From the NCBI GenBank assembly GCA_017640665.1, contig JAEPQE010000004.1, positions 186,001-250,000 of the forward strand: a stretch of DNA of 64,000 bases, read 5' to 3'. The first letter of the stretch is position 1. Every line of letters starts with the position of its first letter. This DNA is from Balneolaceae bacterium. GTDB lineage: Bacteria > Bacteroidota > Rhodothermia > Balneolales > Balneolaceae. Under the pieces are notes generated by a model, which was not told the DNA's origin, searched no databases, and saw nothing but the letters and a program-made list of their open reading frames with translations. Of the stretch, positions 1 through 64,000 are shown piece after piece. A program made the translations under genes and the position numbers.

Positions 1-1
1 G

Positions 2-1384
2 CAACGCATCAAAGAAGAAATTGAGATGAATCCCGTTCTGGAAGAGCAGGATTTCATGGAACAGCGTCAGGAGAGTTTGGAGGTTGATGATCCCAAAGAA
101 GAAAAAGAAGAGGCGCTCGAAAGCCTGGAAGAACACGAAGTGGATTGGGATTATTTTGATGAAAACACGGAGTACGATGGAGAAAACTACACGCCTCCCC
201 GGAATCCTGATATCGAAGAATGGAAAGATCTACCCAATCCATATAATGAGTCATTGCTGGAGCAGTTAGAAAATCAGGTTGCATTACTGGATTTATCAGA
301 AGAAGAAGAATTGATTGCTGATCAGATTTTGGGTTCTTTAGATGAGGATGGTTATTTCCGCAGAGATTTAATCGCTGTTGCAGACAACATCGCTTTTAAT
401 CACGGTATTTATATGGAGGAGGAAGATGTAGACCGGGTGAGAAAGCAGATTCAACTACTGGACCCAATTGGGATTGCCTCAACCAGTTTACAGGATTGCC
501 TGTTAGTTCAGCTTCAGGAATCGGATGAGGATCTTCCCGGCAGAAACCTGGCAATCAAAATCATCAAAAATGCCTGGACTGCCTTCGAAAAGAAACATTT
601 CGATAAACTCATCCATAAGTTTGATGTGGAGGAAGAGGATCTTAAAGAAGCTTTTGGAGCAATCAGACACATGGACCCGCGTCCGGGGGCGGTAAGCAAT
701 GGTCTGGAAGAAACACAAAACTATATCGAACCGGATTTTGAAGTGTATTGGCGTGGAGCAGATCAGAGTGAAAATGGAAAAGGAGAATTTGTAATTCATT
801 TAAATCAAAGAAATGCGCCTTCACTTAGAATTTCTCCCGAGTACAAACAAATGTGGGATGAAATTAAAGTGAAGAAACAAAAGGCTGATGAGCAGACCCG
901 TAAATTTATGAAGGGGAAAATTGACTCCGCTAACTGGTTTATTGAATCGATTAAACAACGCCAGAATACACTCATGAATACCATCAAGACGATGGTGGCG
1001 CTACAAGAAGACTTTTTCAAATTCGGCGATGGACTGAAGCCAATGATTCTGAAAGATGTAGCAGAAAGAATCGGGATGGATATTTCTACCGTCTCAAGAG
1101 TAGTAAACGGAAAATACGTTCAGACCAATTTCGGAGTGTATGAACTCAAATATTTCTTCAACGAAGGATTGGAAACCGAAAGTGGGGAAGAAGTCTCAAA
1201 TCGTGAAGTAAAAAACATCCTCCAGACCATTATTGATAACGAAGACAAGAGAAATCCATTAAGCGATCAAGCCTTAGCAGACGCGCTAAATGAAAAAGGG
1301 TACAAAGTTGCCCGGCGTACAGTAAGTAAATACAGGGAGCAGCTTAACGAACCTGTTGCGAGGTTAAGGAAGCAGATTGTTTGA
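2..1384 (+). CDS. rpoN: RNA polymerase sigma-54 factor, 5' end outside window
   Basis: Sigma-54 binds core RNA polymerase and directs it to -24/-12 promoters that need an enhancer-binding ATPase. The reading frame is already open at the first bases of the window and codes for QRIKEEIEMNPVLEE, the conserved end of the N-terminal activator-interacting region. The ATG at 26 is therefore internal and the true start lies upstream. An acidic stretch typical of region II follows, then the core-binding domain. A helix-turn-helix stands around visible residues 340-385 (LKDVAERIGMDISTVSRVV). The diagnostic RpoN box ARRTVSKYRE is near residues 429-438. The gene ends convergently with the next one, 33 bases away, with no clear terminator between. 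No obvious -24/-12 promoter was found in this window, so its targets are elsewhere. Confidence 0.95.
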   Translation, partial: QRIKEEIEMNPVLEEQDFMEQRQESLEVDDPKEEKEEALESLEEHEVDWDYFDENTEYDGENYTPPRNPDIEEWKDLPNPYNESLLEQLENQVALLDLSEEEELIADQILGSLDEDGYFRRDLIAVADNIAFNHGIYMEEEDVDRVRKQIQLLDPIGIASTSLQDCLLVQLQESDEDLPGRNLAIKIIKNAWTAFEKKHFDKLIHKFDVEEEDLKEAFGAIRHMDPRPGAVSNGLEETQNYIEPDFEVYWRGADQSENGKGEFVIHLNQRNAPSLRISPEYKQMWDEIKVKKQKADEQTRKFMKGKIDSANWFIESIKQRQNTLMNTIKTMVALQEDFFKFGDGLKPMILKDVAERIGMDISTVSRVVNGKYVQTNFGVYELKYFFNEGLETESGEEVSNREVKNILQTIIDNEDKRNPLSDQALADALNEKGYKVARRTVSKYREQLNEPVARLRKQIV

Positions 1385-1417
1385 TTATAGGATTGCCGGC
1401 TGGTTAGATGTTGTAAA

Positions 1418-2887
1418 TCAAAGCACAAAAAACAGCTCAATCATATCAATCAGATAGTCGTTGCTGAGTATGAGAACGAGCAAGAGAATGTTTACGACCG
1501 TATGGAGCCCGAAGGTGTAAAAAATATAATTGAGTCTTTTTTGGACGAGATATTTCGAACTGTCAAAAGAGGTAAGAAGGAAACCAATCAGCCAGTTTAT
1601 AAAAAAGAGTACTCCTAAAATCATGATAAGCGTTCCACTTCCCCCTGAGAGAAGAAGAATGAGCATAATGCTCACAAGCACAAAATCGATATGAAAAATC
1701 CAGGAATAGAGGTTTAAGGCCTGGCTAAAATGAGTCATCGATTTACTAGGAAGATAGAGCCAGATTAATCCTATAATTTGGGCTAAAAGCGAAATGAGCA
1801 TTCCAATCACAAAAACAGAAAAATAGTTTTGGCCAAAAAAAGCAGTTTGAGGTAAGAAGTGATAGAGTGCTTCGAGACCTTTAGGAGATATTAAAAGCTT
1901 TGCTAAAATGTAAGTTACTAATCCAGTGAAGGCTGCATGTTGGAAGAGTAAAAAAGTACCACTTACGAGAGATCGTTCGCGATAGCGCATCACATCATCT
2001 ACAAAAAATCGGTGCCCGGTAAAATATCTGAAGATTAACGGACCATAGGTTCCTGAGACTCGAATATGTATACCAAGACTTATCCAGATAAGAACAAATA
2101 CAAATACCGGCCAGTTGAACTCTGACTCTGAAGGAGTTTTAAGAGGTAGAGGAAGGATGAAAGAACCGGATGTTTTATAATCAATCAGGGATTCGTTTAA
2201 CACAGGGTAATCGCTTATTGCCTGATCTAACCAGTTTGCCTCAATAAAGAATAATACAGGCTGTTCTTTAAAAATATCGCCCACTAAATGAAGGTCATTC
2301 CTTGAGTAGTTTTTCGAAAGAAGAAAAGAAGAAGAATTTTCTGGAACGGAATCTGAAACAATTTGAGTAATGGAGAAATCCAGTCCGTTAAAATTGGAAG
2401 AAGTAATTTCATAGAATTCCCTGCTTGTGATGCTTTCTAACTCGTTTTCGATGAAGTTGAATTCTGCAATAAATCCCTCATCAAAAGACTGACTGAATGA
2501 ATAAAGTCCGTAGGCTACTACGTTTTCAAATTCTGCGTACTCAAGAATCAACTTTTGATAATCCTGAACAAATTGTCCTTTATTATTTTTGATTTCTTCA
2601 ACTAACAAAAACTGTTTATCAAAACGGATGAGTACATTAAATGGATAGGCTGAAATAGCATCAAGAATGGAACTGTTGACCGGATGTTGAATCTCTATAA
2701 ATGAGACCCCAAGCTGTTCATACTCAGCCAGTTTTTCAGAAAGTTCATCAGGGTCAGGGGTGATTTCCCAGTAAATCCCAAGATCTGTTTTTGGTGTTTC
2801 CTGAGCAGGGGAGAGACCTGAAGTGATGCCCTGAATCAGGGCGAAAAAAAATACTAAGTAAGTAAAATATGTGGTTCTGCTTGTCAC
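1418..2887 (-). CDS. Unrecognised exported-domain/membrane protein downstream of miaB
   Basis: I do not recognise a named family. The 489-residue product starts with a signal-peptide-like segment (about residues 1-28). A soluble part of about 225 residues follows (DLGIYWEITPDPDELSEKL, then repeated beta/alpha-like stretches), which reads like a TIM-barrel glycosidase-type fold. From about residue 258 there are about six hydrophobic helices (near 258-276, 310-335, 350-378, two in 395-438, 450-475). The likely topology is an extracytoplasmic domain on a polytopic membrane anchor. The start is a GTG that directly abuts the miaB stop (TAA), so translation is probably coupled. It is the last gene of the pgsA-pgpA-pyrE-miaB run. 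No catalytic residues can be assigned with confidence. Confidence 0.75.
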   Translation of the reverse strand: MTSRTTYFTYLVFFFALIQGITSGLSPAQETPKTDLGIYWEITPDPDELSEKLAEYEQLGVSFIEIQHPVNSSILDAISAYPFNVLIRFDKQFLLVEEIKNNKGQFVQDYQKLILEYAEFENVVAYGLYSFSQSFDEGFIAEFNFIENELESITSREFYEITSSNFNGLDFSITQIVSDSVPENSSSFLLSKNYSRNDLHLVGDIFKEQPVLFFIEANWLDQAISDYPVLNESLIDYKTSGSFILPLPLKTPSESEFNWPVFVFVLIWISLGIHIRVSGTYGPLIFRYFTGHRFFVDDVMRYRERSLVSGTFLLFQHAAFTGLVTYILAKLLISPKGLEALYHFLPQTAFFGQNYFSVFVIGMLISLLAQIIGLIWLYLPSKSMTHFSQALNLYSWIFHIDFVLVSIMLILLLSGGSGTLIMILGVLFFINWLIGFLLTSFDSSKYLVQKRLNYIFYTFGLHTVVNILLLVLILSNDYLIDMIELFFVL

Positions 2888-4246
2888 TTAGGCTTCTACA
2901 GCAACTTCATAAAATTCAGTAATAGTTGTCTTACGGATGGGTTTTGCTATTAATGTTGCCGAAGTACAGTCTGTAACTTCAACTTCAACGTAATCACCTT
3001 TCTCAAAATCACGACGATCAAACACTGCAATTTTATTAGTATCGGTTCGTCCGCTTACCTGTTCTTCCGATTTCTTACTGGTTCCTTCAACCAAAACAAG
3101 GTGTCGTTGGCCAATTTCTTCAAGATTACGTTCTTTCTGAATATTCATCTGCTGAGTGATGATTTCAGATAATCGTCTCTTTTTGACTTCTTCCGGTACA
3201 TCATCTTCAAACTTTCGGTAAGCCAGCGTTCGTTCGCGTTCCGAATAAGCAAACATGTAGGCTAAATCGTAACCCACTTCCGCCATCAATGTCATTGTTC
3301 CCTGGTGTTCTTCTTCGGTTTCACCACAGAATCCGGCGATAATATCCGTAGATAAAGAAAGCCCAGGGATGATAGATTTCATTTTTTCTGTTAATGTGAG
3401 ATACTGTTCTCGAGTGTACGGGCGACGCATACGCTCTAGCATTGAATCACTTCCAGCCTGGGCCGGGATGTGAATATAGTTACATAGATTTGGTCTTTCT
3501 GCGATTAGATGAAGCAGATCATCCGGGAAATCTTTTGGGTGCGGTGATGAAAACCGGAAACGTATTTCAGGATTTATCAAACTCGCTGCATCCATGAGTC
3601 TTGTGAAGGTATTCTCTCCATCTTTGTAGGAATTCACATTTTGCCCAAGAAGAGTTACTTCTTTGTACCCTTCATCGCTTAGCTGCTGAATTTCTTTCAG
3701 AATGCTTTCCATTGGTCTGCTACGTTCCCTGCCACGGGTAAAAGGTACTACACAAAAAGAGCACATATTATCACAGCCTCGCATAATAGAAACGAAGGAT
3801 GAAACCCCGTTTCCGGTAGTCCGGACAGGAGCAATATCTGCATAAGTTTCTTCAAGTGAGAGAAGCACATTCACTGCCTTTCTGCCATCGTCGACTTCGG
3901 CAAGTAGTCGAGGGATGTCGCGATAAGCATCGGGACCAACCACGATATCAACCAGGTGCTCTTCTTCAATAATGCGGTCTTTGATGCGTTCGGCCATACA
4001 CCCAAGCACGCCTACGGTAAGCTCAGAATTCGATTTCTTAATGGATCTCAACTCTTTTAATCGGTTCCAAACCTTGGTCTCGGCATTTTCGCGTATGGAG
4101 CAGGTATTCACCAGAATCACGTCGGCGGATTCAGGATTAGCTGCTACAGTCATGCCATCTTCAATCAGGATTGAGTTCACAATCTCTGAGTCGGCAAAGT
4201 TCATTTGGCAACCGTAGGTTTCGATAAAGAATTTCTTGTTACTCAA
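2888..4246 (-). CDS. miaB: tRNA-2-methylthio-N6-dimethylallyladenosine synthase MiaB
   Basis: This radical-SAM methylthiotransferase converts i6A37 to ms2i6A37 in tRNAs reading UNN codons. The 452-residue product has all expected parts. The N-terminal UPF0004 domain carries the second-cluster cysteines C13, C49 and C83. The radical-SAM motif C158-x3-C162-x2-C165 lies in [17 protein letters not shown], and a C-terminal TRAM domain begins near residue 375. The start is a TTG at 4246-4244. No upstream ATG is in frame, and the first downstream ATG (M15) would cut into the conserved YGCQMN motif, so TTG is the best choice. It sits 75 bases after pyrE on the same strand. Confidence 0.96.
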
Positions 4247-4321
4247 TGGGAATAAATGGTTTAATTCAAAAAGAAATTAAAGTTCAGCATGACAACATTA
4301 GCTACACGAAAATAATGATTA

Positions 4322-4963
4322 TTAATTTGGCCAGGTGTCAGGGTGATTTCTCCAGTCTGCGAGATGTTCGAGATCATCACTTGTAACAAAACCTTTTTCT
4401 ACGGCAACATCAACCAGGGTACTGTAATCGGTTAAGTTGTAGACAGGTACATTCACTTTCTCGAAATTCTCGACTGACTTATCAAAACCATAGTTGAAGA
4501 TGGAGATAATGGCTTGTACATCAGCGCCTACAAACTGTAGGGCATTTATTACCGAGATTGCCGAGCCACCTGTAGAAACGAGATCTTCAATCACTACGGT
4601 AGGCTGACCTTTCGCCACACCACCTTCAATCTGATTTCCCATGCCATAAGCTTTGGCTTTTGCACGAACGTAAGCCATTGGTTTGTTTAGCATATCAGCA
4701 ACCCAGGCTGCATGGGGGATCCCGGCAGTAGCCGTTCCGGTAATTACTTCTGTATCAGGAAATTTTTCCGAAATAATTTCTACAAATTTCTTAGCAATTT
4801 TATTTCTGATTTCGGGGTAGTGTAAGGTCAATCTGTTATCACAATAAATGGGAGAGTTCCATCCAGATGCCCATGTAAATGGTTCATTTGGTCGAAGAAT
4901 CACTGCATTTATTTCTAACAAATGTGCAGCCAACTCCCGTGCAAATGCGGTGTCAATAATCAT
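4322..4963 (-). CDS. pyrE: Orotate phosphoribosyltransferase
   Basis: PyrE joins orotate to PRPP to give OMP in pyrimidine biosynthesis, in the cytoplasm. The 213-residue product has the family length. The PRPP-binding motif VVIEDLVSTGGSA lies at residues 123-135 and the flexible catalytic loop RAKAKAYGMGNQIEGG at about 100-115. The ATG start at 4963 fits the family N-terminus. It lies 45 bases downstream of pgpA and upstream of miaB in the same direction, so it is probably part of the same minus-strand transcript; no other pyrimidine genes are adjacent. Confidence 0.96.
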   Translation of the reverse strand: MIIDTAFARELAAHLLEINAVILRPNEPFTWASGWNSPIYCDNRLTLHYPEIRNKIAKKFVEIISEKFPDTEVITGTATAGIPHAAWVADMLNKPMAYVRAKAKAYGMGNQIEGGVAKGQPTVVIEDLVSTGGSAISVINALQFVGADVQAIISIFNYGFDKSVENFEKVNVPVYNLTDYSTLVDVAVEKGFVTSDDLEHLADWRNHPDTWPN

Positions 4964-5008
4964 GCGTCTTGTAAATCTTTTAATCTGACTTTGGTCTCTT
5001 CGCTTCTT

Positions 5009-5494
5009 TTACGCGAATCCAAAAAAATTAGGGAAGGCAAAAATAAGACTTTTTAAGCAGATAAACGCATAAAAACCGGCAATTAAGTCATCAAGCAAAA
5101 TACCGGTCCCTCCACTAATTTTTTGCACTTTATTGATGCCTAAAGGCTTCCAGATATCAAAGGCTCTGAAGAATATGAGCCCGGTGCTAAGTATAAATAT
5201 ATCAGTAGTTAACTGGCCACTTAACGGAATGGTTGTAAATACCAATGCCTGTCCTGCAAATTCATCTATGACTAGTTTTCCCGGATCTTCTCCCCACTCT
5301 TCCTCGCAAGTTTTACTTACCCAAAGAGTTAAAAGGCTTGCTGTAGCAACTATGATGAGCGTAGCAATAACAGGATCAATTTGTAAGATAAAGTACATCA
5401 AAACTAAAGCTAGAAGGCTTCCAGATGTGCCCGGAGCAACAGGAAGGTATCCTGAACCAAAGCCGGAGCCAATAAAAAGCTGAAGCTGCTTCAT
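5009..5494 (-). CDS. pgpA: Phosphatidylglycerophosphatase A
   Basis: PgpA dephosphorylates phosphatidylglycerophosphate to phosphatidylglycerol in the inner membrane. The 161-residue product shows the conserved N-terminal GSGYLPVAPGTSGSL segment, the acidic DEFAGQ motif near residue 78, and three to four hydrophobic helices. Its ATG overlaps the TGA of pgsA by one base (TGATG). The two successive enzymes of phosphatidylglycerol synthesis are therefore translationally coupled. Confidence 0.94.
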   Translation of the reverse strand: MKQLQLFIGSGFGSGYLPVAPGTSGSLLALVLMYFILQIDPVIATLIIVATASLLTLWVSKTCEEEWGEDPGKLVIDEFAGQALVFTTIPLSGQLTTDIFILSTGLIFFRAFDIWKPLGINKVQKISGGTGILLDDLIAGFYAFICLKSLIFAFPNFFGFA

Positions 5495-6078
5495 CAGTCC
5501 TCTGACTTAAAAACCATTCGATTTACCACGATATACTCAAGCCCGGAGTATAGAGTAACTGAAGCAACGAAAATCATCAGATAAAGAAGAATATCAGTCT
5601 GAAGAATTAGTCGAACCCAATCTCCGGCAAAGAATTCAACATTTTGGAAAAGCCCGACAACAAGACCGATGTAGAGAAAAATCATCTGAATGGTAGTTTT
5701 GGCCTTGGCGGTAAAACGGGTTACCATAGGTTGTTCTTTTCGGTTGGTATAAATTCTGAAGATGGTAATTACTACATCTCTGAAAATAATGACTCCGATT
5801 GCCCACCATGGGAATTGCTCTGCATCGATAAAAGGAAGTACGATAAAACCACTGAAGGTTAAAAATTTGTCGGCCAGAGGGTCCAGAAAGTTTCCAAGTT
5901 TACTTTCCACTGCAAATTTACGTGCGTAGTACCCATCAAAATAATCGGTTACCGCTGCAATAATATATATCGCCAACCCCAGTGCCTTCAGGAGAAACTC
6001 ATCCTGAAACCAAAGCAATAAAAAAATGGGCGAAAGTATTATCCGTACTGAACTAAGGATATTCGGAAGTCGGTGCAT
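5494..6078 (-). CDS. pgsA: CDP-diacylglycerol-glycerol-3-phosphate 3-phosphatidyltransferase
   Basis: PgsA makes phosphatidylglycerophosphate from CDP-diacylglycerol and glycerol-3-phosphate at the inner membrane. The CDP-alcohol phosphotransferase signature is complete: D45-x2-D48-G-x2-A-R at residues 45-53, then G62-x3-D66-x3-D70 in GNFLDPLADK. The 194-residue length and several hydrophobic helices fit the family. It is the first gene of the minus-strand pgsA-pgpA-pyrE-miaB run and is divergent from cinA. A near-perfect -7 element lies only four bases upstream of its ATG, so the transcript might be nearly leaderless. Confidence 0.95.
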   Translation of the reverse strand: MHRLPNILSSVRIILSPIFLLLWFQDEFLLKALGLAIYIIAAVTDYFDGYYARKFAVESKLGNFLDPLADKFLTFSGFIVLPFIDAEQFPWWAIGVIIFRDVVITIFRIYTNRKEQPMVTRFTAKAKTTIQMIFLYIGLVVGLFQNVEFFAGDWVRLILQTDILLYLMIFVASVTLYSGLEYIVVNRMVFKSED

Positions 6079-6081
6079 TAC

Positions 6082-6089
6082 CGAAGATA
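6082..6089 (-). promoter_or_regulatory. Possible -7 promoter element of pgsA
   Basis: On the minus strand the sequence reads TATCTTCG, one mismatch from the Bacteroidota -7 consensus TAnnTTTG. It ends four bases before the pgsA ATG, so initiation here would give a leaderless or nearly leaderless mRNA. I did not find a convincing -33 TTG at the expected distance. Confidence 0.3.
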
Positions 6090-6175
6090 GGAATTATTTT
6101 CTAACGAGAAATTGTAAAGAACATATCTTTAATGAATGGTGGCATTTGGGCAACAGAATTTGGAATTTCTGAAAT

Positions 6176-7462
6176 ATGAAAGCACAACTCATCTCGATCG
6201 GCAACGAATTACTTATTGGAGACACGGTTAACACAAATGCTTCCTGGATGGGGCAGTTTCTAAATGAACTGGGAATTGAAATTATTCGGGTACATACCAT
6301 CTCTGATGATGGAGATCTGATCAAAGAAACTGTCCGGCAAAGTATGTCGGAATCTGATTTGGTTATTACTACTGGTGGACTTGGTCCGACCCACGACGAT
6401 ATCACCAAAACCTGCATTACAGAATTGTTTAATAGCAAGCTGGTGAAGGATGAATCGGTGGAAGAGTACATCAAGGGTTTATTTAAAAGCAGAAATATTC
6501 CTTTTTCAGAATCAAATACCTGGCAGGCGATGGTTCCCGAAAACTGTGAGGTACTTTTTAATAAAACCGGTACTGCCCCAGGAATGTGGTTTCACGAAGA
6601 TGGTTGCTATCTGGCGGTGCTTCCCGGAGTTCCTTACGAGATGAAATATCTGATGAAACGGAGAGTGGCGTCAAAGTTGAGGGAAGTCTGGAAATCAGTT
6701 GGATTTATTCATACCGAGTATCTCAAAATTGCCGGAATAGGAGAAAGTACATTAAGCGATCAGATTCTGGGTGATTTATCTTCTTTTTTGAATAATCACG
6801 TATCACTCGCTTTTCTTCCTTCATTCGGGCAGGTTACTCTTCGGATTACCGGGAAAGGAGATACAAAAGAGGAAGCCATTCAGAGAACCGAAAAGCTAAT
6901 CACATTCATCAAAGAAAAAGGAGGGCCCTTTATATACGGCTTTTCAAAAGAGGTTACACTGAGTGAAGCCGTCGGTGAGCAATTGAAATCTCAAAACCTG
7001 ACCATTGCTACTGCCGAAAGTTGTACCGGTGGATTGATAGCAGCCCGAATTACTGATATTGCAGGAAGCAGCAAGTATATGCTGGGAGGAATTGTTTCTT
7101 ACGGTAATTCGGTGAAAGTAAATCAACTTGGAGTAAAGCAGAAAGATCTTGATTCGGTTGGAGCGGTAAGTAAAGAGGTGGCTCTGCAAATGGCTAAAGG
7201 TGCAGCTGAACGTTTAGGAAGTGACATCGCGATTTCTACAACCGGAATCGCCGGACCCGATGGAGGTTCAGAAGAAAAACCTGTTGGTACTGTTTGGATT
7301 GGAGTATTCGGACTTGGGCAACATTTTGCTGTTAAAGCGTTTTTTACCAAAGACCGGATTGTTAACCGTGAGCGCACTACAGTAATCGCACTTGAAATAA
7401 TCCGGCGCTTACTTTCCGGGATGGAAGAGCTACCATACGCACTTAAAAAAGAACACGCTTGA
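6176..7462 (+). CDS. cinA: CinA-family nicotinamide-nucleotide amidase
   Basis: CinA proteins combine an N-terminal molybdopterin-binding-like (COG1058) domain with a C-terminal PncC amidase that deamidates NMN for NAD recycling. The 428-residue product shows both. Residues 1-170 begin with QLISIGNELLIGDTVNTNA and contain TTGGLGPTHDDIT at 65-77. The C-terminal domain from about 260 has ATAESCTGGLIAARIT and the TGIAGPDGGS motif. The stop (TGA) overlaps the TTG start of the next gene, which suggests coupling. A weak -7 match (TATCTTTA) lies at 6124-6131. Confidence 0.95.
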   Translation: MKAQLISIGNELLIGDTVNTNASWMGQFLNELGIEIIRVHTISDDGDLIKETVRQSMSESDLVITTGGLGPTHDDITKTCITELFNSKLVKDESVEEYIKGLFKSRNIPFSESNTWQAMVPENCEVLFNKTGTAPGMWFHEDGCYLAVLPGVPYEMKYLMKRRVASKLREVWKSVGFIHTEYLKIAGIGESTLSDQILGDLSSFLNNHVSLAFLPSFGQVTLRITGKGDTKEEAIQRTEKLITFIKEKGGPFIYGFSKEVTLSEAVGEQLKSQNLTIATAESCTGGLIAARITDIAGSSKYMLGGIVSYGNSVKVNQLGVKQKDLDSVGAVSKEVALQMAKGAAERLGSDIAISTTGIAGPDGGSEEKPVGTVWIGVFGLGQHFAVKAFFTKDRIVNRERTTVIALEIIRRLLSGMEELPYALKKEHA

Positions 7463-9435
7463 TCAGATCAGCACTTTTTACAGGATTGTTTTTGTTGACG
7501 GGATTTATCTCCCAGCTTTCTGCTCAGGCCATTCCTGATTCTGTTCAGACGGATTCTATCATGGTTGATTCTGTTGCCGTAGATTCGGTTGTTACGCCCA
7601 TTCTTCCACAACCTGAGATCGAAAAACCAAAAGAACCCGAGCCGATTGTTCCGTGGAAGCAATTCAAATCTGTTGGAATGGATTTCGTTTCTGATGATAG
7701 TCTGCTCCGTTGGCAAATATGGCCCAATTGGGGAGATTTCTATGCCTATAAAAAAGACGCAATCTCATTCAGACAGGGTACTATCGGTAGGTATGATGCT
7801 TTCCAAATATCGGGGTTTAGCCCGTATGAACAAACATTGAATCTGGAAGGGATTGAGCTTTCAAATCCTGTTACCGGGCTTGTGAACTATAATTATTTAC
7901 CTCATCATAAAATTGGTAGTCTGTACGAGCAAAAATCAGCCAACTATCATTCTGATATTGAGTTGAAGAAGTACTACATCCTGGAGCCGGTAAGCTATTT
8001 GAACTATGATGAAGCAGCCTATAATTATCGAAACCTCGAGTTCATGGTTACCCAAAACCTCTCTGAGCGAACTAATATTGAACTTTCGTTCTGGGACCGG
8101 AGGGGAGGAGGAAATTATCGAAATAATGAGGTTCTTGGGAATCAAATCGTAGCAAGAGGATATCACTATCTTAACCAAAAAGTTCAGATACGTACGCTGC
8201 TTTTGAGAAACCAATTTGATATGCAGGAGCCATTTGGCTATCAGGTAATTGATCCACTCGCGTTTTCTTTTGGAAGATTTTCTTCTTCTCCCAAATTAAC
8301 CAGTTCATCTTCAGAAACAACCAGAAGAGATTGGGTTACAGGAGTTTATTTCCGCCCGGATAGTAACTCGGTTGAGAATATGGGGTTCGAAATCAATCTG
8401 GCTAAAGACGATTTCAATCTTACTTCTACTCCTGATACACTGGGGTGGGATTTAAGAAGTTATTCCGGAAAAATATTCAGAATTATAGGTACAGATCAGT
8501 TCTCTTTGAAACTTCAAGGAGAAGCAGGTTATAATTCTTTTAAACAAAGTTCGGCTATCTCCAGAAGCGAATGGACGGACATCGGACTTTCTGGACATCT
8601 TCAAACACAGCTTGATGAAAACTTGAGTGTATTTGCGGATGGGAAATTAACTCAACGAAGTGATGGATTTACGGATACCAAGATTGGAGGCGGAGCAAAA
8701 CTAAACATCAACGATAGGATTGATCTCACCCTTAATGCCTCCGTATTTAGCAGAATGCCGACAATTCAGGAGTTGTACTGGGTGGGAGAGAACTTCTTCG
8801 GGAACCCGGATTTAGAAAACGAAAATGGAATTTCTGTATTTGGTGAAACCAAATTTAATCTTAGTGATCAGATGACTTTAGGAGCCTCAGGGAGAATCAA
8901 ACAATCCAATAATGATACTTTCCTGGGAAATGATTCTTCATTTGTAAACAGCGGAGATTTATCCTCGCTCTCAGGAACAGTATTTGGGGCGTTCGAAAAC
9001 GATCGATTCGAAATAGAAAGCTCGGTTACTTTTGATGCGCTGAATGATCTTAGCCCGGTAGATTCAACAAATTCAATCAGTTTTAATGAACAAAAAATCT
9101 GGATTCGAAATAATGCTTTTATCAAAGGATACGCATTCAATAGAGCAGCTTTTGTTAAGCTTGGAGTGCGAACAACGCTGTCACCGCTAGCTTATGGAAG
9201 TAAATTTTTCAATACCGAACTACAATATTGGCAGGCAAATAGCATGGAAGTTGACATCCCCGCTTTTTTCCGGTTAGATGCCGAACTTTCTGCCCGGGTT
9301 CGCGCTATCATGGTAGTAATGCGATGGGAAAATGCACTTGATGGAATTGGTCAGTTAGGCTACTTTGAGGCGGCTACATTTCCCATGAATGCACGACGGT
9401 TAATTGTAGGAATCAGGGCCCAATTCAGAAACTAG
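7459..9435 (+). CDS. Outer-membrane TonB-dependent receptor-like beta-barrel protein
   Basis: The 658-residue product has a signal peptide (about residues 1-23), then a Ser/Asp/Val-rich linker and a Pro/Glu segment. A plug-like region follows (YDAFQISGFSPYEQTLNLEG, around 115-135). The remainder is dominated by alternating aromatic/hydrophobic beta strands up to a C-terminal aromatic-ending strand, which is typical of outer-membrane barrels. No clear TonB box is seen, so it may be a porin-like relative rather than an active TonB-dependent transporter; the substrate is unknown. The TTG start lies inside the cinA stop (TTGA overlap). The next gene, ftsX, starts one base after its stop, so these three genes are probably one transcript. 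Confidence 0.75.
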   Translation: MIRSALFTGLFLLTGFISQLSAQAIPDSVQTDSIMVDSVAVDSVVTPILPQPEIEKPKEPEPIVPWKQFKSVGMDFVSDDSLLRWQIWPNWGDFYAYKKDAISFRQGTIGRYDAFQISGFSPYEQTLNLEGIELSNPVTGLVNYNYLPHHKIGSLYEQKSANYHSDIELKKYYILEPVSYLNYDEAAYNYRNLEFMVTQNLSERTNIELSFWDRRGGGNYRNNEVLGNQIVARGYHYLNQKVQIRTLLLRNQFDMQEPFGYQVIDPLAFSFGRFSSSPKLTSSSSETTRRDWVTGVYFRPDSNSVENMGFEINLAKDDFNLTSTPDTLGWDLRSYSGKIFRIIGTDQFSLKLQGEAGYNSFKQSSAISRSEWTDIGLSGHLQTQLDENLSVFADGKLTQRSDGFTDTKIGGGAKLNINDRIDLTLNASVFSRMPTIQELYWVGENFFGNPDLENENGISVFGETKFNLSDQMTLGASGRIKQSNNDTFLGNDSSFVNSGDLSSLSGTVFGAFENDRFEIESSVTFDALNDLSPVDSTNSISFNEQKIWIRNNAFIKGYAFNRAAFVKLGVRTTLSPLAYGSKFFNTELQYWQANSMEVDIPAFFRLDAELSARVRAIMVVMRWENALDGIGQLGYFEAATFPMNARRLIVGIRAQFRN

Positions 9436-9436
9436 T

Positions 9437-10321
9437 ATGAGCTTTAAATATATCATCAAAGAAGGTTTTGCAGGAATTCGGCGAGCTAAACTCGCAGCAA
9501 CTACCTCTATCTTTTCGTTATTCATCGCGATTCTTTTGCTGGGGATACTCTCAAGAGTCGGATACAATGTGTATGTACAGGCGATGTCGATTAAGGATTT
9601 GATCGAGGTGGAAGTCTTCTTGTTTGATATAGACGAACGCACTACAGACGAAATTGAACGTCAGCTTAGAGCAGAAGAAATTGTGTTGGAAGCTACTTAT
9701 ATCTCGAAAGACAGTGCGTCTGCAATTATGAGACAGGAATTTGGTCCTGGAGTAGAAGAGCTGGTGGATTTAAATTTTTTACCTGCTTCGTTTAAATTGA
9801 AAGTAGATACCGAAGCAGGAGCTTCACAAATCGAAACGCTTGTTTCCAGCATTCAGAATTTACGTGGTGTGGATGAAGTGCAATACAACGAAGGATTGCT
9901 TCGAATAATGGAATCTAATTTAAACACTTTTTCTCTGGTTGGAGGAGGTATAGCTTTGTTGATTTTGCTCGCTTCAGTAATTCTGGTCTACAACACCATT
10001 CGCCTTACTATTTATGCCAAACGTGAGTTGATTCGGGCAATGAAGCTGGTAGGAGCTACAAACAGTTTTATTCGCAGTCCGTTTATTATAGAAGGAGTAC
10101 TTCAGGGTGTTCTCTCCGGACTAATGGCGGTAACTTGTGTATTTTTCATCTTTGAATTTGTGATCCCACTTTACCTTCCTGAAATGGGATTACTTTCTTG
10201 GCCCTTTGGGAGCTGGTACTTCCTAACCGGCGCTATGTTTGGTCTTGCCGTTCTGATGGGATGGTGGGGAAGCCGCCTCGCAGCCCGTAAGTTTATCGAG
10301 GAGACGTATATTTCTGGATAA
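9437..10321 (+). CDS. ftsX: Cell division protein FtsX-like permease
   Basis: FtsX is the membrane half of the FtsEX complex, which in many bacteria relays ATP hydrolysis to peptidoglycan hydrolases at the septum. The 294-residue product has one N-terminal helix (about 22-42), an extracytoplasmic domain (about 55-165) and three C-terminal helices. The cytoplasmic motif AKRELIRAMKLVGATNSFIRSPF is interrupted as in FtsX/MacB permeases. The ATG lies one base after the upstream stop. ftsE is not adjacent, which is common in this branch. Confidence 0.9.
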   Translation: MSFKYIIKEGFAGIRRAKLAATTSIFSLFIAILLLGILSRVGYNVYVQAMSIKDLIEVEVFLFDIDERTTDEIERQLRAEEIVLEATYISKDSASAIMRQEFGPGVEELVDLNFLPASFKLKVDTEAGASQIETLVSSIQNLRGVDEVQYNEGLLRIMESNLNTFSLVGGGIALLILLASVILVYNTIRLTIYAKRELIRAMKLVGATNSFIRSPFIIEGVLQGVLSGLMAVTCVFFIFEFVIPLYLPEMGLLSWPFGSWYFLTGAMFGLAVLMGWWGSRLAARKFIEETYISG

Positions 10322-10356
10322 GTTCGTTAATCGTTATTTGTTAATGGTTATTGGCT
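10322..10356 (+). repeat. Left 7-bp tandem repeat, degenerate
   Basis: Directly after the ftsX stop come five 7-base units: GTTCGTT, AATCGTT, ATTTGTT, AATGGTT and ATTGGCT. They are variants of ATTCGTT. The same unit occurs in reverse orientation on the other side of the following small gene (10984-11011). Confidence 0.7.
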
Positions 10357-10998
10357 ATGTCAATTTTTAATAAAGCAGCGACACATTTAATATTTATAGG
10401 ATTAATTTCTATTGCTAATTATGTGTTTGCTGAAGAAAGCACTGCTCACATAAATTGTGAGCAATATGAGCTCGTAAATCAATTACGAGCTGCTTTTGAA
10501 GAACAAATTTCTAAAGTATATAAGATTGAAGAGCAATCTGATGTGTATTCAAAGTTTTTGAATTATATGTCATTTGATCCTAAGATTAATTCATGGATGG
10601 TTCAACTAAGTAGAGAGACTATTGTAGATAGTTTGATAAGTCATACAAAATTTGACTCTATCTGGACTAATAAGAATCCTCAACCTGAAGATATTCTAAT
10701 GGAAGTTGTAGTTGTAGGAGAAGAAGTTGAGGAACCAGAAATATGGGATGTAGATACAGAAAGCGATTACTTTAGATGTTTGATGAATACTAAAGTTGAA
10801 TTGCTAAGTGAGTTGTTGGTAGATACTAAAAATATAGGTGGGTTCTTAAGTCCAAGAATTATTTCATCATTATTAACTGAAAGGTTAAAAGAAGTGGATT
10901 ATAATGATAGGGAGCTAAGAAACTTCATATCAATCAATCTTTACTTTACAACATTGATTAACCTAAATTTAACAGAGGGTTGGACGAATAACGAATAA
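10357..10998 (+). CDS. Small AT-rich exported protein of unknown function
   Basis: No family recognised. The likely start is the ATG at 10357, giving MSIFNKAATHLIFIG and so on; a TTG two codons earlier is in frame but lies inside the repeat. The product is about 213 residues with a signal peptide ending near VFA-EE. It is mostly charged and helical and contains an acidic cluster (VVVGEEVEEPEIWDVDTES), a few cysteines and no clear motif. Base composition is visibly more AT-rich than ftsX or fur. The last four codons (TNNE) and the stop are encoded by the right-hand 7-bp repeat. The gene fills the entire space between the convergent ftsX and fur genes, which suggests an inserted islet. Confidence 0.65.
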   Translation: MSIFNKAATHLIFIGLISIANYVFAEESTAHINCEQYELVNQLRAAFEEQISKVYKIEEQSDVYSKFLNYMSFDPKINSWMVQLSRETIVDSLISHTKFDSIWTNKNPQPEDILMEVVVVGEEVEEPEIWDVDTESDYFRCLMNTKVELLSELLVDTKNIGGFLSPRIISSLLTERLKEVDYNDRELRNFISINLYFTTLINLNLTEGWTNNE

Positions 10999-11011
10999 CG
11001 AATAACGAATA
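10984..11011 (-). repeat. Right 7-bp tandem repeat, four exact copies
   Basis: Four perfect copies of ACGAATA on the plus strand (TATTCGT on the minus strand). It is the inverted counterpart of the degenerate ATTCGTT units at 10322-10356. It ends one base before the stop codon of the fur-family gene. Confidence 0.85.
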
Positions 11012-11012
11012 G

Positions 11013-11513
11013 CTAATTAACCAAACTTCCTTTCTTCAAACCAGCCTTTCTCTTATCACATGCTTCTTTATCCTCGCAGGTTCCATAAAAATGCAGAGAG
11101 TGGGATTCGATATTCATACCGTGAATTTTGCCCAGCATTTCCTGGATTTCACCAATACGAGGATCACAGAATTCGAGTACGTGTCCGCATTCGTTGCAAA
11201 TAATGTGATCGTGCTGTTGATAAGCGTAAGCGCGTTCGTAATAGTACTGGCTCTTTCCGAATTGCTGTTTCTGTACCAGCCCGCATTCCACTAATAAATC
11301 AAGAGTATTGTACACAGTAGCGCGACTTACACGAGTTCCTGCTTCCTGCATCCGAAAAAAGATGTCGTCAGCATCAAAGTGCCCATCTGCTCTGTAAATC
11401 TCTTCCAGTACCATGAAACGTTCTGGAGTCTGACGTTGGTTTCCTTCCTTTAAGTAAGAGCGGAAAATCTCTTTAACAAGTTGAATAGTATCTTCGTGTG
11501 CCGGGTGTGCCAT
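11013..11513 (-). CDS. Fur-family metal-responsive repressor
   Basis: Fur-family dimeric regulators use metal (Fe, Zn, Mn) or peroxide sensing to control transcription. The 166-residue product has the winged-helix motif TRVSRATVYNTLDLLVECGLV at about 60-80. Metal-site residues lie in HDHIICNECGH (H101, H103, C106, C109, H111). A second cysteine pair, C146 and C152, is separated by five residues rather than the usual two to four. It resembles Fur more than PerR or Zur, but the metal cannot be assigned. It is convergent with the small gene upstream and divergent from the acyl-CoA synthetase. A -7 element TATATTTG lies 20 bases upstream of its ATG. Confidence 0.9.
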   Translation of the reverse strand: MAHPAHEDTIQLVKEIFRSYLKEGNQRQTPERFMVLEEIYRADGHFDADDIFFRMQEAGTRVSRATVYNTLDLLVECGLVQKQQFGKSQYYYERAYAYQQHDHIICNECGHVLEFCDPRIGEIQEMLGKIHGMNIESHSLHFYGTCEDKEACDKRKAGLKKGSLVN

Positions 11514-11532
11514 GGAGTTAAATTTATTTCAC

Positions 11533-11540
11533 CAAATATA
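11533..11540 (-). promoter_or_regulatory. -7 promoter element of the fur-family gene
   Basis: The minus strand reads AAGTCTTATATTTGG; TATATTTG is a perfect TAnnTTTG -7 element. It lies 20 bases upstream of the start codon. The preceding AGTCTTA word also precedes the ssb and purB -7 elements. Confidence 0.6.
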
Positions 11541-11628
11541 AGACTTGTTAAGGTGCTTTTGAAACTCATGCTTTTGATCAGAAGAATATTATATTCAGTC
11601 GGAATAAAAAGGAACAAACGTTTAGCTC

Positions 11629-13512
11629 ATGCCTATTATAGTGCCCTTCGAGACCATTACGGATCTCTTCATAAATCTTAAAAAGAAATACGTTGGTAAT
11701 AACAAAGCTGCCTTTCATCATAAGTTAGATCCGAATGGGAGCTACGAACCGGTATATTGGGATCAGGTTGCAGATGATGTTCACTCGATGGCAGCCTACA
11801 TGTACGAGCAGGGTATTGAGCATGGAGATCGTGTAGGAATCCTTAGTGAAAACCGGTACCAGTGGGTTGTGGTTGATTTGGCGATCCAGTTATTGGGCGC
11901 GATTAATGTTTCGTTGTATACCACACTCCCGCCTAATCAGTGTGAGTATATTTTACAGGATTCGGAATCGAAATTGTTTTTCGTTTCAACAGGAATTCAA
12001 CTTAAGAAAGCCGTGGAAGTATACGATAACTGCCCTGATTTAAAACAGGTGGTAGCCTTTGATGTTCCTAAAGTTGAGAAATTTCTGGAACCGGATTATG
12101 TGTCATTATTTCAAGATGTACTTGAAGAAGGAGCTAAGCTATATCCTAAGCATAAGGAAGCAATCAATAAGCGGGCAGCCAAGGTAAAAGCGGATGATAT
12201 TTCTACGTTAATTTACACATCAGGAACAACTGGTCGCCCAAAAGGAGCGATGCTTACCCACAACAATATTGTGAGCAATGTGAAGTCAGCGACACAGCAC
12301 ATTTACTGGGATGATAAAGACCGACTGCTTTCTTTTTTGCCACTCTGCCACTCATTTGAGCGAACCGGAGGATACTATGCAATCATTTCCTGTGGTGCAG
12401 AAATCTACTATGCTGAAAGCGTTGACACGGTATCAAAAAATATGCCTGAAGTTAAGCCTACGGTAATGATAAGTGTTCCAAGGTTGTTTGAGAAAATTTA
12501 CAACTTGATTGTTAAAAGCGTTGAAGATGGTAGTGACACTAAAAAGAAAATTTTCAACTGGGCTGTAGAAGTAGGAAGAAAATATTCAGAAGGAAAACGA
12601 GGATTCGTTTCCGTTCAAAAAGTGATTGCCGATAAACTTGTGTTTGATAAACTGAAGCAACGCACTGGCGGTCATGTTCGTTTGTTTGTAGCAGGAGGAG
12701 CTGCACTTCCGCCGGATATTGATATTTTCTTTCGCTGTGCCGGACTTACTATTCTTCAAGGATATGGTTTGACTGAAACATCACCGGTAATGGCGGCTAA
12801 TAAACCAGGAAAAGAAGTTGTTGGAGTAGTGGGTCAGGTTATTCCCGGAGTAACAGTTGGAATTCAGGATTTAAACAGCGGGAAAATTATCGCGGAGATC
12901 AGTGGAGAGGATTATCCGACGGAACTGACATCAGAAGCTGGTGAAATTTTGTGTAAAGGTCCGAATGTGATGAAAGGATATTGGAAGAACGAAGAAGCCA
13001 CCAAAGAAATGATCGATGATGAAGGTTGGCTGCACACCGGTGATGTTGGTCGTTTTGTGGATGGTAACCTTCAAATTACCGATCGTATCAAGCATATGAT
13101 TGTAAATGCGGGAGGAAAAAATATTTACCCCGGACCGATTGAGGACATGTTCAAATCAAGCAAATGGATTGATCAGTTGGTGGTGGTGGGAGAAGCGCAG
13201 AATTTTATGGGAGCTTTGATTGTACCCGATTTCGACGCAATCAAAAAATATGCCCGTGACAATGGTATCGAAAATGAATCTGTTGAAGAACTAATTGAGC
13301 AGGAAGAGATTCACAATCTTTTTAAAAAAGAAATGCGCGCTTTCTCCAAGGAATTAGCCTCTCATGAAAAAATCAGGGACTTCCGGTTACTACCCAACGA
13401 GTTTACCGTTGAAACAGGCGAAATTACCCCAACGCTAAAAGTAAAACGCAGGGTAATTGCTGAGAAATATGCCGATCAAATAACAGATATTTTTAAAAAC
13501 GATAAAGGTTAA
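11629..13512 (+). CDS. Long-chain acyl-CoA synthetase (AMP-forming)
   Basis: This adenylate-forming enzyme activates long-chain fatty acids to acyl-CoA through an acyl-AMP. The 627-residue product has the P-loop-like A3 motif TLIYTSGTTGRPKGAMLTH at 193-210. It also has the fatty-acyl A5 motif GYGLTETSPV, the A7/A8 motif GWLHTGDVGRFVDGN followed by DRIKHMIVNAGGKNIYPGPIE, and a C-terminal lysine-containing motif near TPTLKVKRR. The length and sequence match the FadD15-type class. The start is the ATG at 11629. The stop overlaps by four bases with the stop of the convergent small membrane gene. Confidence 0.93.
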   Translation: MPIIVPFETITDLFINLKKKYVGNNKAAFHHKLDPNGSYEPVYWDQVADDVHSMAAYMYEQGIEHGDRVGILSENRYQWVVVDLAIQLLGAINVSLYTTLPPNQCEYILQDSESKLFFVSTGIQLKKAVEVYDNCPDLKQVVAFDVPKVEKFLEPDYVSLFQDVLEEGAKLYPKHKEAINKRAAKVKADDISTLIYTSGTTGRPKGAMLTHNNIVSNVKSATQHIYWDDKDRLLSFLPLCHSFERTGGYYAIISCGAEIYYAESVDTVSKNMPEVKPTVMISVPRLFEKIYNLIVKSVEDGSDTKKKIFNWAVEVGRKYSEGKRGFVSVQKVIADKLVFDKLKQRTGGHVRLFVAGGAALPPDIDIFFRCAGLTILQGYGLTETSPVMAANKPGKEVVGVVGQVIPGVTVGIQDLNSGKIIAEISGEDYPTELTSEAGEILCKGPNVMKGYWKNEEATKEMIDDEGWLHTGDVGRFVDGNLQITDRIKHMIVNAGGKNIYPGPIEDMFKSSKWIDQLVVVGEAQNFMGALIVPDFDAIKKYARDNGIENESVEELIEQEEIHNLFKKEMRAFSKELASHEKIRDFRLLPNEFTVETGEITPTLKVKRRVIAEKYADQITDIFKNDKG

Positions 13513-13880
13513 ACATCCCCGTTCTTACGCGCTTCCCGAAAAGATTGAACAGCCTTAAATATGAATACAAGGCACATCAAAAACATCGCAGTCTGGGCAT
13601 AGATTGCTAAAGGTCGGGCTACTTCTGCTCCCTGAATGATCTCTATGATGCCAGGAATTCCGCGGGCTGATCCAAGTGCACCAAGAAGGGCTAATCCGGC
13701 CGCACCATGCATGGCGTGTTTTCTGAATTTTTCATTTCTGGCTATAATTCCCAGAATAATAAATACAGCACCAAAAAAAGATGGAATGAGTGCGGTGATG
13801 CTTTCCTGGCCGGTACCCAAATAAGATGCGAGACCAAGTATGGTTAATAAAATTCCTAAAGAGAGTGTTAGATTTTGCAT
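13509..13880 (-). CDS. Small four-helix membrane protein, unknown
   Basis: A 123-residue hydrophobic protein with about four transmembrane helices (near residues 5-22, 28-46, 58-75 and 92-112), ending in a basic/polar tail (FREARKNGDV). I do not recognise a function. It starts two bases after the DUF1499 stop and is the last gene of the cysteine desulfurase/LOG/DUF1499 run. Its stop codon overlaps the stop of the convergent acyl-CoA synthetase. Confidence 0.75.
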   Translation of the reverse strand: MQNLTLSLGILLTILGLASYLGTGQESITALIPSFFGAVFIILGIIARNEKFRKHAMHGAAGLALLGALGSARGIPGIIEIIQGAEVARPLAIYAQTAMFLMCLVFIFKAVQSFREARKNGDV

Positions 13881-13882
13881 GA

Positions 13883-14317
13883 TTATTCCGAAAGTTGTTT
13901 TTGTATTTGATTGATAATTCGGCGAACCCGGATGCTATTTACAAAAATATCCCAGTGACCTTCACGGCTCGCACTTCTTATAAAAATTGTGGAAGATTCA
14001 TTTTTTGGTTCTACCAGAACAGCTACATCATCTCGATATCCGAATATAGGTATTTTGAATATGGCGTCTATTCTGAGTTTTGATTCCTCTTTTTTTATGG
14101 ATTCTGCACCAATTTTTTCTAAAGCTTCTTCAACCGCAGAAAAGGTAGTAGAAGAGTCGCCTTCTACACTAATAGCCTTACGTACACAGTTGGGGGTGGA
14201 AGGGCATTCGGGTAATGGGTTTTTGATAGTGCTCATGGTATGCGAAGGGTTTGAGCTGCAATTACTTAAAGTAACTCCAAGTAAGATGATGAATAGTGTG
14301 TTAATTTTGTTTTTCAA
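13883..14317 (-). CDS. DUF1499-family lipoprotein
   Basis: The product carries the DUF1499 signature CPSTPNCVRKAISVEG near its N-terminus and a conserved GYRDDVAVLVEP / IRSASREGHWD C-terminal part; the family has no assigned biochemistry. I choose the TTG at 14317, which gives MKNKINTLFIILLGVTLSNC, an ideal lipoprotein signal with the lipobox cysteine at position 20. An in-frame ATG at 14356 would overlap the upstream gene by 32 bases and add a polar extension before the signal. With the TTG start there are seven bases between the LOG-family stop and this gene. Confidence 0.82.
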   Translation of the reverse strand: MKNKINTLFIILLGVTLSNCSSNPSHTMSTIKNPLPECPSTPNCVRKAISVEGDSSTTFSAVEEALEKIGAESIKKEESKLRIDAIFKIPIFGYRDDVAVLVEPKNESSTIFIRSASREGHWDIFVNSIRVRRIINQIQKQLSE

Positions 14318-14324
14318 ACCTAAA

Positions 14325-14861
14325 TTAACGTTCCAGCATTTCAAGGCATTCATCAACAGTAGCTGCCACTTTAAACAACCGGGTGCTTTTACTTTGGATG
14401 AAATCTTCGCTCAGTGCCTGATTCACAAATTGCATGAGACCATCAAAATACCCATTTATATTTAACAGAACGATGGGCTTGTTGTGGATTCCCAGTTGTC
14501 GCCAGGTAAGAATTTCAAAGAACTCGTCAAGCGTGCCGAACCCACCGGGCAGTACTACGAAGGCATCAGAGAGGGTTTCCATTAATGCCTTTCTGGTGTG
14601 CATATCCTGAGTTTCGTGAAGTTTGGTTAGCCCGAGATGTACTACTTCCGCTTTCTTTAAATGGGTAGGAATTACCCCTATTACATCTCCATTGGACTTA
14701 AGAGCAGAATCAGCAACAAGCCCCATCATTCCAACTTTTCCGCCACCATAAACCATAGCCCAGTTCCGAGCGGCTATTTCTTTTCCTAATTGGATTGCGG
14801 TTTGACTTATTTCTTTTGTTTGAGGCTTTCGTGAGCCGCAGTAAACGCAAATGCTTTTCAT
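14325..14861 (-). CDS. LOG-family nucleoside-5'-monophosphate phosphoribohydrolase
   Basis: LOG-family (TIGR00730) proteins cleave the N-glycosidic bond of purine nucleoside monophosphates, and some act on cytokinin ribotides. The 178-residue product has the Rossmann start SICVYCGSRKP, the YGGGKVGMMG loop at 38-47, MHTRK at 87-91, and the catalytic signature PGGFGTLDE at 105-113 with Glu113. Its ATG overlaps the TGA of the cysteine desulfurase (ATGA). Confidence 0.9.
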   Translation of the reverse strand: MKSICVYCGSRKPQTKEISQTAIQLGKEIAARNWAMVYGGGKVGMMGLVADSALKSNGDVIGVIPTHLKKAEVVHLGLTKLHETQDMHTRKALMETLSDAFVVLPGGFGTLDEFFEILTWRQLGIHNKPIVLLNINGYFDGLMQFVNQALSEDFIQSKSTRLFKVAATVDECLEMLER

Positions 14862-16024
14862 TGAACAAGATTGAACATTCGTTTGAGAACGGTATCCAGT
14901 TTTTCAACAAAAAAGTGCACATCCTCTTCGGTATTTTTCTTCCCAAAGCTAACTCTGATACTCGATTTTGCTGCCTGATCTTCAACGCCCAGCCCCATTA
15001 ACACATGTGAAGGTTCTACCGCTCCTGAGGTGCACGCAGATCCATTTGAAACGCAAATCCCTTCTATATCAAGGTTCAAAAGTAACATCTCGCCATCAAC
15101 TCCATGGCCATCACTATCAGAAAAAGAAAGGTTGATGATATGAGGTACTTTATTCTCATTTCCTCCATTCACATGATAACTGCAACTGGTAAGTTTTTCA
15201 TCCAATGAGATGAGCAATGTTTTCCTGAGATGTTTGAATTTGGCGGTATTTTCATCCATTTCTTCTACAGCTAACTCAAGAGCTTTTGCAAACCCAACTA
15301 CTCCCGGTACGTTGATGGTGCCTCCGCGACGTCGACGTTCCTGCGAACCTCCGGTCATCCAGGGAATCCAACGCGCTCCATTTCGCACATACATTATCCC
15401 GATGCCTTTGGGACCATAAATTTTGTGAGCACTTCCACTAAGGAAATCAAGGCTGAGTTCTTTTACATCAACAGGTATTTTACCAAGACTCTGAACCGTA
15501 TCAGAATGAATAGGAATATTCCGTGCTTTGCATAATTCAGCAATTTCCTTGATTTCATTGATACATCCAATTTCATTGTTTACATGCATCAAACTAACAA
15601 GAGCAGTTTGGTCTGTAATCACTTTCTCTACATTCCGGGCAGAAATCCGGCCACAGTCTTCGGTTTCAACAAAAACAGGTTTGAAGCCTCCCATCTTAGA
15701 CATTTCGATAGGGTGGAGAACAGCGTGATGCTCCAGGTGTGAAGTAATTACTTCTTTCTTGTTCCCAGAAACAGCTAAAACTCCTTTGATTACAGCATTG
15801 TCACTTTCGGTTCCTCCACTAGTAAAAATTACTTCCGAAGGCTCCGCGTTAATGAGATGGGCCACTTTTTCACGGGCATCTTCAACAACAACTTTAGCTT
15901 TTTGCCCCAAATGGTGAGCTGAGTTCGCGTTCCCAAAATTATCTGTCATAAACGGAAGCATGGCTTCCAAAATGCGTTCATCGAGTGGGGTTGTAGCGGC
16001 GTGATCGAGATAAAGGGTTTTCAT
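14858..16024 (-). CDS. Cysteine desulfurase (NifS/IscS type)
   Basis: This PLP enzyme moves sulfur from cysteine to a persulfide for Fe-S cluster and thio-modification. The 388-residue product has LDHAATTPLDERIL at the N-terminus, the PLP lysine K201 in SGSAHKIYGPKGIG, and the catalytic cysteine C331 in SNGSACTSGAVEPSHVL. The extended loop after Cys331 places it with the NifS/IscS (class I) group. No iscU or other Fe-S genes are nearby, so the exact physiological role (isc, nif or tRNA thiolation) is not fixed. The 5' leader forms a hairpin that covers the region before the ATG (see 16028-16079). Confidence 0.92.
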   Translation of the reverse strand: MKTLYLDHAATTPLDERILEAMLPFMTDNFGNANSAHHLGQKAKVVVEDAREKVAHLINAEPSEVIFTSGGTESDNAVIKGVLAVSGNKKEVITSHLEHHAVLHPIEMSKMGGFKPVFVETEDCGRISARNVEKVITDQTALVSLMHVNNEIGCINEIKEIAELCKARNIPIHSDTVQSLGKIPVDVKELSLDFLSGSAHKIYGPKGIGIMYVRNGARWIPWMTGGSQERRRRGGTINVPGVVGFAKALELAVEEMDENTAKFKHLRKTLLISLDEKLTSCSYHVNGGNENKVPHIINLSFSDSDGHGVDGEMLLLNLDIEGICVSNGSACTSGAVEPSHVLMGLGVEDQAAKSSIRVSFGKKNTEEDVHFFVEKLDTVLKRMFNLVQ

Positions 16025-16027
16025 GAG

Positions 16028-16079
16028 CTGACTTTTAATTACAGGTTCAGAAAATACTGAAACAGAGCCTGAAAGTCAG
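16028..16079 (-). promoter_or_regulatory. Hairpin in the leader of the cysteine desulfurase gene
   Basis: An 8-bp perfect stem (CTGACTTT at 16028-16035 on the plus strand, AAAGTCAG at 16072-16079) encloses smaller pairing arms. On the minus strand it ends three bases before the ATG, where a ribosome binding site would lie. It is not followed by a U-tract, so it is not a simple terminator. A role in translational control is inference. Confidence 0.4.
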
Positions 16080-16088
16080 GGATAAAAA

Positions 16089-16123
16089 AATAGCTACAAG
16101 CTGATAATCAACTTGTAGCTATT
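16089..16123 (-). terminator. Terminator of the large T9SS cargo gene
   Basis: A perfect 12-bp stem (AATAGCTACAAG at 16089-16100, CTTGTAGCTATT at 16112-16123) with an 11-base loop. On the minus strand it is followed by a run of T. It lies 26 bases past the stop of the gene at 16150. Confidence 0.88.
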
Positions 16124-16149
16124 AATTTAACAGGGTTAGTTTTTTTAGT

Positions 16150-19100
16150 CTATTTCAAAAGAATCAACTTTCGGGTTTGTGTAAATCCACCTGCTTGCAT
16201 TCGGTATATATACACGCCACTAGCCAGATTCTGAGCATTCCATTGGATTGAATGAGATCCGGCGGTATACATCTCATTAACGATGGTCGCTACTTTCTGT
16301 CCAAGAATTGAATACACACTAATTTCAACCTGAGACGCTTCACTCAACTCAAACGGAATGTTTGTAGACGGGTTAAACGGATTCGGATAGTTTTGCGAGA
16401 GACTAAACCGATCAGGAGTTACGGGTTCCTCATCATTAGAAACGATTACCGTAGAGAATAGTACTTCACCTGTTTCAGCATTCAGATAAATGGTTAGAGA
16501 ATCTTCGTATGATTCATTTGTTTCACCATCATATGCCCATGCATAATAGTCAGCTTTCCATGTAATTGGAGCAGTAGAAGTTGGATTTGGAGGGAAATCC
16601 CAGTATTGGTGCAGTAACTGAAGTTCAGAATCCCAATACCATTCTAAATCAGATTCTTCTTTCGAAGTTCTAAAATTCAATGCTCCTTCTGCATCAAATA
16701 ATTTGGCTGCTGAGTCACTATCTATATGATTGAAAGAGAGGGGCATCATATCGTCAAACTCAATATCATCTTCAAAGTCTTCTTCTGTGAAGAAGCCGAA
16801 AATCGAAACATCAAATTCTGTTACATTCAGGATAATGACTTTATCCTCAGTTTCATCGTAGAGATAAACCTCCCAGCTGAAGGCATAACCATCAGGTTGA
16901 ATATTTCCAGCAGGTAAAGGACCATGTTCATCTTTTGCAGCGGCTACTTTTGCTTTGAAAGACTCAGGTATTCTTTTATTAGTACCTTTAAATGCTATGT
17001 CAATATTGGTGTAATGAGTTAAGCCTCCCATGATTTCTACATCATTTGGGAGAGACTCAATCAGTGAATCTGCCAAATCAATGGCTTCATTAAAGGTGAT
17101 ATGTGAGGTGAAAGATTCGCTAACAATTTCAGTGTCGCTATATATAACATCACCAGTTTCAATATCGATATAGATAACAAAATATCCTTCAACAAAACTG
17201 CTTGTAAACGGATCAAAGCTGTATCCATAATATTCAGCGTGCCATGTAATGGGTGCTTCTGTAAGTAATGTATCTTCATTTAGCTCCCAGTAGTTATCCA
17301 GGGCTTCGAATTCAGCTTCCCAAAAACCAAATTCTCCACTAAACATAGTCCTGAAGTCCCATCCGCCATTAGCTTCAATAATAGCTGCTGCTGAATCACT
17401 ATCAATGATGTTTGCGGGAAGAGGTTCTATATCTGCAAAACCAACCGAATCGGGAAGTTCAGCGTCCTCAGGGCCAACGTATCCATCAAATTTGATTTCG
17501 AAGTCAGACACAGCAAGTACAAATGCTGAATCTTTTACCGAATCGTACCCATAAATCTGCCATTCTAATTGTTTTCCATTAGGTTCACTAAAGAAGTTGA
17601 ATGGTAATCCTCCGCCATCGTCGCCTCCATGATCATTATGAGTACTATGACTGGCTACAATATTGTCGAATACTGAAGTCTTTAATTTTGGTGAGGAAAG
17701 ACTATCTCCGCCCTCAAAAAGTCCTACAGAAGCATAAAAAGTAGAGCCTCCAACAATTACAGGGCTATTTTCCATTTCATCGAAAAAAGGCTGTGCAAGG
17801 TCTAAAGCTTCAGAGAATGTGATTAGAGATTCTTCCCCTAAACCACCTATAAAGGAATCAGTGTAAATTATATCACCTGTTTCCATATCCAGGTAAACTA
17901 CTAAGTATCCTTCTTCAGCAAATCCTGTTACTGGATTAAAGGTAAATCCATGATAATAACCTGACCACATTACAGGCAGGTTCTCGATAAGGGTGTCTTC
18001 GTGTACTTCCCAGAAGTTATTTAGCGCCTGGAGTTCCATAGTCCAAATGCTGAATGGATCTTCACTAAATTCGCTTCGGAATTCCCAACCACCGTTAGCT
18101 TCAATGATTGCTGCTGCAGAATCACTATCAATATAGGTAGTAGGCAGAGGAGCAATATCGGAGAAACTCACACTGTCAGGTAGTTCTGCATCTTCTTCGC
18201 TGATGTATCCTAAAAATTCAACGCTGAATGGAGAGGCAGCAATTGTAAATGCTGAGTCTTTCACATCATCATAGCCAAAAATCATCCATTCAAATTGCTC
18301 ACCGGATGGATTGGTCAGTATTTCAAATATATCTTCTTCATCCTGATGATCGTTTGCGGACATTACTTCTGCAGGACGTTGCCGTTCGATTAAATTTTGC
18401 AGGAGTCTGTTTTTGAAAGAAGTACTATCGCCTTCGTGATCATCATCGTCTTCAAACGTTGAAATTGAAGCGTAGAAAGTGCTACCTCCAACAATAACTG
18501 GAGAATTGTCTAGTTCATCAATAACTGACTGGGCCATTTCCAATGCTTCAGAAAATGTCACCGGAATCAGCTCAAAAATTCTTAAATCAATTCCAGAGAG
18601 GGTATCAGTCGGAGCAGTGGTTGAGTTAACCGATATCGAATCTGGTACGAAATTGTCATCCGGATCATAAAAGTAGAATTCAGGGATAAAAAACTCGTCC
18701 TCGTCTTCAAAATCATCGTCGTTAAAGAAGTTCAATCCTAACGGGTAATAACTTCCTTCCCGAACACCAGAAACGCTGTATTCGCCTGTTTCTTTATCTA
18801 CAAAAGCTGCATAGAGAGGTTCAATATCATCTTCTTCTTCGCACTCTTCATCATCACAATCACTCGGGCCAAAAAATATTGGATTTGGGCTAAGTGCGAG
18901 AATAATGTCCTCAAAGGGGTGTTCAGAAATAGCTTTTTCGAGAACAGGTTGAGGTAAAGTTCCTTCAACAACAAATTCACCACGGGATGGAGCTGTTGTA
19001 AATTGAAAGAGATAAGGATCTTCTAACACGGATCCGTTTTTACTGTATGCCTGAACAAGAATCCCGATAAAATCTGTGTTTTCAGCCAAATCCACATGAT

Positions 19101-19365
19101 AAATAACGGAAAGGCTATCGTCACTTAAGCTGAAATTTGTGTATTCAACCGAATCTTCAGGGCTTAAAAAGAAGAAAACTCCTGCCCCCATGCTGTCTCC
19201 GACAAAAAAGTCGGGATCAAACTTTTGATCAAAAGTTAATACCACCGAATCTGTGTCTACCGCGAAGGCTCCGTCAGCGGGGAAGGTGCTGACAACATTT
19301 AAATTTTGTGCATAGGTTGCACCACCGAAAATGCTCAAAGAGCACAATAGTATCAAAAACTTCAT
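16150..19365 (-). CDS. Large secreted T9SS cargo with three PepSY-like repeats
   Basis: The start is the ATG at 19365, giving MKFLILLCSLSIFGGATYAQ, a signal peptide preceded by AAGGAT; an in-frame upstream start would bury it. The product is about 1071 residues. A bacterial Ig-like domain comes first (STFPADGAFAVDTDSVVLTF). Three repeats of about 230 residues follow, each with a FSEALDLAQ-type helix, NSPVIVGGSTFYAS, DSDSAAAIIEANGGW and a YLDxETGDIIY strand that resembles PepSY-type domains. A type IX sorting domain with QNYPNPFNPSTN ends in RKLILLK. It is very acidic (D/E-rich). Export through Sec and the type IX system to the cell surface is inferred; the activity is unknown. A hairpin terminator follows. 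Confidence 0.82.
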   Translation of the reverse strand: MKFLILLCSLSIFGGATYAQNLNVVSTFPADGAFAVDTDSVVLTFDQKFDPDFFVGDSMGAGVFFFLSPEDSVEYTNFSLSDDSLSVIYHVDLAENTDFIGILVQAYSKNGSVLEDPYLFQFTTAPSRGEFVVEGTLPQPVLEKAISEHPFEDIILALSPNPIFFGPSDCDDEECEEEDDIEPLYAAFVDKETGEYSVSGVREGSYYPLGLNFFNDDDFEDEDEFFIPEFYFYDPDDNFVPDSISVNSTTAPTDTLSGIDLRIFELIPVTFSEALEMAQSVIDELDNSPVIVGGSTFYASISTFEDDDDHEGDSTSFKNRLLQNLIERQRPAEVMSANDHQDEEDIFEILTNPSGEQFEWMIFGYDDVKDSAFTIAASPFSVEFLGYISEEDAELPDSVSFSDIAPLPTTYIDSDSAAAIIEANGGWEFRSEFSEDPFSIWTMELQALNNFWEVHEDTLIENLPVMWSGYYHGFTFNPVTGFAEEGYLVVYLDMETGDIIYTDSFIGGLGEESLITFSEALDLAQPFFDEMENSPVIVGGSTFYASVGLFEGGDSLSSPKLKTSVFDNIVASHSTHNDHGGDDGGGLPFNFFSEPNGKQLEWQIYGYDSVKDSAFVLAVSDFEIKFDGYVGPEDAELPDSVGFADIEPLPANIIDSDSAAAIIEANGGWDFRTMFSGEFGFWEAEFEALDNYWELNEDTLLTEAPITWHAEYYGYSFDPFTSSFVEGYFVIYIDIETGDVIYSDTEIVSESFTSHITFNEAIDLADSLIESLPNDVEIMGGLTHYTNIDIAFKGTNKRIPESFKAKVAAAKDEHGPLPAGNIQPDGYAFSWEVYLYDETEDKVIILNVTEFDVSIFGFFTEEDFEDDIEFDDMMPLSFNHIDSDSAAKLFDAEGALNFRTSKEESDLEWYWDSELQLLHQYWDFPPNPTSTAPITWKADYYAWAYDGETNESYEDSLTIYLNAETGEVLFSTVIVSNDEEPVTPDRFSLSQNYPNPFNPSTNIPFELSEASQVEISVYSILGQKVATIVNEMYTAGSHSIQWNAQNLASGVYIYRMQAGGFTQTRKLILLK

Positions 19366-19528
19366 AATACTATCCTTATTGTTAGTTAATATTGAAAAGC
19401 ACTTTAATGTGGCAAAAATTTTACAAAAAAGCACCAAAATGGTTGGGCTACAAAACTATACATCAAGCTATAAAGATTGTACCTTCCCCACCATAAGATC
19501 GATTTAAAACGAAATCCTTACAAAAAAA

Positions 19529-20722
19529 ATGGCAAAACTTACTCTCAACAACGTCGATGTAAAAGGAAAAAAAGTACTTATGCGCGTAGATTTTAACGTG
19601 CCTATTATCGATGGGAAAATTACAGATGACAATCGAGTGGTTCAGGCACTCCCTTCTATAAAACATGTGATTAATGAAGGAGGGTTGCTAATTTTGGCAA
19701 GTCACCTTGGGCGACCTAAAGGACAGCCTGATCCTGAATTCTCTTTAAGACCGGTTGCGGAGCATCTTGCTGATTTGGTAGATACAAAAGTCCATTTTGC
19801 GGAAGATTGCGTTGGAGATAAAGCGAAGTCTGTTATTGAGGGAGCTGATTTCGGAGAAATTGTGGTATTGGAGAATGTCCGCTTTCATAAAGAAGAAACC
19901 GAAAATGATGAAATTTTTGCCGGTCGACTTGCAAGCCATGCCGACGTATTTGTGAATGATGCGTTCGGAAGCAGCCATCGTGCTCATGCATCGGTAGCAG
20001 GAGTAACTCAACACCTTCAACCGGCAGTTTCAGGATATTTGCTCGAAAAAGAGATCAAATATTTAAGTGATAGTGTAAACGATCCAGATCGTCCATTTGT
20101 AGCAATTTTAGGGGGCGCAAAAGTATCTGATAAAATCCCTGTAATTGAAGCATTACTCAACAAAGTAGACACAATTATTATTGGTGGTGGAATGGCATAC
20201 ACTTTTTTGGTAGCCAACGGGAAATCGGTTGGAAATTCTTTACTTCAGAAAGAGATGATTCCCACAGCAAAGAAGTTGATGGAAACCGCGAAAGAAAAAG
20301 GAGTGAATTTAATGCTGCCTTTCGACTTTGTGATTGCCGACGATTTCAGTAATGATGCTAATCAGGAAGTGGTAGATGAGGATAATATTAAAGATGGCTG
20401 GGAAGCATTGGATATCGGGCCACAGTCTGCAATTGCGTTCGGAAACACCATTAAAGGCGCGAAAACGGTTGTGTGGAATGGGCCTATGGGTGTATTTGAG
20501 ATGCCAAGTTTTGCAGATGGAACCAATGCCGTAGCTCAGGCCCTGGTAGAAGCTACCAATTTTGGCGCTATTACCATCATAGGTGGAGGTGATTCGGCCT
20601 CAGCCATAAAAAACGCCGGTTTGAGTGATCAGGTTTCCCACGTTTCGACCGGAGGTGGAGCAAGCCTGGAATTTCTGGAAGGAAAAGACTTACCAGGAGT
20701 GACATCATTAACGGATAAGTAA
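19529..20722 (+). CDS. pgk: Phosphoglycerate kinase
   Basis: Pgk transfers phosphate between 1,3-bisphosphoglycerate and ADP in glycolysis. The 397-residue product has the N-terminal signature [12 protein letters not shown] at about 15-26, the substrate-binding ASHLGRPKG and ENVRFHKEE segments, and the C-terminal nucleotide-binding [13 protein letters not shown]. Length and order are standard. It stands divergent from the large T9SS gene and 9 bases upstream of a DUF3857 gene, so read-through is likely. Confidence 0.97.
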
Positions 20723-20731
20723 GACAGATTT

Positions 20732-22702
20732 ATGAATAGACTTTATGTTTATATAAAAGCGCTGCTTTCTGCGCTTTTTATTTTCTTGATCGTGACTTCA
20801 GCCATAGCTCAACCTAAAAAATTTGGTCATATAAACGTACACGATTTTTCATCTTATGATTCTAAATATGACAGTAGTGCATCAGCCATCGTATTATTTG
20901 TAAAGGGAAATGTTGAGTTTGATTCTGACTACAACTGTATTCTGGAATATCACAAAAGAATTAAAATCTTAAATGATGATGGGTTTAAATACGGAGATAT
21001 TGAAATTCCTGAGTTCAAAGATTTGGATCAGGATGTATATTCTATTAAAGCAACAACTTATACACTTCTTGAGAATGGAAGGATTGAAGAAACAAAGCTA
21101 GGTAGAAGGGATATTTTTGATACAGAAGTACGAGACGATCTGGTTCTTAAAAAATTTACGATGCCACGATTGTCGCCAGGGGTTATAATTGAATATAGCT
21201 ATAAGAAGAAATTGGGAAGCCCCTTTAATTTAAGAAACTGGAAGTTTCACGACTATATTCCGGTTCAATGGAGTGAAATCGATATGATCATTCCTAATTC
21301 CTTAAGCTATCAGATGATTTTTAAAGGGAAAGATTCGCTCTTCATAAAAAATATTGAAAAGAGGGCTGGAGTTGTTAATAATGTTCGAACCCAAAGGTTT
21401 CAACTGGCAAAAAAGGAGTTACCTCCGGTTGAAGATCTCCCTTACCTGATTAACAGAGACGATCATCTTTCCGAGCTATTTATGCAGCTGAAAACTGTGA
21501 GAATTCCTGGAATGAACCCCAGGAATTACTTTAAAAGCTGGGAAAATATTGCGAGAGAACTAAATGACCGTGGCGATTTTGGAAAACAAAAGCCTGATGG
21601 AGCAATAAGGGATAAGGTAGAAGAGCTGGTAAGTAACGAAATGACCGAGCTTCAAAAGGTTGAATCCATTTATAATTATATGGTGAATCATTTTAAATGG
21701 AATCGGTTCTATCGTTTGGTTACGGAAAAAGGTATCAGAGATACTTTTAGGGATAAAGGGGGAAGTACAGGTGACTTAAATTTTCTTCTTATAGAAATGC
21801 TAAGGGAAGCAGGAGTAAAGGCAAACCCTGGACTGCTAAGTACAAGAGATAACGGAACTGTAATGACTGAATACCCTCTTGTAACCCAGTTTAATATGCT
21901 GGTTGCTGTAGTGGAGATTGGAAATGGAGCTTTTATTGTGGATGTTTCTTCAGGGGATCGATCCATCCGGTTTCCTCATCCCGAGATTTTGTACAGGAAT
22001 GCTTTTGTCATTAGAGAAGATGATTCGTATGGGTGGCTTACAACTGTACCAATTGATAATACTTACCGGCGTATGAGTATGGAGTACTCTCTTGCTGATT
22101 CATCCCGTATTAGTATGACTATTCAATCGAATTTGAAAGGGGCTTATTCAGAACAGATACGGCAGGAGGTAAAGAGTCTCAATTTTAATTCTTATTGGGA
22201 AAACGAATTTTCTGAGCTACCCGGATTGGAAGTTGACTCCTCAGATTTTGAGAACCTCGAAAACCTTTCTGAAAATGTGTCTTACCAAACATCATTCTCT
22301 TTCGATAAAGATGAATCGTTATCATTGGATCAGGATGTAATTTACTTTCAACCATTTTTATTGAAAAAACTGGAAGAAAACCCGTTCAAAAAACCCGATC
22401 GTCAATTCCCAATTGAATTTCCGTTCCCGTCATCCGAACAACTAATGGTGAGAGTAGAAATTCCTGAAGGATATGTAATTGAAGAAGTTCCTGAGACTAA
22501 GCAGATAATGCTTCCTAATGGTGGTGGGTATTATCGGTTTATGAGTAGTATTTCAGATAGTGTACTCACATTTGTATCTACTACAAATATAGCGGCGGTA
22601 TATTATCCTACTGAAGAATACTCTGCAATAAAAGAGCTATTTCAGGCTAAAGTGGACGCTACTAATGCTACTGTGGTACTAAAAAAAGAAGGCTCAGAAT
22701 AG
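20732..22702 (+). CDS. DUF3857/transglutaminase-fold exported protein, catalytic Cys and His missing
   Basis: A 656-residue exported protein with a signal peptide (about 1-27), an N-terminal DUF3857 beta domain and a transglutaminase-like fold around residues 310-440. By ungapped alignment with the active-looking paralog at 33029, the nucleophile position (YGDC there) is Thr in [15 protein letters not shown]. The histidine of QFNH is Met in QFNMLVAVV, while the Asp-like position (FIVDVSS) is kept. It is therefore probably a non-catalytic, binding-type member. It begins nine bases after pgk. Three relatives lie at 29061-34957. The molecular role is unknown. Confidence 0.8.
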
Positions 22703-22716
22703 AAAATCCTGAGCCT
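22681..22716 (-). terminator. Terminator of the DinB-like gene, overlapping the opposite gene's end
   Basis: An 8-bp stem (AGGCTCAG at 22690-22697, CTGAGCCT at 22709-22716) is followed on the minus strand by TTCTTTTTTT. It serves the minus-strand gene ending at 22739. It lies partly inside the last codons of the convergent DUF3857 gene. Confidence 0.8.
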
Positions 22717-22738
22717 GAATTTAAAAAAGCAGTGCTGT

Positions 22739-23326
22739 TTACATTGCCTGATATTCAGCGAGCACCTCATTCATTTGAAAAGTATGGCGTTGGCTGTGTG
22801 CAGAAATCACCAGCATAAGCTGAACCATATCCAATTCTCCAAAAGGGAGTTCTGCTTTGTAGTTTCTTAAATTAGCATCGCTTGTTTTTATAAAATTGAT
22901 AAGCTTATTACGAGACTCTTCAAGTGCAGTAAGCATTTCTTCTTTTGAGTCCCATCGTCCCGAAGGCTCAAACTGAGGAGCGGTAGTTACTTTTGTGCCT
23001 CTGTTTGCCAGCATCCCTATAAGCATGCCATCTTTAGCAGAAAGGTCTTCTTTTGTAGCTTGGGCCTGAGATACTGTTCCCATTGCCATTCCGGTGAAAG
23101 CCTCTTCTGTTATAAGAATATGTTCTACGCAGTTTGCGGCAGACCAACCACCTTCTTTAGGTGTATAGTTCCATGCTTCTTCAGAAAGGCTGTTTGCCAC
23201 ATCAACAATATTTTGATGAGAGGCATTTAAGTATTTAATAGCAAATTCCTTATCTGCTTCTGATGTTTGCGCAAAAGCAGAGACTACAAAAAAACTGAAT
23301 ACGATAAATAATGATGTTTTTTTCAT
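22739..23326 (-). CDS. Exported DinB/DfsB-family protein
   Basis: The likely start is the ATG at 23326 (MKKTSLFIVFSFFVVSAFAQ) preceded by AAGGGA; a longer in-frame start would precede the signal peptide. The product is about 195 residues. The mature part is a four-helix bundle of the DinB/YfiT metal-binding superfamily. Likely metal histidines are in AANCVEHIL and in SAHSQRHTFQM near the C-terminus. DinB-fold proteins are often thiol-dependent transferases or metal hydrolases; here the periplasmic location leaves the substrate open. Confidence 0.82.
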   Translation of the reverse strand: MKKTSLFIVFSFFVVSAFAQTSEADKEFAIKYLNASHQNIVDVANSLSEEAWNYTPKEGGWSAANCVEHILITEEAFTGMAMGTVSQAQATKEDLSAKDGMLIGMLANRGTKVTTAPQFEPSGRWDSKEEMLTALEESRNKLINFIKTSDANLRNYKAELPFGELDMVQLMLVISAHSQRHTFQMNEVLAEYQAM

Positions 23327-23408
23327 TGTTCCCTTATTGATTAATGTAAAGTTCACTATAGTAACAAATTGAACACTAAGAAAGAGACAGAAAGTGAACT
23401 GATTTTCA

Positions 23409-23443
23409 CCTCAAAAAAAAGAGGCACTTGAAAGTGCCTCTCT
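23409..23443 (-). terminator. Terminator of the first WG-repeat gene
   Basis: The sequence GAGGCACT-TGAA-AGTGCCTC forms a perfect 8-bp stem with a four-base loop. On the minus strand it is followed by eight T. It lies about 50 bases past the stop at 23490. Confidence 0.88.
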
Positions 23444-23489
23444 TACCTACGTATTATTTGGTCAGTCAACCATGTCTAAAGCAATATCA

Positions 23490-24545
23490 TCAGTTGGTGG
23501 GAAACCACACATACTGCCCCGATTTGTTGATGTAACCATATTGTTCTTCAATTTCGTCTTCTACGGTGATGTAGATTGTTACCCGTGCCAACCCATTATA
23601 GAAAGGATCAACCTCATCAAATTTGGGACTGGTAATCTGATTTCCATTAGTATCTATAAAAGTCCATTTTCCACTTATGAAAACAGGTGCTCGTTCTTCA
23701 TTAAATGATCGTACCTCGTCAAACTGCTCGGGAATTATGAAGGCCCCCGTTTTATCAATGAAACCAAATTGGTTGCTGTTTTTTCGAGCAGGAGCCAGAC
23801 CGTTTCCAAACTTTCCAGCACTGATAAACTGCGGTGAAATGAAGACTTCACCATTCGAACCAATATATCCCCAGCGATCGCTAACCCTTACCGCTGCCAG
23901 CTTGTTGGAGAAGGGTAGGGCTTCTGAGTATTTCAGCTCAACCACCGTGCTACCCGATCGGTCTATATAGCCAAATAAGTCATCATCCCGAACTAAAGCT
24001 CTTCCATCTTTAAACTCATTTTCCTCTATGTCGTCTAAATCGTCAGGCATATTTACAGATTCAACTTCTCTGCCGTTTTCATCAATATAGAGGTACTCAG
24101 AGTAATCGATACTACGAACAAAGGCACGTCCATCCGAATATGGATTTGATTCCCTAAAGCGTGGATTTACCACAAATTCTCCTTTTGTGTTGATGTATCC
24201 CCACCTACCATTCAGCCGAACAGCTGCTCTGCCTTCCGAGAAACTTCGTATATCCTGAAAGTCTTCCTCAATCACAAATTCACCGTTTTTGTTCATGTAT
24301 TTCCATTGCCAGCTGTCGCGAACCCGGGCCAGTCCATTCGAAAATTCATAGGCGTTTTGCAGAGTCGGTTCAATTACAATGGCTCCCTTTTTATTGATGT
24401 AGCCCCAATCCCCATCAATAAGAACGGGATAGAGGTTTACGATTTCATCTGTGTTATCACCACCACCTGTAATGTCGTTAACTACATTGCAGGAAATAGA
24501 TACAGATAGAAAAAACAAGCTGAGTAGTAAAAGTGAACGTTTCAT
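23490..24545 (-). CDS. WG-repeat lipoprotein
   Basis: The 351-residue product has a lipoprotein signal with a Cys near residue 19 (SVSISCNVV). About seven WG/KWG repeats of 40-45 residues follow (WGYINKKGAIVIEP, FSNGLARV types). Such repeats form beta structures that are thought to bind ligands or partners, but no function is established here. It lies ten bases downstream of a second WG-repeat lipoprotein. The two share the same layout and a similar ending (GYINKSGQYVWFPT against GYVNKAGEFVWYPT), so they are tandem paralogs. Confidence 0.85.
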   Translation of the reverse strand: MKRSLLLLSLFFLSVSISCNVVNDITGGGDNTDEIVNLYPVLIDGDWGYINKKGAIVIEPTLQNAYEFSNGLARVRDSWQWKYMNKNGEFVIEEDFQDIRSFSEGRAAVRLNGRWGYINTKGEFVVNPRFRESNPYSDGRAFVRSIDYSEYLYIDENGREVESVNMPDDLDDIEENEFKDGRALVRDDDLFGYIDRSGSTVVELKYSEALPFSNKLAAVRVSDRWGYIGSNGEVFISPQFISAGKFGNGLAPARKNSNQFGFIDKTGAFIIPEQFDEVRSFNEERAPVFISGKWTFIDTNGNQITSPKFDEVDPFYNGLARVTIYITVEDEIEEQYGYINKSGQYVWFPTN

Positions 24546-24555
24546 AATTCTTTAA

Positions 24556-25593
24556 TTATCGAGTTGGATACCAAACAAATTCTCCGGCTTTATTTACGTA
24601 GCCGAAACGCGGGTTTTCATCATCACCAATCTGAACTCTTGCGATGCCATCATTAAAACTTTCTGCATTGAAAAAGCCATCTTTAATTACAATAAGACCG
24701 GATTCTCTGTTTATGTAGAACCAATCTCCGCTGAGGCGTACAGCACTTCTGTTTTCAGTGAACGACTTTACTTCTGCGAACTGGTACGGAATGATTAGCT
24801 CTCCCTTTTTATCAATAAATCCGATGTAGTCATCATCCTGAACCCAGGCTAATCCCTGAGAAAAAATTCCTGCCAGATCAAAGTTTGGGGTTATCACAGG
24901 ATTCCCAGATTTATCTATATATCCCCATCCTTCTGTGGTTTGGATAGGAGCCAAACCATCAGCGAATTCTCCGGCAGCGGTGATCTGGAAATCAGGGTTG
25001 ATTTGTTCTTCTCCGTCTGTGTCAATGTATACCCATCCCTCAAAAGTTTCCACGGCAGCTACATCCTGAGAAAAAGGCTGGGCATCGCTAAACCTAAGAT
25101 CGATGGCAATACTCCCATCGGTAGATACATATCCCCAAAGTCCGTCGGACCGGACGGCTGCTAATCCTTCAGAAAAGGCTCCGGCAAAATCGAACTCCGG
25201 AGCAATGGCAAAATCGCCACTGGTATTTATGAACCCGTATGACTCTCCGGGACGTTGAGCAGGAGCAAGTTCGCCTGAAAAATCACCGGCTACACTAAAA
25301 GAGATAGGAATTTCCAGGCTTTTGGTTTCCTGAGATACATAGCCCCAGCTTGTACCCTGACGCACTGCGGCAAATCCATCCGAAAAGGCTCGCGCTTCAT
25401 CAAAATTAGGTTCAATAACTATACCTCCAGAGGTATTGATATAACCCCATTTTCCATTTAGTAAAACGGGATGAAGAGCTTCTTCGGTGTCACCATCATC
25501 CCCTTGAATGCCTTCAACTATAGAGCAACCGGAAAGCGCAAAGAGGCTGATGAGGGAAAGTATCAGAGCAATTGTTTGTAGCTTTTTATTCAT
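24556..25593 (-). CDS. WG-repeat lipoprotein, paralog of the next gene
   Basis: The 345-residue product has a lipobox signal (LFALSGCSIVEG, Cys near 23) followed by seven to eight WG repeats with the pattern WGYIxxxG....F..A..FS.GLA.V. It is upstream of, and probably cotranscribed with, the WG-repeat lipoprotein at 23490. It follows the DUF1501/DUF1800 pair by 25 bases on the same strand. Localisation to the periplasmic or outer leaflet by lipid anchor is inferred. Confidence 0.85.
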   Translation of the reverse strand: MNKKLQTIALILSLISLFALSGCSIVEGIQGDDGDTEEALHPVLLNGKWGYINTSGGIVIEPNFDEARAFSDGFAAVRQGTSWGYVSQETKSLEIPISFSVAGDFSGELAPAQRPGESYGFINTSGDFAIAPEFDFAGAFSEGLAAVRSDGLWGYVSTDGSIAIDLRFSDAQPFSQDVAAVETFEGWVYIDTDGEEQINPDFQITAAGEFADGLAPIQTTEGWGYIDKSGNPVITPNFDLAGIFSQGLAWVQDDDYIGFIDKKGELIIPYQFAEVKSFTENRSAVRLSGDWFYINRESGLIVIKDGFFNAESFNDGIARVQIGDDENPRFGYVNKAGEFVWYPTR

Positions 25594-25618
25594 AAGACTA
25601 GTGTTGGCTGAATGCTAT

Positions 25619-27259
25619 TTACTTAATTAATGTCATTTTTCTTGTTTGACTTCCCGAAGGAGTTTCTAGCTGATACAGATACACTCCACTTGGAAGATCC
25701 GATGCATCAAACGTAACCGTGTGTTCGCCGACGCTCATAGTGCGCTCGGTCAACGTTTGGATCAACCTTCCTTTTACGTCATAAATTTTGAGGGAGACTA
25801 ATCCAGAGGCTGGAAGTACAAACGAAATATTCGTACTTGGGTTGAAAGGGTTCGGATAATTCTGATGCAGTGTAAATTTCTGTACTTTCCCGTTAACCTC
25901 TGTGCTAACAGGGAGCGGTTCTACAAAGCCAAGATCCTGGAATTCACCCTGAAGAACCGTTTCCGTCTCAGATATGTCCAGCTCAAACCAGTTGTTCAAG
26001 ATGGAGGTATAAATTGATCGGTAATCAGTACTGAACACCGGATCGCCGGAATTGTCTAAATCGGTGAGATTAGCATGATCGCCATAAAGCCCGCCATTTA
26101 CCGGACCAAATAACATCACCGGCGCAGAAGAACCATGATCGGTTCCTTGTGAGGAGTTTTCGTCAAGGGTTCGTCCAAACTCAGAAAAAGTCATGGTAAG
26201 AGCTCGATCCTGTTGTCCATCCATCTCCAAATCAGCATAAAATGCATTTACAGAATTGGCGATATCTGCAAGTAAGTTCGCGTGACCACCTTCGGTACTT
26301 CCCTGATTGTTGTGTGTGTCAAAACCGCCTTTAGAGACCAGGAAGACTTTCGTTTTGAGCCCCCCACGAATTAATCGTGCAACAACGGAAAGACTTCGGG
26401 CAAGCCCGGAGTTTGGGTATTCTCCTAAATTTGAAGATGAATCTGCTGCATTCTGAATAGATTCCAGATACTTAAATGAGGAGTTGGCTATTTTCCGGGC
26501 AAATGAAAGCGAACGACCAAACTCATTAGCAGGTACATTTTCTTCACTATAGAAACCGCCTTGTTCCAGGAATTGTGCGAACTGAGAAGCTCCGCCAAAA
26601 GTAACTCCAAGATTTCCAAACTCACTTTGGAATAAAGTAGCAGAACCTCCAATACGAACACCTAAAGGAAACTCAGGTGGATTGGCTATAAAGTCAGGGT
26701 TATCCTCAACCAGAAACCGGCCGGCCCATCCGGTACCAAGGTTTTCATTTTCATCGCTTGCTGATGTCCAGATATCAGTAGAACGGGCATGAGACCTATT
26801 AGGATTATCATATCCCACATTGTGAATTACTGACATATTTCCGTTTCCCCAAATGGGTTCAAGAGATGCCATCGCCGGGTGCATGCCAATATCATCGCTT
26901 AACATAATAGATTCTTCTTTGCTGATTGCGATTGTTGGACGTTTCTGGTAATACACATCGTTTTCTACTGGTACTATGGTGTTCAAGCCGTCATTTCCTC
27001 CTCCAAGCTGGATCAGAATAAGTACGCGGTCGTTGTTGGCTGCAACCAAACGGTTTAAGAATTTTGTTCTGGCCATGGCGTTTACTGAAAGTCCGCCAAG
27101 CATGAATCCTGATCCCAAAGCACCAATACCAAGCGTACTCAGGAAGCTCTTTCGCGTCCAGCTTTGGTGATCGTGTTCGTGAGCTTCTCCATGTTCAAGG
27201 CTACTTCCGTGGCGGTTATGGCTCAGAGTTAATTTTTTGTGATTATGATGATCGCACAT
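25619..27259 (-). CDS. DUF1501 protein with His-rich N-terminus and T9SS sorting domain
   Basis: The 546-residue product belongs to the sulfatase-like DUF1501 family, which usually travels with DUF1800; the biochemical role is not established. The first 31 residues hold nine histidines. A Tat-like signal follows (WTRKSFLSTLGIGALGSGF), with Arg-Lys instead of the twin arginine. The DUF1501 core has LILIQLGGGNDGLNTIVP near residue 80 and a conserved TFSEFGRT/DHG segment. A type IX sorting domain containing QNYPNPFNPSTN ends in RKMTLIK. It starts 11 bases after the DUF1800 gene. Confidence 0.88.
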   Translation of the reverse strand: MCDHHNHKKLTLSHNRHGSSLEHGEAHEHDHQSWTRKSFLSTLGIGALGSGFMLGGLSVNAMARTKFLNRLVAANNDRVLILIQLGGGNDGLNTIVPVENDVYYQKRPTIAISKEESIMLSDDIGMHPAMASLEPIWGNGNMSVIHNVGYDNPNRSHARSTDIWTSASDENENLGTGWAGRFLVEDNPDFIANPPEFPLGVRIGGSATLFQSEFGNLGVTFGGASQFAQFLEQGGFYSEENVPANEFGRSLSFARKIANSSFKYLESIQNAADSSSNLGEYPNSGLARSLSVVARLIRGGLKTKVFLVSKGGFDTHNNQGSTEGGHANLLADIANSVNAFYADLEMDGQQDRALTMTFSEFGRTLDENSSQGTDHGSSAPVMLFGPVNGGLYGDHANLTDLDNSGDPVFSTDYRSIYTSILNNWFELDISETETVLQGEFQDLGFVEPLPVSTEVNGKVQKFTLHQNYPNPFNPSTNISFVLPASGLVSLKIYDVKGRLIQTLTERTMSVGEHTVTFDASDLPSGVYLYQLETPSGSQTRKMTLIK

Positions 27260-27270
27260 GATGGTCTTCC

Positions 27271-28851
27271 TTAAATAAGTTGATACGCTGGTAGTTGAAT
27301 GAGATAGGAAATGTATTGCCTTAGATTCTCTGCAAAGGTCTCTTCGTAATAAAGATTATCATCAGAATCAGTGTTGGCAGTCCATTCATACCAGGGGATA
27401 TCTCCCAATAGTATTTTTGCAAGGTTGATTTTGTAATCGGGAAAACCAGTCAGATCCGGTACAAGATCCGGGTTGCCGGCAAAGTCCTCATCTACTTGTC
27501 GTATCCCAACCTGATCGAGAGGGAGGGAAAGCATGTGTTCTGCTATGTCTTCAGCAAGGCTGAAGGGATTCGAAGGATCGGAAACTTTTTCAGCAATACG
27601 AATTGGATCATATTGACTCCCGGCTCCATCATATCCATAAATAACATCTGTTAAATTATCCCAGCGGGAAGGCATTAAATTGGTGTTCAGCCAGGTGTAG
27701 TGTCCGGGCGTTCCGTCAGAGTCAGGTGGATTATATCCCGACCATCCAAAAACAGTTTCCGGACGGAGTAGTTCTTCATTTAACTCTTGCATTCTCAGGC
27801 GGATATACTCTTTGACTTCAGCATTTGGTGTAATTTCCAATTGTCTTAGGAAACTCATAAACACTTCAATAGGGCTCTTGATGCGAGCTCCCATAAATCG
27901 GGCTTCATAAAAATGAGTGCTGCTCAGCAGATTCTTCAAAACGTCTGCGATGTTGAAATCTGCATTTATACAGTAATCGGCTAGTTGTTGAATTGCGGTA
28001 TCATTCGGTTCAGCACTAACAAAGAAAACATAGAGCTTACGACACAGAAACCAGGCAACTTCATCGGCTTTCTGGTCGAAAATCAGATCAACAACTCCAT
28101 CCAGATCGTAAGTATCTGGCTGACCAAGAATAGTTTTAGAGCCCGAATCGTGGCGCTCTGCATCAAAATAACCTGTTAAGGTAGTGTTGTTAACACGCCA
28201 TCCGGTAACTGCACGAGCCACCTCAGCTACATCGTTTTCGGTGTAGTTGACGGTACCATTTCTATCTTCAGGCCCGAGGGTAAACAGCTCTAATAATTCC
28301 CGAGCAAAATCTTCATTTGGCTGACCGGCTCTGTTATTATAGTTGTTGAGGTAGTAGACCATTGCTGAGTTCTTACTCATATCCCGGATGAGCTCTTTGA
28401 AATCGCCAAAGCCTTTTTGCTGGATAAGTTTCATATACTTGTATATATGACTGGCATAGCTATTTGGAGCTTTGCCTGGCAAATCATTCATATTCTGATA
28501 AGAAACTGCGAAGTGGTTACTCCAGAAGAGCATCATGCGCTCCATTAATCCACCGTTGTACATTCGATCCATCCAACGAAACTGGATATCGTACATATCA
28601 AGAATATCACCCGAAGTACCGGAATTATACCAGGAGGGATCATCTGGAAGGATTGCTGCTGCGGCTTCATCAACTATAGCGTTTACCGCATTCTCTGCCG
28701 AACCAAGAGCTCTCAGTCGATTAAGATCACTTATCTTATTTCCAAAGTGGGTGCGACGAGTCAAATGGGCAGCCTGTGCCTTGCCCCATGGCCCTTCGTA
28801 ACTGTCTAAACTTGATGAATGTGTTTTTTTAAAGAGAGAGGTCGAATTCAT
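27271..28851 (-). CDS. DUF1800 protein
   Basis: The 526-residue product has the DUF1800 layout: an N-terminal helical region (AQAAHLTRRTHFG), the RMMLFWSNHFAVS motif near residue 105, and NEDFARELLELFTLG followed by YTENDVAEVARAVTGW. The family partners DUF1501 and is of unknown function, with no obvious signal peptide. It is the first gene of the DUF1800-DUF1501-WG-WG minus-strand run. Confidence 0.88.
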   Translation of the reverse strand: MNSTSLFKKTHSSSLDSYEGPWGKAQAAHLTRRTHFGNKISDLNRLRALGSAENAVNAIVDEAAAAILPDDPSWYNSGTSGDILDMYDIQFRWMDRMYNGGLMERMMLFWSNHFAVSYQNMNDLPGKAPNSYASHIYKYMKLIQQKGFGDFKELIRDMSKNSAMVYYLNNYNNRAGQPNEDFARELLELFTLGPEDRNGTVNYTENDVAEVARAVTGWRVNNTTLTGYFDAERHDSGSKTILGQPDTYDLDGVVDLIFDQKADEVAWFLCRKLYVFFVSAEPNDTAIQQLADYCINADFNIADVLKNLLSSTHFYEARFMGARIKSPIEVFMSFLRQLEITPNAEVKEYIRLRMQELNEELLRPETVFGWSGYNPPDSDGTPGHYTWLNTNLMPSRWDNLTDVIYGYDGAGSQYDPIRIAEKVSDPSNPFSLAEDIAEHMLSLPLDQVGIRQVDEDFAGNPDLVPDLTGFPDYKINLAKILLGDIPWYEWTANTDSDDNLYYEETFAENLRQYISYLIQLPAYQLI

Positions 28852-29060
28852 AAAACTACTTTAAATTTAGAATTCTGTTTACATATCAGATACTATTAAG
28901 AGAGGCAATACCTGGAATGTGTTACAGTTTAGATTTAAAATGATTCTATTTTAAGGGGGTAGAAAAGTTCCTGCGAAAATTGAGTTTTTTCTTATTTCGG
29001 TTTTTATTTGAATGCTGAAAAATTATTTTAGACAATAAATTCAATAGCTTACTAGTACCT
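28852..29060. other. Divergent intergenic region, nothing specific seen
   Basis: This 209-base AT-rich spacer separates the DUF1800 gene (minus) from the DUF3857 cluster (plus). It should hold both promoters. I see no clean TAnnTTTG element, palindrome or hairpin in it. Confidence 0.5.
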
Positions 29061-31037
29061 ATGAAAACGCTCTTTTCCGTTCTTTTTTTGTTAATTTCGG
29101 TTCTCGGAAATGCTCAAACCTACAAATTTGGAGATGTTCCAAGAGAGCATCTTGAGATGGAGGTTTATGAGAAGGACTCATCAGCCAGTGCGGTTGTTTT
29201 ATTTTCCAAAGGCGAGGCAGAGCTCAATTATTATAACGATCGGTTTTATCTAACGGTTTATCGCCATATACGAATTAAGATATTGACGGATGAAGGCCTC
29301 GATGAGGGAGAGATCGCATTAAGATTCAGAGACAGGGGTTCAAACTCTCCCCAGAGAGTGAGTGGCATTAAAGCGGAATCTTACACGTTATCAGAATCGG
29401 GTGAGATAATAAAAGAATCGGTTGGCAGAAGGGATCGATATGAGGAAGAGGTTTCAGAAAATGTTGCTGAGATCAAGTTTAATGTTCCGGGGTTAAAAAA
29501 AGGAACAGTATTTGAGTACGAATATGAGCTCACTTCAAATAACCCCTTAGATTTTCCTTCATGGGTTTTTCAGGATGACATTCCGGTAATTTGGAGTGAA
29601 TACACTGCTAAAATACCCGAATGGTTTAACTTCTTAACAGTAAGCCGAGGATTTCATGAGTTTTTAGTAAATGAGCAGGAAAGGTATAATGACCGTATTA
29701 ACTTTAATAGCAGGAATGGAGTGGCCTTTCTCGATTTTGAAGGAACTGAGTATCATTATGTAATGAAGGATATTCCTGCAATTGCCGATGAGCCATATAT
29801 GAAAGCATCCATGGATTATCTCTCACATATTCGGTTCCAGCTTTCATCCATACAGTTTCCACAAACACTAATGGAGACCTATCTTGATAGCTGGGTTGAA
29901 TTAGTAAATATACTGGTAAAAGACGAAGATTATGGAAGAAGATTGAGAAGTAGCTCAGAGCTTGATATGGGCTTGGTACAGGCACTTGAAGGGGCAGAGA
30001 CAGAAATGGATAAGATGGTCGGTATTTACAATCATGTTTCTAATCATATGGAATGGAATGAAGAGCACGGTTTATATGCTTTTGACGATCTTGCCAAGGT
30101 GTATGAAGAAGGTACCGGAAATGGAACGGCAATAAATCTGATTATGGTACAAATGCTACGTGAAGCCGGGTTCGAAGCACATCCGGTTGCGTTAAGCACA
30201 AGATTTAACGGCGAAATTGTAAATCTTTTTCCTCTTGCAGGTCAGTTCAATCATACCATAGCATACGTACAGTTTGATGACTCCTATTTTTTGTTGGATG
30301 CCAAAAACGAACTAAGACCTTATAACCTCTTGCCTTCTGAGGTTTTAAATGGCCAGGGACTTATTATATATGAAGGACAGGAAATTTGGGTTCCCCTTCA
30401 GAACCAAGTGCCTAATACAAGCAGGAATGTAGTTCGTATTATTGTTGATGATGAAGGATATAAAGGAGAAGTGACGTCACAAAATCAAGGGTTCTATGCC
30501 GTTGATTTAAGGAATTCGTTCGACTTAATGGAGCTTAAAGAAAGTGTAAATGACGAAGTTTTTGCGTTAGAAGATCCACGTTTTTCAGTTGATAGTGTGT
30601 CTATCACAAATGATCAATTGGATGAGAGTTTTGAATTCAAGACTCAATTTAGTTTTTCTGACACTTCGGCATCGGATATTCTCTATTTAGATCCAATGAT
30701 GATGGGTAAGCTCAAGGAATCTCCATTCGAAAAAAAGGAGCGAACATTCCCAGTGGATTATAACTACCCATTTACTGAAAGTATTATAATGAATATTCAG
30801 ATTCCTGAAGGTTGGGTTGTAGATGAAATACCAGAGTCTGTTCTAATCCGCTTGCCGGAGCAGGCGGGGGAATTCAGGAGAATTGTTCAAAATAATGGAA
30901 ATATGATTTCAATGAACTACCGTTATATGATCAATAAAACCCGATTTATGCCTCTCGAATATGAAGGATTGAAGCAATTCTATGATCAGATGGTAGATAA
31001 GCTTGCTCAGAATATTGTTCTGAAGAAATCTTCGTAA
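29061..31037 (+). CDS. DUF3857/transglutaminase-fold protein without cysteine
   Basis: A 658-residue protein with a signal peptide (about 1-19) and a DUF3857 domain beginning YKFGDVPREHLEMEVYEKDS. A transglutaminase-like fold follows (about 300-440) and then a C-terminal DUF3858-like beta domain. The nucleophile position aligns with Gly in GNGTAINLIMVQML, and I find no cysteine anywhere in the protein. The His (QFNH) and Asp (FLLDAK) positions are kept. It is probably a non-catalytic binding module. First of three tandem family members; the next starts ten bases after its stop. Confidence 0.82.
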   Translation: MKTLFSVLFLLISVLGNAQTYKFGDVPREHLEMEVYEKDSSASAVVLFSKGEAELNYYNDRFYLTVYRHIRIKILTDEGLDEGEIALRFRDRGSNSPQRVSGIKAESYTLSESGEIIKESVGRRDRYEEEVSENVAEIKFNVPGLKKGTVFEYEYELTSNNPLDFPSWVFQDDIPVIWSEYTAKIPEWFNFLTVSRGFHEFLVNEQERYNDRINFNSRNGVAFLDFEGTEYHYVMKDIPAIADEPYMKASMDYLSHIRFQLSSIQFPQTLMETYLDSWVELVNILVKDEDYGRRLRSSSELDMGLVQALEGAETEMDKMVGIYNHVSNHMEWNEEHGLYAFDDLAKVYEEGTGNGTAINLIMVQMLREAGFEAHPVALSTRFNGEIVNLFPLAGQFNHTIAYVQFDDSYFLLDAKNELRPYNLLPSEVLNGQGLIIYEGQEIWVPLQNQVPNTSRNVVRIIVDDEGYKGEVTSQNQGFYAVDLRNSFDLMELKESVNDEVFALEDPRFSVDSVSITNDQLDESFEFKTQFSFSDTSASDILYLDPMMMGKLKESPFEKKERTFPVDYNYPFTESIIMNIQIPEGWVVDEIPESVLIRLPEQAGEFRRIVQNNGNMISMNYRYMINKTRFMPLEYEGLKQFYDQMVDKLAQNIVLKKSS

Positions 31038-31047
31038 AAAAACGTTT

Positions 31048-33027
31048 ATGAAAACCATCTCCATGTTATTTATTCTTTTCTCTTTGAGTTTAGATGTGTT
31101 TTCTCAAGCCTATCCATTTGGAGATGTTCCAATAGAGCATCTGGAAATGGAAGTGTATGAAAAAGATTCTTCTGCGAGCTCAGTTATCTTATTTTCAAAA
31201 GGGGAATCTGTAGTTGAATTCAGGGACTATCGGTTTTATCTGTCAACAAAAATACATAAGAGAGTAAAAGTGTTTTCAGATAATGGGTTCCAAAAAGGAG
31301 ATATCCAGATAAATTACCGCAATAAAAATAGCTATTCTCCTCAGACCATTTCAGATTTAAAAGTTGCAAATTATACACTGCTTGAAGACGGAAAATCGAA
31401 GATAGATTCTTTGAATGAGAATGATTTTTTAACTGAGGAAATAGGGAACGGTATTTCAACAAAGAAGTTCAACATCCCTAATTTAGAGAGGGGTGCAGTA
31501 TTTGAATATCAATATAAAATTTCTTCAAATAACCCACTTGAACTACCCTCATGGGCTTTTCAAGAAGATATTCCTGTTTTATGGAGTGAATATATAGCTG
31601 ATATACCTGAATGGTTTGGCTTTGTGAATATACAGAGAGGCTTTAACGAACTGTCCGTCGCAATTGATAGCATATATTATGGAGAAACGTACCGTGAAGA
31701 TAGGTATGGAAGAAAGATATCGATGGATTATGAGGGTATTTATTACAGATATGTGATGGAAGATATTCCATCCTTTGAAGAACAACCTTATATGAAGTCC
31801 AATTCAGATTATTTAGACCAAATTCAGTTTTATCTGACATGGATAAGAAATCCAATCACCAGTAAAACGTTTTATTTGAATAACTGGAGCGAAATGATTG
31901 AGGCATTACTTGAAGGGGATAATTTTGGACGAAGGCTTGAGGGTGGACGTCAGATTGGAAGACTAACAAGAGATGTAGTCTCTGGTTCTGATGATCAGTT
32001 TGAGATTATGATTACTTTATATAATGAAGTAAAGCAAAGAATGAGCTGGGATGGAAGCTATGGTTTATATACGTATCGTAAATTAGACGATATATTTGAA
32101 GAAGGAACTGGGACAGGTTCTGAAATAAACATGATTTTACTTAAGATGCTCAAAGAAGCTGGAATTGCAGCTTATCCTTTAATTTTAAGTACACGTGATC
32201 ATGGAGAAATTGTGGATGTTTTACCAACACCAGAACAGTTCAACCATACAATTGTATACGTGCAAAATGATAGTACTCACTTTTTATTGGATGCAAGTCA
32301 GGAAACACTCCCCTTTAACATGTTACCTGTAGAAGTGATTAATGGAATGGGGTTATTGGTCAAAAATAGCGGGGTTGAGTGGATTGAATTGGTAAACGAC
32401 GTCCCCAATACATCAAGTAGTATAATTGATATTACGATAGGTGAGCAGAAAACGAAAGGAAATATTAAATCAAAAGATCGCGGATTCTATGCCCTTTTAT
32501 CTAGAAACCTTTTTAATGCAGAGGATCCAAGGCAAGCATTTAAAGATTTTTTTTCTAGTGACTTCAGAAGTATTTCTATTGATAGTGCTTACATTACTAA
32601 GGATGAATTGGATAAGACTTTTGATTATGAGCTTCATTTCAATACTGAGAATATAGGTTCGGATGAGTTGATTTATTTTAATCCAATACTAGTTTTTCTT
32701 CTGGAAGAGAATCCTTTTAAAGTAGATTCAAGGCCTTATCCAATAGATTTTGAGTTCATATTTAGCGAAAACTCTGTAATAACGGTCAATATTCCTGAAG
32801 GCTGGGATATTGATGAACTACCCAAATCAGTATTATTCCGTTTACCTGACAATAGCGCTGAGTTTATGAGAATAATTCAGGTTACGGATAATAAAATATC
32901 TATAAATTTTCGGCATCGAATGAGTAAACTAAGATATATGCCCTCAGAATATCAAAATATTAAACAGTTGTATGATCAACTAGTACTTGCTCTATCCCAA
33001 AACATAGTTTTAAAAAAAGCATATTGA
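31048..33027 (+). CDS. DUF3857/transglutaminase-fold protein without cysteine, second copy
   Basis: A 659-residue paralog of the preceding gene. The N-termini match closely (YPFGDVPIEHLEMEVYEKDS) and both end in QNIVLKK. It has a signal peptide at about 1-20. The nucleophile position is Gly in GTGSEINMILLKML and the protein has no cysteine, while QFNH and FLLDAS are retained. It appears to be a tandem duplicate that has diverged; it is even more AT-rich than its neighbour. One base separates it from the next gene, so the three genes form an operon. Confidence 0.82.
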   Translation: MKTISMLFILFSLSLDVFSQAYPFGDVPIEHLEMEVYEKDSSASSVILFSKGESVVEFRDYRFYLSTKIHKRVKVFSDNGFQKGDIQINYRNKNSYSPQTISDLKVANYTLLEDGKSKIDSLNENDFLTEEIGNGISTKKFNIPNLERGAVFEYQYKISSNNPLELPSWAFQEDIPVLWSEYIADIPEWFGFVNIQRGFNELSVAIDSIYYGETYREDRYGRKISMDYEGIYYRYVMEDIPSFEEQPYMKSNSDYLDQIQFYLTWIRNPITSKTFYLNNWSEMIEALLEGDNFGRRLEGGRQIGRLTRDVVSGSDDQFEIMITLYNEVKQRMSWDGSYGLYTYRKLDDIFEEGTGTGSEINMILLKMLKEAGIAAYPLILSTRDHGEIVDVLPTPEQFNHTIVYVQNDSTHFLLDASQETLPFNMLPVEVINGMGLLVKNSGVEWIELVNDVPNTSSSIIDITIGEQKTKGNIKSKDRGFYALLSRNLFNAEDPRQAFKDFFSSDFRSISIDSAYITKDELDKTFDYELHFNTENIGSDELIYFNPILVFLLEENPFKVDSRPYPIDFEFIFSENSVITVNIPEGWDIDELPKSVLFRLPDNSAEFMRIIQVTDNKISINFRHRMSKLRYMPSEYQNIKQLYDQLVLALSQNIVLKKAY

Positions 33028-33028
33028 A

Positions 33029-34957
33029 ATGAAAAAAATTTACACTCTTTTTTTATGTACACTGATAGTTAGTTGCTCAAACTCTAAGAATGCAATAGAA
33101 CTGGGTTATGAAGACTATTCTAAGAGTAATCTGCTGTTAGAAATGGGGGCCAATTCCACAGTAAGAGCAAGTGAAACAACCCTTGAAATAATTAGTCCAT
33201 CTAAAGCAGTATATAAGGTTAAAAAGGCAGTTACCATTTATGATAAAGACGATAAAGATCTTGCGGTAGTCCCGCTGTGGTACGGAGAGTTTAAATCGAT
33301 TGATTATATGAAAGCTAATGTAATCAACAAAAGAGGGGAACTCGTACGTTCTTATTCAGTAGACGATGCCGCTGATTACAGTACAGCATGGGGATCAACT
33401 TTTTTTTCAGATGAACGGGTAAAGGTTCTGGAACTGCCTTACAGTGTGTTCCCGTATACTATTGAATATGAATATCAGCAAACCTATTCGGGACTTCTGA
33501 ACTTGCCGGGCTGGCGTCCGCAAATTACAGGGCAAAGCGTTGAATCTGCTACTTTTAATCTAATCGACAAAGGAAATACCGGCGTTAGATATTTTGCCAA
33601 GAATATGGATAAGGAACCCGAAGTATCAAATGAATTCGGAGTTCAGAAATATACCTGGAAGGTAAATATGTTAATGCCAGTTGAAAGAGAAGCAATGGGG
33701 CCGCCTTCATCAGAAATTCTCCCTCAGATATTAGTGGCACCGGGTAGATTTGAAATGGAAACATCCGTAGGTGATGCTTCCAGTTGGAAGGATTTCGGGA
33801 AATGGTATTACGAATTAGGGAAGGATACCAGAGAACTCCCTGAAGAAGCAAAACAAGAGGTTGATGCATTAATCTCAGGGGTAGATTCTGAGGAAGAAAA
33901 AGTGCGGATACTGTTTGATTACTTACAGGAGAAATCAAGATATGTAAGCATTCAATTAGGAATCGGTGGGTGGAAACCCTTCTCAGCAGAATATGTGTAC
34001 AATAACAGCTACGGAGACTGTAAAGCCCTAACCAATTATATGCAGGCTGTTCTGGATTATGTTGGCATAGAAGCAGAAGGCGTGTTGATTTACAGAGGGA
34101 TTAATGAAGGGAAAATGAATGTGGATTTCCCCAGCAATCAATTCAATCACATTATCTTAAGAGTTACCCTTTCCAATGGAGAAGAAATTTGGTTGGAATG
34201 TACCAGCAAGTACTACCCCCCGAATCATATTGGACCTGACAATGAAGGTAAAAATGCACTCTTGATTACTCCTGAAGGAGGCGAAGTTATTCAAACCCCT
34301 TCACGTGCTTATTCGGAAAATACAAGCGACCGAGTATGGAGATTTAAGGTCTTGGAAGACGGAGCTGCTATGATGGAGGCCAAAGTAAAAGAAAAAGGAC
34401 TTTCACAGGATATGTTGTTGAGAAGGGTGCTCCCGATTTCAGAAAAAGAACGTCTCGATTGGCTGCACGAAAGCTTGGAAGCAGACAACAGTAAAATCAC
34501 AGATTATGATTTTGACAAACTAACAGAAACGGACGATTTCGCTCAGTATGAGTATGCCGCTGAGTTAATAGATTATGTTCGCTCATCCAGTAAACGATTA
34601 TATATTCCTGTGAATAAAATGAATCGTTGGAGATTTTCCATACCTGATAATGAAGAAAGAGAGTACCCGCTTCATCTTGGGATTTCTTATGTAGAGTCTG
34701 ATTCTGTAGTTTTCGAAACTCCCGAGGGATATGAAATTGAAGCCTCTCCTGCAAATGTCGAAATAGACAATGCTTTTGGAGAGTTCCAGGTATTTTTCCT
34801 GATAAATGAAGACCAGGAGATTGTCTACAAAAGGTATTTTGCTTTGAAAGAAGATACCATCCAGCCTGAAGATTACGCAGCACTTAAAGAGTTTTTTGAT
34901 AGCGTTAAATACGCTGATCAACAACAATTGGTGCTGGTAAAGAAAGAAGAGAGTTGA
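33029..34957 (+). CDS. DUF3857/transglutaminase-like lipoprotein with intact Cys and His
   Basis: A 642-residue protein with a lipoprotein signal (LCTLIVSCSNSK). DUF3857 is followed by a transglutaminase-like domain with the canonical YGDCKA nucleophile motif near residue 330 and the FNH histidine; the third position is Glu-like (WLECTS). It is the only one of the four family members in this window that could be catalytic, as a protease- or transglutaminase-type enzyme at the envelope. It is the third gene of the operon. An AI-2E-family permease follows 66 bases later. Confidence 0.84.
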   Translation: MKKIYTLFLCTLIVSCSNSKNAIELGYEDYSKSNLLLEMGANSTVRASETTLEIISPSKAVYKVKKAVTIYDKDDKDLAVVPLWYGEFKSIDYMKANVINKRGELVRSYSVDDAADYSTAWGSTFFSDERVKVLELPYSVFPYTIEYEYQQTYSGLLNLPGWRPQITGQSVESATFNLIDKGNTGVRYFAKNMDKEPEVSNEFGVQKYTWKVNMLMPVEREAMGPPSSEILPQILVAPGRFEMETSVGDASSWKDFGKWYYELGKDTRELPEEAKQEVDALISGVDSEEEKVRILFDYLQEKSRYVSIQLGIGGWKPFSAEYVYNNSYGDCKALTNYMQAVLDYVGIEAEGVLIYRGINEGKMNVDFPSNQFNHIILRVTLSNGEEIWLECTSKYYPPNHIGPDNEGKNALLITPEGGEVIQTPSRAYSENTSDRVWRFKVLEDGAAMMEAKVKEKGLSQDMLLRRVLPISEKERLDWLHESLEADNSKITDYDFDKLTETDDFAQYEYAAELIDYVRSSSKRLYIPVNKMNRWRFSIPDNEEREYPLHLGISYVESDSVVFETPEGYEIEASPANVEIDNAFGEFQVFFLINEDQEIVYKRYFALKEDTIQPEDYAALKEFFDSVKYADQQQLVLVKKEES

Positions 34958-35023
34958 TTCATTTGAAACATAATGGTTTCTAAACTATGATTTACATACT
35001 AAAGCAGTTAATTTGATAGAAGT

Positions 35024-36115
35024 ATGTATACTAAAGATTATCCTATAGCAGTTCGTTACCTGATCAGAATAATGCTCATTTTCGCCATTGTTACGGTGTT
35101 GAGTATTACCAAACAGCTGTTGGTGCCTCTCTTTTTCAGCATTTTTTTGGCATACTTGTTATACCCGGGGGCGAGATGGTTTGAGGCAAAGGGTGTTCCC
35201 AGGATTGCCACTAATTTTATTGTGATACTCAGTTTTATGGCTATCATTTTTGGGACCATCTGGATTAGTATTCAACTGTTTGGAAGCTTTAGCGATGACC
35301 TTCCTGACATCAGAGAACGGGTGGCAAGCAATCTTAAATCCCTTCAGGTTTGGGTATCAGGTGTAATAGGGATTTCTGTAGAGCAGCAAAAAAATATTAT
35401 TACCACTGCTGGGCTAAGCGGTGATTATTTTGGGTCTATTATTGAAGCCGGTAAAAATACACTCATAGCATTAGCCTTAATTCCGGTATATACTTTCCTT
35501 CTCCTTTTTTACAGAGATAAGTTCCGGGACTTCATCTACATGATGGTTAAAGATGAAAATCAGGAAAACGCGCAAGACATAATTGAAAAAGCGGCTGATG
35601 TAGTCCCTAAATATTTAAAAGGATTACTCGTAGTCTGTGTGATTTTAATTGGATTGAATTCAGCCGGTTTTTATATAATTGGTGTTGAATACCCGTTGTT
35701 ATTTGGGCTTATCGCTGCCATCTTCAATCTTATTCCATATTTGGGAACCGTTTTGGGCTATGGGATTGTGGCCCTGCTTGTTTTTGGTATCCAGTCTCCT
35801 GCGGTAGCCGGAGCGGTTATCATTCAGTTCTTTATCATTCAATTCATCGAGAACAATATTCTCACACCGAATATAACCGGATCTTATGTGAGGATTAATC
35901 CACTTGTTATCATCTTTTCATTAATTGCCGGTGGTTTAGTTTGGAACCTTCCCGGAATGTTTCTGGTGATCCCGACTTTAGGGATGTTAAAGATTTTCTG
36001 TGAAAGTATCGAAGAGTACAAACCGTATGCTTTTTTATTAGGAACTCAAGGTACAGAAAAGCATTCTATTACTTTAAAATCGGTAAGAAAAAGGTTTGGT
36101 TGGTCGGAAGATTAG
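35024..36115 (+). CDS. AI-2E transporter family (PerM-like) permease
   Basis: The 363-residue product has about eight transmembrane helices, a soluble segment around 80-150, and the family's C-terminal motifs (FNLIPYLGTVLGYG, ENNILTPNITGS, INPLVIIFSLIAGG). Members export autoinducer-2 or small ions, or act as Na+/H+ antiporters, so the substrate is not defined here. It follows the DUF3857 operon in the same direction and precedes ssb. Confidence 0.88.
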   Translation: MYTKDYPIAVRYLIRIMLIFAIVTVLSITKQLLVPLFFSIFLAYLLYPGARWFEAKGVPRIATNFIVILSFMAIIFGTIWISIQLFGSFSDDLPDIRERVASNLKSLQVWVSGVIGISVEQQKNIITTAGLSGDYFGSIIEAGKNTLIALALIPVYTFLLLFYRDKFRDFIYMMVKDENQENAQDIIEKAADVVPKYLKGLLVVCVILIGLNSAGFYIIGVEYPLLFGLIAAIFNLIPYLGTVLGYGIVALLVFGIQSPAVAGAVIIQFFIIQFIENNILTPNITGSYVRINPLVIIFSLIAGGLVWNLPGMFLVIPTLGMLKIFCESIEEYKPYAFLLGTQGTEKHSITLKSVRKRFGWSED

Positions 36116-36196
36116 CTCACCCTGAAAAAACATTAATTATTACTTAATAAAGCTAACCTAAAATTTTTTTGTAAGGATTTATGTTGGGGATAGTCT

Positions 36197-36204
36197 TACC
36201 TTGC
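36197..36204 (+). promoter_or_regulatory. -7 promoter element of ssb
   Basis: TACCTTGC within TAGTCTTACCTTGCAAA is one base from TAnnTTTG. It is preceded by the same AGTCTTA word seen before the purB and fur-family elements, and by a TTTTTTTG run 25 bases upstream. It lies 34 bases before the ssb ATG. Confidence 0.5.
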
Positions 36205-36238
36205 AAAACGAAACATAAATTAGACAGCAGGATACGTA

Positions 36239-36703
36239 ATGAGTTCACTAAATAAAGTAATGTTAATCGGACGTCTGGGTCAGGACCCGGAAGTTCGCTA
36301 CACTCAATCAAACACCGCAGTTGCAACACTTAGCGTGGCAACCAGCGAGCGCTATAAAGATGGTAACGGTGAGTACCAGGAAAAAACAGAATGGCACCGT
36401 GTTGTTGCCTGGGGCAGACTGGCTGAAATTTGTCAGCAATATCTTCACAAAGGATCTTTGGTTTATATCGAAGGTCCGTTACAAACACGCCAGTGGGAAG
36501 ATAACCAAGGGCAGAAGCGATATACCACTGAGGTTAAAGCCCTTCAGATGACCATGCTTGACAGCAAAGGCAGCGGTAGTGGAAACCAAGGTGGAGGGGC
36601 GCCTGCACAGGGCGGCAATAAGAATGCTCAGGAAAAACCAATGTCCAGCAATGTAGAGCTGGGAAGCAATTTTGATGATATGGATGATGACTTACCGTTC
36701 TAG
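36239..36703 (+). CDS. ssb: Single-stranded DNA-binding protein
   Basis: SSB coats single-stranded DNA during replication and repair and recruits partners through its C-terminal tip. The 154-residue product has the OB fold ([31 protein letters not shown], then [33 protein letters not shown]). A Gly/Gln-rich linker leads to the acidic tip DDMDDDLPF. The ATG start fits the family. A strong terminator follows, so it is probably a single-gene unit. Confidence 0.97.
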
Positions 36704-36725
36704 CATCAATTAGTTATATTTGAAG

Positions 36726-36760
36726 GCGATGAGGGCTTGGTTCTCATCGCTTTTTTATTT
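36726..36760 (+). terminator. Terminator of ssb
   Basis: Stem GCGATGAG (36726-36733) with CTCATCGC (36743-36750), nine-base loop, followed by TTTTTT and more T-rich sequence. Confidence 0.9.
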
Positions 36761-36805
36761 TGTAGCTATACGGTACCTCAGTACATTCAGTAAAACGAAC
36801 ACATT

Positions 36806-36813
36806 TAACTTTG
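36806..36813 (+). promoter_or_regulatory. -7 element before the CNNM/CBS protein
   Basis: TAACTTTG is a perfect TAnnTTTG. It overlaps an in-frame TTG at 36811, so that TTG would be upstream of the transcription start. This argues for the ATG at 36871 as the real start of the downstream gene. No -33 TTG is seen at the usual distance. Confidence 0.5.
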
Positions 36814-36870
36814 GCACTTATTAACAAGACTGACATTCATATCGAAAACGCATCAGGTTACTTTGGTTTT

Positions 36871-38196
36871 ATGGCAACCTCAGGAGAGTTGGATTTTTTT
36901 GTGATTGGCATCCAGCTTCTGATTATGATTCTCGGCCTTGTTTTCTCTGCTGTTTTTTCCGGTTCTGAAGTAGCTTTTTTCTCACTAAGCAACCGGCTAG
37001 AGGATTTAAAGCAAGATGAAAACCCTCATACAGCTGATGATCGAATTTTGGTAATGCTGGATAAACCCCGCCGCTTGCTTGCCACCATATTAATTGGCAA
37101 TACATTCACAAATATCATGGCGTCAGTGATGGCAGCTGTAATTACCGGAAGTTTAATGGCTATAATCGGATTGTCTGAAGTTTTAGTATACGCGATAGAG
37201 ATTGTAGTACTAACTTTTATGATTTTGATCCTTAGCGAAATCACACCAAAAATCATTGCTATCAATAATCCTTTGCAGGTTTCCCGTCGATTGAGTGGAT
37301 TTATTTATGTGCTTTTTATTTTATTAAAACCAGTTGCCAAAGTTCTGGCAGACAGCGCAATTAGCCTAGAACGTTATCTTCCGAAACCAACCAATAAAAT
37401 GACTTCTGATGATATTAAAACCATAACAGAAGTGAGCGAAAAAGAAGGTTCAATCAAAGAAGATGAACGAGAGATTATTGAAAATGTGATTGAATTCGGA
37501 ACTACCACCGTTCGTGAAATTATGACATCGAGGGTAAATGTTGTAGGAGTTTCCTTATCTGATTCATTACCTGATGTGTTATCATTGATCAAAGATCAAA
37601 GCTGCTCGAGAATGCCACTTTATGAAAATGATCTGGATACCATTCTTGGAGTGATTTATACCAAAGATGTGCTTCCTTATCTGAACAAGAATGACGAAGA
37701 CCCCTCTTTAAACTGGAAAACGATTTCCCGAAAAGCTCTCTTTATTCCAGCTACCAAAAAACTGGATGATTTGCTAAGGGATTTTCAAAAAGAAAAAACC
37801 CACATGGCCATTGTGGTTGATGAATATGGTGGAACAGAAGGTCTCGTTACCATGGATGATATCCTCGAAGAAATTGTGGGAGATATTGTAGATGATGAGG
37901 GTGAAGAGCTGGATTTATATACTCGATTCAAAAGCGGAATTTATATTTTTGATGCCCAGATTGATCTCGATGATATGGAAGATATTCTGGAATGTGAGCT
38001 TACCTCCGAAGAAGATGAATATGAAACTCTGGGAGGGCTTATTTATCACCTTACTGAGAGTCTGCCAACCGTGGGGGTGAGGGTTCAATTTAAAAATCTG
38101 GAGTTAACGGTTCATTCTGTTCAGAATAATCGTATTAAGAAAGTCCGGGTAAAGGTTGATGAACCTCAAAAACCAGTCAAAGAGCAAGAGGCATAA
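36871..38196 (+). CDS. CNNM/CBS/CorC-domain membrane protein (GldE-like)
   Basis: The product has an N-terminal DUF21/CNNM membrane domain (three to four helices; [22 protein letters not shown]), a CBS pair (about residues 190-330 with [14 protein letters not shown] and [28 protein letters not shown]), and a C-terminal CorC/HlyC domain. Relatives include Mg/Co efflux proteins and GldE of gliding Bacteroidota. I take the ATG at 36871 (441 residues) because the longer frame starts inside a promoter element. murB begins three bases after its stop. Confidence 0.85.
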
Positions 38197-38199
38197 ATA

Positions 38200-39231
38200 A
38201 TGACCTCGATTCAAGAGAATTTCGATCTGTCGAATTATAATACGATGGGCTTAAAAGCTTTAGCACACTTTTTTGTAGAAATTCACTCCCTTTCGGAATT
38301 AAAAGAAGCGTTAGAATTTTCCGATGAACGTAGCCTTGAAACTCTGATTTTAGGAGGAGGTAGTAATATCCTTTTTGTGAAAGATTTTAAGGGACTGGTG
38401 ATCCTGAATAGAATAAAAGGCATTCAGACTGTATCTGAAGATGAGGATCAGATTACGTTGAAAATCGGAGCGGGAGAAAACTGGCATCAATTAGTGCGGG
38501 ATTGTGTAGCAAAAGGTTATGGTGGAATAGAAAACCTTTCTTTAATTCCGGGAACGGTCGGGGCTGCTCCTATTCAAAATATCGGTGCTTATGGTGTAGA
38601 GTTGGTAGATGTATTTGTAAGCCTTGAAGCTTACGATATTGAACAAAAGGAATTGAAGATTTTCACAAAAGAAGAAAGTGCCTTTGGCTATCGGGATAGC
38701 ATTTTCAAAAAAGAACTAAAAGGAAAAGTGGTTATAACTTCTGTTACGCTCCGCTTATCCAAAAACCCGGAGCTAAACTTCAGCTATTCTAGTTTAAAAG
38801 AGAGGCTGGATGAAAAAGGTATTCAAAATCCCGCACTAAATGATGTTAGTGAAGCGGTAATTGAAGTTCGCCAAAGTAAACTTCCTGATCCGGATAAAAT
38901 TGGAAACACAGGCAGCTTCTTCAAAAACCCTGTGATATCCGTATATCAGTTTGATGAGTTGAAATCAGCATATTCTGAATTGACTGGATACCCAATATCA
39001 GAGCGACAAGTGAAAGTTCCTGCAGGTTGGTTAATTGAACAAGCTGGGTGGAAAGGTAAGAGGAAGGGAGATGCCGGAGTTCACAGTAAACAGGCATTGG
39101 TATTAGTAAATCATGGAAGTGCTACTGGCGAGGAAATATGGAAGCTAGCCAACGAAATCATTGAATCCATCCATCAGAAATTTGACATTCGCTTAATACC
39201 GGAAGTGAATATATTAGGCCTTGCACATTAA
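38200..39231 (+). CDS. murB: UDP-N-acetylenolpyruvoylglucosamine reductase
   Basis: MurB reduces UDP-GlcNAc-enolpyruvate to UDP-MurNAc with NADPH and FAD. The 343-residue product starts with NYNTMGLKALAHFF and has the FAD-binding ILGGGSNILFV. It also has GIENLSLIPGTVGAAPIQNIGAYGVE and the catalytic region with GNTGSFFKNPV, whose serine is the proton donor. The C-terminal EQAGWKGKRKGDAGVHSKQALVLVN fits the type I (E. coli-like) class. It starts three bases after the CNNM/CBS gene. Confidence 0.96.
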   Translation: MTSIQENFDLSNYNTMGLKALAHFFVEIHSLSELKEALEFSDERSLETLILGGGSNILFVKDFKGLVILNRIKGIQTVSEDEDQITLKIGAGENWHQLVRDCVAKGYGGIENLSLIPGTVGAAPIQNIGAYGVELVDVFVSLEAYDIEQKELKIFTKEESAFGYRDSIFKKELKGKVVITSVTLRLSKNPELNFSYSSLKERLDEKGIQNPALNDVSEAVIEVRQSKLPDPDKIGNTGSFFKNPVISVYQFDELKSAYSELTGYPISERQVKVPAGWLIEQAGWKGKRKGDAGVHSKQALVLVNHGSATGEEIWKLANEIIESIHQKFDIRLIPEVNILGLAH

Positions 39232-39297
39232 TCTTTGGAACCGTCAGGGCTTTAATTTCATTAAGATAGAAGCTGTTAATATTTGAATCACAATACT

Positions 39298-40785
39298 ATG
39301 AAACTCACGAAATATATCTATCTCTTAATCCTGGCTGTAGTACTTAACTCAGCCTGTGTCTCTCTACAAGTAAGCCCAGTTTCAGGAAACAAACGAGTGT
39401 ATGGTTACTCGTGGGAGCAGGAATTAGAAATTGGTCAGGAAGCTGATGGAGAAATTATTGCACAATATGGTTTATATGATGACCCTGAATTGGCCGAATA
39501 TGTAGATCAACTTGGCCAGGAATTACTCGAAGTGAGCCATTTTAATCGGGAAGACACTCCAGATGAATATCGGAATACAGAATTTACGTTTCGTGTGTTA
39601 AACAGCCCGGTAGTTAATGCGTTTGCACTGCCCGGAGGATACGTGTATGTAACAAGAGGCCTACTTGGACATTTGGATAATGAAGCACAATTAATGGTGG
39701 TACTTGGGCATGAAATCGGTCATGTAGCAGCAAGGCATGCGTCTCAAAGAGCAGCAGAACAGCAACTTGGCCAACTAGCCATTATTGGTGGTGCAGTTCT
39801 TGGACAATCTTTAGGCCTTGATGGAGGAAATATTCTTCAGTTGAGCAGCCAAACCGCTCAGCTTTTATTTTTGAGTTATAGCCGTGATGATGAACGGGAA
39901 TCGGATCAGCTTGGTGTTGAGTATTCGGCGATGGAAGGATACGAGGCGGCAGAGGGAGGAGAGTTTTTTACTTCATTAAAAAGAATCTCAGAAAAAGCGG
40001 GACATAGCATTCCATCTCATTTATCTTCCCACCCCGATCCGGGCGAGAGAGAAGATAATATTCCAAGACTAGCTGCCGAATGGGAAGAAAAAGGCTACGA
40101 TCAAACCATAGTAAACAAAGAGAAGTTTATGAGCATGATTGACGGTCTCATGTACGGAGCAAATCCCAGAGAAGGGTTTGAGGAAGATGGCGTGTTTTAT
40201 CACCCCGAATTAGCCTTCGAATTTCCTGTCCCTGATGGCTTTGTGGTTTTTAACCAGCCAAGTGCCGTAATCCTGGTTAATGAGGCACAGGATGCTGTTG
40301 TGCAATTCACAATTAGTTCCGAAAGTGATACCCCTGAAGATGCTGTACAGGCATTTTTGAATCAGGAAGGAATTACTACCGTTGATCAGGAGCAAATTAA
40401 TGTTAATGGATATAACGGGTATACAGCGGAAGCTACTACTCAAACCGAGGATGGTACCTCACTTTCGATAGATCTTTCCGCAGTTGAGTACAATGGAAAT
40501 GTATATCAATTTCTGAGTTATACAGCTACTTCTCAGTTTGAAGATTACAGAAACAGGTTTGAATCTGTGTTTAATGGATTTGAAGAGGTAACTGATCCCG
40601 ATATTCTAAATGTAGAGCCGGTTCGACTTGATTTGATACGGGCAGAAAGAACAGCTCCCTTCTCGGAATTACTACCCTCAAACCTCCCTATGGATATTGA
40701 ACCTCTGGATATAGCTATTATTAATCAGGTACAGTTAGATGATATCATTCAAAGAGGAACTGTTCTAAAGATCCCTGTCCAATAA
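39298..40785 (+). CDS. M48-family zinc metalloprotease lipoprotein (BepA/LoiP-like)
   Basis: M48 proteases at the envelope degrade or help assemble outer-membrane proteins. From the ATG at 39298 the product is 495 residues and starts with a lipoprotein signal (lipobox LNSAC, Cys near 20). The zinc motif HEIGH lies at about 138-142 in VLGHEIGHVAARH. The third ligand Glu is in RDDERESDQLG. The 200-residue C-terminal extension after SSHPDPGER ends with an LKIPV-type strand. An in-frame TTG at 39283 would only add five polar residues before the signal. Confidence 0.88.
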   Translation: MKLTKYIYLLILAVVLNSACVSLQVSPVSGNKRVYGYSWEQELEIGQEADGEIIAQYGLYDDPELAEYVDQLGQELLEVSHFNREDTPDEYRNTEFTFRVLNSPVVNAFALPGGYVYVTRGLLGHLDNEAQLMVVLGHEIGHVAARHASQRAAEQQLGQLAIIGGAVLGQSLGLDGGNILQLSSQTAQLLFLSYSRDDERESDQLGVEYSAMEGYEAAEGGEFFTSLKRISEKAGHSIPSHLSSHPDPGEREDNIPRLAAEWEEKGYDQTIVNKEKFMSMIDGLMYGANPREGFEEDGVFYHPELAFEFPVPDGFVVFNQPSAVILVNEAQDAVVQFTISSESDTPEDAVQAFLNQEGITTVDQEQINVNGYNGYTAEATTQTEDGTSLSIDLSAVEYNGNVYQFLSYTATSQFEDYRNRFESVFNGFEEVTDPDILNVEPVRLDLIRAERTAPFSELLPSNLPMDIEPLDIAIINQVQLDDIIQRGTVLKIPVQ

Positions 40786-40789
40786 AAAA

Positions 40790-40815
40790 AGAGAGCACCT
40801 TTCAGGATGCTCTCT
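40790..40815 (-). terminator. Terminator of the TorF-like porin gene
   Basis: Stem AGAGAGCA (40790-40797) with TGCTCTCT (40808-40815). On the minus strand it is followed by TTTTTTTATT. It lies 46 bases beyond the stop at 40862 and just past the stop of the convergent M48 gene. Confidence 0.87.
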
Positions 40816-40861
40816 ATGTCAGTTAAAAGTAGATCGAATGACCTTGGAAGCAAGATTCTTG

Positions 40862-41521
40862 TTAGAAGGATAATCCTACCAAAATATAAAACTGTTCAGA
40901 GTCAGGGTTAAAGACTACTGCTCCACTTACAGGGATCGTAAAAGTATCTGTAATTACGATGTCTTTGCTTGTACCGATCCCAATATTTACGAGGGCAAAT
41001 TCTCCATCAGTGGAATGCCATCCATCTCCGGCACCAACGAATAGATCTGCCTGATCCAGCGAGTACCCGGCTTCAAAGTAAAGATCTCCACCGGCCGATC
41101 CCGCATTTACAGCTTCATTTACGATGAAATTCCCTGCTAGTGAAAAAGCATCCTGCTCAAATCCAGCGTTAATTTCGAATGCATGACTATCACCATCCAA
41201 GTAGAGAGAGCCTGGATAGTAGTAATCTGTAACTCCAAGGTAGAGCCCGAAGTCAAAACTATACCCTGCATATAGATCCATTTCCTGGAACCCGGTATAA
41301 CCTTGCGAACCCCATGCTCCGATTGCAAATCCTCCGGAAGAAACTTCAACCGCAGGCTGCCAGGATGGACCGTCGTATGCTACACCACGAAATACATAGG
41401 TACTGTAGAAGTCAACACCAGTAGTTACTTCTACATCTTGTGCTTTGGAGATATCTCCGGAAGTAAATACGAGTATTACTCCGAGTGTTAAAAGAGAAAT
41501 TATTCTATTAAACGTGTTCAT
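40862..41521 (-). CDS. TorF-family (Gcw_chp) putative porin next to amt
   Basis: The 219-residue product has a signal peptide (cleavage near SKAQ-DVEV) followed by VTTGVDFYSTYVFRGVAYDGPSWQPAVEVS, the hallmark start of the Gcw_chp/TorF beta-barrel family. Short amphipathic strands continue to a C-terminal Phe (ILVGLSF), as in outer-membrane proteins. The ATG is preceded by AAGGAT. It lies downstream of amt on the same strand, so a role in letting ammonium or amines through the outer membrane is plausible but inferred. Two hairpins lie in the amt-porin spacer. Confidence 0.78.
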   Translation of the reverse strand: MNTFNRIISLLTLGVILVFTSGDISKAQDVEVTTGVDFYSTYVFRGVAYDGPSWQPAVEVSSGGFAIGAWGSQGYTGFQEMDLYAGYSFDFGLYLGVTDYYYPGSLYLDGDSHAFEINAGFEQDAFSLAGNFIVNEAVNAGSAGGDLYFEAGYSLDQADLFVGAGDGWHSTDGEFALVNIGIGTSKDIVITDTFTIPVSGAVVFNPDSEQFYILVGLSF

Positions 41522-41556
41522 TTTTTATCCTTAATTGAGTATGAGTGAGTATTAGG

Positions 41557-41638
41557 CTGTTCTAAAAGAAGTTTAGAACAGTCTTCTGAGTGATAGTTCT
41601 ATGCCCGGGAGAAGAGGGTTCTCCCGGTAATGCATAGA
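41557..41638 (-). other. Two consecutive hairpins between amt and the porin gene
   Basis: Hairpin 1: arms CTGTTCTAAA (41557-41566) and TTTAGAACAG (41572-41581), a 10-bp perfect stem. Hairpin 2: a 9-bp stem (41605-41613 with 41619-41627) continued by a 7-bp stem (41598-41604 with 41632-41638) across a four-base bulge. Neither has a U-tract in either direction, so they are not standard terminators. They could be an attenuator, an mRNA-stability element or a small RNA. Confidence 0.65.
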
Positions 41639-41666
41639 GTTTTGATGAGTAGTTTGATTAAAAGTG

Positions 41667-42968
41667 TTAAGCGATAAGCTTAGGTTTGAATTCGGGATAA
41701 GCTTCTGCATCGTGTTCGTGAAGATCGAGTCCCATTTCTTCCAAGTGACCATTTACGCGAAGTGGAAGTATCATGTCAATTCCTTTGAATAAGATATAGC
41801 TTACTGGGAATGTCCATAAGAAAGCGGCGGCAATACCCAATAACTGTACACCAATGATACTCATGTTGAACATGTCGCCTGTATTGAAGAGACCGGCAGC
41901 AAGAGTACCCCATGCGCCACAAACTCCATGAACAGAAACCGCGCCAACAGCATCATCAACTTTTTTATCAATAAGAATCATTGAATAGTGCACAATTATG
42001 CCGGCTATTGCTCCTGCAAGAATTGCGAATCCCGGAGTGAGGTTGGCACATCCGGCGGTGATACCCACAAGTCCGGCAAGTACACCATTCAGAGTAACAG
42101 CACCATCCGGTTTTCCACCCGAAATCCATGTGATAATCATGGCTGCAGTTGCACCGGCTCCTGCGGCTAAGAATGTATTAAGAGCGATAAGAGCTACAGA
42201 AGTATCACCTGTTGTAGTTGAACCGGCATTGAAACCGAACCAGCCTAACCAGAGAATAAATACACCAAGTGCAGCAAGGGGTAAACTATGACCTTTAATA
42301 AGCTGAGGCTTGCCATCTATATATTTCCCAACACGTGGTCCTACCACTATTGCTCCTGCAAGAGCTGCCCAGCCACCCACAGAGTGAACAACCGTTGAGC
42401 CTGCAAAATCAATGAAGCCCAGTCCTTCTAACCAGCCGCTTCCATTAAATAAACTACCCCACGCCCATGAGCCAAATACGGGATAAATAAAAGCAGTGAT
42501 AAGGATTGAGAATATAAGATATGCATTGAACGCCGTTCTTTCGGCAACCGCACCTGAGACAATAGTAGCAGCAGTGGCTGCAAATACAGCCTGGAAAAAG
42601 AAGAAGGTGTAAGACCATTCAACTGAGTAATCGCCAATTTCCATCAGCATAAATCCGTCGGTTCCAACCCATCCACTGGCAGAGGTACCGAACATAATCC
42701 CAAAGCCTAACAGGAAGAAAGCAAGTCCACCAGCAGAAACATCCATCACGTTCTTCATAATGATATTTACAGCATTTTTCGCACGAGTGAATCCGGTTTC
42801 AACGAGTGCAAAACCAGCCTGCATAAAAAATACAAGGCAAGCGGCGATGATGGTCCATATATAGTTTAAGTTATTCTGTACAATTTCGGCGGTAAGATCC
42901 TGTGCCTGAACCGTATTAGCGGCCAAAAGAGCGATTAAAGTTAAAATTAGTTTTTTACGAAACTTCAT
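41667..42968 (-). CDS. amt: Ammonium transporter
   Basis: Amt proteins conduct ammonium across the inner membrane. The 433-residue product has a cleavable signal (NTVQAQDL) and eleven helices. Family motifs include FFMQAGFALVETGFTRAKN, the DFAGSTVVHSVGGWAALAGA histidine region (first pore His), and a second pore His in SVHGVCGAWGTLAAG. The cytoplasmic tail (HLEEMGLDLHEHDAEAYPEF) is typical of GlnK-regulated members; no glnB/glnK gene is present in this window. The 310-base upstream region holds an AAGCGCTT palindrome that is shared with glnII. Confidence 0.96.
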   Translation of the reverse strand: MKFRKKLILTLIALLAANTVQAQDLTAEIVQNNLNYIWTIIAACLVFFMQAGFALVETGFTRAKNAVNIIMKNVMDVSAGGLAFFLLGFGIMFGTSASGWVGTDGFMLMEIGDYSVEWSYTFFFFQAVFAATAATIVSGAVAERTAFNAYLIFSILITAFIYPVFGSWAWGSLFNGSGWLEGLGFIDFAGSTVVHSVGGWAALAGAIVVGPRVGKYIDGKPQLIKGHSLPLAALGVFILWLGWFGFNAGSTTTGDTSVALIALNTFLAAGAGATAAMIITWISGGKPDGAVTLNGVLAGLVGITAGCANLTPGFAILAGAIAGIIVHYSMILIDKKVDDAVGAVSVHGVCGAWGTLAAGLFNTGDMFNMSIIGVQLLGIAAAFLWTFPVSYILFKGIDMILPLRVNGHLEEMGLDLHEHDAEAYPEFKPKLIA

Positions 42969-43095
42969 TTTTTAAAAAGGTTAGTTAGTGATGAGTGCAG
43001 TGAGTGAAGTCTGCACGGAGGTAAATTAATTAGGCAGTATTGAACTTCAAATAAAAAAATTTATACAAATCATCTTTATAAATAAATAAATTCTG

Positions 43096-43111
43096 TAGAA
43101 GCGCTTTTCTA
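43096..43111. promoter_or_regulatory. AAGCGCTT palindrome upstream of amt
   Basis: TAGAAGCGCTTTTCTA has a perfect AAGCGCTT core with extended dyad symmetry. The same GAAGCGCTTTT string occurs upstream of glnII (50096-50106). LacI-family operators have a similar AAGCGCTT look, but the cognate regulator is unknown. Confidence 0.5.
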
Positions 43112-43233
43112 ATTAAAATTATTATATGAAAGCGTTTCCTTTGTTAAATAAATTTTTTTGAGATGATGTCATTATGATGAATAAAAAGGGGTATTCAGGA
43201 TGGTTTTTGTAAAATTCATGTTGCCATAAGTCT

Positions 43234-43241
43234 TATCTTTG
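43234..43241 (+). promoter_or_regulatory. -7 promoter element of purB
   Basis: TATCTTTG, a perfect TAnnTTTG, preceded by AAGTCT and 37 bases upstream of the purB ATG. A TTTTTG run ends 24 bases upstream, slightly farther than the usual 19-21 for a -33 box. Confidence 0.6.
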
Positions 43242-43278
43242 TGCGCGAATTAACTCACATCAAAGAAAAATTGTAAGT

Positions 43279-44574
43279 ATGATTTCAAGATATGCCCGCA
43301 AGGAAATGTCAGATATATGGACAGAAGAAAATCAATTTCAGGCATGGCTGGAGGTAGAGCTGGCAGCTTGTTGGGCGTGGGCTAAATTGGGAACCATCCC
43401 GATGGAGGATGTAGATGAACTTTACGAGAAGGCTTCCTTCAAATTAGAGCGAATCAAAGAAATTGAAGAAAAAACCCGTCATGATGTAGTCGCTTTCACT
43501 CGGGCAGTTTCGGAGACACTTGGTGAAGAAAAAAAATGGATTCACTTCGGGCTTACCTCCACCGATGTAGTAGACACCGCCTGGGGAGTACGGTTGAAAC
43601 AAGCTAATAGGCTATTATTTGCTGATCTTGAACGAATTATTTCTGTACTAAAAGAAAAGGCGCAAAAGCATAAGTACACAGTTATGATGGGGCGTACGCA
43701 CGGAATCCATGCCGAGCCTACAACCTTTGGATTGAAATGCGCACTTTGGTATGCAGAGATGAATCGAAATCTGGAGCGATTTAAAAAAGCAGCTGCTGAT
43801 GTAGAATTCGGTAAACTGTCCGGTTCGGTAGGAACGTTTGCTAACATTCCACCTGAAGTAGAACAATTTACATGTGAAAAACTAGGATTAACTCCGGCGC
43901 CCATCTCTACACAGACATTGCAACGCGATCGCCATGCCCATTATGTTTCTACACTTGCGTTGATAGGATCAACTCTTGAGAAAATAGCGGTGGAAGTTCG
44001 TCACCTTCAGAGAAGCGAAGTTCGGGAAGCGGAAGAAGCTTTCCGCAAAGGACAGAAGGGCTCGTCCTCTATGCCCCATAAGCGGAATCCAATCAGTTCT
44101 GAAAATATTTCCGGATGTGCACGGGTACTACGTGGATACATGGTTACAGCATTTGAAAACATTCCTCTATGGCACGAACGTGATATCTCACACTCTTCGG
44201 CCGAGCGAATCATTCTTCCTGATGCAACCATTCTCCTTGATTACATGCTGAACCGTTTTGCAAATGTAATAGAAAACCTGGTGGTATTCGAAGAGAACAT
44301 GGAAGCCAATATTTGGAAGACGCACGGACTGGTATTCTCACAGCGTGTACTCAATAAATTGATTGAAAAGGGAATTGTTCGGGAAGAGGCTTACGATGCC
44401 GTTCAACCACTGGCCATGCAGAGCTGGGAAAATCAGGTGCCTTTTAAGCCTTTGATTGAAGGAGATGAGTACATAATGTCAAAGCTAAGTCAGGATGAAA
44501 TTGATGATGCATTCGATTTGGATCATCACACCCGAAATGTAGATGTGATTTTTGAGAGGGTTGGGTTGAAGTAA
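43279..44574 (+). CDS. purB: Adenylosuccinate lyase
   Basis: PurB cleaves SAICAR and adenylosuccinate in purine synthesis. The 431-residue product has the fumarase/aspartase superfamily signature [14 protein letters not shown] around 265-280, the histidine region [16 protein letters not shown] and [12 protein letters not shown]. Length and start ([14 protein letters not shown]) are standard. Its TAA overlaps by one base with the ATG of the following membrane-protein gene. An imperfect second copy of its last 39 bases lies at 46465-46503, beyond that gene. Confidence 0.96.
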
Positions 44575-46406
44575 TGTTTCTAAAGCTTAAGATTTACTTC
44601 TTGGTTTGTGCATATTTAGTTCTAAAAGGTGCTTTTAACCCTGTTTTTGCACAATCAAATTTCGAATTGCTATATGAGCAAACGGCTGAGTTTTTCATTG
44701 AAAAGGTTAATAACGCTCAGGAATCATCTTACCAGGAAGTAATCGAATTTTATAATGAGCAGCTACTCAAAGAGAGATCGGTTAAGCTCAAAATTCAGCA
44801 ATGTATTTTCATTGATAAAGTTTTTTTCAACGAAGACGAATACTACAATCCCAAGTACGAGGAATTTGAGAATTGTTTAGAACAATTAAAAAGTGATTAC
44901 TCAGAATTCTCTGAGGCTTCTATTTATTATTTGTACAATCAATATGAAGATTCTTCAATAGTAGAAATTGAGAAGCTTTCCGATAGTCTTAAAAACTCAA
45001 ATTCGGAGTTGCCATATAATATCTGGATGGCATATTCTAAGCTAGCAAATCACTATTCAGAAGAAGATCCCGGTCTCTCAATTTCTTACGCAATTGATGC
45101 TATGGGAGCTAATGATGAAGAAGATTTAAGTGTTCTTGTTGCTAAACAATATTTAGAACTGGGTGAAACTCTAAGGGCAAAAGAAATTCTATCAGAAAAT
45201 ATTGATACTTCATCTATCACCTATAATGAGTATCAAAAGGCAGAGCTTTTTGAAGAGTTAGGGAGCTACAAAGAAGCATACGAAATCTATTTGAGATTGA
45301 ATGATGAATGGGATAATCAGTCCGAAATTGGCAGGGTTCTGAAAAAGCTAGATAGAATGAGAGAAGCAAGAAAGTATTTGGTTGAAGCCTCAGAAAATAA
45401 CTGGAATAGTAGAAAAGCGCTTGAGGAAGTATTCTTATTCGATCTTGAATATAGTACAGTTGATACTGTTTTACACTCATATAATGAAATGAGAAATGAA
45501 GGTTTCTGGGCCGATCCTTTTGGAATTTATAAAGCCAGAATGATTATCAAAAAGGGGGTTATTGGATTCAAGTTCAGAGATATATTGCCCTTTTTGTCTT
45601 TTATTATTTTAATTCTTTTTTGTGTAGCTATACCTTACCTGTGGATTGTTCCTGTGTATTCCTATGGTAAATGGAAACAAGATCAAGGTTCCACCTACAA
45701 AGCCTTTGATGAAAGATGGAATCTTAAGCACTTTTGGTATATAACAAGTTTGTTCTTAATTGTATCTTTTCTTGCAGAGATATTGTTTAGTTACTCAGAT
45801 TTTATTGCTTCGTGGAACGATGAATTTGTAGAAGAAAAGCTGGACCGTCTATATCTAGCAAGAACAGTAATATTTTCGGATGTTATTTTGGTGATTGGTA
45901 CTTTTCTTCTTTTCAAAAGAAAAGACTGGGACTATTTGTGGAAAGGAGAAAACCCTATTGGTAAAGATATCGGTCTTGGAATTGCCTTTTATTTTGTTGT
46001 TAGGATTATTTACCTAATTAATGTAGCAATTTTCGGTTCAGATAATATCGGGTCAGGAATGGCAACCTCGTTAATTGAAGAGGCTATTTTAGGAGTAATA
46101 GAAAACTATGGTTCTTTTGCTGCTTTTTTAACCTTAGTAATCATAGCTCCTGTTTTAGAAGAAATTCAATTTAGAGGGATTATGTTAGGAAGTGCTTCAA
46201 AGTATATCCCTTTTTGGGGAGCAAATATTCTGCAATCTGTTTTGTTCGTAGCAGTTCATGATAACTATAGTTTATTCCTGTTTTATTTCTGTTTTGGAAT
46301 GTTAGCAGGTTATTTAAGAAAGAACACAGGAAACTATATTGCACCAATCTCATTGCACATGATTAATAATCTGCTTGCGTACTTTGTGATTTTACTAAGA
46401 ACTTAA
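44574..46406 (+). CDS. TPR-containing CPBP-family intramembrane protease
   Basis: A 610-residue protein with a signal peptide (about 1-26). A helical, TPR-like periplasmic region follows (about 30-335, e.g. SYKEAYEIYLRLNDEW), then about seven to eight membrane helices. The CPBP (Abi/CAAX protease) motifs are at the end: E529-E530-x3-R534 in EEIQFRG, H562 in VAVHD, and H595-x3-N599. CPBP proteins are Rce1-like proteases or, in bacteria, bacteriocin-immunity factors. The N-terminal TPR fusion is unusual and the target unknown. The gene is visibly more AT-rich than purB and menE and is bracketed by purB 3'-end copies, so it is probably acquired. Confidence 0.82.
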   Translation: MFLKLKIYFLVCAYLVLKGAFNPVFAQSNFELLYEQTAEFFIEKVNNAQESSYQEVIEFYNEQLLKERSVKLKIQQCIFIDKVFFNEDEYYNPKYEEFENCLEQLKSDYSEFSEASIYYLYNQYEDSSIVEIEKLSDSLKNSNSELPYNIWMAYSKLANHYSEEDPGLSISYAIDAMGANDEEDLSVLVAKQYLELGETLRAKEILSENIDTSSITYNEYQKAELFEELGSYKEAYEIYLRLNDEWDNQSEIGRVLKKLDRMREARKYLVEASENNWNSRKALEEVFLFDLEYSTVDTVLHSYNEMRNEGFWADPFGIYKARMIIKKGVIGFKFRDILPFLSFIILILFCVAIPYLWIVPVYSYGKWKQDQGSTYKAFDERWNLKHFWYITSLFLIVSFLAEILFSYSDFIASWNDEFVEEKLDRLYLARTVIFSDVILVIGTFLLFKRKDWDYLWKGENPIGKDIGLGIAFYFVVRIIYLINVAIFGSDNIGSGMATSLIEEAILGVIENYGSFAAFLTLVIIAPVLEEIQFRGIMLGSASKYIPFWGANILQSVLFVAVHDNYSLFLFYFCFGMLAGYLRKNTGNYIAPISLHMINNLLAYFVILLRT

Positions 46407-46464
46407 AGCAAACTATATCCCGATTGAGCGAAGCTGAGAGTCATCTTCTTCTAAGATATTACCT

Positions 46465-46503
46465 CCGAAATCAAAATGTCATTTTTGAGAGGGTTAGTAT
46501 GAA
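46465..46503 (+). repeat. Relic copy of the purB 3' end
   Basis: This 39-base stretch aligns without gaps to the last 39 bases before the purB stop (44532-44570), with 32 identities including 15 in a row. In the matching frame it codes for RNQNVIFERVSMK against [13 protein letters not shown] in PurB. It lies between the CPBP gene and the menE stop, and has no coding role of its own. Confidence 0.75.
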
Positions 46504-46504
46504 A

Positions 46505-47986
46505 TTAATGATGTTTTAGCAAATCTTTCCGTTTCACTTTACCCGTAGCAGTTCTTGGAATTTCTTCAATAACTTTAAGCTCTTTGGGAAGTTTGAAATC
46601 GATTAGTTCATCTTTTAGCAGCTCACGGATTTCTTCGAGATTTGGAGTCTTTCCATTTGAGAGTGTTACAAATGCAGCCACTTTTTGACCCCATTCTTCA
46701 TCGGGCACACCAAGCACTACCACTTCTTTGATGGAAGGAAGTTTCTGGATGGCCTCTTCAACCTCTATAGGGTTAACATTTTCTCCCCCGGTGATGATCA
46801 AATCAGTTCTGCGTGATTCAATGAACACCATGTCAAAGGTATTTCGGTGTCCGTAATCTCCGGTGTTGAACCAGCCTTTCTTATCAAAACGGTCTTGGTT
46901 GTCCTCTTTGTGGTAATAGCCATCAAAAACCTGGGGACCTTTTAACCAGATGGTTCCTGATTGGTTTTTTCCAAGTACTTTTCCTTCATCATCTCTGATT
47001 TGGAGCTCATTGGGAGGGAATGGTTTGCCTACACTTTTCATCGGAATGTAGGCACCGGAAGGAGCTAGCGTCGGATTAGCTGCAATTTGGGCACAGGTCT
47101 CGGTCATTCCGTAGGAAGAAACTACCGGAATACCTCGCTCAACCGCTTTTCTGAGCAGGGAAGAACTGGTTGGGCCGCCGCCAAGTAGGATCGCTTTAAA
47201 GTCGCGATGAGTTTTAAAAAGCGGGTCGTTTAACAATCGTTTCAACATAGTAGGTACCAGAGAAGCTGCCTGGAAACGAGTGTTTTCACCGAGAAATTCT
47301 TTAATCATCTCTTCATGAAACACATCCATCCGATAAATACTTGTTCGGTAAATGAGCGATCTCAGAATAATTGAAATTCCACCAACATGATTTAAAGGCA
47401 GGCAAAGCAGCCAGAAGTGATTAAGATCCGGTTTGAAGTTTTTAGCCGAGGACTTAGCCGCAGCAAACATCTGTTTACGCTTTAGCGGCACAATTTTTGG
47501 TTTTGATGAAGTGCCGGAAGTAAAAAAGTATCCAAATACCTCTGAATCTTTGATTTTTGATTCGTCAGGTAGCTTCATATCCCTGATATCGAAGGTGAAC
47601 GCGTTCAGGAAGAAGTTTTCGTCCATGTGAATAACATCATCCCCTTTAAGTCTGCCTCGGTTTTTCGAATCACAAAAAATCAAGCTTGGGTTGAGTTCTA
47701 ATATTTGAGCCTCCAATTCTTTTTGTGGGAGCTTGGTATTCAAAGGGATGAAAGGGATGCCCAATTTCCAGCAGGCGGCAATAGAGAAAATCAGCATGTC
47801 GGATGATTCCGATAGAAATGCTACGGGCCATTTTAAAGAATCTGATGTTCGTTCAACAATATCCTGGAAAAAAGCCGTAAACCGATCCAGGTCGCTATAC
47901 GTAAACATACCATGTTGCGAAGTAAGGAAAACCAATTCCGGATCTGTTTTCTTAAACTCAAAAATATGTAGGCGCGATTTAAACAC
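46505..47986 (-). CDS. menE: o-Succinylbenzoate-CoA ligase
   Basis: MenE activates o-succinylbenzoate with CoA in menaquinone synthesis. The 493-residue adenylate-forming enzyme has FTSGTSSKPKIVPLKRKQM near 152, SYGMTETCAQIAANP, GWFNTGDYGH and ITGGENVNPIEVEEA, and the C-terminal catalytic lysine region ATGKVKRKDLLK. The GTG start abuts the menC stop (TAA). It is the last gene of menA-menC-menE. The substrate call rests on that context as well as length. Confidence 0.92.
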   Translation of the reverse strand: MFKSRLHIFEFKKTDPELVFLTSQHGMFTYSDLDRFTAFFQDIVERTSDSLKWPVAFLSESSDMLIFSIAACWKLGIPFIPLNTKLPQKELEAQILELNPSLIFCDSKNRGRLKGDDVIHMDENFFLNAFTFDIRDMKLPDESKIKDSEVFGYFFTSGTSSKPKIVPLKRKQMFAAAKSSAKNFKPDLNHFWLLCLPLNHVGGISIILRSLIYRTSIYRMDVFHEEMIKEFLGENTRFQAASLVPTMLKRLLNDPLFKTHRDFKAILLGGGPTSSSLLRKAVERGIPVVSSYGMTETCAQIAANPTLAPSGAYIPMKSVGKPFPPNELQIRDDEGKVLGKNQSGTIWLKGPQVFDGYYHKEDNQDRFDKKGWFNTGDYGHRNTFDMVFIESRRTDLIITGGENVNPIEVEEAIQKLPSIKEVVVLGVPDEEWGQKVAAFVTLSNGKTPNLEEIRELLKDELIDFKLPKELKVIEEIPRTATGKVKRKDLLKHH

Positions 47987-49054
47987 TTAAATTTCTTCCC
48001 AAAAAGTTAGGTCAATAGAGTTGCCGATTCCCTGAGTTTCAGAGATAATATAGGAGCCATTTATAAATCTTTCTGAGTGTGCTCCTTGTTCTTCTAACAA
48101 TGAGCCTGTAGCCAGTCCGTGTGCAAAAACTTTTGTTCCTAACCCGGATGCCAAAATTGCCGATGCCTTCCTTCCAACTATCCCATCCAAACTTGTAGTG
48201 AATACAACTTCTATATTATGAGTGTTTGCAAGCTCTTTTGTTACGGTAATGTTTTCAAAAAGACCCATTAAAGCAGGCTTTATAATAATTAGGTCACAAT
48301 TATTCTGCAGTATTAGTTCACGTGCAAGCTTTTTGTTCCCAAGAGATTCATCTGCGGCTATTTTTATCTCCGTACGGTTTTTCACCCATGCTAAACCCTC
48401 AATATCCGGTGCGGGAACCGGTTGTTCGCAATATTCGATATCTAAGTGTTCGATGGAGTTTAAGTTTTTCACTGAAGATTCTTTATCCCAGGCCTGGTTT
48501 GCATCTATTCGTAATTTGATATCCGGATATGTTTTTCTGATGAATTCCAGAGCTGATTTTTCTTTATTGAAATCAGCCCCGACTTTAAGTTTGAAAGTAT
48601 TGAACCCTTCTTCTTTCTTTTGTTTGATATGAGCGAGCATTTCTTTCTCTGATTGAATTCCAATCGCGGTATTACAATCCACTAAGGGTTTCTTTAATCC
48701 GAAAAGGTAATCTGAAAGTGATTTCTTTTCTTTTTTTGATTGGAAATCATGCCATAAAATATCCAGTCCAAAGCTCAGGGATGGAAATTGGTGAATCTGG
48801 TCAAGAACAGTTATGATTTGCCTAGCATCATTATTAAGAAAAGCTTGCTCTAGGAATTTTTTGTTCTGCTGAAGTATTACTTCAGTTTGCACAAGAGTTT
48901 CACTCGAAAAACCCGGAAGCGGGGCAACCTCTCCATAAGCCTGAATGTCCTCATGTTCAAAAACCAAAACTATTCCTTCTCGTGTTTTGAATTCATCTGA
49001 TGCGGTTTTAAAGGGTTTTTTAAACGGAATACTATATTTAAAAAATCTGAGCAT
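47987..49054 (-). CDS. menC: o-Succinylbenzoate synthase
   Basis: MenC dehydrates SHCHC to o-succinylbenzoate. The 355-residue enolase-superfamily protein has the KLKVGADF lysine, the metal ligands in RIDANQAW, IEYCEQPV and AADES, and the second lysine in IIIKPALMG. Its stop directly precedes the menE GTG, and its start overlaps the last base of menA. Confidence 0.93.
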   Translation of the reverse strand: MLRFFKYSIPFKKPFKTASDEFKTREGIVLVFEHEDIQAYGEVAPLPGFSSETLVQTEVILQQNKKFLEQAFLNNDARQIITVLDQIHQFPSLSFGLDILWHDFQSKKEKKSLSDYLFGLKKPLVDCNTAIGIQSEKEMLAHIKQKKEEGFNTFKLKVGADFNKEKSALEFIRKTYPDIKLRIDANQAWDKESSVKNLNSIEHLDIEYCEQPVPAPDIEGLAWVKNRTEIKIAADESLGNKKLARELILQNNCDLIIIKPALMGLFENITVTKELANTHNIEVVFTTSLDGIVGRKASAILASGLGTKVFAHGLATGSLLEEQGAHSERFINGSYIISETQGIGNSIDLTFWEEI

Positions 49055-49938
49055 TAGTTCAGGATAATTCCAATGGCAAATAAGATTCCAAAAATGGCCA
49101 TAAAACGGGCAGTCTGTTCAAGCAGTCCATTCAGATTTCTTTTATCGGTTTCTGTCCAAACTTTGCGGGTTTGAATTGCAGCAATTGGGAGCACCAGAAA
49201 GGGGAGGAAAACCCATGCCTCATAATTTAATTGAAAATAGAAATGGGGAGGGATTGCATATGCGAGTAAAAGCATCAACGTATATTCCCATTTAAGAACC
49301 GTTTCACCAAAAAGTACCCCAAGTGTTCGTTTTCCTGCGATTGCATCCTGCTCTATATCCCTGAGGTTATTAATAACAAGAATATTAGTACACAATGCAC
49401 CCACAGCCAGCGAAGCCCAAAATGAAGCTTCTGACCACACCAGAGTATTTACATAGTAGGTCGTCATTACAGCTACAATACCAAAGAATACGAATACAAA
49501 TACATCGCCAAGTCCATTATATCCCAGAGGGTAAGGACCTCCCGTATAAAGAACTCCAAATAATAAAGAGAGCAAACCGATCACTAATACAATCCATCCA
49601 CCTATCCAGACCAAATACAAGCCAAACAGGAAAGCCAGCGACATACTGATAATGGTGGCATTTAACATTGATTTTGGCGAGATGAGCCCGGAAGCTGTAG
49701 CCCGTTGAAAACCAATACGGTCTTCTGTGTCTGCTCCTTTTATAAAATCGAAATAATCGTTCGCGAAGTTGGTACCAATTTGGATAAGAAAAGCGCAGAG
49801 TAAAGCAACGCCTGTTGCATCAAATGAAAAGGTGTTATTGTTCCATGCAATACTTGCTCCCACTAACACCGGAGTGAAGGCGGCTGCAAGTGTTTTAGGT
49901 CGGGCTGCTTCTACCCAAAGCGCGAATTTTTTTGTCAC
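49054..49938 (-). CDS. menA: 1,4-Dihydroxy-2-naphthoate polyprenyltransferase
   Basis: MenA joins DHNA to a polyprenyl chain to form demethylmenaquinone in the inner membrane. The 294-residue UbiA-type protein has NFANDYFDFIKGADTEDRIG (first Asp-rich motif) and NNLRDIEQDAIAGKRTLGV (second), and about eight helices. It is first in the menA-C-E operon. A perfect -7 element lies 46 bases upstream of its ATG. menD, menB and menF are not in this window. Confidence 0.95.
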   Translation of the reverse strand: MTKKFALWVEAARPKTLAAAFTPVLVGASIAWNNNTFSFDATGVALLCAFLIQIGTNFANDYFDFIKGADTEDRIGFQRATASGLISPKSMLNATIISMSLAFLFGLYLVWIGGWIVLVIGLLSLLFGVLYTGGPYPLGYNGLGDVFVFVFFGIVAVMTTYYVNTLVWSEASFWASLAVGALCTNILVINNLRDIEQDAIAGKRTLGVLFGETVLKWEYTLMLLLAYAIPPHFYFQLNYEAWVFLPFLVLPIAAIQTRKVWTETDKRNLNGLLEQTARFMAIFGILFAIGIILN

Positions 49939-49983
49939 TAAACTGAAAAATTTTACTGAGTTGAAATGTGGATAAATTCAGAA

Positions 49984-49991
49984 CAAAGATA
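49984..49991 (-). promoter_or_regulatory. -7 promoter element of menA-menC-menE
   Basis: The minus strand reads TATCTTTG, a perfect TAnnTTTG, 46 bases before the menA start codon. Confidence 0.55.
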
Positions 49992-50095
49992 ATGCATTTG
50001 AGTTCTCCTAAAAATGATAAGAATAATGAAATGAGAACTTAATTTTGTTAAGCAAGTACTTAATTATTGATGCTGGGAATAAATTATTTTAAGTG

Positions 50096-50106
50096 GAAGC
50101 GCTTTT
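50096..50106. promoter_or_regulatory. AAGCGCTT palindrome upstream of glnII
   Basis: GAAGCGCTTTT, identical over 11 bases to the site upstream of amt at 43098-43108. It lies about 45 bases upstream of the glnII -33 element, as an activator or repressor site might. Confidence 0.5.
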
Positions 50107-50150
50107 TTGCCTGTATATTTTAAATGTTAATAATTTTTAGTCTAATTTAA

Positions 50151-50182
50151 TTGAGTGTTTATGAAAAAGTGCTTTATATTTG
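50151..50182 (+). promoter_or_regulatory. Promoter of glnII
   Basis: TTG at 50151-50153, 21 bases, then TATATTTG at 50175-50182. This matches the Bacteroidota -33/-7 pattern (TTG, about 19-21 bases, TAnnTTTG). A TTG at 50180 in the same frame as the gene lies inside this element, so it cannot be the start. Confidence 0.75.
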
Positions 50183-50224
50183 TGCCGAATTCTATCATTA
50201 ACCAAACAACCAAATTTTATAAGA

Positions 50225-51238
50225 ATGTCGAAGTCTAAACTTGAATACATTTGGCTAGACGGATACCAACCTACTCAAAGCCTAAGAAGTAAAACTAAAA
50301 TCATTTCTGAATTTTCGGGGAAATTGGAGGATTGTCCGGAATGGTCTTTTGATGGAAGTTCTACCGAGCAAGCAAAAGGGGGCAATTCAGACTGCCTGCT
50401 AAAACCGATTGCAATTTTTCCAGATCCGGAGGTGAAAAACGGATATCTGGTGATGACTGAAGTTTTAAATGCTGACGGTACCCCACATGAAAGTAATGGT
50501 CGTGCAACCATCGATGATCAAGACGATGATTTCTGGTTCGGATTCGAACAGGAATATTTCTTAATGGATCTTGAAACAAGATTACCTCTTGGTTTTCCGG
50601 TGAATGGATACCCGGGTCCACAAGGTCCTTATTATTGTGGAGTAGGTGGTCAAAACGCTTACGGAAGAGCATTCAAAGACGAGCATTTAGACATCTGCCT
50701 GGAAGCGGGTCTTAATGTTGAAGGAACTAATGGCGAGGTTGCTGCCGGGCAGTGGGAATGGCAGATTTTCGCAAAAGGTGCACAATCAGCGGGAGACCAG
50801 ATTTGGGTAGCCCGATACTTAATGGAAAGACTTTCTGAAAAGTACGGCGTGTACATTGAATATCATCCGAAACCGCTTGGCAAGACTGACTGGAATGGTT
50901 CAGGTATGCACGCTAATTTCTCTAACGAGTACATCAGAACTGCTGGTTCTCAAGAAAAAATTGAAAAAGTTTGCGAAGCTTTCCGCGATGTAGTGGACGA
51001 ACATATCGCCGTATATGGTGCGTATAACGAAGAACGATTAACTGGTGCTCACGAAACTGCCGCTATCGATCAGTTCTCTTATGGAGTATCCGACCGTGGT
51101 GCTTCAATTCGTATTCCAGTATACACTGTAACTCACGGATGGAGTGGTTACTTAGAAGACAGACGTCCTGCTTCTAACGCCGATCCCTACAAAGTTGCTG
51201 CCCGAATTATTAAAACAGTGAAAACAGTAACCGGATAG
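50225..51238 (+). CDS. glnII: Glutamine synthetase type II
   Basis: Glutamine synthetase fixes ammonium onto glutamate. The 337-residue product is the short, eukaryote-like type II enzyme: it starts [22 protein letters not shown] and has [12 protein letters not shown]-like [16 protein letters not shown]. It also has [10 protein letters not shown] (metal glutamates), [17 protein letters not shown], and the C-terminal [17 protein letters not shown] and DRGASIRIP. The start is the ATG at 50225, downstream of a clear promoter. A strong terminator follows. A palindrome shared with amt suggests joint nitrogen control. Confidence 0.94.
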
Positions 51239-51268
51239 TATTTTTACTTTTCATCGAAGTAACTCAAG

Positions 51269-51299
51269 CCCCGCTTTCAAAAGAAGGCGGGGTTTTTTA
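51269..51299 (+). terminator. Terminator of glnII
   Basis: GC-rich stem CCCCGC (51269-51274) with GCGGGG (51287-51292), extended by CTT/AAG pairs, followed by TTTTTT. Confidence 0.92.
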
Positions 51300-51312
51300 T
51301 TGTAAGCAAAAA

Positions 51313-51651
51313 ATGAAAGAAATTAACTGGAATGAATTTGAGCAGGTTGAATTAAGAGCAGGAACTATTCTTAACGCTGAGGATTTTCCAGAGGCGCGGA
51401 AGCCTGCATATAAACTTACCATTGATTTCGGAGAAGAAATCGGGATTCGGAAATCATCTGCTCAAATTACTTATCACTATACAAAAGAGGAGCTGATTGG
51501 TAGGCAAATAATCGGTGTAGTGAATTTCCCACCTAAACAAATCGGACCTTTTATGTCAGAGTGTTTGGTGACAGGTTTTTATGACGAAAAAGGTAAGGTT
51601 GTACTTGCCACACCTGAACAGAATATTATAAACGGATCAAAATTAGGGTAG
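51313..51651 (+). CDS. csaA: CsaA-type tRNA-binding-domain protein
   Basis: CsaA is a small homodimeric protein of the tRNA-binding (EMAPII/Arc1p) OB fold with chaperone-like activity. The 112-residue length matches the family. The sequence has [29 protein letters not shown] and the end motif [24 protein letters not shown]. The start is the ATG at 51313, just after the glnII terminator. Confidence 0.92.
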
Positions 51652-51681
51652 CAATAAACACTTTGTCACTTCCATCCATTA

Positions 51682-51713
51682 TTAAAACTCTTGAGTTTTA
51701 AGAAACTTTTTTT
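51682..51713 (+). terminator. Possible terminator after csaA
   Basis: A 9-bp inverted repeat (TTAAAACTC at 51682-51690, GAGTTTTAA at 51693-51701) with a two-base loop, then GAAAC and a run of eight T. The tiny loop and low GC make it a weak terminator or a palindromic binding site. Confidence 0.5.
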
Positions 51714-51716
51714 GCA

Positions 51717-51735
51717 GATACTTTGTAAAAGTATC
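51717..51735 (+). promoter_or_regulatory. Inverted repeat at the start of the DUF2141 gene
   Basis: GATACTTT-GTA-AAAGTATC is a perfect 8-bp inverted repeat. It ends two bases before the ATG at 51738. It could be an operator or a leader hairpin. Confidence 0.45.
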
Positions 51736-51737
51736 CG

Positions 51738-52208
51738 ATGTTTTCACTACAAAATGATATGGTCAGACTTTTATTCTCCAGTTTAATTACTCTGGTTTTA
51801 TTTACAATGAATTCTTTTGCACAGGAACTCCCGGATTATGTGACGGAGAAATCAACGTCATTCACTTTACAAGTTCATGGATTTGACAAGGTAGAGGGAG
51901 AAATTAGAATCGCGATGTTCGATTCGAAAGAGGAATACACAAAAGAGCCTGTTTTTGCGGTGGTATTACCGGTAGAAGGGAAAGAGGTTGAATGGAAAGT
52001 ACCTGACTTACCTTTTGGAGAATACGCAATTGCAGTATACCATGACAAAAACAAGAATGGAAAACTGGATACTAATTTCCTTGGGATACCTAAAGAGGAC
52101 TATGGTTTTTCAAATAACGCAAGAGGAAAATTTGGTCCGGCATCCTGGGAAGATGCAAAATTTAGTATTTCAGAGCAGTCATTCACTCATCTCATAATTA
52201 TTGAATAA
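51738..52208 (+). CDS. DUF2141 exported protein
   Basis: The 156-residue product has a signal peptide (ending near NSFAQE) and the DUF2141 beta-sandwich. The hallmark is AVYHDKNKNGKLDTNFLGIPKEDYGFSNNARG, whose Asp/Asn cluster looks like a calcium-type site. The function is unknown; related genes often accompany nutrient-uptake or outer-membrane proteins. The ATG at 51738 lies right after an inverted repeat. A second in-frame ATG at 51759 (MVRLLFSS) also gives a good signal peptide. Confidence 0.85.
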   Translation: MFSLQNDMVRLLFSSLITLVLFTMNSFAQELPDYVTEKSTSFTLQVHGFDKVEGEIRIAMFDSKEEYTKEPVFAVVLPVEGKEVEWKVPDLPFGEYAIAVYHDKNKNGKLDTNFLGIPKEDYGFSNNARGKFGPASWEDAKFSISEQSFTHLIIIE

Positions 52209-52264
52209 GCTGTAACTCAGGCTTTTCATCTTCGTAGCTTCTGCCCGAATTAACACAAGTGTCT

Positions 52265-53479
52265 ATGGGCTATTTTTTAAAATCGATGATGATTGCCTTG
52301 CAGAATATCAAGGCAAATCCACTTCATACATTCCTTTCTACCTTGGGTATAATTATCGGGGTAGCCGCTATGGTCGGTATTCTTGCTTTGGGAGATGGGT
52401 TGGAGCAAACCGGAAGGGAGCAGCTTAGGAATACTACTTCTCTTAATATCCTGAACCTGAGTACTAAGCAAACAAAGGTAGTCGATAATATCAGAGTGAG
52501 CATTGAAAATCCTCCGAAAATAAGTTACAAGTATGCTAGGCATCTCTCCCATATTTATGCAGATCGTGCTCTGATTGAGTTTGTAGTAAGAGGAACGGGT
52601 GAGGCACAGCATGAGGATTCTATTACGGCTGTATATTTACAAGGTAATATGGAATTCGGACTGGAGTTTTCTCTGGATTCTTTGCATACAGGCAGATATT
52701 TCTCCCAGCAAGATGTATCCGAAAGTAGAAACGTTGCTGTAATCACCTATCAAATTGCAGATCAGTGGACGGGAGGAAACCCCTCAGAGCTACTGAATAA
52801 ATCGTTTACATCAAAAGGAGAAGAATTTGAAGTGATAGGAATTTTAGGTGAAAAAGAGCAGGACTTACCCAGAATTTTTCTACCTGTTACATCTTATCTA
52901 AAATTAATCGATAGCTTCCCAATCATTTCTTTAAAAGTAACCAACGCTGAGGAGATTCCTGAAATCGAGAGCAGTCTGAAACTGTGGCTCGATGAAAATT
53001 TTAAAGAAGGAAATGAAGCATTTAATCTGGTATCAAACAGGTCAAGGGTTGAGCAGTTCTCTCAGGGAATTCTTTTATTTAAGTTGATAATGGGTGCTAT
53101 CACCGGAATTTCTGTTTTAGTAGGTGGGATAGGAGTGATGAATGTTCTTTTAATTTCGGTAACTGAGCGAACCAAAGAAATTGGAATTCGAAAAGCTACA
53201 GGGGCTAAAAAGAAAGATATTGTTCTTCAGTTTATGGCAGAATCTGTAACCATTTCTTTCGCGGGTTGCATAGCCGGATGGGCTATTGGGATAGCAGGAA
53301 TCTTTACTTTTATACCTATCGTTAATTCGTTAACCGACATGAATTTTCGAGCGGCTTTAGGAATCGATACGATATTAGTAATCTTACTAATTGCAATGTT
53401 CATAGGAATTATCTTTGGAACCTACCCTGCCTGGAGGGCTTCTCAACTAGATCCTATTGATGCTATTCGGCATGAATGA
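52265..53479 (+). CDS. MacB/FtsX-type ABC transporter permease
   Basis: A roughly 404-residue permease: the N-terminal helix with NPLHTFLSTLGIIIGVAAMVGILALGDG is followed by a MacB periplasmic core domain (about 55-270). Three C-terminal helices include GGIGVMNVLLISVTERTKEIGIRKATGAKKKDI. Such permeases export peptides, lipoproteins or drugs together with an ATPase, which is not adjacent here. A GTG at 52259 is also in frame, but the ATG at 52265 is preferred. Confidence 0.86.
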   Translation: MGYFLKSMMIALQNIKANPLHTFLSTLGIIIGVAAMVGILALGDGLEQTGREQLRNTTSLNILNLSTKQTKVVDNIRVSIENPPKISYKYARHLSHIYADRALIEFVVRGTGEAQHEDSITAVYLQGNMEFGLEFSLDSLHTGRYFSQQDVSESRNVAVITYQIADQWTGGNPSELLNKSFTSKGEEFEVIGILGEKEQDLPRIFLPVTSYLKLIDSFPIISLKVTNAEEIPEIESSLKLWLDENFKEGNEAFNLVSNRSRVEQFSQGILLFKLIMGAITGISVLVGGIGVMNVLLISVTERTKEIGIRKATGAKKKDIVLQFMAESVTISFAGCIAGWAIGIAGIFTFIPIVNSLTDMNFRAALGIDTILVILLIAMFIGIIFGTYPAWRASQLDPIDAIRHE

Positions 53480-53483
53480 TCTG

Positions 53484-54839
53484 TTATTGTTGGTCTACTC
53501 TTATATCCGCACTTCTGGTTTTTATGACCATTTGGCCATTTCCAGATCCAACTGTTCCTGATAAAACTAATTCATTATTCGACTTAGTGAGTTGTTGACT
53601 ATCAATAACCAAGGACGATGTAAACTTCCCATACCTTGTTTCTACATTAATTGATCCTGAATATTTCTTTTTGAGGTGTAAAGTCACATCTCCATACTGG
53701 GAGTCAATCATAACCAGATCAAGTTCATTAATTGCTTCAACGGTGATGTCGTTGGACCTGTTTATAATTTCAAGAGTCGACCCTTTGAAGTTCTTAACAT
53801 TCACGGGCATGTACTCGCCTTCAATCAGGAGATTCTCGCCAAGCCCATCAATTCGAACTTCTGCAGATTTATTATAAATCTGTGCCTCTCCATCAATATC
53901 TTTTAGGCTTATTTTAAGGTATTGACCATCTATGGAGACATTCTCAGTTACATTTGTTAATGTAATAGTTGCAGACTTTCCCGAAATCTCAACGCCTCTT
54001 TCTCCGGTGATATTCACAGCATTTACATGAGTGTACTCACCACTCATAGCAAATGAGTGAGAAGAATCGAGAGTTACTTTTCCGCTTTTATTACTCATAT
54101 CAATAGCTCCGGATATATCAGTTAATTCATACTCCATATAAGAACCCGATAATTTCATATCTCCTGTAATATCAAAAGCATTGAGAGTACCACTTCTGTT
54201 GGAGATATCAACGGTTCCTCTGATATTGGAAATATTCATTTTTGAATATTGTGTGCTCATAGTCACATTACCAGTAATATTTTTAACATCCACTTTGGCA
54301 GAACGATTAGAAATAGTCAACTCTCCTTCTACATCTGTAATAACTACATCCCCATATTCATTTTTTACAGAAACCAATTGCTTAGAATTTCGGATCTGAA
54401 CTAATCCACTTCGGTTTTTAATATCGACTCCCCGGGTAAAGTCAGATGCAGAGACTTTAGAATAACGAGTTTCAAGTTCAAGTATCAGCTCTCTGGGGAG
54501 TGTGATATTAATAGAATGTTTTTTAATCCTGTGATTTACTCTTTGGCCAGATTGTTTTGGAAAATCGATAACCAGCCTTGATTGGCTACCATTTTGCTCC
54601 AATTCAGGGGCAAAATTTTCGAAGAAATGTGAATAAGCTTCAGCATTTCCATCAAATTCATATTCGTAATTTAAACTTTGGGAATTAGTTCCTGTTAGCG
54701 TGATTTCCATTCCGGCATCAATCATTACATATAATTCGTTAATACCGGATAAGTCAATTTCTCCTTTTTTTGATCCTTCTTGTGCATACAGAGATACTGA
54801 AATCGACAGGTATAAAATAGGGATGAGTAATTTTTTCAT
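53484..54839 (-). CDS. DUF4097 exported repeat protein
   Basis: The 451-residue product has a signal peptide (about 1-19). A DUF4097-type right-handed beta solenoid follows. Motifs of the type ISNRSGxL/NKSAEV alternate with YSKMNI/YMEYEL/YTHVNA/YMPVNV, giving five to six repeats of about 43 residues. DUF4097 proteins sit at the envelope and are often encoded with sigma/anti-sigma pairs, as here; their function is unknown. The ATG overlaps the TGA of the anti-sigma-like gene. Confidence 0.8.
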   Translation of the reverse strand: MKKLLIPILYLSISVSLYAQEGSKKGEIDLSGINELYVMIDAGMEITLTGTNSQSLNYEYEFDGNAEAYSHFFENFAPELEQNGSQSRLVIDFPKQSGQRVNHRIKKHSINITLPRELILELETRYSKVSASDFTRGVDIKNRSGLVQIRNSKQLVSVKNEYGDVVITDVEGELTISNRSAKVDVKNITGNVTMSTQYSKMNISNIRGTVDISNRSGTLNAFDITGDMKLSGSYMEYELTDISGAIDMSNKSGKVTLDSSHSFAMSGEYTHVNAVNITGERGVEISGKSATITLTNVTENVSIDGQYLKISLKDIDGEAQIYNKSAEVRIDGLGENLLIEGEYMPVNVKNFKGSTLEIINRSNDITVEAINELDLVMIDSQYGDVTLHLKKKYSGSINVETRYGKFTSSLVIDSQQLTKSNNELVLSGTVGSGNGQMVIKTRSADIRVDQQ

Positions 54840-55336
54840 GATTGATTATCCTCGTTAAGTAAAAGGTCTTTATAGAAATCCAGTTTAGTGGCGTAAAGTC
54901 GTTTTAAGTTCTGCTGCTTGATGGGAGTTTCTCCGTTAATAAGTATGTCATGCTTAATCTCTTCGATTAAACGGTCTATTTCTTCGATTGCCATCACAGT
55001 AGATTCAAGAGAAGATTTTTTGGGTTCAGAAGCCTGATCGATCAGAAGGGGAGGCAAGTTTCTCAACTGATTTGTGGCAGAGGTAAGAGTCTCATACATC
55101 TGATCTTCACCACTTACTTGATTCCCGTCTAAAAAAGTATCCGCTGTATTGAACACACCAATTAGAGCAAACGCAACAAGAATAGCTGCAGCGTTTCCAA
55201 TCCAGAAACTACGCCAGTGCAGGTTGTGAATGGTTGGCTTAGGGTTAACATCTAAAGATTCTGATATGTTCTCCCACATCAACTCTCTCTCTTTTAAAGT
55301 AGGGGAGTCGGATGGATCATATAATGATTTATTCAT
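54836..55336 (-). CDS. Anti-sigma-factor-like membrane protein
   Basis: A 166-residue protein with a cytoplasmic N-terminus (about 1-46), one helix (WIGNAAAILVAFALIGVF, near 47-64) and a helical outside segment. It overlaps the sigma-factor gene by eight bases and the DUF4097 gene by four. That position and topology fit an anti-sigma factor, although no zinc-binding (ZAS) motif is seen. Confidence 0.65.
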   Translation of the reverse strand: MNKSLYDPSDSPTLKERELMWENISESLDVNPKPTIHNLHWRSFWIGNAAAILVAFALIGVFNTADTFLDGNQVSGEDQMYETLTSATNQLRNLPPLLIDQASEPKKSSLESTVMAIEEIDRLIEEIKHDILINGETPIKQQNLKRLYATKLDFYKDLLLNEDNQS

Positions 55337-55856
55337 GTTGCATGTGTTTATTTAATTCCTTTTTTGTTCTGTGCAAAATTATTCTTGAAGTACCTTCTTT
55401 GATCGAGAGCATTTCTGCAATTTCTTTGTGACTATATCCTTCAGCAATATGAAGAAGTAGTATAATCTTCTTGTCGGGCGATAGATCTTTGATCGCTTCT
55501 TTTACCATTTCCCATTGTTCGGATTCCGATTCTTCTTCTATTTGTTCAGGAGCTTCATCCAGCTCCACAAATTTAAATCGAGATCTCATATCAGTTCTCA
55601 TTTCATTAAGTCCGATCGTAAACAGCCAGGTTTTAAACCGGGACTTAAACTCAAATGTTGTCAGTTTTAAAAAAGCTTTTACAAAAGCCCTTTGTGTCCA
55701 CTCCTGAACCTGATCTCTATCCTGAGTAAACTGAGTCAGAAATCGAAATAATGAGTCTAGATGTAAATCATAGAGCTGATGAAAAGCACTCTGGCTACCT
55801 TTCATAGCCCGGTTAATAAGTTGTATTTCTTCGGTTTCTGAAATCAAGAATGTCAC
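55329..55856 (-). CDS. ECF-type RNA polymerase sigma factor
   Basis: The 175-residue product has sigma region 2 (AFHQLYDLHLDSLFRFLTQFTQDRDQVQEWTQRAFVKAF, then TWLFTIGLNEMRTDMRSR). It also has region 4 (IKDLSPDKKIILLLHIAEGYSHKEIAEMLSIKEGTSRIILHRTKKEL). It is first in a sigma/anti-sigma/DUF4097 operon, so it probably activates its own operon in response to an envelope signal. Confidence 0.93.
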   Translation of the reverse strand: MTFLISETEEIQLINRAMKGSQSAFHQLYDLHLDSLFRFLTQFTQDRDQVQEWTQRAFVKAFLKLTTFEFKSRFKTWLFTIGLNEMRTDMRSRFKFVELDEAPEQIEEESESEQWEMVKEAIKDLSPDKKIILLLHIAEGYSHKEIAEMLSIKEGTSRIILHRTKKELNKHMQHE

Positions 55857-56002
55857 GTTTACTGGTTAGATGCGGCGCTTCTTCAAAAAGTTACAATTCG
55901 ATAAAAACTTGTTGTAAAATACATTCCTAGCATCAAAATGTGAGAAAGTTAGTGTAATTCGATGCGTTAATTATCCAACGAGTTCATAAATCAGGAGGAG
56001 CT

Positions 56003-56563
56003 ATGAAAAGGCTAATGGTAATTACATTCATCACATTATTTACAGTTGCGAGTGCAGAAGCTCAAAAAAATCGAATGCACAAAGCAAATTACTCTTCAAA
56101 TGAATACAGCAACGAATTAAGACAACTACGGAATTTCGATCACAAGCTGGATAAATTTTCCTATGCACTAATGACCGGGGATATCTGGGCAGCCAGGAAA
56201 AACAAGGCAAAAATTATTCGAGCAATGGAAAGTGAGATTCTTGATACGAGAATCAGCCTGAGTAAATTCTCTGGTGGTTCAAGCGCATATTCCAAAAGAG
56301 AGGGCGGGCGAACGTATCGTGGAAGAAGCGGAGGAGTTTACTCCAGAAATAACGGAAGAAAAGCTTCCCGATACGAAGAACAGCTACTGATTGAGCAACT
56401 TGAGAGACAAATACAAATCAAAAACCGGTTTGAACGAACAGAACTAACCGGGTATCGAAGTAGACATATTGTTAACGAAAGAGTACATCGAAAACTAATG
56501 TACAGGTTCAGAGACACAATGGTTGAGGGATTGGAAAAACAGAGAGGAGAGAGAAGAGGGTAG
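56003..56563 (+). CDS. Small basic exported protein, unknown
   Basis: No family recognised. The 186-residue product has a signal peptide (MKRLMVITFITLFTVASAEAQ) and an Arg/Gly/Ser-rich middle (residues about 95-125). It is flanked by helical, strongly charged parts and is overall very basic. A strong ribosome binding site (AGGAGG) precedes the ATG. It stands divergent from the sigma-factor operon and ends in a strong terminator. Confidence 0.7.
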   Translation: MKRLMVITFITLFTVASAEAQKNRMHKANYSSNEYSNELRQLRNFDHKLDKFSYALMTGDIWAARKNKAKIIRAMESEILDTRISLSKFSGGSSAYSKREGGRTYRGRSGGVYSRNNGRKASRYEEQLLIEQLERQIQIKNRFERTELTGYRSRHIVNERVHRKLMYRFRDTMVEGLEKQRGERRG

Positions 56564-56567
56564 GAGT

Positions 56568-56602
56568 AACCCCGCTCATTAAAAAATGAGCGGGGTTTTT
56601 AT
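56568..56602 (+). terminator. Terminator after the basic exported protein
   Basis: A 13-bp stem (AACCCCGCTCATT at 56568-56580, AATGAGCGGGGTT at 56585-56597) followed by TTTATTTATT. It lies between convergent genes and may also stop the minus-strand transcript. Confidence 0.92.
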
Positions 56603-56923
56603 TTATTCAGCAAAAACGGCGGTTCCACTTACAGAAACCATTAGCATGCTTCCGTTTGCACCGATAGTTTCGTAATCAATATCAATTCCCATGACTGCAT
56701 TTGCACCAACACGATTTGCCTTTTCTTCGAGCTCTGTAAAAGCAATTCTTCGGGCCTCCTGAAGTTCTCTTTCATACGAAGCAGATCGCCCTCCTACTAT
56801 GTCTCTGATACCTGCGAAAATATCTTTAAAGATATTAGCCCCTAAAATTGCCTCTCCGGTTACAATCCCTAAATACTTTTTTACTTCTCTTCCCTGAAGA
56901 TTATTTGTCGTAGTCATTACCAT
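56603..56923 (-). CDS. YbjQ-family heavy-metal-binding-domain protein
   Basis: The 106-residue product is full length for the YbjQ/DUF74 (UPF0145) family, which forms pentamers of unknown function. Typical features are the start [31 protein letters not shown], the [15 protein letters not shown] segment and [14 protein letters not shown]. It is apparently a single-gene unit. Confidence 0.92.
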
Positions 56924-57020
56924 AATTATAGCCCTTTAAGTTCAAAATTAAGCCACTGAATTGTTTTCAGCACAGTAGAGTCTTACTGATATAGTCTGAA
57001 AATGTTACTTTTTATATAAA

Positions 57021-57053
57021 ACAAAAAAAGCCCTTCATAAAATGAAGGGCTTT
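57021..57053 (-). terminator. Terminator of the RRM protein gene
   Basis: A 12-bp stem (AAAGCCCTTCAT at 57027-57038, ATGAAGGGCTTT at 57042-57053) with a three-base loop. On the minus strand it is followed by TTTTGT. It lies 22 bases past the stop at 57076. Confidence 0.9.
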
Positions 57054-57075
57054 GAAAATTAGTAAGAAGATCGGC

Positions 57076-57348
57076 TTATCTGAAGTTGTTTCTTCTCGGA
57101 CGTTCTTCTCTAGGACGAGCCTCATTAACTTTAACTGAACGTCCATCAATTTCAGCTCCGTCAAGTTGCTCGATGGCAGCCTGAGCTTCTGCATCATTAT
57201 CCATTTCAACAAATCCAAAACCTTTTGAACGGCCTGAATATTTGTCTGTAATTACTTTTGCAGAACTTACTTCTCCGTAAGCCTCAAAAACTTCTCTTAA
57301 ATTGTCGTCGTTAACCCCATAGCTAAGGTTACCTACATAAATGTTCAT
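57076..57348 (-). CDS. RRM-domain RNA-binding protein
   Basis: A 90-residue protein from the ATG at 57348 (MNIYVGNLSYGVNDDNLREV); a longer frame would add 31 unrelated residues. The RRM has RNP2 (IYVGNL) and RNP1 (SKGFGFVEM), followed by a short Arg-rich tail (RPREERPRRNNFR). Such glycine/arginine-tail RRM proteins are common in cyanobacteria and Bacteroidota and are often cold-induced. A terminator follows. Confidence 0.93.
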   Translation of the reverse strand: MNIYVGNLSYGVNDDNLREVFEAYGEVSSAKVITDKYSGRSKGFGFVEMDNDAEAQAAIEQLDGAEIDGRSVKVNEARPREERPRRNNFR

Positions 57349-57500
57349 GTCTATAAAAATCTGGTTAAAAAGTATCGGAGAGAATAAGAACCCAGAGCTA
57401 TAGGTCGAAAAGTGAGTCTTTAGTCTGTTCATCATTACCAATCCAATCCAAAAGTACGTTAATTAAATGCCATAGCCAATTATTTATTAACAGATGGCTA

Positions 57501-58028
57501 TTATAGTTCTTTCCTGATAAACGTAATACTATATGCAGGGTGGAACTCATTACCCTCTTTGTTATAAAAAGTCCACTTATATTTATCCTCTGCTATGAAC
57601 TCTACGACTTCTAACTGGGGTACCCCGTCAAACTGGCCACCATATCCGATAAAGGTATTTACCATTTTGTATGGACTTTCAAAGGTGGTGGTATAATCAA
57701 AAAAATCCATTGCCATATCAATGGATGTACCATATCCCTTTATTTCTTTAAGTCCCGGATGCCAAAACCAGATTAACTCACCAACTAACTTGAGGGAGTC
57801 AGGTTCAATAAAATAAAGTTTCGAAACTACCGACTTTTCACCAACGCCCCATTCAAATATTTGTTGAGTATTATCGCCGGTCCAAACACCACCAATAAGA
57901 TGCTCGAAATGTTGAAGAGGATTGGAAATTGAGTCCTGCTCCGATTCCTGTGCAGAAGTAAAAAAAGGATATATAGAAAAAATAAAGAGCGAAGTAAGAG
58001 TAAAAATGTGGGTTGGTTTTAGGCTCAA
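57501..58028 (-). CDS. Exported DUF1579-like protein coupled to purE
   Basis: The 175-residue product has a signal peptide (ending near FFTSAQE). A beta-rich lipocalin-like fold follows, with [20 protein letters not shown] and repeated Trp/Tyr/Phe strands; the family is uncertain (DUF1579-like). The TTG start overlaps the purE TGA (TTGA), so it is translated with purE, although its role is not obviously related to purines. Confidence 0.7.
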
Positions 58029-58513
58029 TGTAAATTCTCCGTCTTTTTTCTGGATTCAGTTGCCATTCCTTCATGATATTCTTTCAGTTGTATGGCAATT
58101 CCTTTGTCTTCCATACTTAGCATTCTTAATGCGAGTAGCCCGGCGTTTTGAGCTTTACCAATTGCGACAGTAGCAACCGGAATACCATTAGGCATTTGAA
58201 CAATCGAATACAAGCTGTCAACACCACCCAAAGCAGAAGTTTGAATGGGAACACCAATTACAGGTAAAGTGGTATGGCTGGCTAACATTCCGGGGAGGTG
58301 AGCAGCTCCACCTGCACCAGCTATTATTACTTTAACCCCACGATCCCGGGCTTCTTTTCCGTATGATGCCATATCATCAGGAGTACGGTGAGCTGAAACC
58401 ACCCTTTTCTCAAATGATATCCCGAATTGTTCCAGGATTTGCGCGGCTTGTTTCATCGTAGGCCAGTCACTGTCGCTGCCCATTACTACACCAACTATGG
58501 GGGATTTACTCAT
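58025..58513 (-). CDS. purE: N5-carboxyaminoimidazole ribonucleotide mutase
   Basis: PurE moves the carboxylate of N5-CAIR to C4 in purine synthesis. The 162-residue product has [17 protein letters not shown] (phosphate and catalytic residues), [12 protein letters not shown] and [24 protein letters not shown]. These mark the class I enzyme that works with PurK. purK lies on the same strand but is separated by a 944-residue unrelated gene. Confidence 0.96.
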
Positions 58514-58554
58514 TTAAATACGGTTAGATTAATTCTTAAGTGAAAATACAAAAT

Positions 58555-61389
58555 CTATTTGAGCAATATCATTTTCCCAGACTTAATCCCGAATTTTGTC
58601 TTTAATGTATAAATATATATTCCTGAACTTAAGTTGGTGGCATCAAACCTGATAGTGAATTTCCCGGGGTTCTGGTGATTAGTGGTAATTGTTCTTACCA
58701 AAGCACCAGTGATTGAATAAGCTTTAAATTGAACATCAGAACTCTCCGGTAGGTCATAATTTACATGTGTTACCGGATTAAATGGATTTGGAAAATTCTG
58801 GTAAAGCTCAAAATGGTTGGGAAGTTTTTGATCGAATTCGTTATGAATGGAAAGGTTAGATTGAACTATAAGCCCGAAAGAATCCGCATTCCTCGCCCCA
58901 TTCAACTCAAGTTCTGTAAAGCCTGGGGATAGTATGTTGGTTGCAGGTTCGGAGGTTTCATCAGAAATAAATAATGAAATATGCTCCGGGATGTTGACTT
59001 TCTTTTTTACATAAAGTTTGAGCTTATCAGCAGAATTAATTCTTTGGGTGATTAAAAGGGGTATTTCTAACACATTTTCCAGATCATTTGGAACAGAAAA
59101 CTGACTTTGAAGCACCTCTACACCATTTCTGAATCCCTTTCCGGCTAGTCCGATAAATTCAGAAGAAATGGAAGGAAGCTCAAGCATATCAAGTTTATCC
59201 CACTCAACAAAGGCCTCATCTGAGAACGAAATTACTAATTGATCTCCCAGATTGTTATCAATGTCAGATAATTCCAATACTAAATAGCTTTGATCTGGAG
59301 AATTGTGCTTATAGAATGTAGCTTCATCAATTTGTGAGGATACTGGTATAGTTATACTGGCTGCAGAATTGTTTTCAATCATTATTCCCTGCCAGGACGA
59401 GACAGAATCTCCTATTGAAGTGGTTGTAATATAATTCTGAATTCCATGATCATAAACATAGCCGACTGAGCTTGCCAGACTACCCCCAGTTGCAGAGATC
59501 TCAGAAAAATCTATTGCTGAATCAAATGGGTTCCCTATCAGATTCCATTTATCTCCTGAAGTATGCAAGTCGATGGTTACATCAGTGTTAGGAACGGAAC
59601 CGGTTCCCCGGATAGTAACCGGTAATTGAGTACTTTGAGCTTCATCATTATCAAAGAAATAAAAAATGAAGCCACTCCCATTATCCAAACTGTCTGTGAG
59701 CGAATTGGGGGATAACCAAGAGCTTCCGTTATATGAGGTATAAAAGTTTTTGTCATAACCATCACCAAAGCCTTGTATTGGATTGAATGCTGTTAAATCA
59801 GCAATAGGCATATTTACGGTTGGGCTTGCCATCATCCGCCAACCGGAAGTTCCATCAATGGTTATAAAGGGCAAAAAAGGATCGCCATTAATTTTAGTTC
59901 CAGGAGAGAACAAAGAATTGTCATCAGTATCAGCAGTGGAATGTGACACAAGGCTATCGCCGGTAATATCCGGATTTAAGGTAATCGAAACACCGCTCTC
60001 ATCACCCGGATATTCCAGATAAGTAACAATATCATTAGCAGGCGTTTTGATATAAATCTTGTCGCCCGAATTATTAAGGCTTAAGGCATTTGTTGAAGCT
60101 GCCTGAACCGTAGATCCTCCAAAAATCCCATCAAAAGAGTCTTGTCCAAAAACTAATAAAGCCCGACCGGGTAAAATGTTAGTATTCGATTCGATGACAT
60201 GCCTGTCAGATGAATTATCCGCAATGATCCACTGGTCTAAAGCAATAGTTGTGTCTGCGGTATTAATAATTTCAAGAAATTCATCAGAAACACTTCCAAC
60301 ATTTCCATTGTTATTTGCATCTCCGTTAATGGCATCGGGATTGAAATGAATCTCATTGATAGTTAAGGAAGGAAAGTCAGGAAATGTAAATGTGGACTCA
60401 CTTTTGGGGATCAAGTCTCCAAAAGCTTCAATTAGCTGGATATGTCCATCCAAAGAGATGCGGATATTTTTGGATTGTTCTACGTGGAAGAAAAATCCTG
60501 TATTACTAACCGGTTGGTCATCAGCGGGATTTGTTGACCCATTCATATATCTGCCCTGAACGTTGGTAGTACCTGCAAGAGTGCAAGAAGATCCATCTCC
60601 GGTCATTGCAGCATCAATGCCATCGGAAATCAGGCTGTCTCTTACGGTTTGAAGGGAGGTCTGTGGGTCATCACTTCTTCCATTAGATAAGAATACATCT
60701 TCACAACTGGAGTTTGCATGCCCATGAAGGTTAATTGCATATATATTGACTGAAATCTCTTTCAGTGATTCATGAGCAATTTGAAAAGCAGTGCTGTCAT
60801 AATGAGCCATGTCTGAAACCTTATACTTTTCTGAAGTCTGGGTGTCATTACAAACGGTCGTGGTGCCGTCACTAAAGGCAGCTTCATCATTCGAACAACG
60901 GTGAGTTCCCGCCATCGCCAAAAGTCTACCTCCCAGGTATTGAAAAAGATTAACTCCTTCCTGGGGAGTGTAAGAGTCATGAAGAGGGTGAGGAACCGCT
61001 ATGATAACATCCCGCTGGTAATTTGCATCCGAGGCAAACAATCCCCAACCCAAAGTGACCGGGCTTTTTTCCCGAATTAAGTAGTATTCCCTGTTACTGA
61101 AAGAAGTGTCGGTAAGTAAAACCATCTCATAATTCGAAAAATTTGTGGTTAAACTATCCTCTGCCTGTGAATAAGATTCCGCTACAAATAAATCCATCAT
61201 TCTCTTCCACTGCTTTAACTGGTTTGTATCCGGTACAGCAAAGCCTTCAGAATCTTCATCCGGCATAAGATTCTGTTCGTAGTTGATGAACTCCCCCATC
61301 AGGTTTCCGTCTTCCGTTAAAATCTGGGCCTGAAGCAATCCCGAAGTAAGAGTAAATAAAACAAGTAGTAATACCCGGTAGTTTCCCAT
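58555..61389 (-). CDS. T9SS cargo: putative metal hydrolase with lamin-tail domain
   Basis: A 944-residue exported protein with a signal peptide (about 1-22). An N-terminal domain of about 310 residues has VIIAVPHPLHDSYTPQEG (H134, H137, D138), AGTHRCSN (H163), NLHGHANSSC (H222, H224) and FFFHVEQSKNIR (H302, E304). This looks like the metal site of N-formylglutamate-amidohydrolase or poly-gamma-glutamate-hydrolase type enzymes. Cysteines 165, 180, 229 and 269 may form disulfides. A lamin-tail domain follows (about 338-500; INEIHFNP, EFLEIINTADTTIALDQWIIAD), then beta domains and a type IX sorting domain (QNFPNPFNPVT, ending KMILLK). It stands between purK and purE. The enzymatic call is inference. 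Confidence 0.7.
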   Translation of the reverse strand: MGNYRVLLLVLFTLTSGLLQAQILTEDGNLMGEFINYEQNLMPDEDSEGFAVPDTNQLKQWKRMMDLFVAESYSQAEDSLTTNFSNYEMVLLTDTSFSNREYYLIREKSPVTLGWGLFASDANYQRDVIIAVPHPLHDSYTPQEGVNLFQYLGGRLLAMAGTHRCSNDEAAFSDGTTTVCNDTQTSEKYKVSDMAHYDSTAFQIAHESLKEISVNIYAINLHGHANSSCEDVFLSNGRSDDPQTSLQTVRDSLISDGIDAAMTGDGSSCTLAGTTNVQGRYMNGSTNPADDQPVSNTGFFFHVEQSKNIRISLDGHIQLIEAFGDLIPKSESTFTFPDFPSLTINEIHFNPDAINGDANNNGNVGSVSDEFLEIINTADTTIALDQWIIADNSSDRHVIESNTNILPGRALLVFGQDSFDGIFGGSTVQAASTNALSLNNSGDKIYIKTPANDIVTYLEYPGDESGVSITLNPDITGDSLVSHSTADTDDNSLFSPGTKINGDPFLPFITIDGTSGWRMMASPTVNMPIADLTAFNPIQGFGDGYDKNFYTSYNGSSWLSPNSLTDSLDNGSGFIFYFFDNDEAQSTQLPVTIRGTGSVPNTDVTIDLHTSGDKWNLIGNPFDSAIDFSEISATGGSLASSVGYVYDHGIQNYITTTSIGDSVSSWQGIMIENNSAASITIPVSSQIDEATFYKHNSPDQSYLVLELSDIDNNLGDQLVISFSDEAFVEWDKLDMLELPSISSEFIGLAGKGFRNGVEVLQSQFSVPNDLENVLEIPLLITQRINSADKLKLYVKKKVNIPEHISLFISDETSEPATNILSPGFTELELNGARNADSFGLIVQSNLSIHNEFDQKLPNHFELYQNFPNPFNPVTHVNYDLPESSDVQFKAYSITGALVRTITTNHQNPGKFTIRFDATNLSSGIYIYTLKTKFGIKSGKMILLK

Positions 61390-61471
61390 TATATAAATTG
61401 TATTTAGAGATAGAATATGGGCATTCTAAAAAGATTAATCTAAAAGTGGAAGTATGATCACTTCTTGTATA

Positions 61472-62632
61472 CTAAATTTCGATGCCTTTGGTGAGGGCTT
61501 TTGCCTTGTTGAAGGTGTCTTCCCCGTTTTCTCCCAATAAAGTGTAGTGCGCCATTTTTCTACCAACTTTACTCTGGATTTTTCCATACACATGAAGATG
61601 TCCGTTTTCTGTGGCCAGACTTTCGGAAATGTGATCAGTCTTGGCAGGTCGGTTATGAGTTCCCAATAAATTCATCATTACAGCAACTGGTTTATTCATT
61701 TGGGTTGATCCGAGCGGAAGCCCCAAAACTGAACGAACATGATTTTCAAACTGAGAGGTCACACAACCTTCGATGGTATAATGTCCCGAGTTGTGGGGTC
61801 TTGGAGCAGACTCGTTCAATAAAATCTCCCCTGAATCAGTAAGAAAGAATTCAAAAGCGAAAATTCCTTTCCCATCAATAGCTTCCATAGCTTTTATGGC
61901 CAGCTTTTGTGCTCTCTTTTGATGTTTTTCATCAATAGGGGCCGGGGAAACTACGGCGACATTAATATGATTTTCCTGGACGGTTTCGCAGCAAGGATAC
62001 ACCACAGTTCCGGTTTCATTTCTGGCTACCTGAACGGCTAATTCCTTTGTGAAAGGGACAAAAGCTTCAGCCAAAATATCATGCCCTTTTATGCCACCAA
62101 GTTTATCAAAGCCTTCCTTTGCTGTTTCTAAATCTTTAGCAATAGCATTTCCATAGCCGTCATATCCCCCTTTGGATGATTTAAGCATGAAGGGCCAGCC
62201 GTATTCATCACCAAAAGTAATCAGGTCTTCTTCAGATTTAACCAGCTTATAAGGTGTAACCGGAATTCCGGCTGCTTCGAAAGTTTCTTTTTCGATGAGC
62301 TTATTTTCAATCAAGGCAAAACTTGCCGGAGATGGAAAAATGGGAGTCCCACTTTGTTCCTGAACTTGCTTTAGCAAATCGGAGCTTATAAATTCGTTTT
62401 CAAGTGTAACTACATCACAGGTTTTAGCAAACGCGACCATGTCATCTACTGAGTCAAATGATCCGGAATACGAAAAAGGAGTCATAAACTGAACAGGCTC
62501 ATCTTCTGGACGGTCTGAAAAAACGGCAACCTGAATGCCAAAACGAAAAGCCTGCAGAGCGCTCATTCTTGCGAGTTGTCCGGCGCCAAGAAAGCCGAGT
62601 TTAGTTGTTGCATGGATTAAAGTGCGAGGCAT
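61472..62632 (-). CDS. purK: 5-(Carboxyamino)imidazole ribonucleotide synthase
   Basis: PurK uses ATP and bicarbonate to carboxylate AIR to N5-CAIR, the substrate of PurE. The 386-residue ATP-grasp protein starts with LGFLGAGQLARMSALQAFRFG. It has the ATP-binding PFMLKSSKGGYDGYGNA, the metal-binding FAFEFFLTDSGEILLNESAPRPHNSGHYTIEGC, and PGSVLG-type endings. It is divergent from prfA, with a long inverted repeat between them. Confidence 0.95.
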   Translation of the reverse strand: MPRTLIHATTKLGFLGAGQLARMSALQAFRFGIQVAVFSDRPEDEPVQFMTPFSYSGSFDSVDDMVAFAKTCDVVTLENEFISSDLLKQVQEQSGTPIFPSPASFALIENKLIEKETFEAAGIPVTPYKLVKSEEDLITFGDEYGWPFMLKSSKGGYDGYGNAIAKDLETAKEGFDKLGGIKGHDILAEAFVPFTKELAVQVARNETGTVVYPCCETVQENHINVAVVSPAPIDEKHQKRAQKLAIKAMEAIDGKGIFAFEFFLTDSGEILLNESAPRPHNSGHYTIEGCVTSQFENHVRSVLGLPLGSTQMNKPVAVMMNLLGTHNRPAKTDHISESLATENGHLHVYGKIQSKVGRKMAHYTLLGENGEDTFNKAKALTKGIEI

Positions 62633-62670
62633 TGAATTTTTTTCTTTTAAAATACGAATATGAAATTAGG

Positions 62671-62718
62671 AATTACGAATAAGGATTTTCTTCTTTAAAA
62701 AAATCCTTATTCGTAATT
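62671..62718. repeat. Perfect 19-bp inverted repeat between purK and prfA
   Basis: Arm 62671-62689 (AATTACGAATAAGGATTTT) and its exact reverse complement at 62700-62718, ten-base loop CTTCTTTAAA. Both neighbouring genes point away from it, so it is not a terminator for either. It shares the word ACGAATAA with the tandem repeat at 10984-11011. Confidence 0.85.
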
Positions 62719-62774
62719 TTATATTCTTAATTTAGAGGTTCATCCGTTTAGAAAGATTCAGCACAAGGTCATCC

Positions 62775-63851
62775 ATGGACATCGAAGAAAAGTTAAAACA
62801 GATTAAATCACGTTTTCAGGAAGTAAATACCGCGATGAGCGATCCTTCCGTATTCGATGATCCCGATAAATATACACAGCTTACAAAAGAACGTAGCGAT
62901 CTGGAAGAACTGGTTCAGGATTACGACACCTGGTCGGATTTAAAAAAAAGATTGGAAGGTAACAAGGAGTTGATCGAAGCTAACGAAGATGCTGAAATCA
63001 CCGAAATGGCTCGTGATGAGAATAAAGAGATTGTGGTTGAGCTGGAGGAACTGGAAGAAGAAATTAAAATGAAACTGGTTCCTAAAGATCCAGAAGATTC
63101 AAAAAATGCAATTGTGGAAGTTCGTGCCGGAACAGGTGGTGATGAAGCCGCTATATTTGCCGGGGATTTGTTTGATATGTACAATCGGTATGCGTCAAGT
63201 CAAGGTTGGAAGATGAGCTTGATGAGCATCAATGAATCTGAGAAAGGGGGATACAAAGAAATCGTCTTTTCTCTGGAAGGTGACGAAGTATTCGGGAAAA
63301 TGAAGTACGAGTCCGGTGTACATCGTGTTCAAAGAGTGCCTGCAACCGAAAGTCAGGGACGGGTTCATACCTCAGCAGCAACTGTGGCTGTACTCCCCGA
63401 AGTGGAAGATGTAGACATTGATATCAACACCAGTGATTTACGAATAGATACCTTTCGGGCAAGTGGAGCGGGGGGGCAGCACGTAAACAAAACTGATTCC
63501 GCGATTCGAATCACTCACGAACCCACAGGCATTGTTGTGGAGTGCCAGGAAGAAAGGTCACAGCATCAGAATAAAGAGAAAGCGATGACTATGCTTCGGG
63601 CAAAGATGTACGACATTGAGCTCGAACAAAAGCAGAAAGAGAGGGCAGCCGAAAGAAAAAGTCAGGTTTCAACGGGAGACCGGTCTGCTAAAATCCGGAC
63701 CTATAATTTCCCCCAGGGACGATGTACCGATCATCGCATCAACTTAACGCTTTACAATCTGGATGCCATTATGAAAGGGGATATTGGCGAAGTAATTAAA
63801 GCCCTTCGTGTGCAGGATAACCTGGAAAAAATGCAGGAATTGGCAGAATAA
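62775..63851 (+). CDS. prfA: Peptide chain release factor 1
   Basis: RF1 recognises UAA and UAG stops and triggers peptide release. The 358-residue product has the codon-recognition PAT (PxT) motif at 189-191 in RVPATESQGRVHTS, which marks it as RF1 rather than RF2 (SPF). The catalytic GGQ motif is at 233-235 in GAGGQHVNKTDSAIRITH. The start (MDIEEKLKQIKSRF) is standard. Confidence 0.97.
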   Translation: MDIEEKLKQIKSRFQEVNTAMSDPSVFDDPDKYTQLTKERSDLEELVQDYDTWSDLKKRLEGNKELIEANEDAEITEMARDENKEIVVELEELEEEIKMKLVPKDPEDSKNAIVEVRAGTGGDEAAIFAGDLFDMYNRYASSQGWKMSLMSINESEKGGYKEIVFSLEGDEVFGKMKYESGVHRVQRVPATESQGRVHTSAATVAVLPEVEDVDIDINTSDLRIDTFRASGAGGQHVNKTDSAIRITHEPTGIVVECQEERSQHQNKEKAMTMLRAKMYDIELEQKQKERAAERKSQVSTGDRSAKIRTYNFPQGRCTDHRINLTLYNLDAIMKGDIGEVIKALRVQDNLEKMQELAE

Positions 63852-63878
63852 AACTATTACACTTATAAAACTAAGAAG

Positions 63879-64000
63879 ATGAATAAGCTACTAATAATTA
63901 TTTCTTTAACCTTTTTATTTGGTTGCGCACCAAAAGTTTATAACTCAGTTACTTCAAATAAAGTAGAAGGTTATGATTTTAAATCTGATAAGATATTTGT
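63879..64000 (+). CDS. Lipoprotein of unknown function, 3' end outside window
   Basis: An ATG at 63879 opens a frame that runs off the end of the window. It codes for a lipoprotein signal (MNKLLIIISLTFLFGCAPK, Cys at 16) and then YNSVTSNKVEGYDFKSD. Too little is visible to name it. It follows prfA by 27 bases. Confidence 0.6.
   Translation, partial: MNKLLIIISLTFLFGCAPKVYNSVTSNKVEGYDFKSDKIF

Follow-up and report, generated by a model that had tools for sequence, protein, structure and literature searches.

What kind of unit is the small, low-GC gene that lies between ftsX and fur with short inverted tandem repeats on either side, and how did it come to be there? The locus is found in the window, by which we mean the whole 64,000-nt stretch of a Balneolaceae genome (here G000) that was analysed. 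We describe its layout, its state in related genomes, its divergence relative to its neighbours and the occurrence of similar frames around other genes. Our reading is that it is probably an islet, a non-autonomous single-gene mobile unit composed of arm, gene and arm, inserted flush between the ftsX and fur stops.

LAYOUT AND CARGO OF THE ISLET

An earlier note on this DNA had proposed that two inverted heptamer arrays and one gene fill the entire ftsX/fur gap, and its coordinates were confirmed (Table 1; gene calling simply took the longest ORF). The islet starts at the base following the ftsX stop (10319-10321), and a single G (11012) separates the right arm from the fur stop (complement CTA, 11013-11015). 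On the plus strand the left-arm units read TTCGTTA ATCGTTA TTTGTTA ATGGTTA TTGG (10324 to 10355), and on the minus strand GCCAATA ACCATTA ACAAATA ACGATTA ACGAACT (10321-10355). The cargo ORF runs from an ATG (10357) directly after the left arm, with TTG 10351 as an alternative start, to a TAA (10998) inside the right arm. Its last codons are repeat sequence (ACG AAT AAC GAA TAA), as had been claimed.

Table 1. Features of the islet and its flanking genes, in window coordinates
Feature	Coordinates	Strand	Basis
ftsX, left flanking gene	9437..10321	+	Pfam FtsX_ECD 1.1e-13, FtsX 8.8e-10
Left arm, degenerate heptamer array (ACNAWTA on minus strand)	10321..10355	-	Pattern scan
Cargo gene, 213 aa, probably exported, no known family	10357..10998	+	ORF call, two homologs
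Right arm, exact (ACGAATA)4, inverted relative to left arm	10984..11011	+	Overlaps last codons of cargo
fur-family gene, right flanking gene	11013..11513	-	Pfam FUR 6.6e-29

The heptamer arrays are not due to chance. A perfect fourfold heptamer, observed once in the window, appeared in none of 60 simulated 64-kb windows, and ACNAWTA arrays, observed twice, in none of 40. The inverted-repeat score of the cargo flanks (40) exceeds that of all 2619 shuffled pairs (maximum 38), and by this score the gene ranks second of 655 ORFs. The window arms form a duplex of -30.3 kcal/mol, against -14.5 +/- 3.2 for shuffles, and in each of six islets the arm duplex beats all 300 shuffles.

The GC content of the cargo gene is 30.4% (GC3 23.4), atypical when compared with its neighbours ftsX (42.0%) and fur (43.3%). 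The description of its product as an exported orphan held, with export only probable: the protein has an N-terminal hydrophobic segment, and it matches no family in Pfam, NCBIfam, PADLOC or PHROGs, its only Pfam signal being FtsL_2 (E 0.014, below the cut-off). Comparison with the PDB gave no meaningful match, and an AlphaFold model of the cargo (three sequences) was uninformative (mean pLDDT 33.7). By Pfam profile search the islet carries no transposase, as had been stated, and the cargo lacks PF05635; there is no Rfam match in the islet. The dN/dS of about 0.34 between the cargo homologs of two Balneola genomes (G018 and G036) suggests that the cargo is under coding constraint.

THE ftsX/fur SITE IN RELATIVES

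Of 67 genomes, 65 yielded an FtsX. Thirty of the downstream regions were then read, and in 21 of them fur is the next gene. Several junctions among the regions read are empty (5-30 bp), including those of G035 (8 bp), G101 (5 bp), G008 (10 bp), G048 (13 bp) and G023 (15 bp), and these are the empty sites with near-adjacent stops that mobility had led the earlier note to expect. In G014, G052 and G057 the gap is just 66-81 bp and contains hairpin-like words.

The filled gaps are framed in six of eight cases, with scores of 27-42 (window 38, G002 29, G026 42, G018 38, G036 42, G028 27; null P(>=28)=0.00025), and no frame of the heptamer kind was found in the filled gaps of G001 and G011. What lies inside the frames differs. 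A different gene, of 180 aa, occupies a frame of the same word in G002, a member of the window's genus, and the two Balneola genomes have cargo homologs (46-48% identity) framed by another inverted heptamer, GAATTAG/GAATAGG. Other contents are found within the inverted frames of G028 and G026. The G026 gap (L073, 1294 bp) contains several non-coding units of ~200 bp in tandem, in a heptamer frame of AAGGAGT words.

Conservation of the gene between ftsX and fur in relatives that lack the repeats had been named as evidence against mobility, and a different pattern was found: the cargo gene is present in 3 of 98 relatives, and its homologs are heptamer-framed. Alignment of G000 with G002 by blastn shows chromosomes that can be aligned as far as the arms and differ between them, the alignment ending inside the arms (C4 196335 and 196984). 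The majority of the strain-variable gaps between these two genomes have no heptamer frame.

All homologs of the window cargo lie at ftsX/fur, and for the two alternative cargos 92 genomes gave no clear homolog at any other site, so that no transposition of this cargo to a new address is demonstrated. Neither a target-site duplication nor an excised or circular form of the islet was seen, nor an integrase; the empty sites are too diverged to define a duplication.

LATERAL HISTORY OF THE ISLET

The two Balneola genomes allow the history of the islet to be compared with that of its flanks. Between G036 and G018 the pS of the islet gene is 0.205, as against 0.50-0.86 in nine neighbouring genes. 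Along ftsX and fur pS is 0.44-0.99, high to their last codons. The arms are 95-100% identical and most of the islet 95-99%, while the flanks are mostly 70-90% identical, and the fall in identity occurs at the ftsX and fur stop codons. Even the non-coding arms, which would be expected to drift fastest, are nearly identical. Low pS in the islet and high pS in the flanks show that the common history of the islet is younger than that of the flanks, with borders at the stop codons, and this divergence contrast supports lateral movement of the islet as a unit. Both genomes are metagenome-assembled; chimeric assembly is unlikely, since the islets lie within long contigs and are less than 100% identical.

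Within the cargo gene pS is 0.05-0.10 in the first 120 codons and 0.36-0.46 thereafter. The cargo is thus mosaic, which suggests that its C-terminal part has been exchanged or diversified. The last third of the gene in this pair (L051/L052, codons 120-200) has a pN of about 0.2, far more diverged than the remainder.

Could ordinary homologous recombination have produced this pattern, with a neutral ftsX/fur locus exchanged via its conserved flanks and the heptamers incidental? That the cargo homologs share one locus would fit, and the mosaic indicates that recombination does occur within the cargo; the lowest pS of the neighbours, 0.50, is that of fur, next to the islet. However, pS declines toward the islet from neither flank and identity shifts at the stops, and frames recur around unrelated cargo at ftsX/fur and around genes of the IVP family elsewhere. 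We consider recombination through the flanks unlikely as the explanation. The proposal of a non-autonomous mobile islet, made in the earlier note, is instead supported by the empty sites, the other framed genes, the GC content and the synonymous divergence.

THE FRAME AROUND OTHER GENES

In a family-blind test, the best-framed of the 655 ORFs belonged to the IVP/S23 family (PF05635); it lies next to a comM-like gene of the Mg-chelatase type and is flanked by GAATNNN heptamers. PF05635 genes reach 15 per genome in the family. With a framing threshold of 30, set by eye from null distributions, inverted frames were found at 32 of 48 IVP loci, which were sampled as best-scoring matches and not at random (19/26 in the family, 13/22 in the wider phylum). 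Period 7 was seen in 23 of the 32 framed loci; about a third of IVP genes are unframed at this threshold. Among control small ORFs 9 of 417 were framed, and at least five of these nine are mobile or islet genes (two IVP genes, the window cargo, the G002 cargo and one Y1_Tnp transposase gene).

Other islets of the window genome carry PF05635 genes, one of which (C1:1372312) has units of the window word on both sides. Such genes, along with the G002 gene that has the window's site and word, supply the further heptamer-framed genes that had been looked for. Strict co-orientation of the cargo with the upstream gene was considered as a rule and dropped (19/29 IVP genes; both orientations occur).

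In four genomes the islet at the comM site begins right behind the stop. The word is GAATTAC in G000 and GAACATT in the other three, yet the arms of each islet still match each other. For G000 the arm score is 48 within the islet versus 18-26 across species; for the other three, within-islet and cross-species scores overlap. From the G000 islet and the ftsX/fur frames, on which the case therefore mainly rests, it appears that arm words drift between species yet stay complementary within an islet. This joint change is the most unusual feature, and it would imply either a copying step between the two ends or selection for pairing.

The same behaviour bears on the suggestion that the left array is a decayed copy, which we regard as unproven: the arms drift jointly, and the existence of exact arrays points to re-expansion. 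Like the long exact arrays described below, the right arm has the look of recent homogenisation, and the pair is not simply one intact and one decayed arm.

THE HEPTAMER WORD ACROSS THE GENOME

The scan for frames covered some 773 kb of the G000 genome and 400 kb of that of G002. The ACVAWTA word has 89 matches genome-wide in G000, compared with 5 for a reversed-pattern control. Twelve compact hairpins of ACNAWTA units have no cargo; in each, a minus array precedes a plus array. A stop codon lies within 7 bp of an edge in eight of them, and such hairpins are found near starts as well as stops. A word-free scan of the 773 kb gave most arrays at period 7, and many such inverted pairs are present in other members of the family as well.

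Exact arrays of 9, 16 and 13 heptamers occur at C1:91149-91211, C1:100714-100825 and C3:185863-185953 of G000. They are intergenic with no obvious inverted partner nearby, and are possibly slippage expansions or half islets. Other words were seen in the same genome: an intergenic CACCTAT heptamer (G000:C1:55687-55721), and repeated ATCCAAC heptamers at the beginning of a predicted coding sequence (G000:C4:261760-261783), an indication that such arrays can be translated. Because several words occur in one genome, the idea of one telomerase-like template for all heptamers was set aside.

Two further explanations take the arms or hairpins themselves as the primary objects. In the first, the arms are cis elements (translation control, a terminator or an RNase III stem) serving expression of the neighbours or the cargo, not mobility. 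TAACTGA repeats of Beggiatoaceae lie just upstream of starts (PMC4679880), much as the window cargo ATG stands directly behind an array; RNase III cuts the stems of 23S intervening sequences (IVS) (PMC4990558), and the islet arms do form strong duplexes. But these arms are gained and lost together with the islet, being missing from empty sites, and the positions of the cargo-less hairpins, near stops and starts, also count against it. In place of mobility such a function seems improbable, though a regulatory or processing role could exist in addition to it.

In the second, the hairpins are interspersed palindromes of the REP/REPIN kind, moved by a REP-associated tyrosine transposase and occasionally trapping genes. 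The twelve cargo-less hairpins share the minus-then-plus layout, and the framed Y1_Tnp gene among the control small ORFs, in G002, has palindromes of its own; those palindromes (CGAAGGGTTGAAACCCTTCG), however, are unrelated in sequence to the heptamers. REPs are sequence-constant, whereas heptamer words vary between islets of one genome, and trapping fails to explain the strong link to IVP genes. We hold this account to be more improbable again. The Y1_Tnp gene (L179:17380-17820) is IS200-like, and with its palindromes resembles a REP/RAYT arrangement in the window's own genus.

Had the gene been inherited vertically from a common ancestor of Balneola and the window genus, with repeated losses and with heptamers arising independently by slippage, the common site and orientation of the cargo in three genomes would be accounted for. 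This is very improbable and was already disfavoured: genera whose FtsX is more similar to that of the window than Balneola FtsX is (g10, g13, g4, g18) lack the gene, which argues against simple descent, and in the Balneola pair cargo dS is 0.24 versus 2.1 for ftsX.

PROPOSED MECHANISM

For the mobile single-gene islet that we favour, the following scheme is proposed. The paired arms would fold into a stem, either as single-stranded DNA or as RNA, by analogy with the terminal inverted repeat of the 23S rRNA IVS, which forms a stem around the S23 ORF. The stem would serve as the recognition feature for an activity, of mobility or of processing, that the cell provides from outside the islet. By landing beside a stop codon the insertion would spare the neighbours, and one cargo could be exchanged for another inside the frame. 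The heptameric form may arise by slippage, and a process acting between the arms, in which one is copied from the other or pairing is selected, would keep them complementary as the word drifts; complementarity could also be kept by a function of the transcript rather than by mobility. IVP/S23 islets, which have the same kind of frame, are candidates for the helper family. The enzyme that moves the islet is the least certain part of the scheme.

These islets may belong to a general class in Bacteroidota, although we advance this only tentatively and think it somewhat doubtful: miniature gene-carrying mobile elements defined by inverted tandem-heptamer arms instead of fixed termini, with IVP/S23 islets as the standard form and orphan-gene islets as non-autonomous riders. 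Small 'hypothetical' genes between conserved Bacteroidota genes mostly go unexplained, and the frame would then show which of them are mobile cargo. It also offers a direct test, in that the two arms, though free to vary in sequence, should vary in step.

COMPARISON WITH KNOWN SYSTEMS

No description of heptamer-framed single-gene islets was found in the literature covered, which took in few subscription journals. Several known systems share parts of the design. MITEs and IS elements similarly have short inverted termini around a non-autonomous unit, but for the islet no fixed terminal sequence or target duplication was seen, and no transposase partner in a search that covered the islet itself. 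REP/BIME/REPIN sequences with their RAYTs are likewise interspersed intergenic palindromes, and a framed transposase gene was seen here too; the islets differ in their variable words, their arms of 7-bp tandem arrays and a cargo that is not a transposase. PDDEXK_3 (GxxExxY) genes of the same family (L219-L248) have similar inverted frames in 18 of 29 sampled cases, but with longer, non-heptameric arms, and are possibly a sister class of single-gene units.

The TAACTGA heptamer repeats of Beggiatoaceae, Cyanobacteria and some Bacteroidetes are direct, with one inverted case, and have been given a regulatory reading; slippage at 7-nt units is quoted for them (PMC4679880). Like the window arms they are AT-rich intergenic heptamers that have a TAAC core and often stand immediately upstream of a start codon. 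Slippage of this kind accounts for expansion and not for inverted pairing, and the window arms, unlike those repeats, flank a laterally moving gene as an inverted pair.

Closest among known kinds is the 23S rRNA IVS with its S23 ORF, known from Coxiella and Leptospira, whose terminal inverted repeats form a stem cut by RNase III and which has been called a selfish element (PMC4990558). Both have one small ORF within stem-forming terminal inverted repeats, and S23/IVP is what the islets found here most often carry. The window islet differs in being intergenic, beside stops and not inside an rRNA, in having arms of inverted tandem heptamers with variable words, and in carrying a probably exported orphan rather than S23. 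Because location and cargo differ we do not claim IVS membership, and regard the window islet as an intergenic variant with unrelated cargo. The puzzle of the 23S rRNA IVS, how it moves and what S23 does, would thereby be extended to many comparable intergenic copies.
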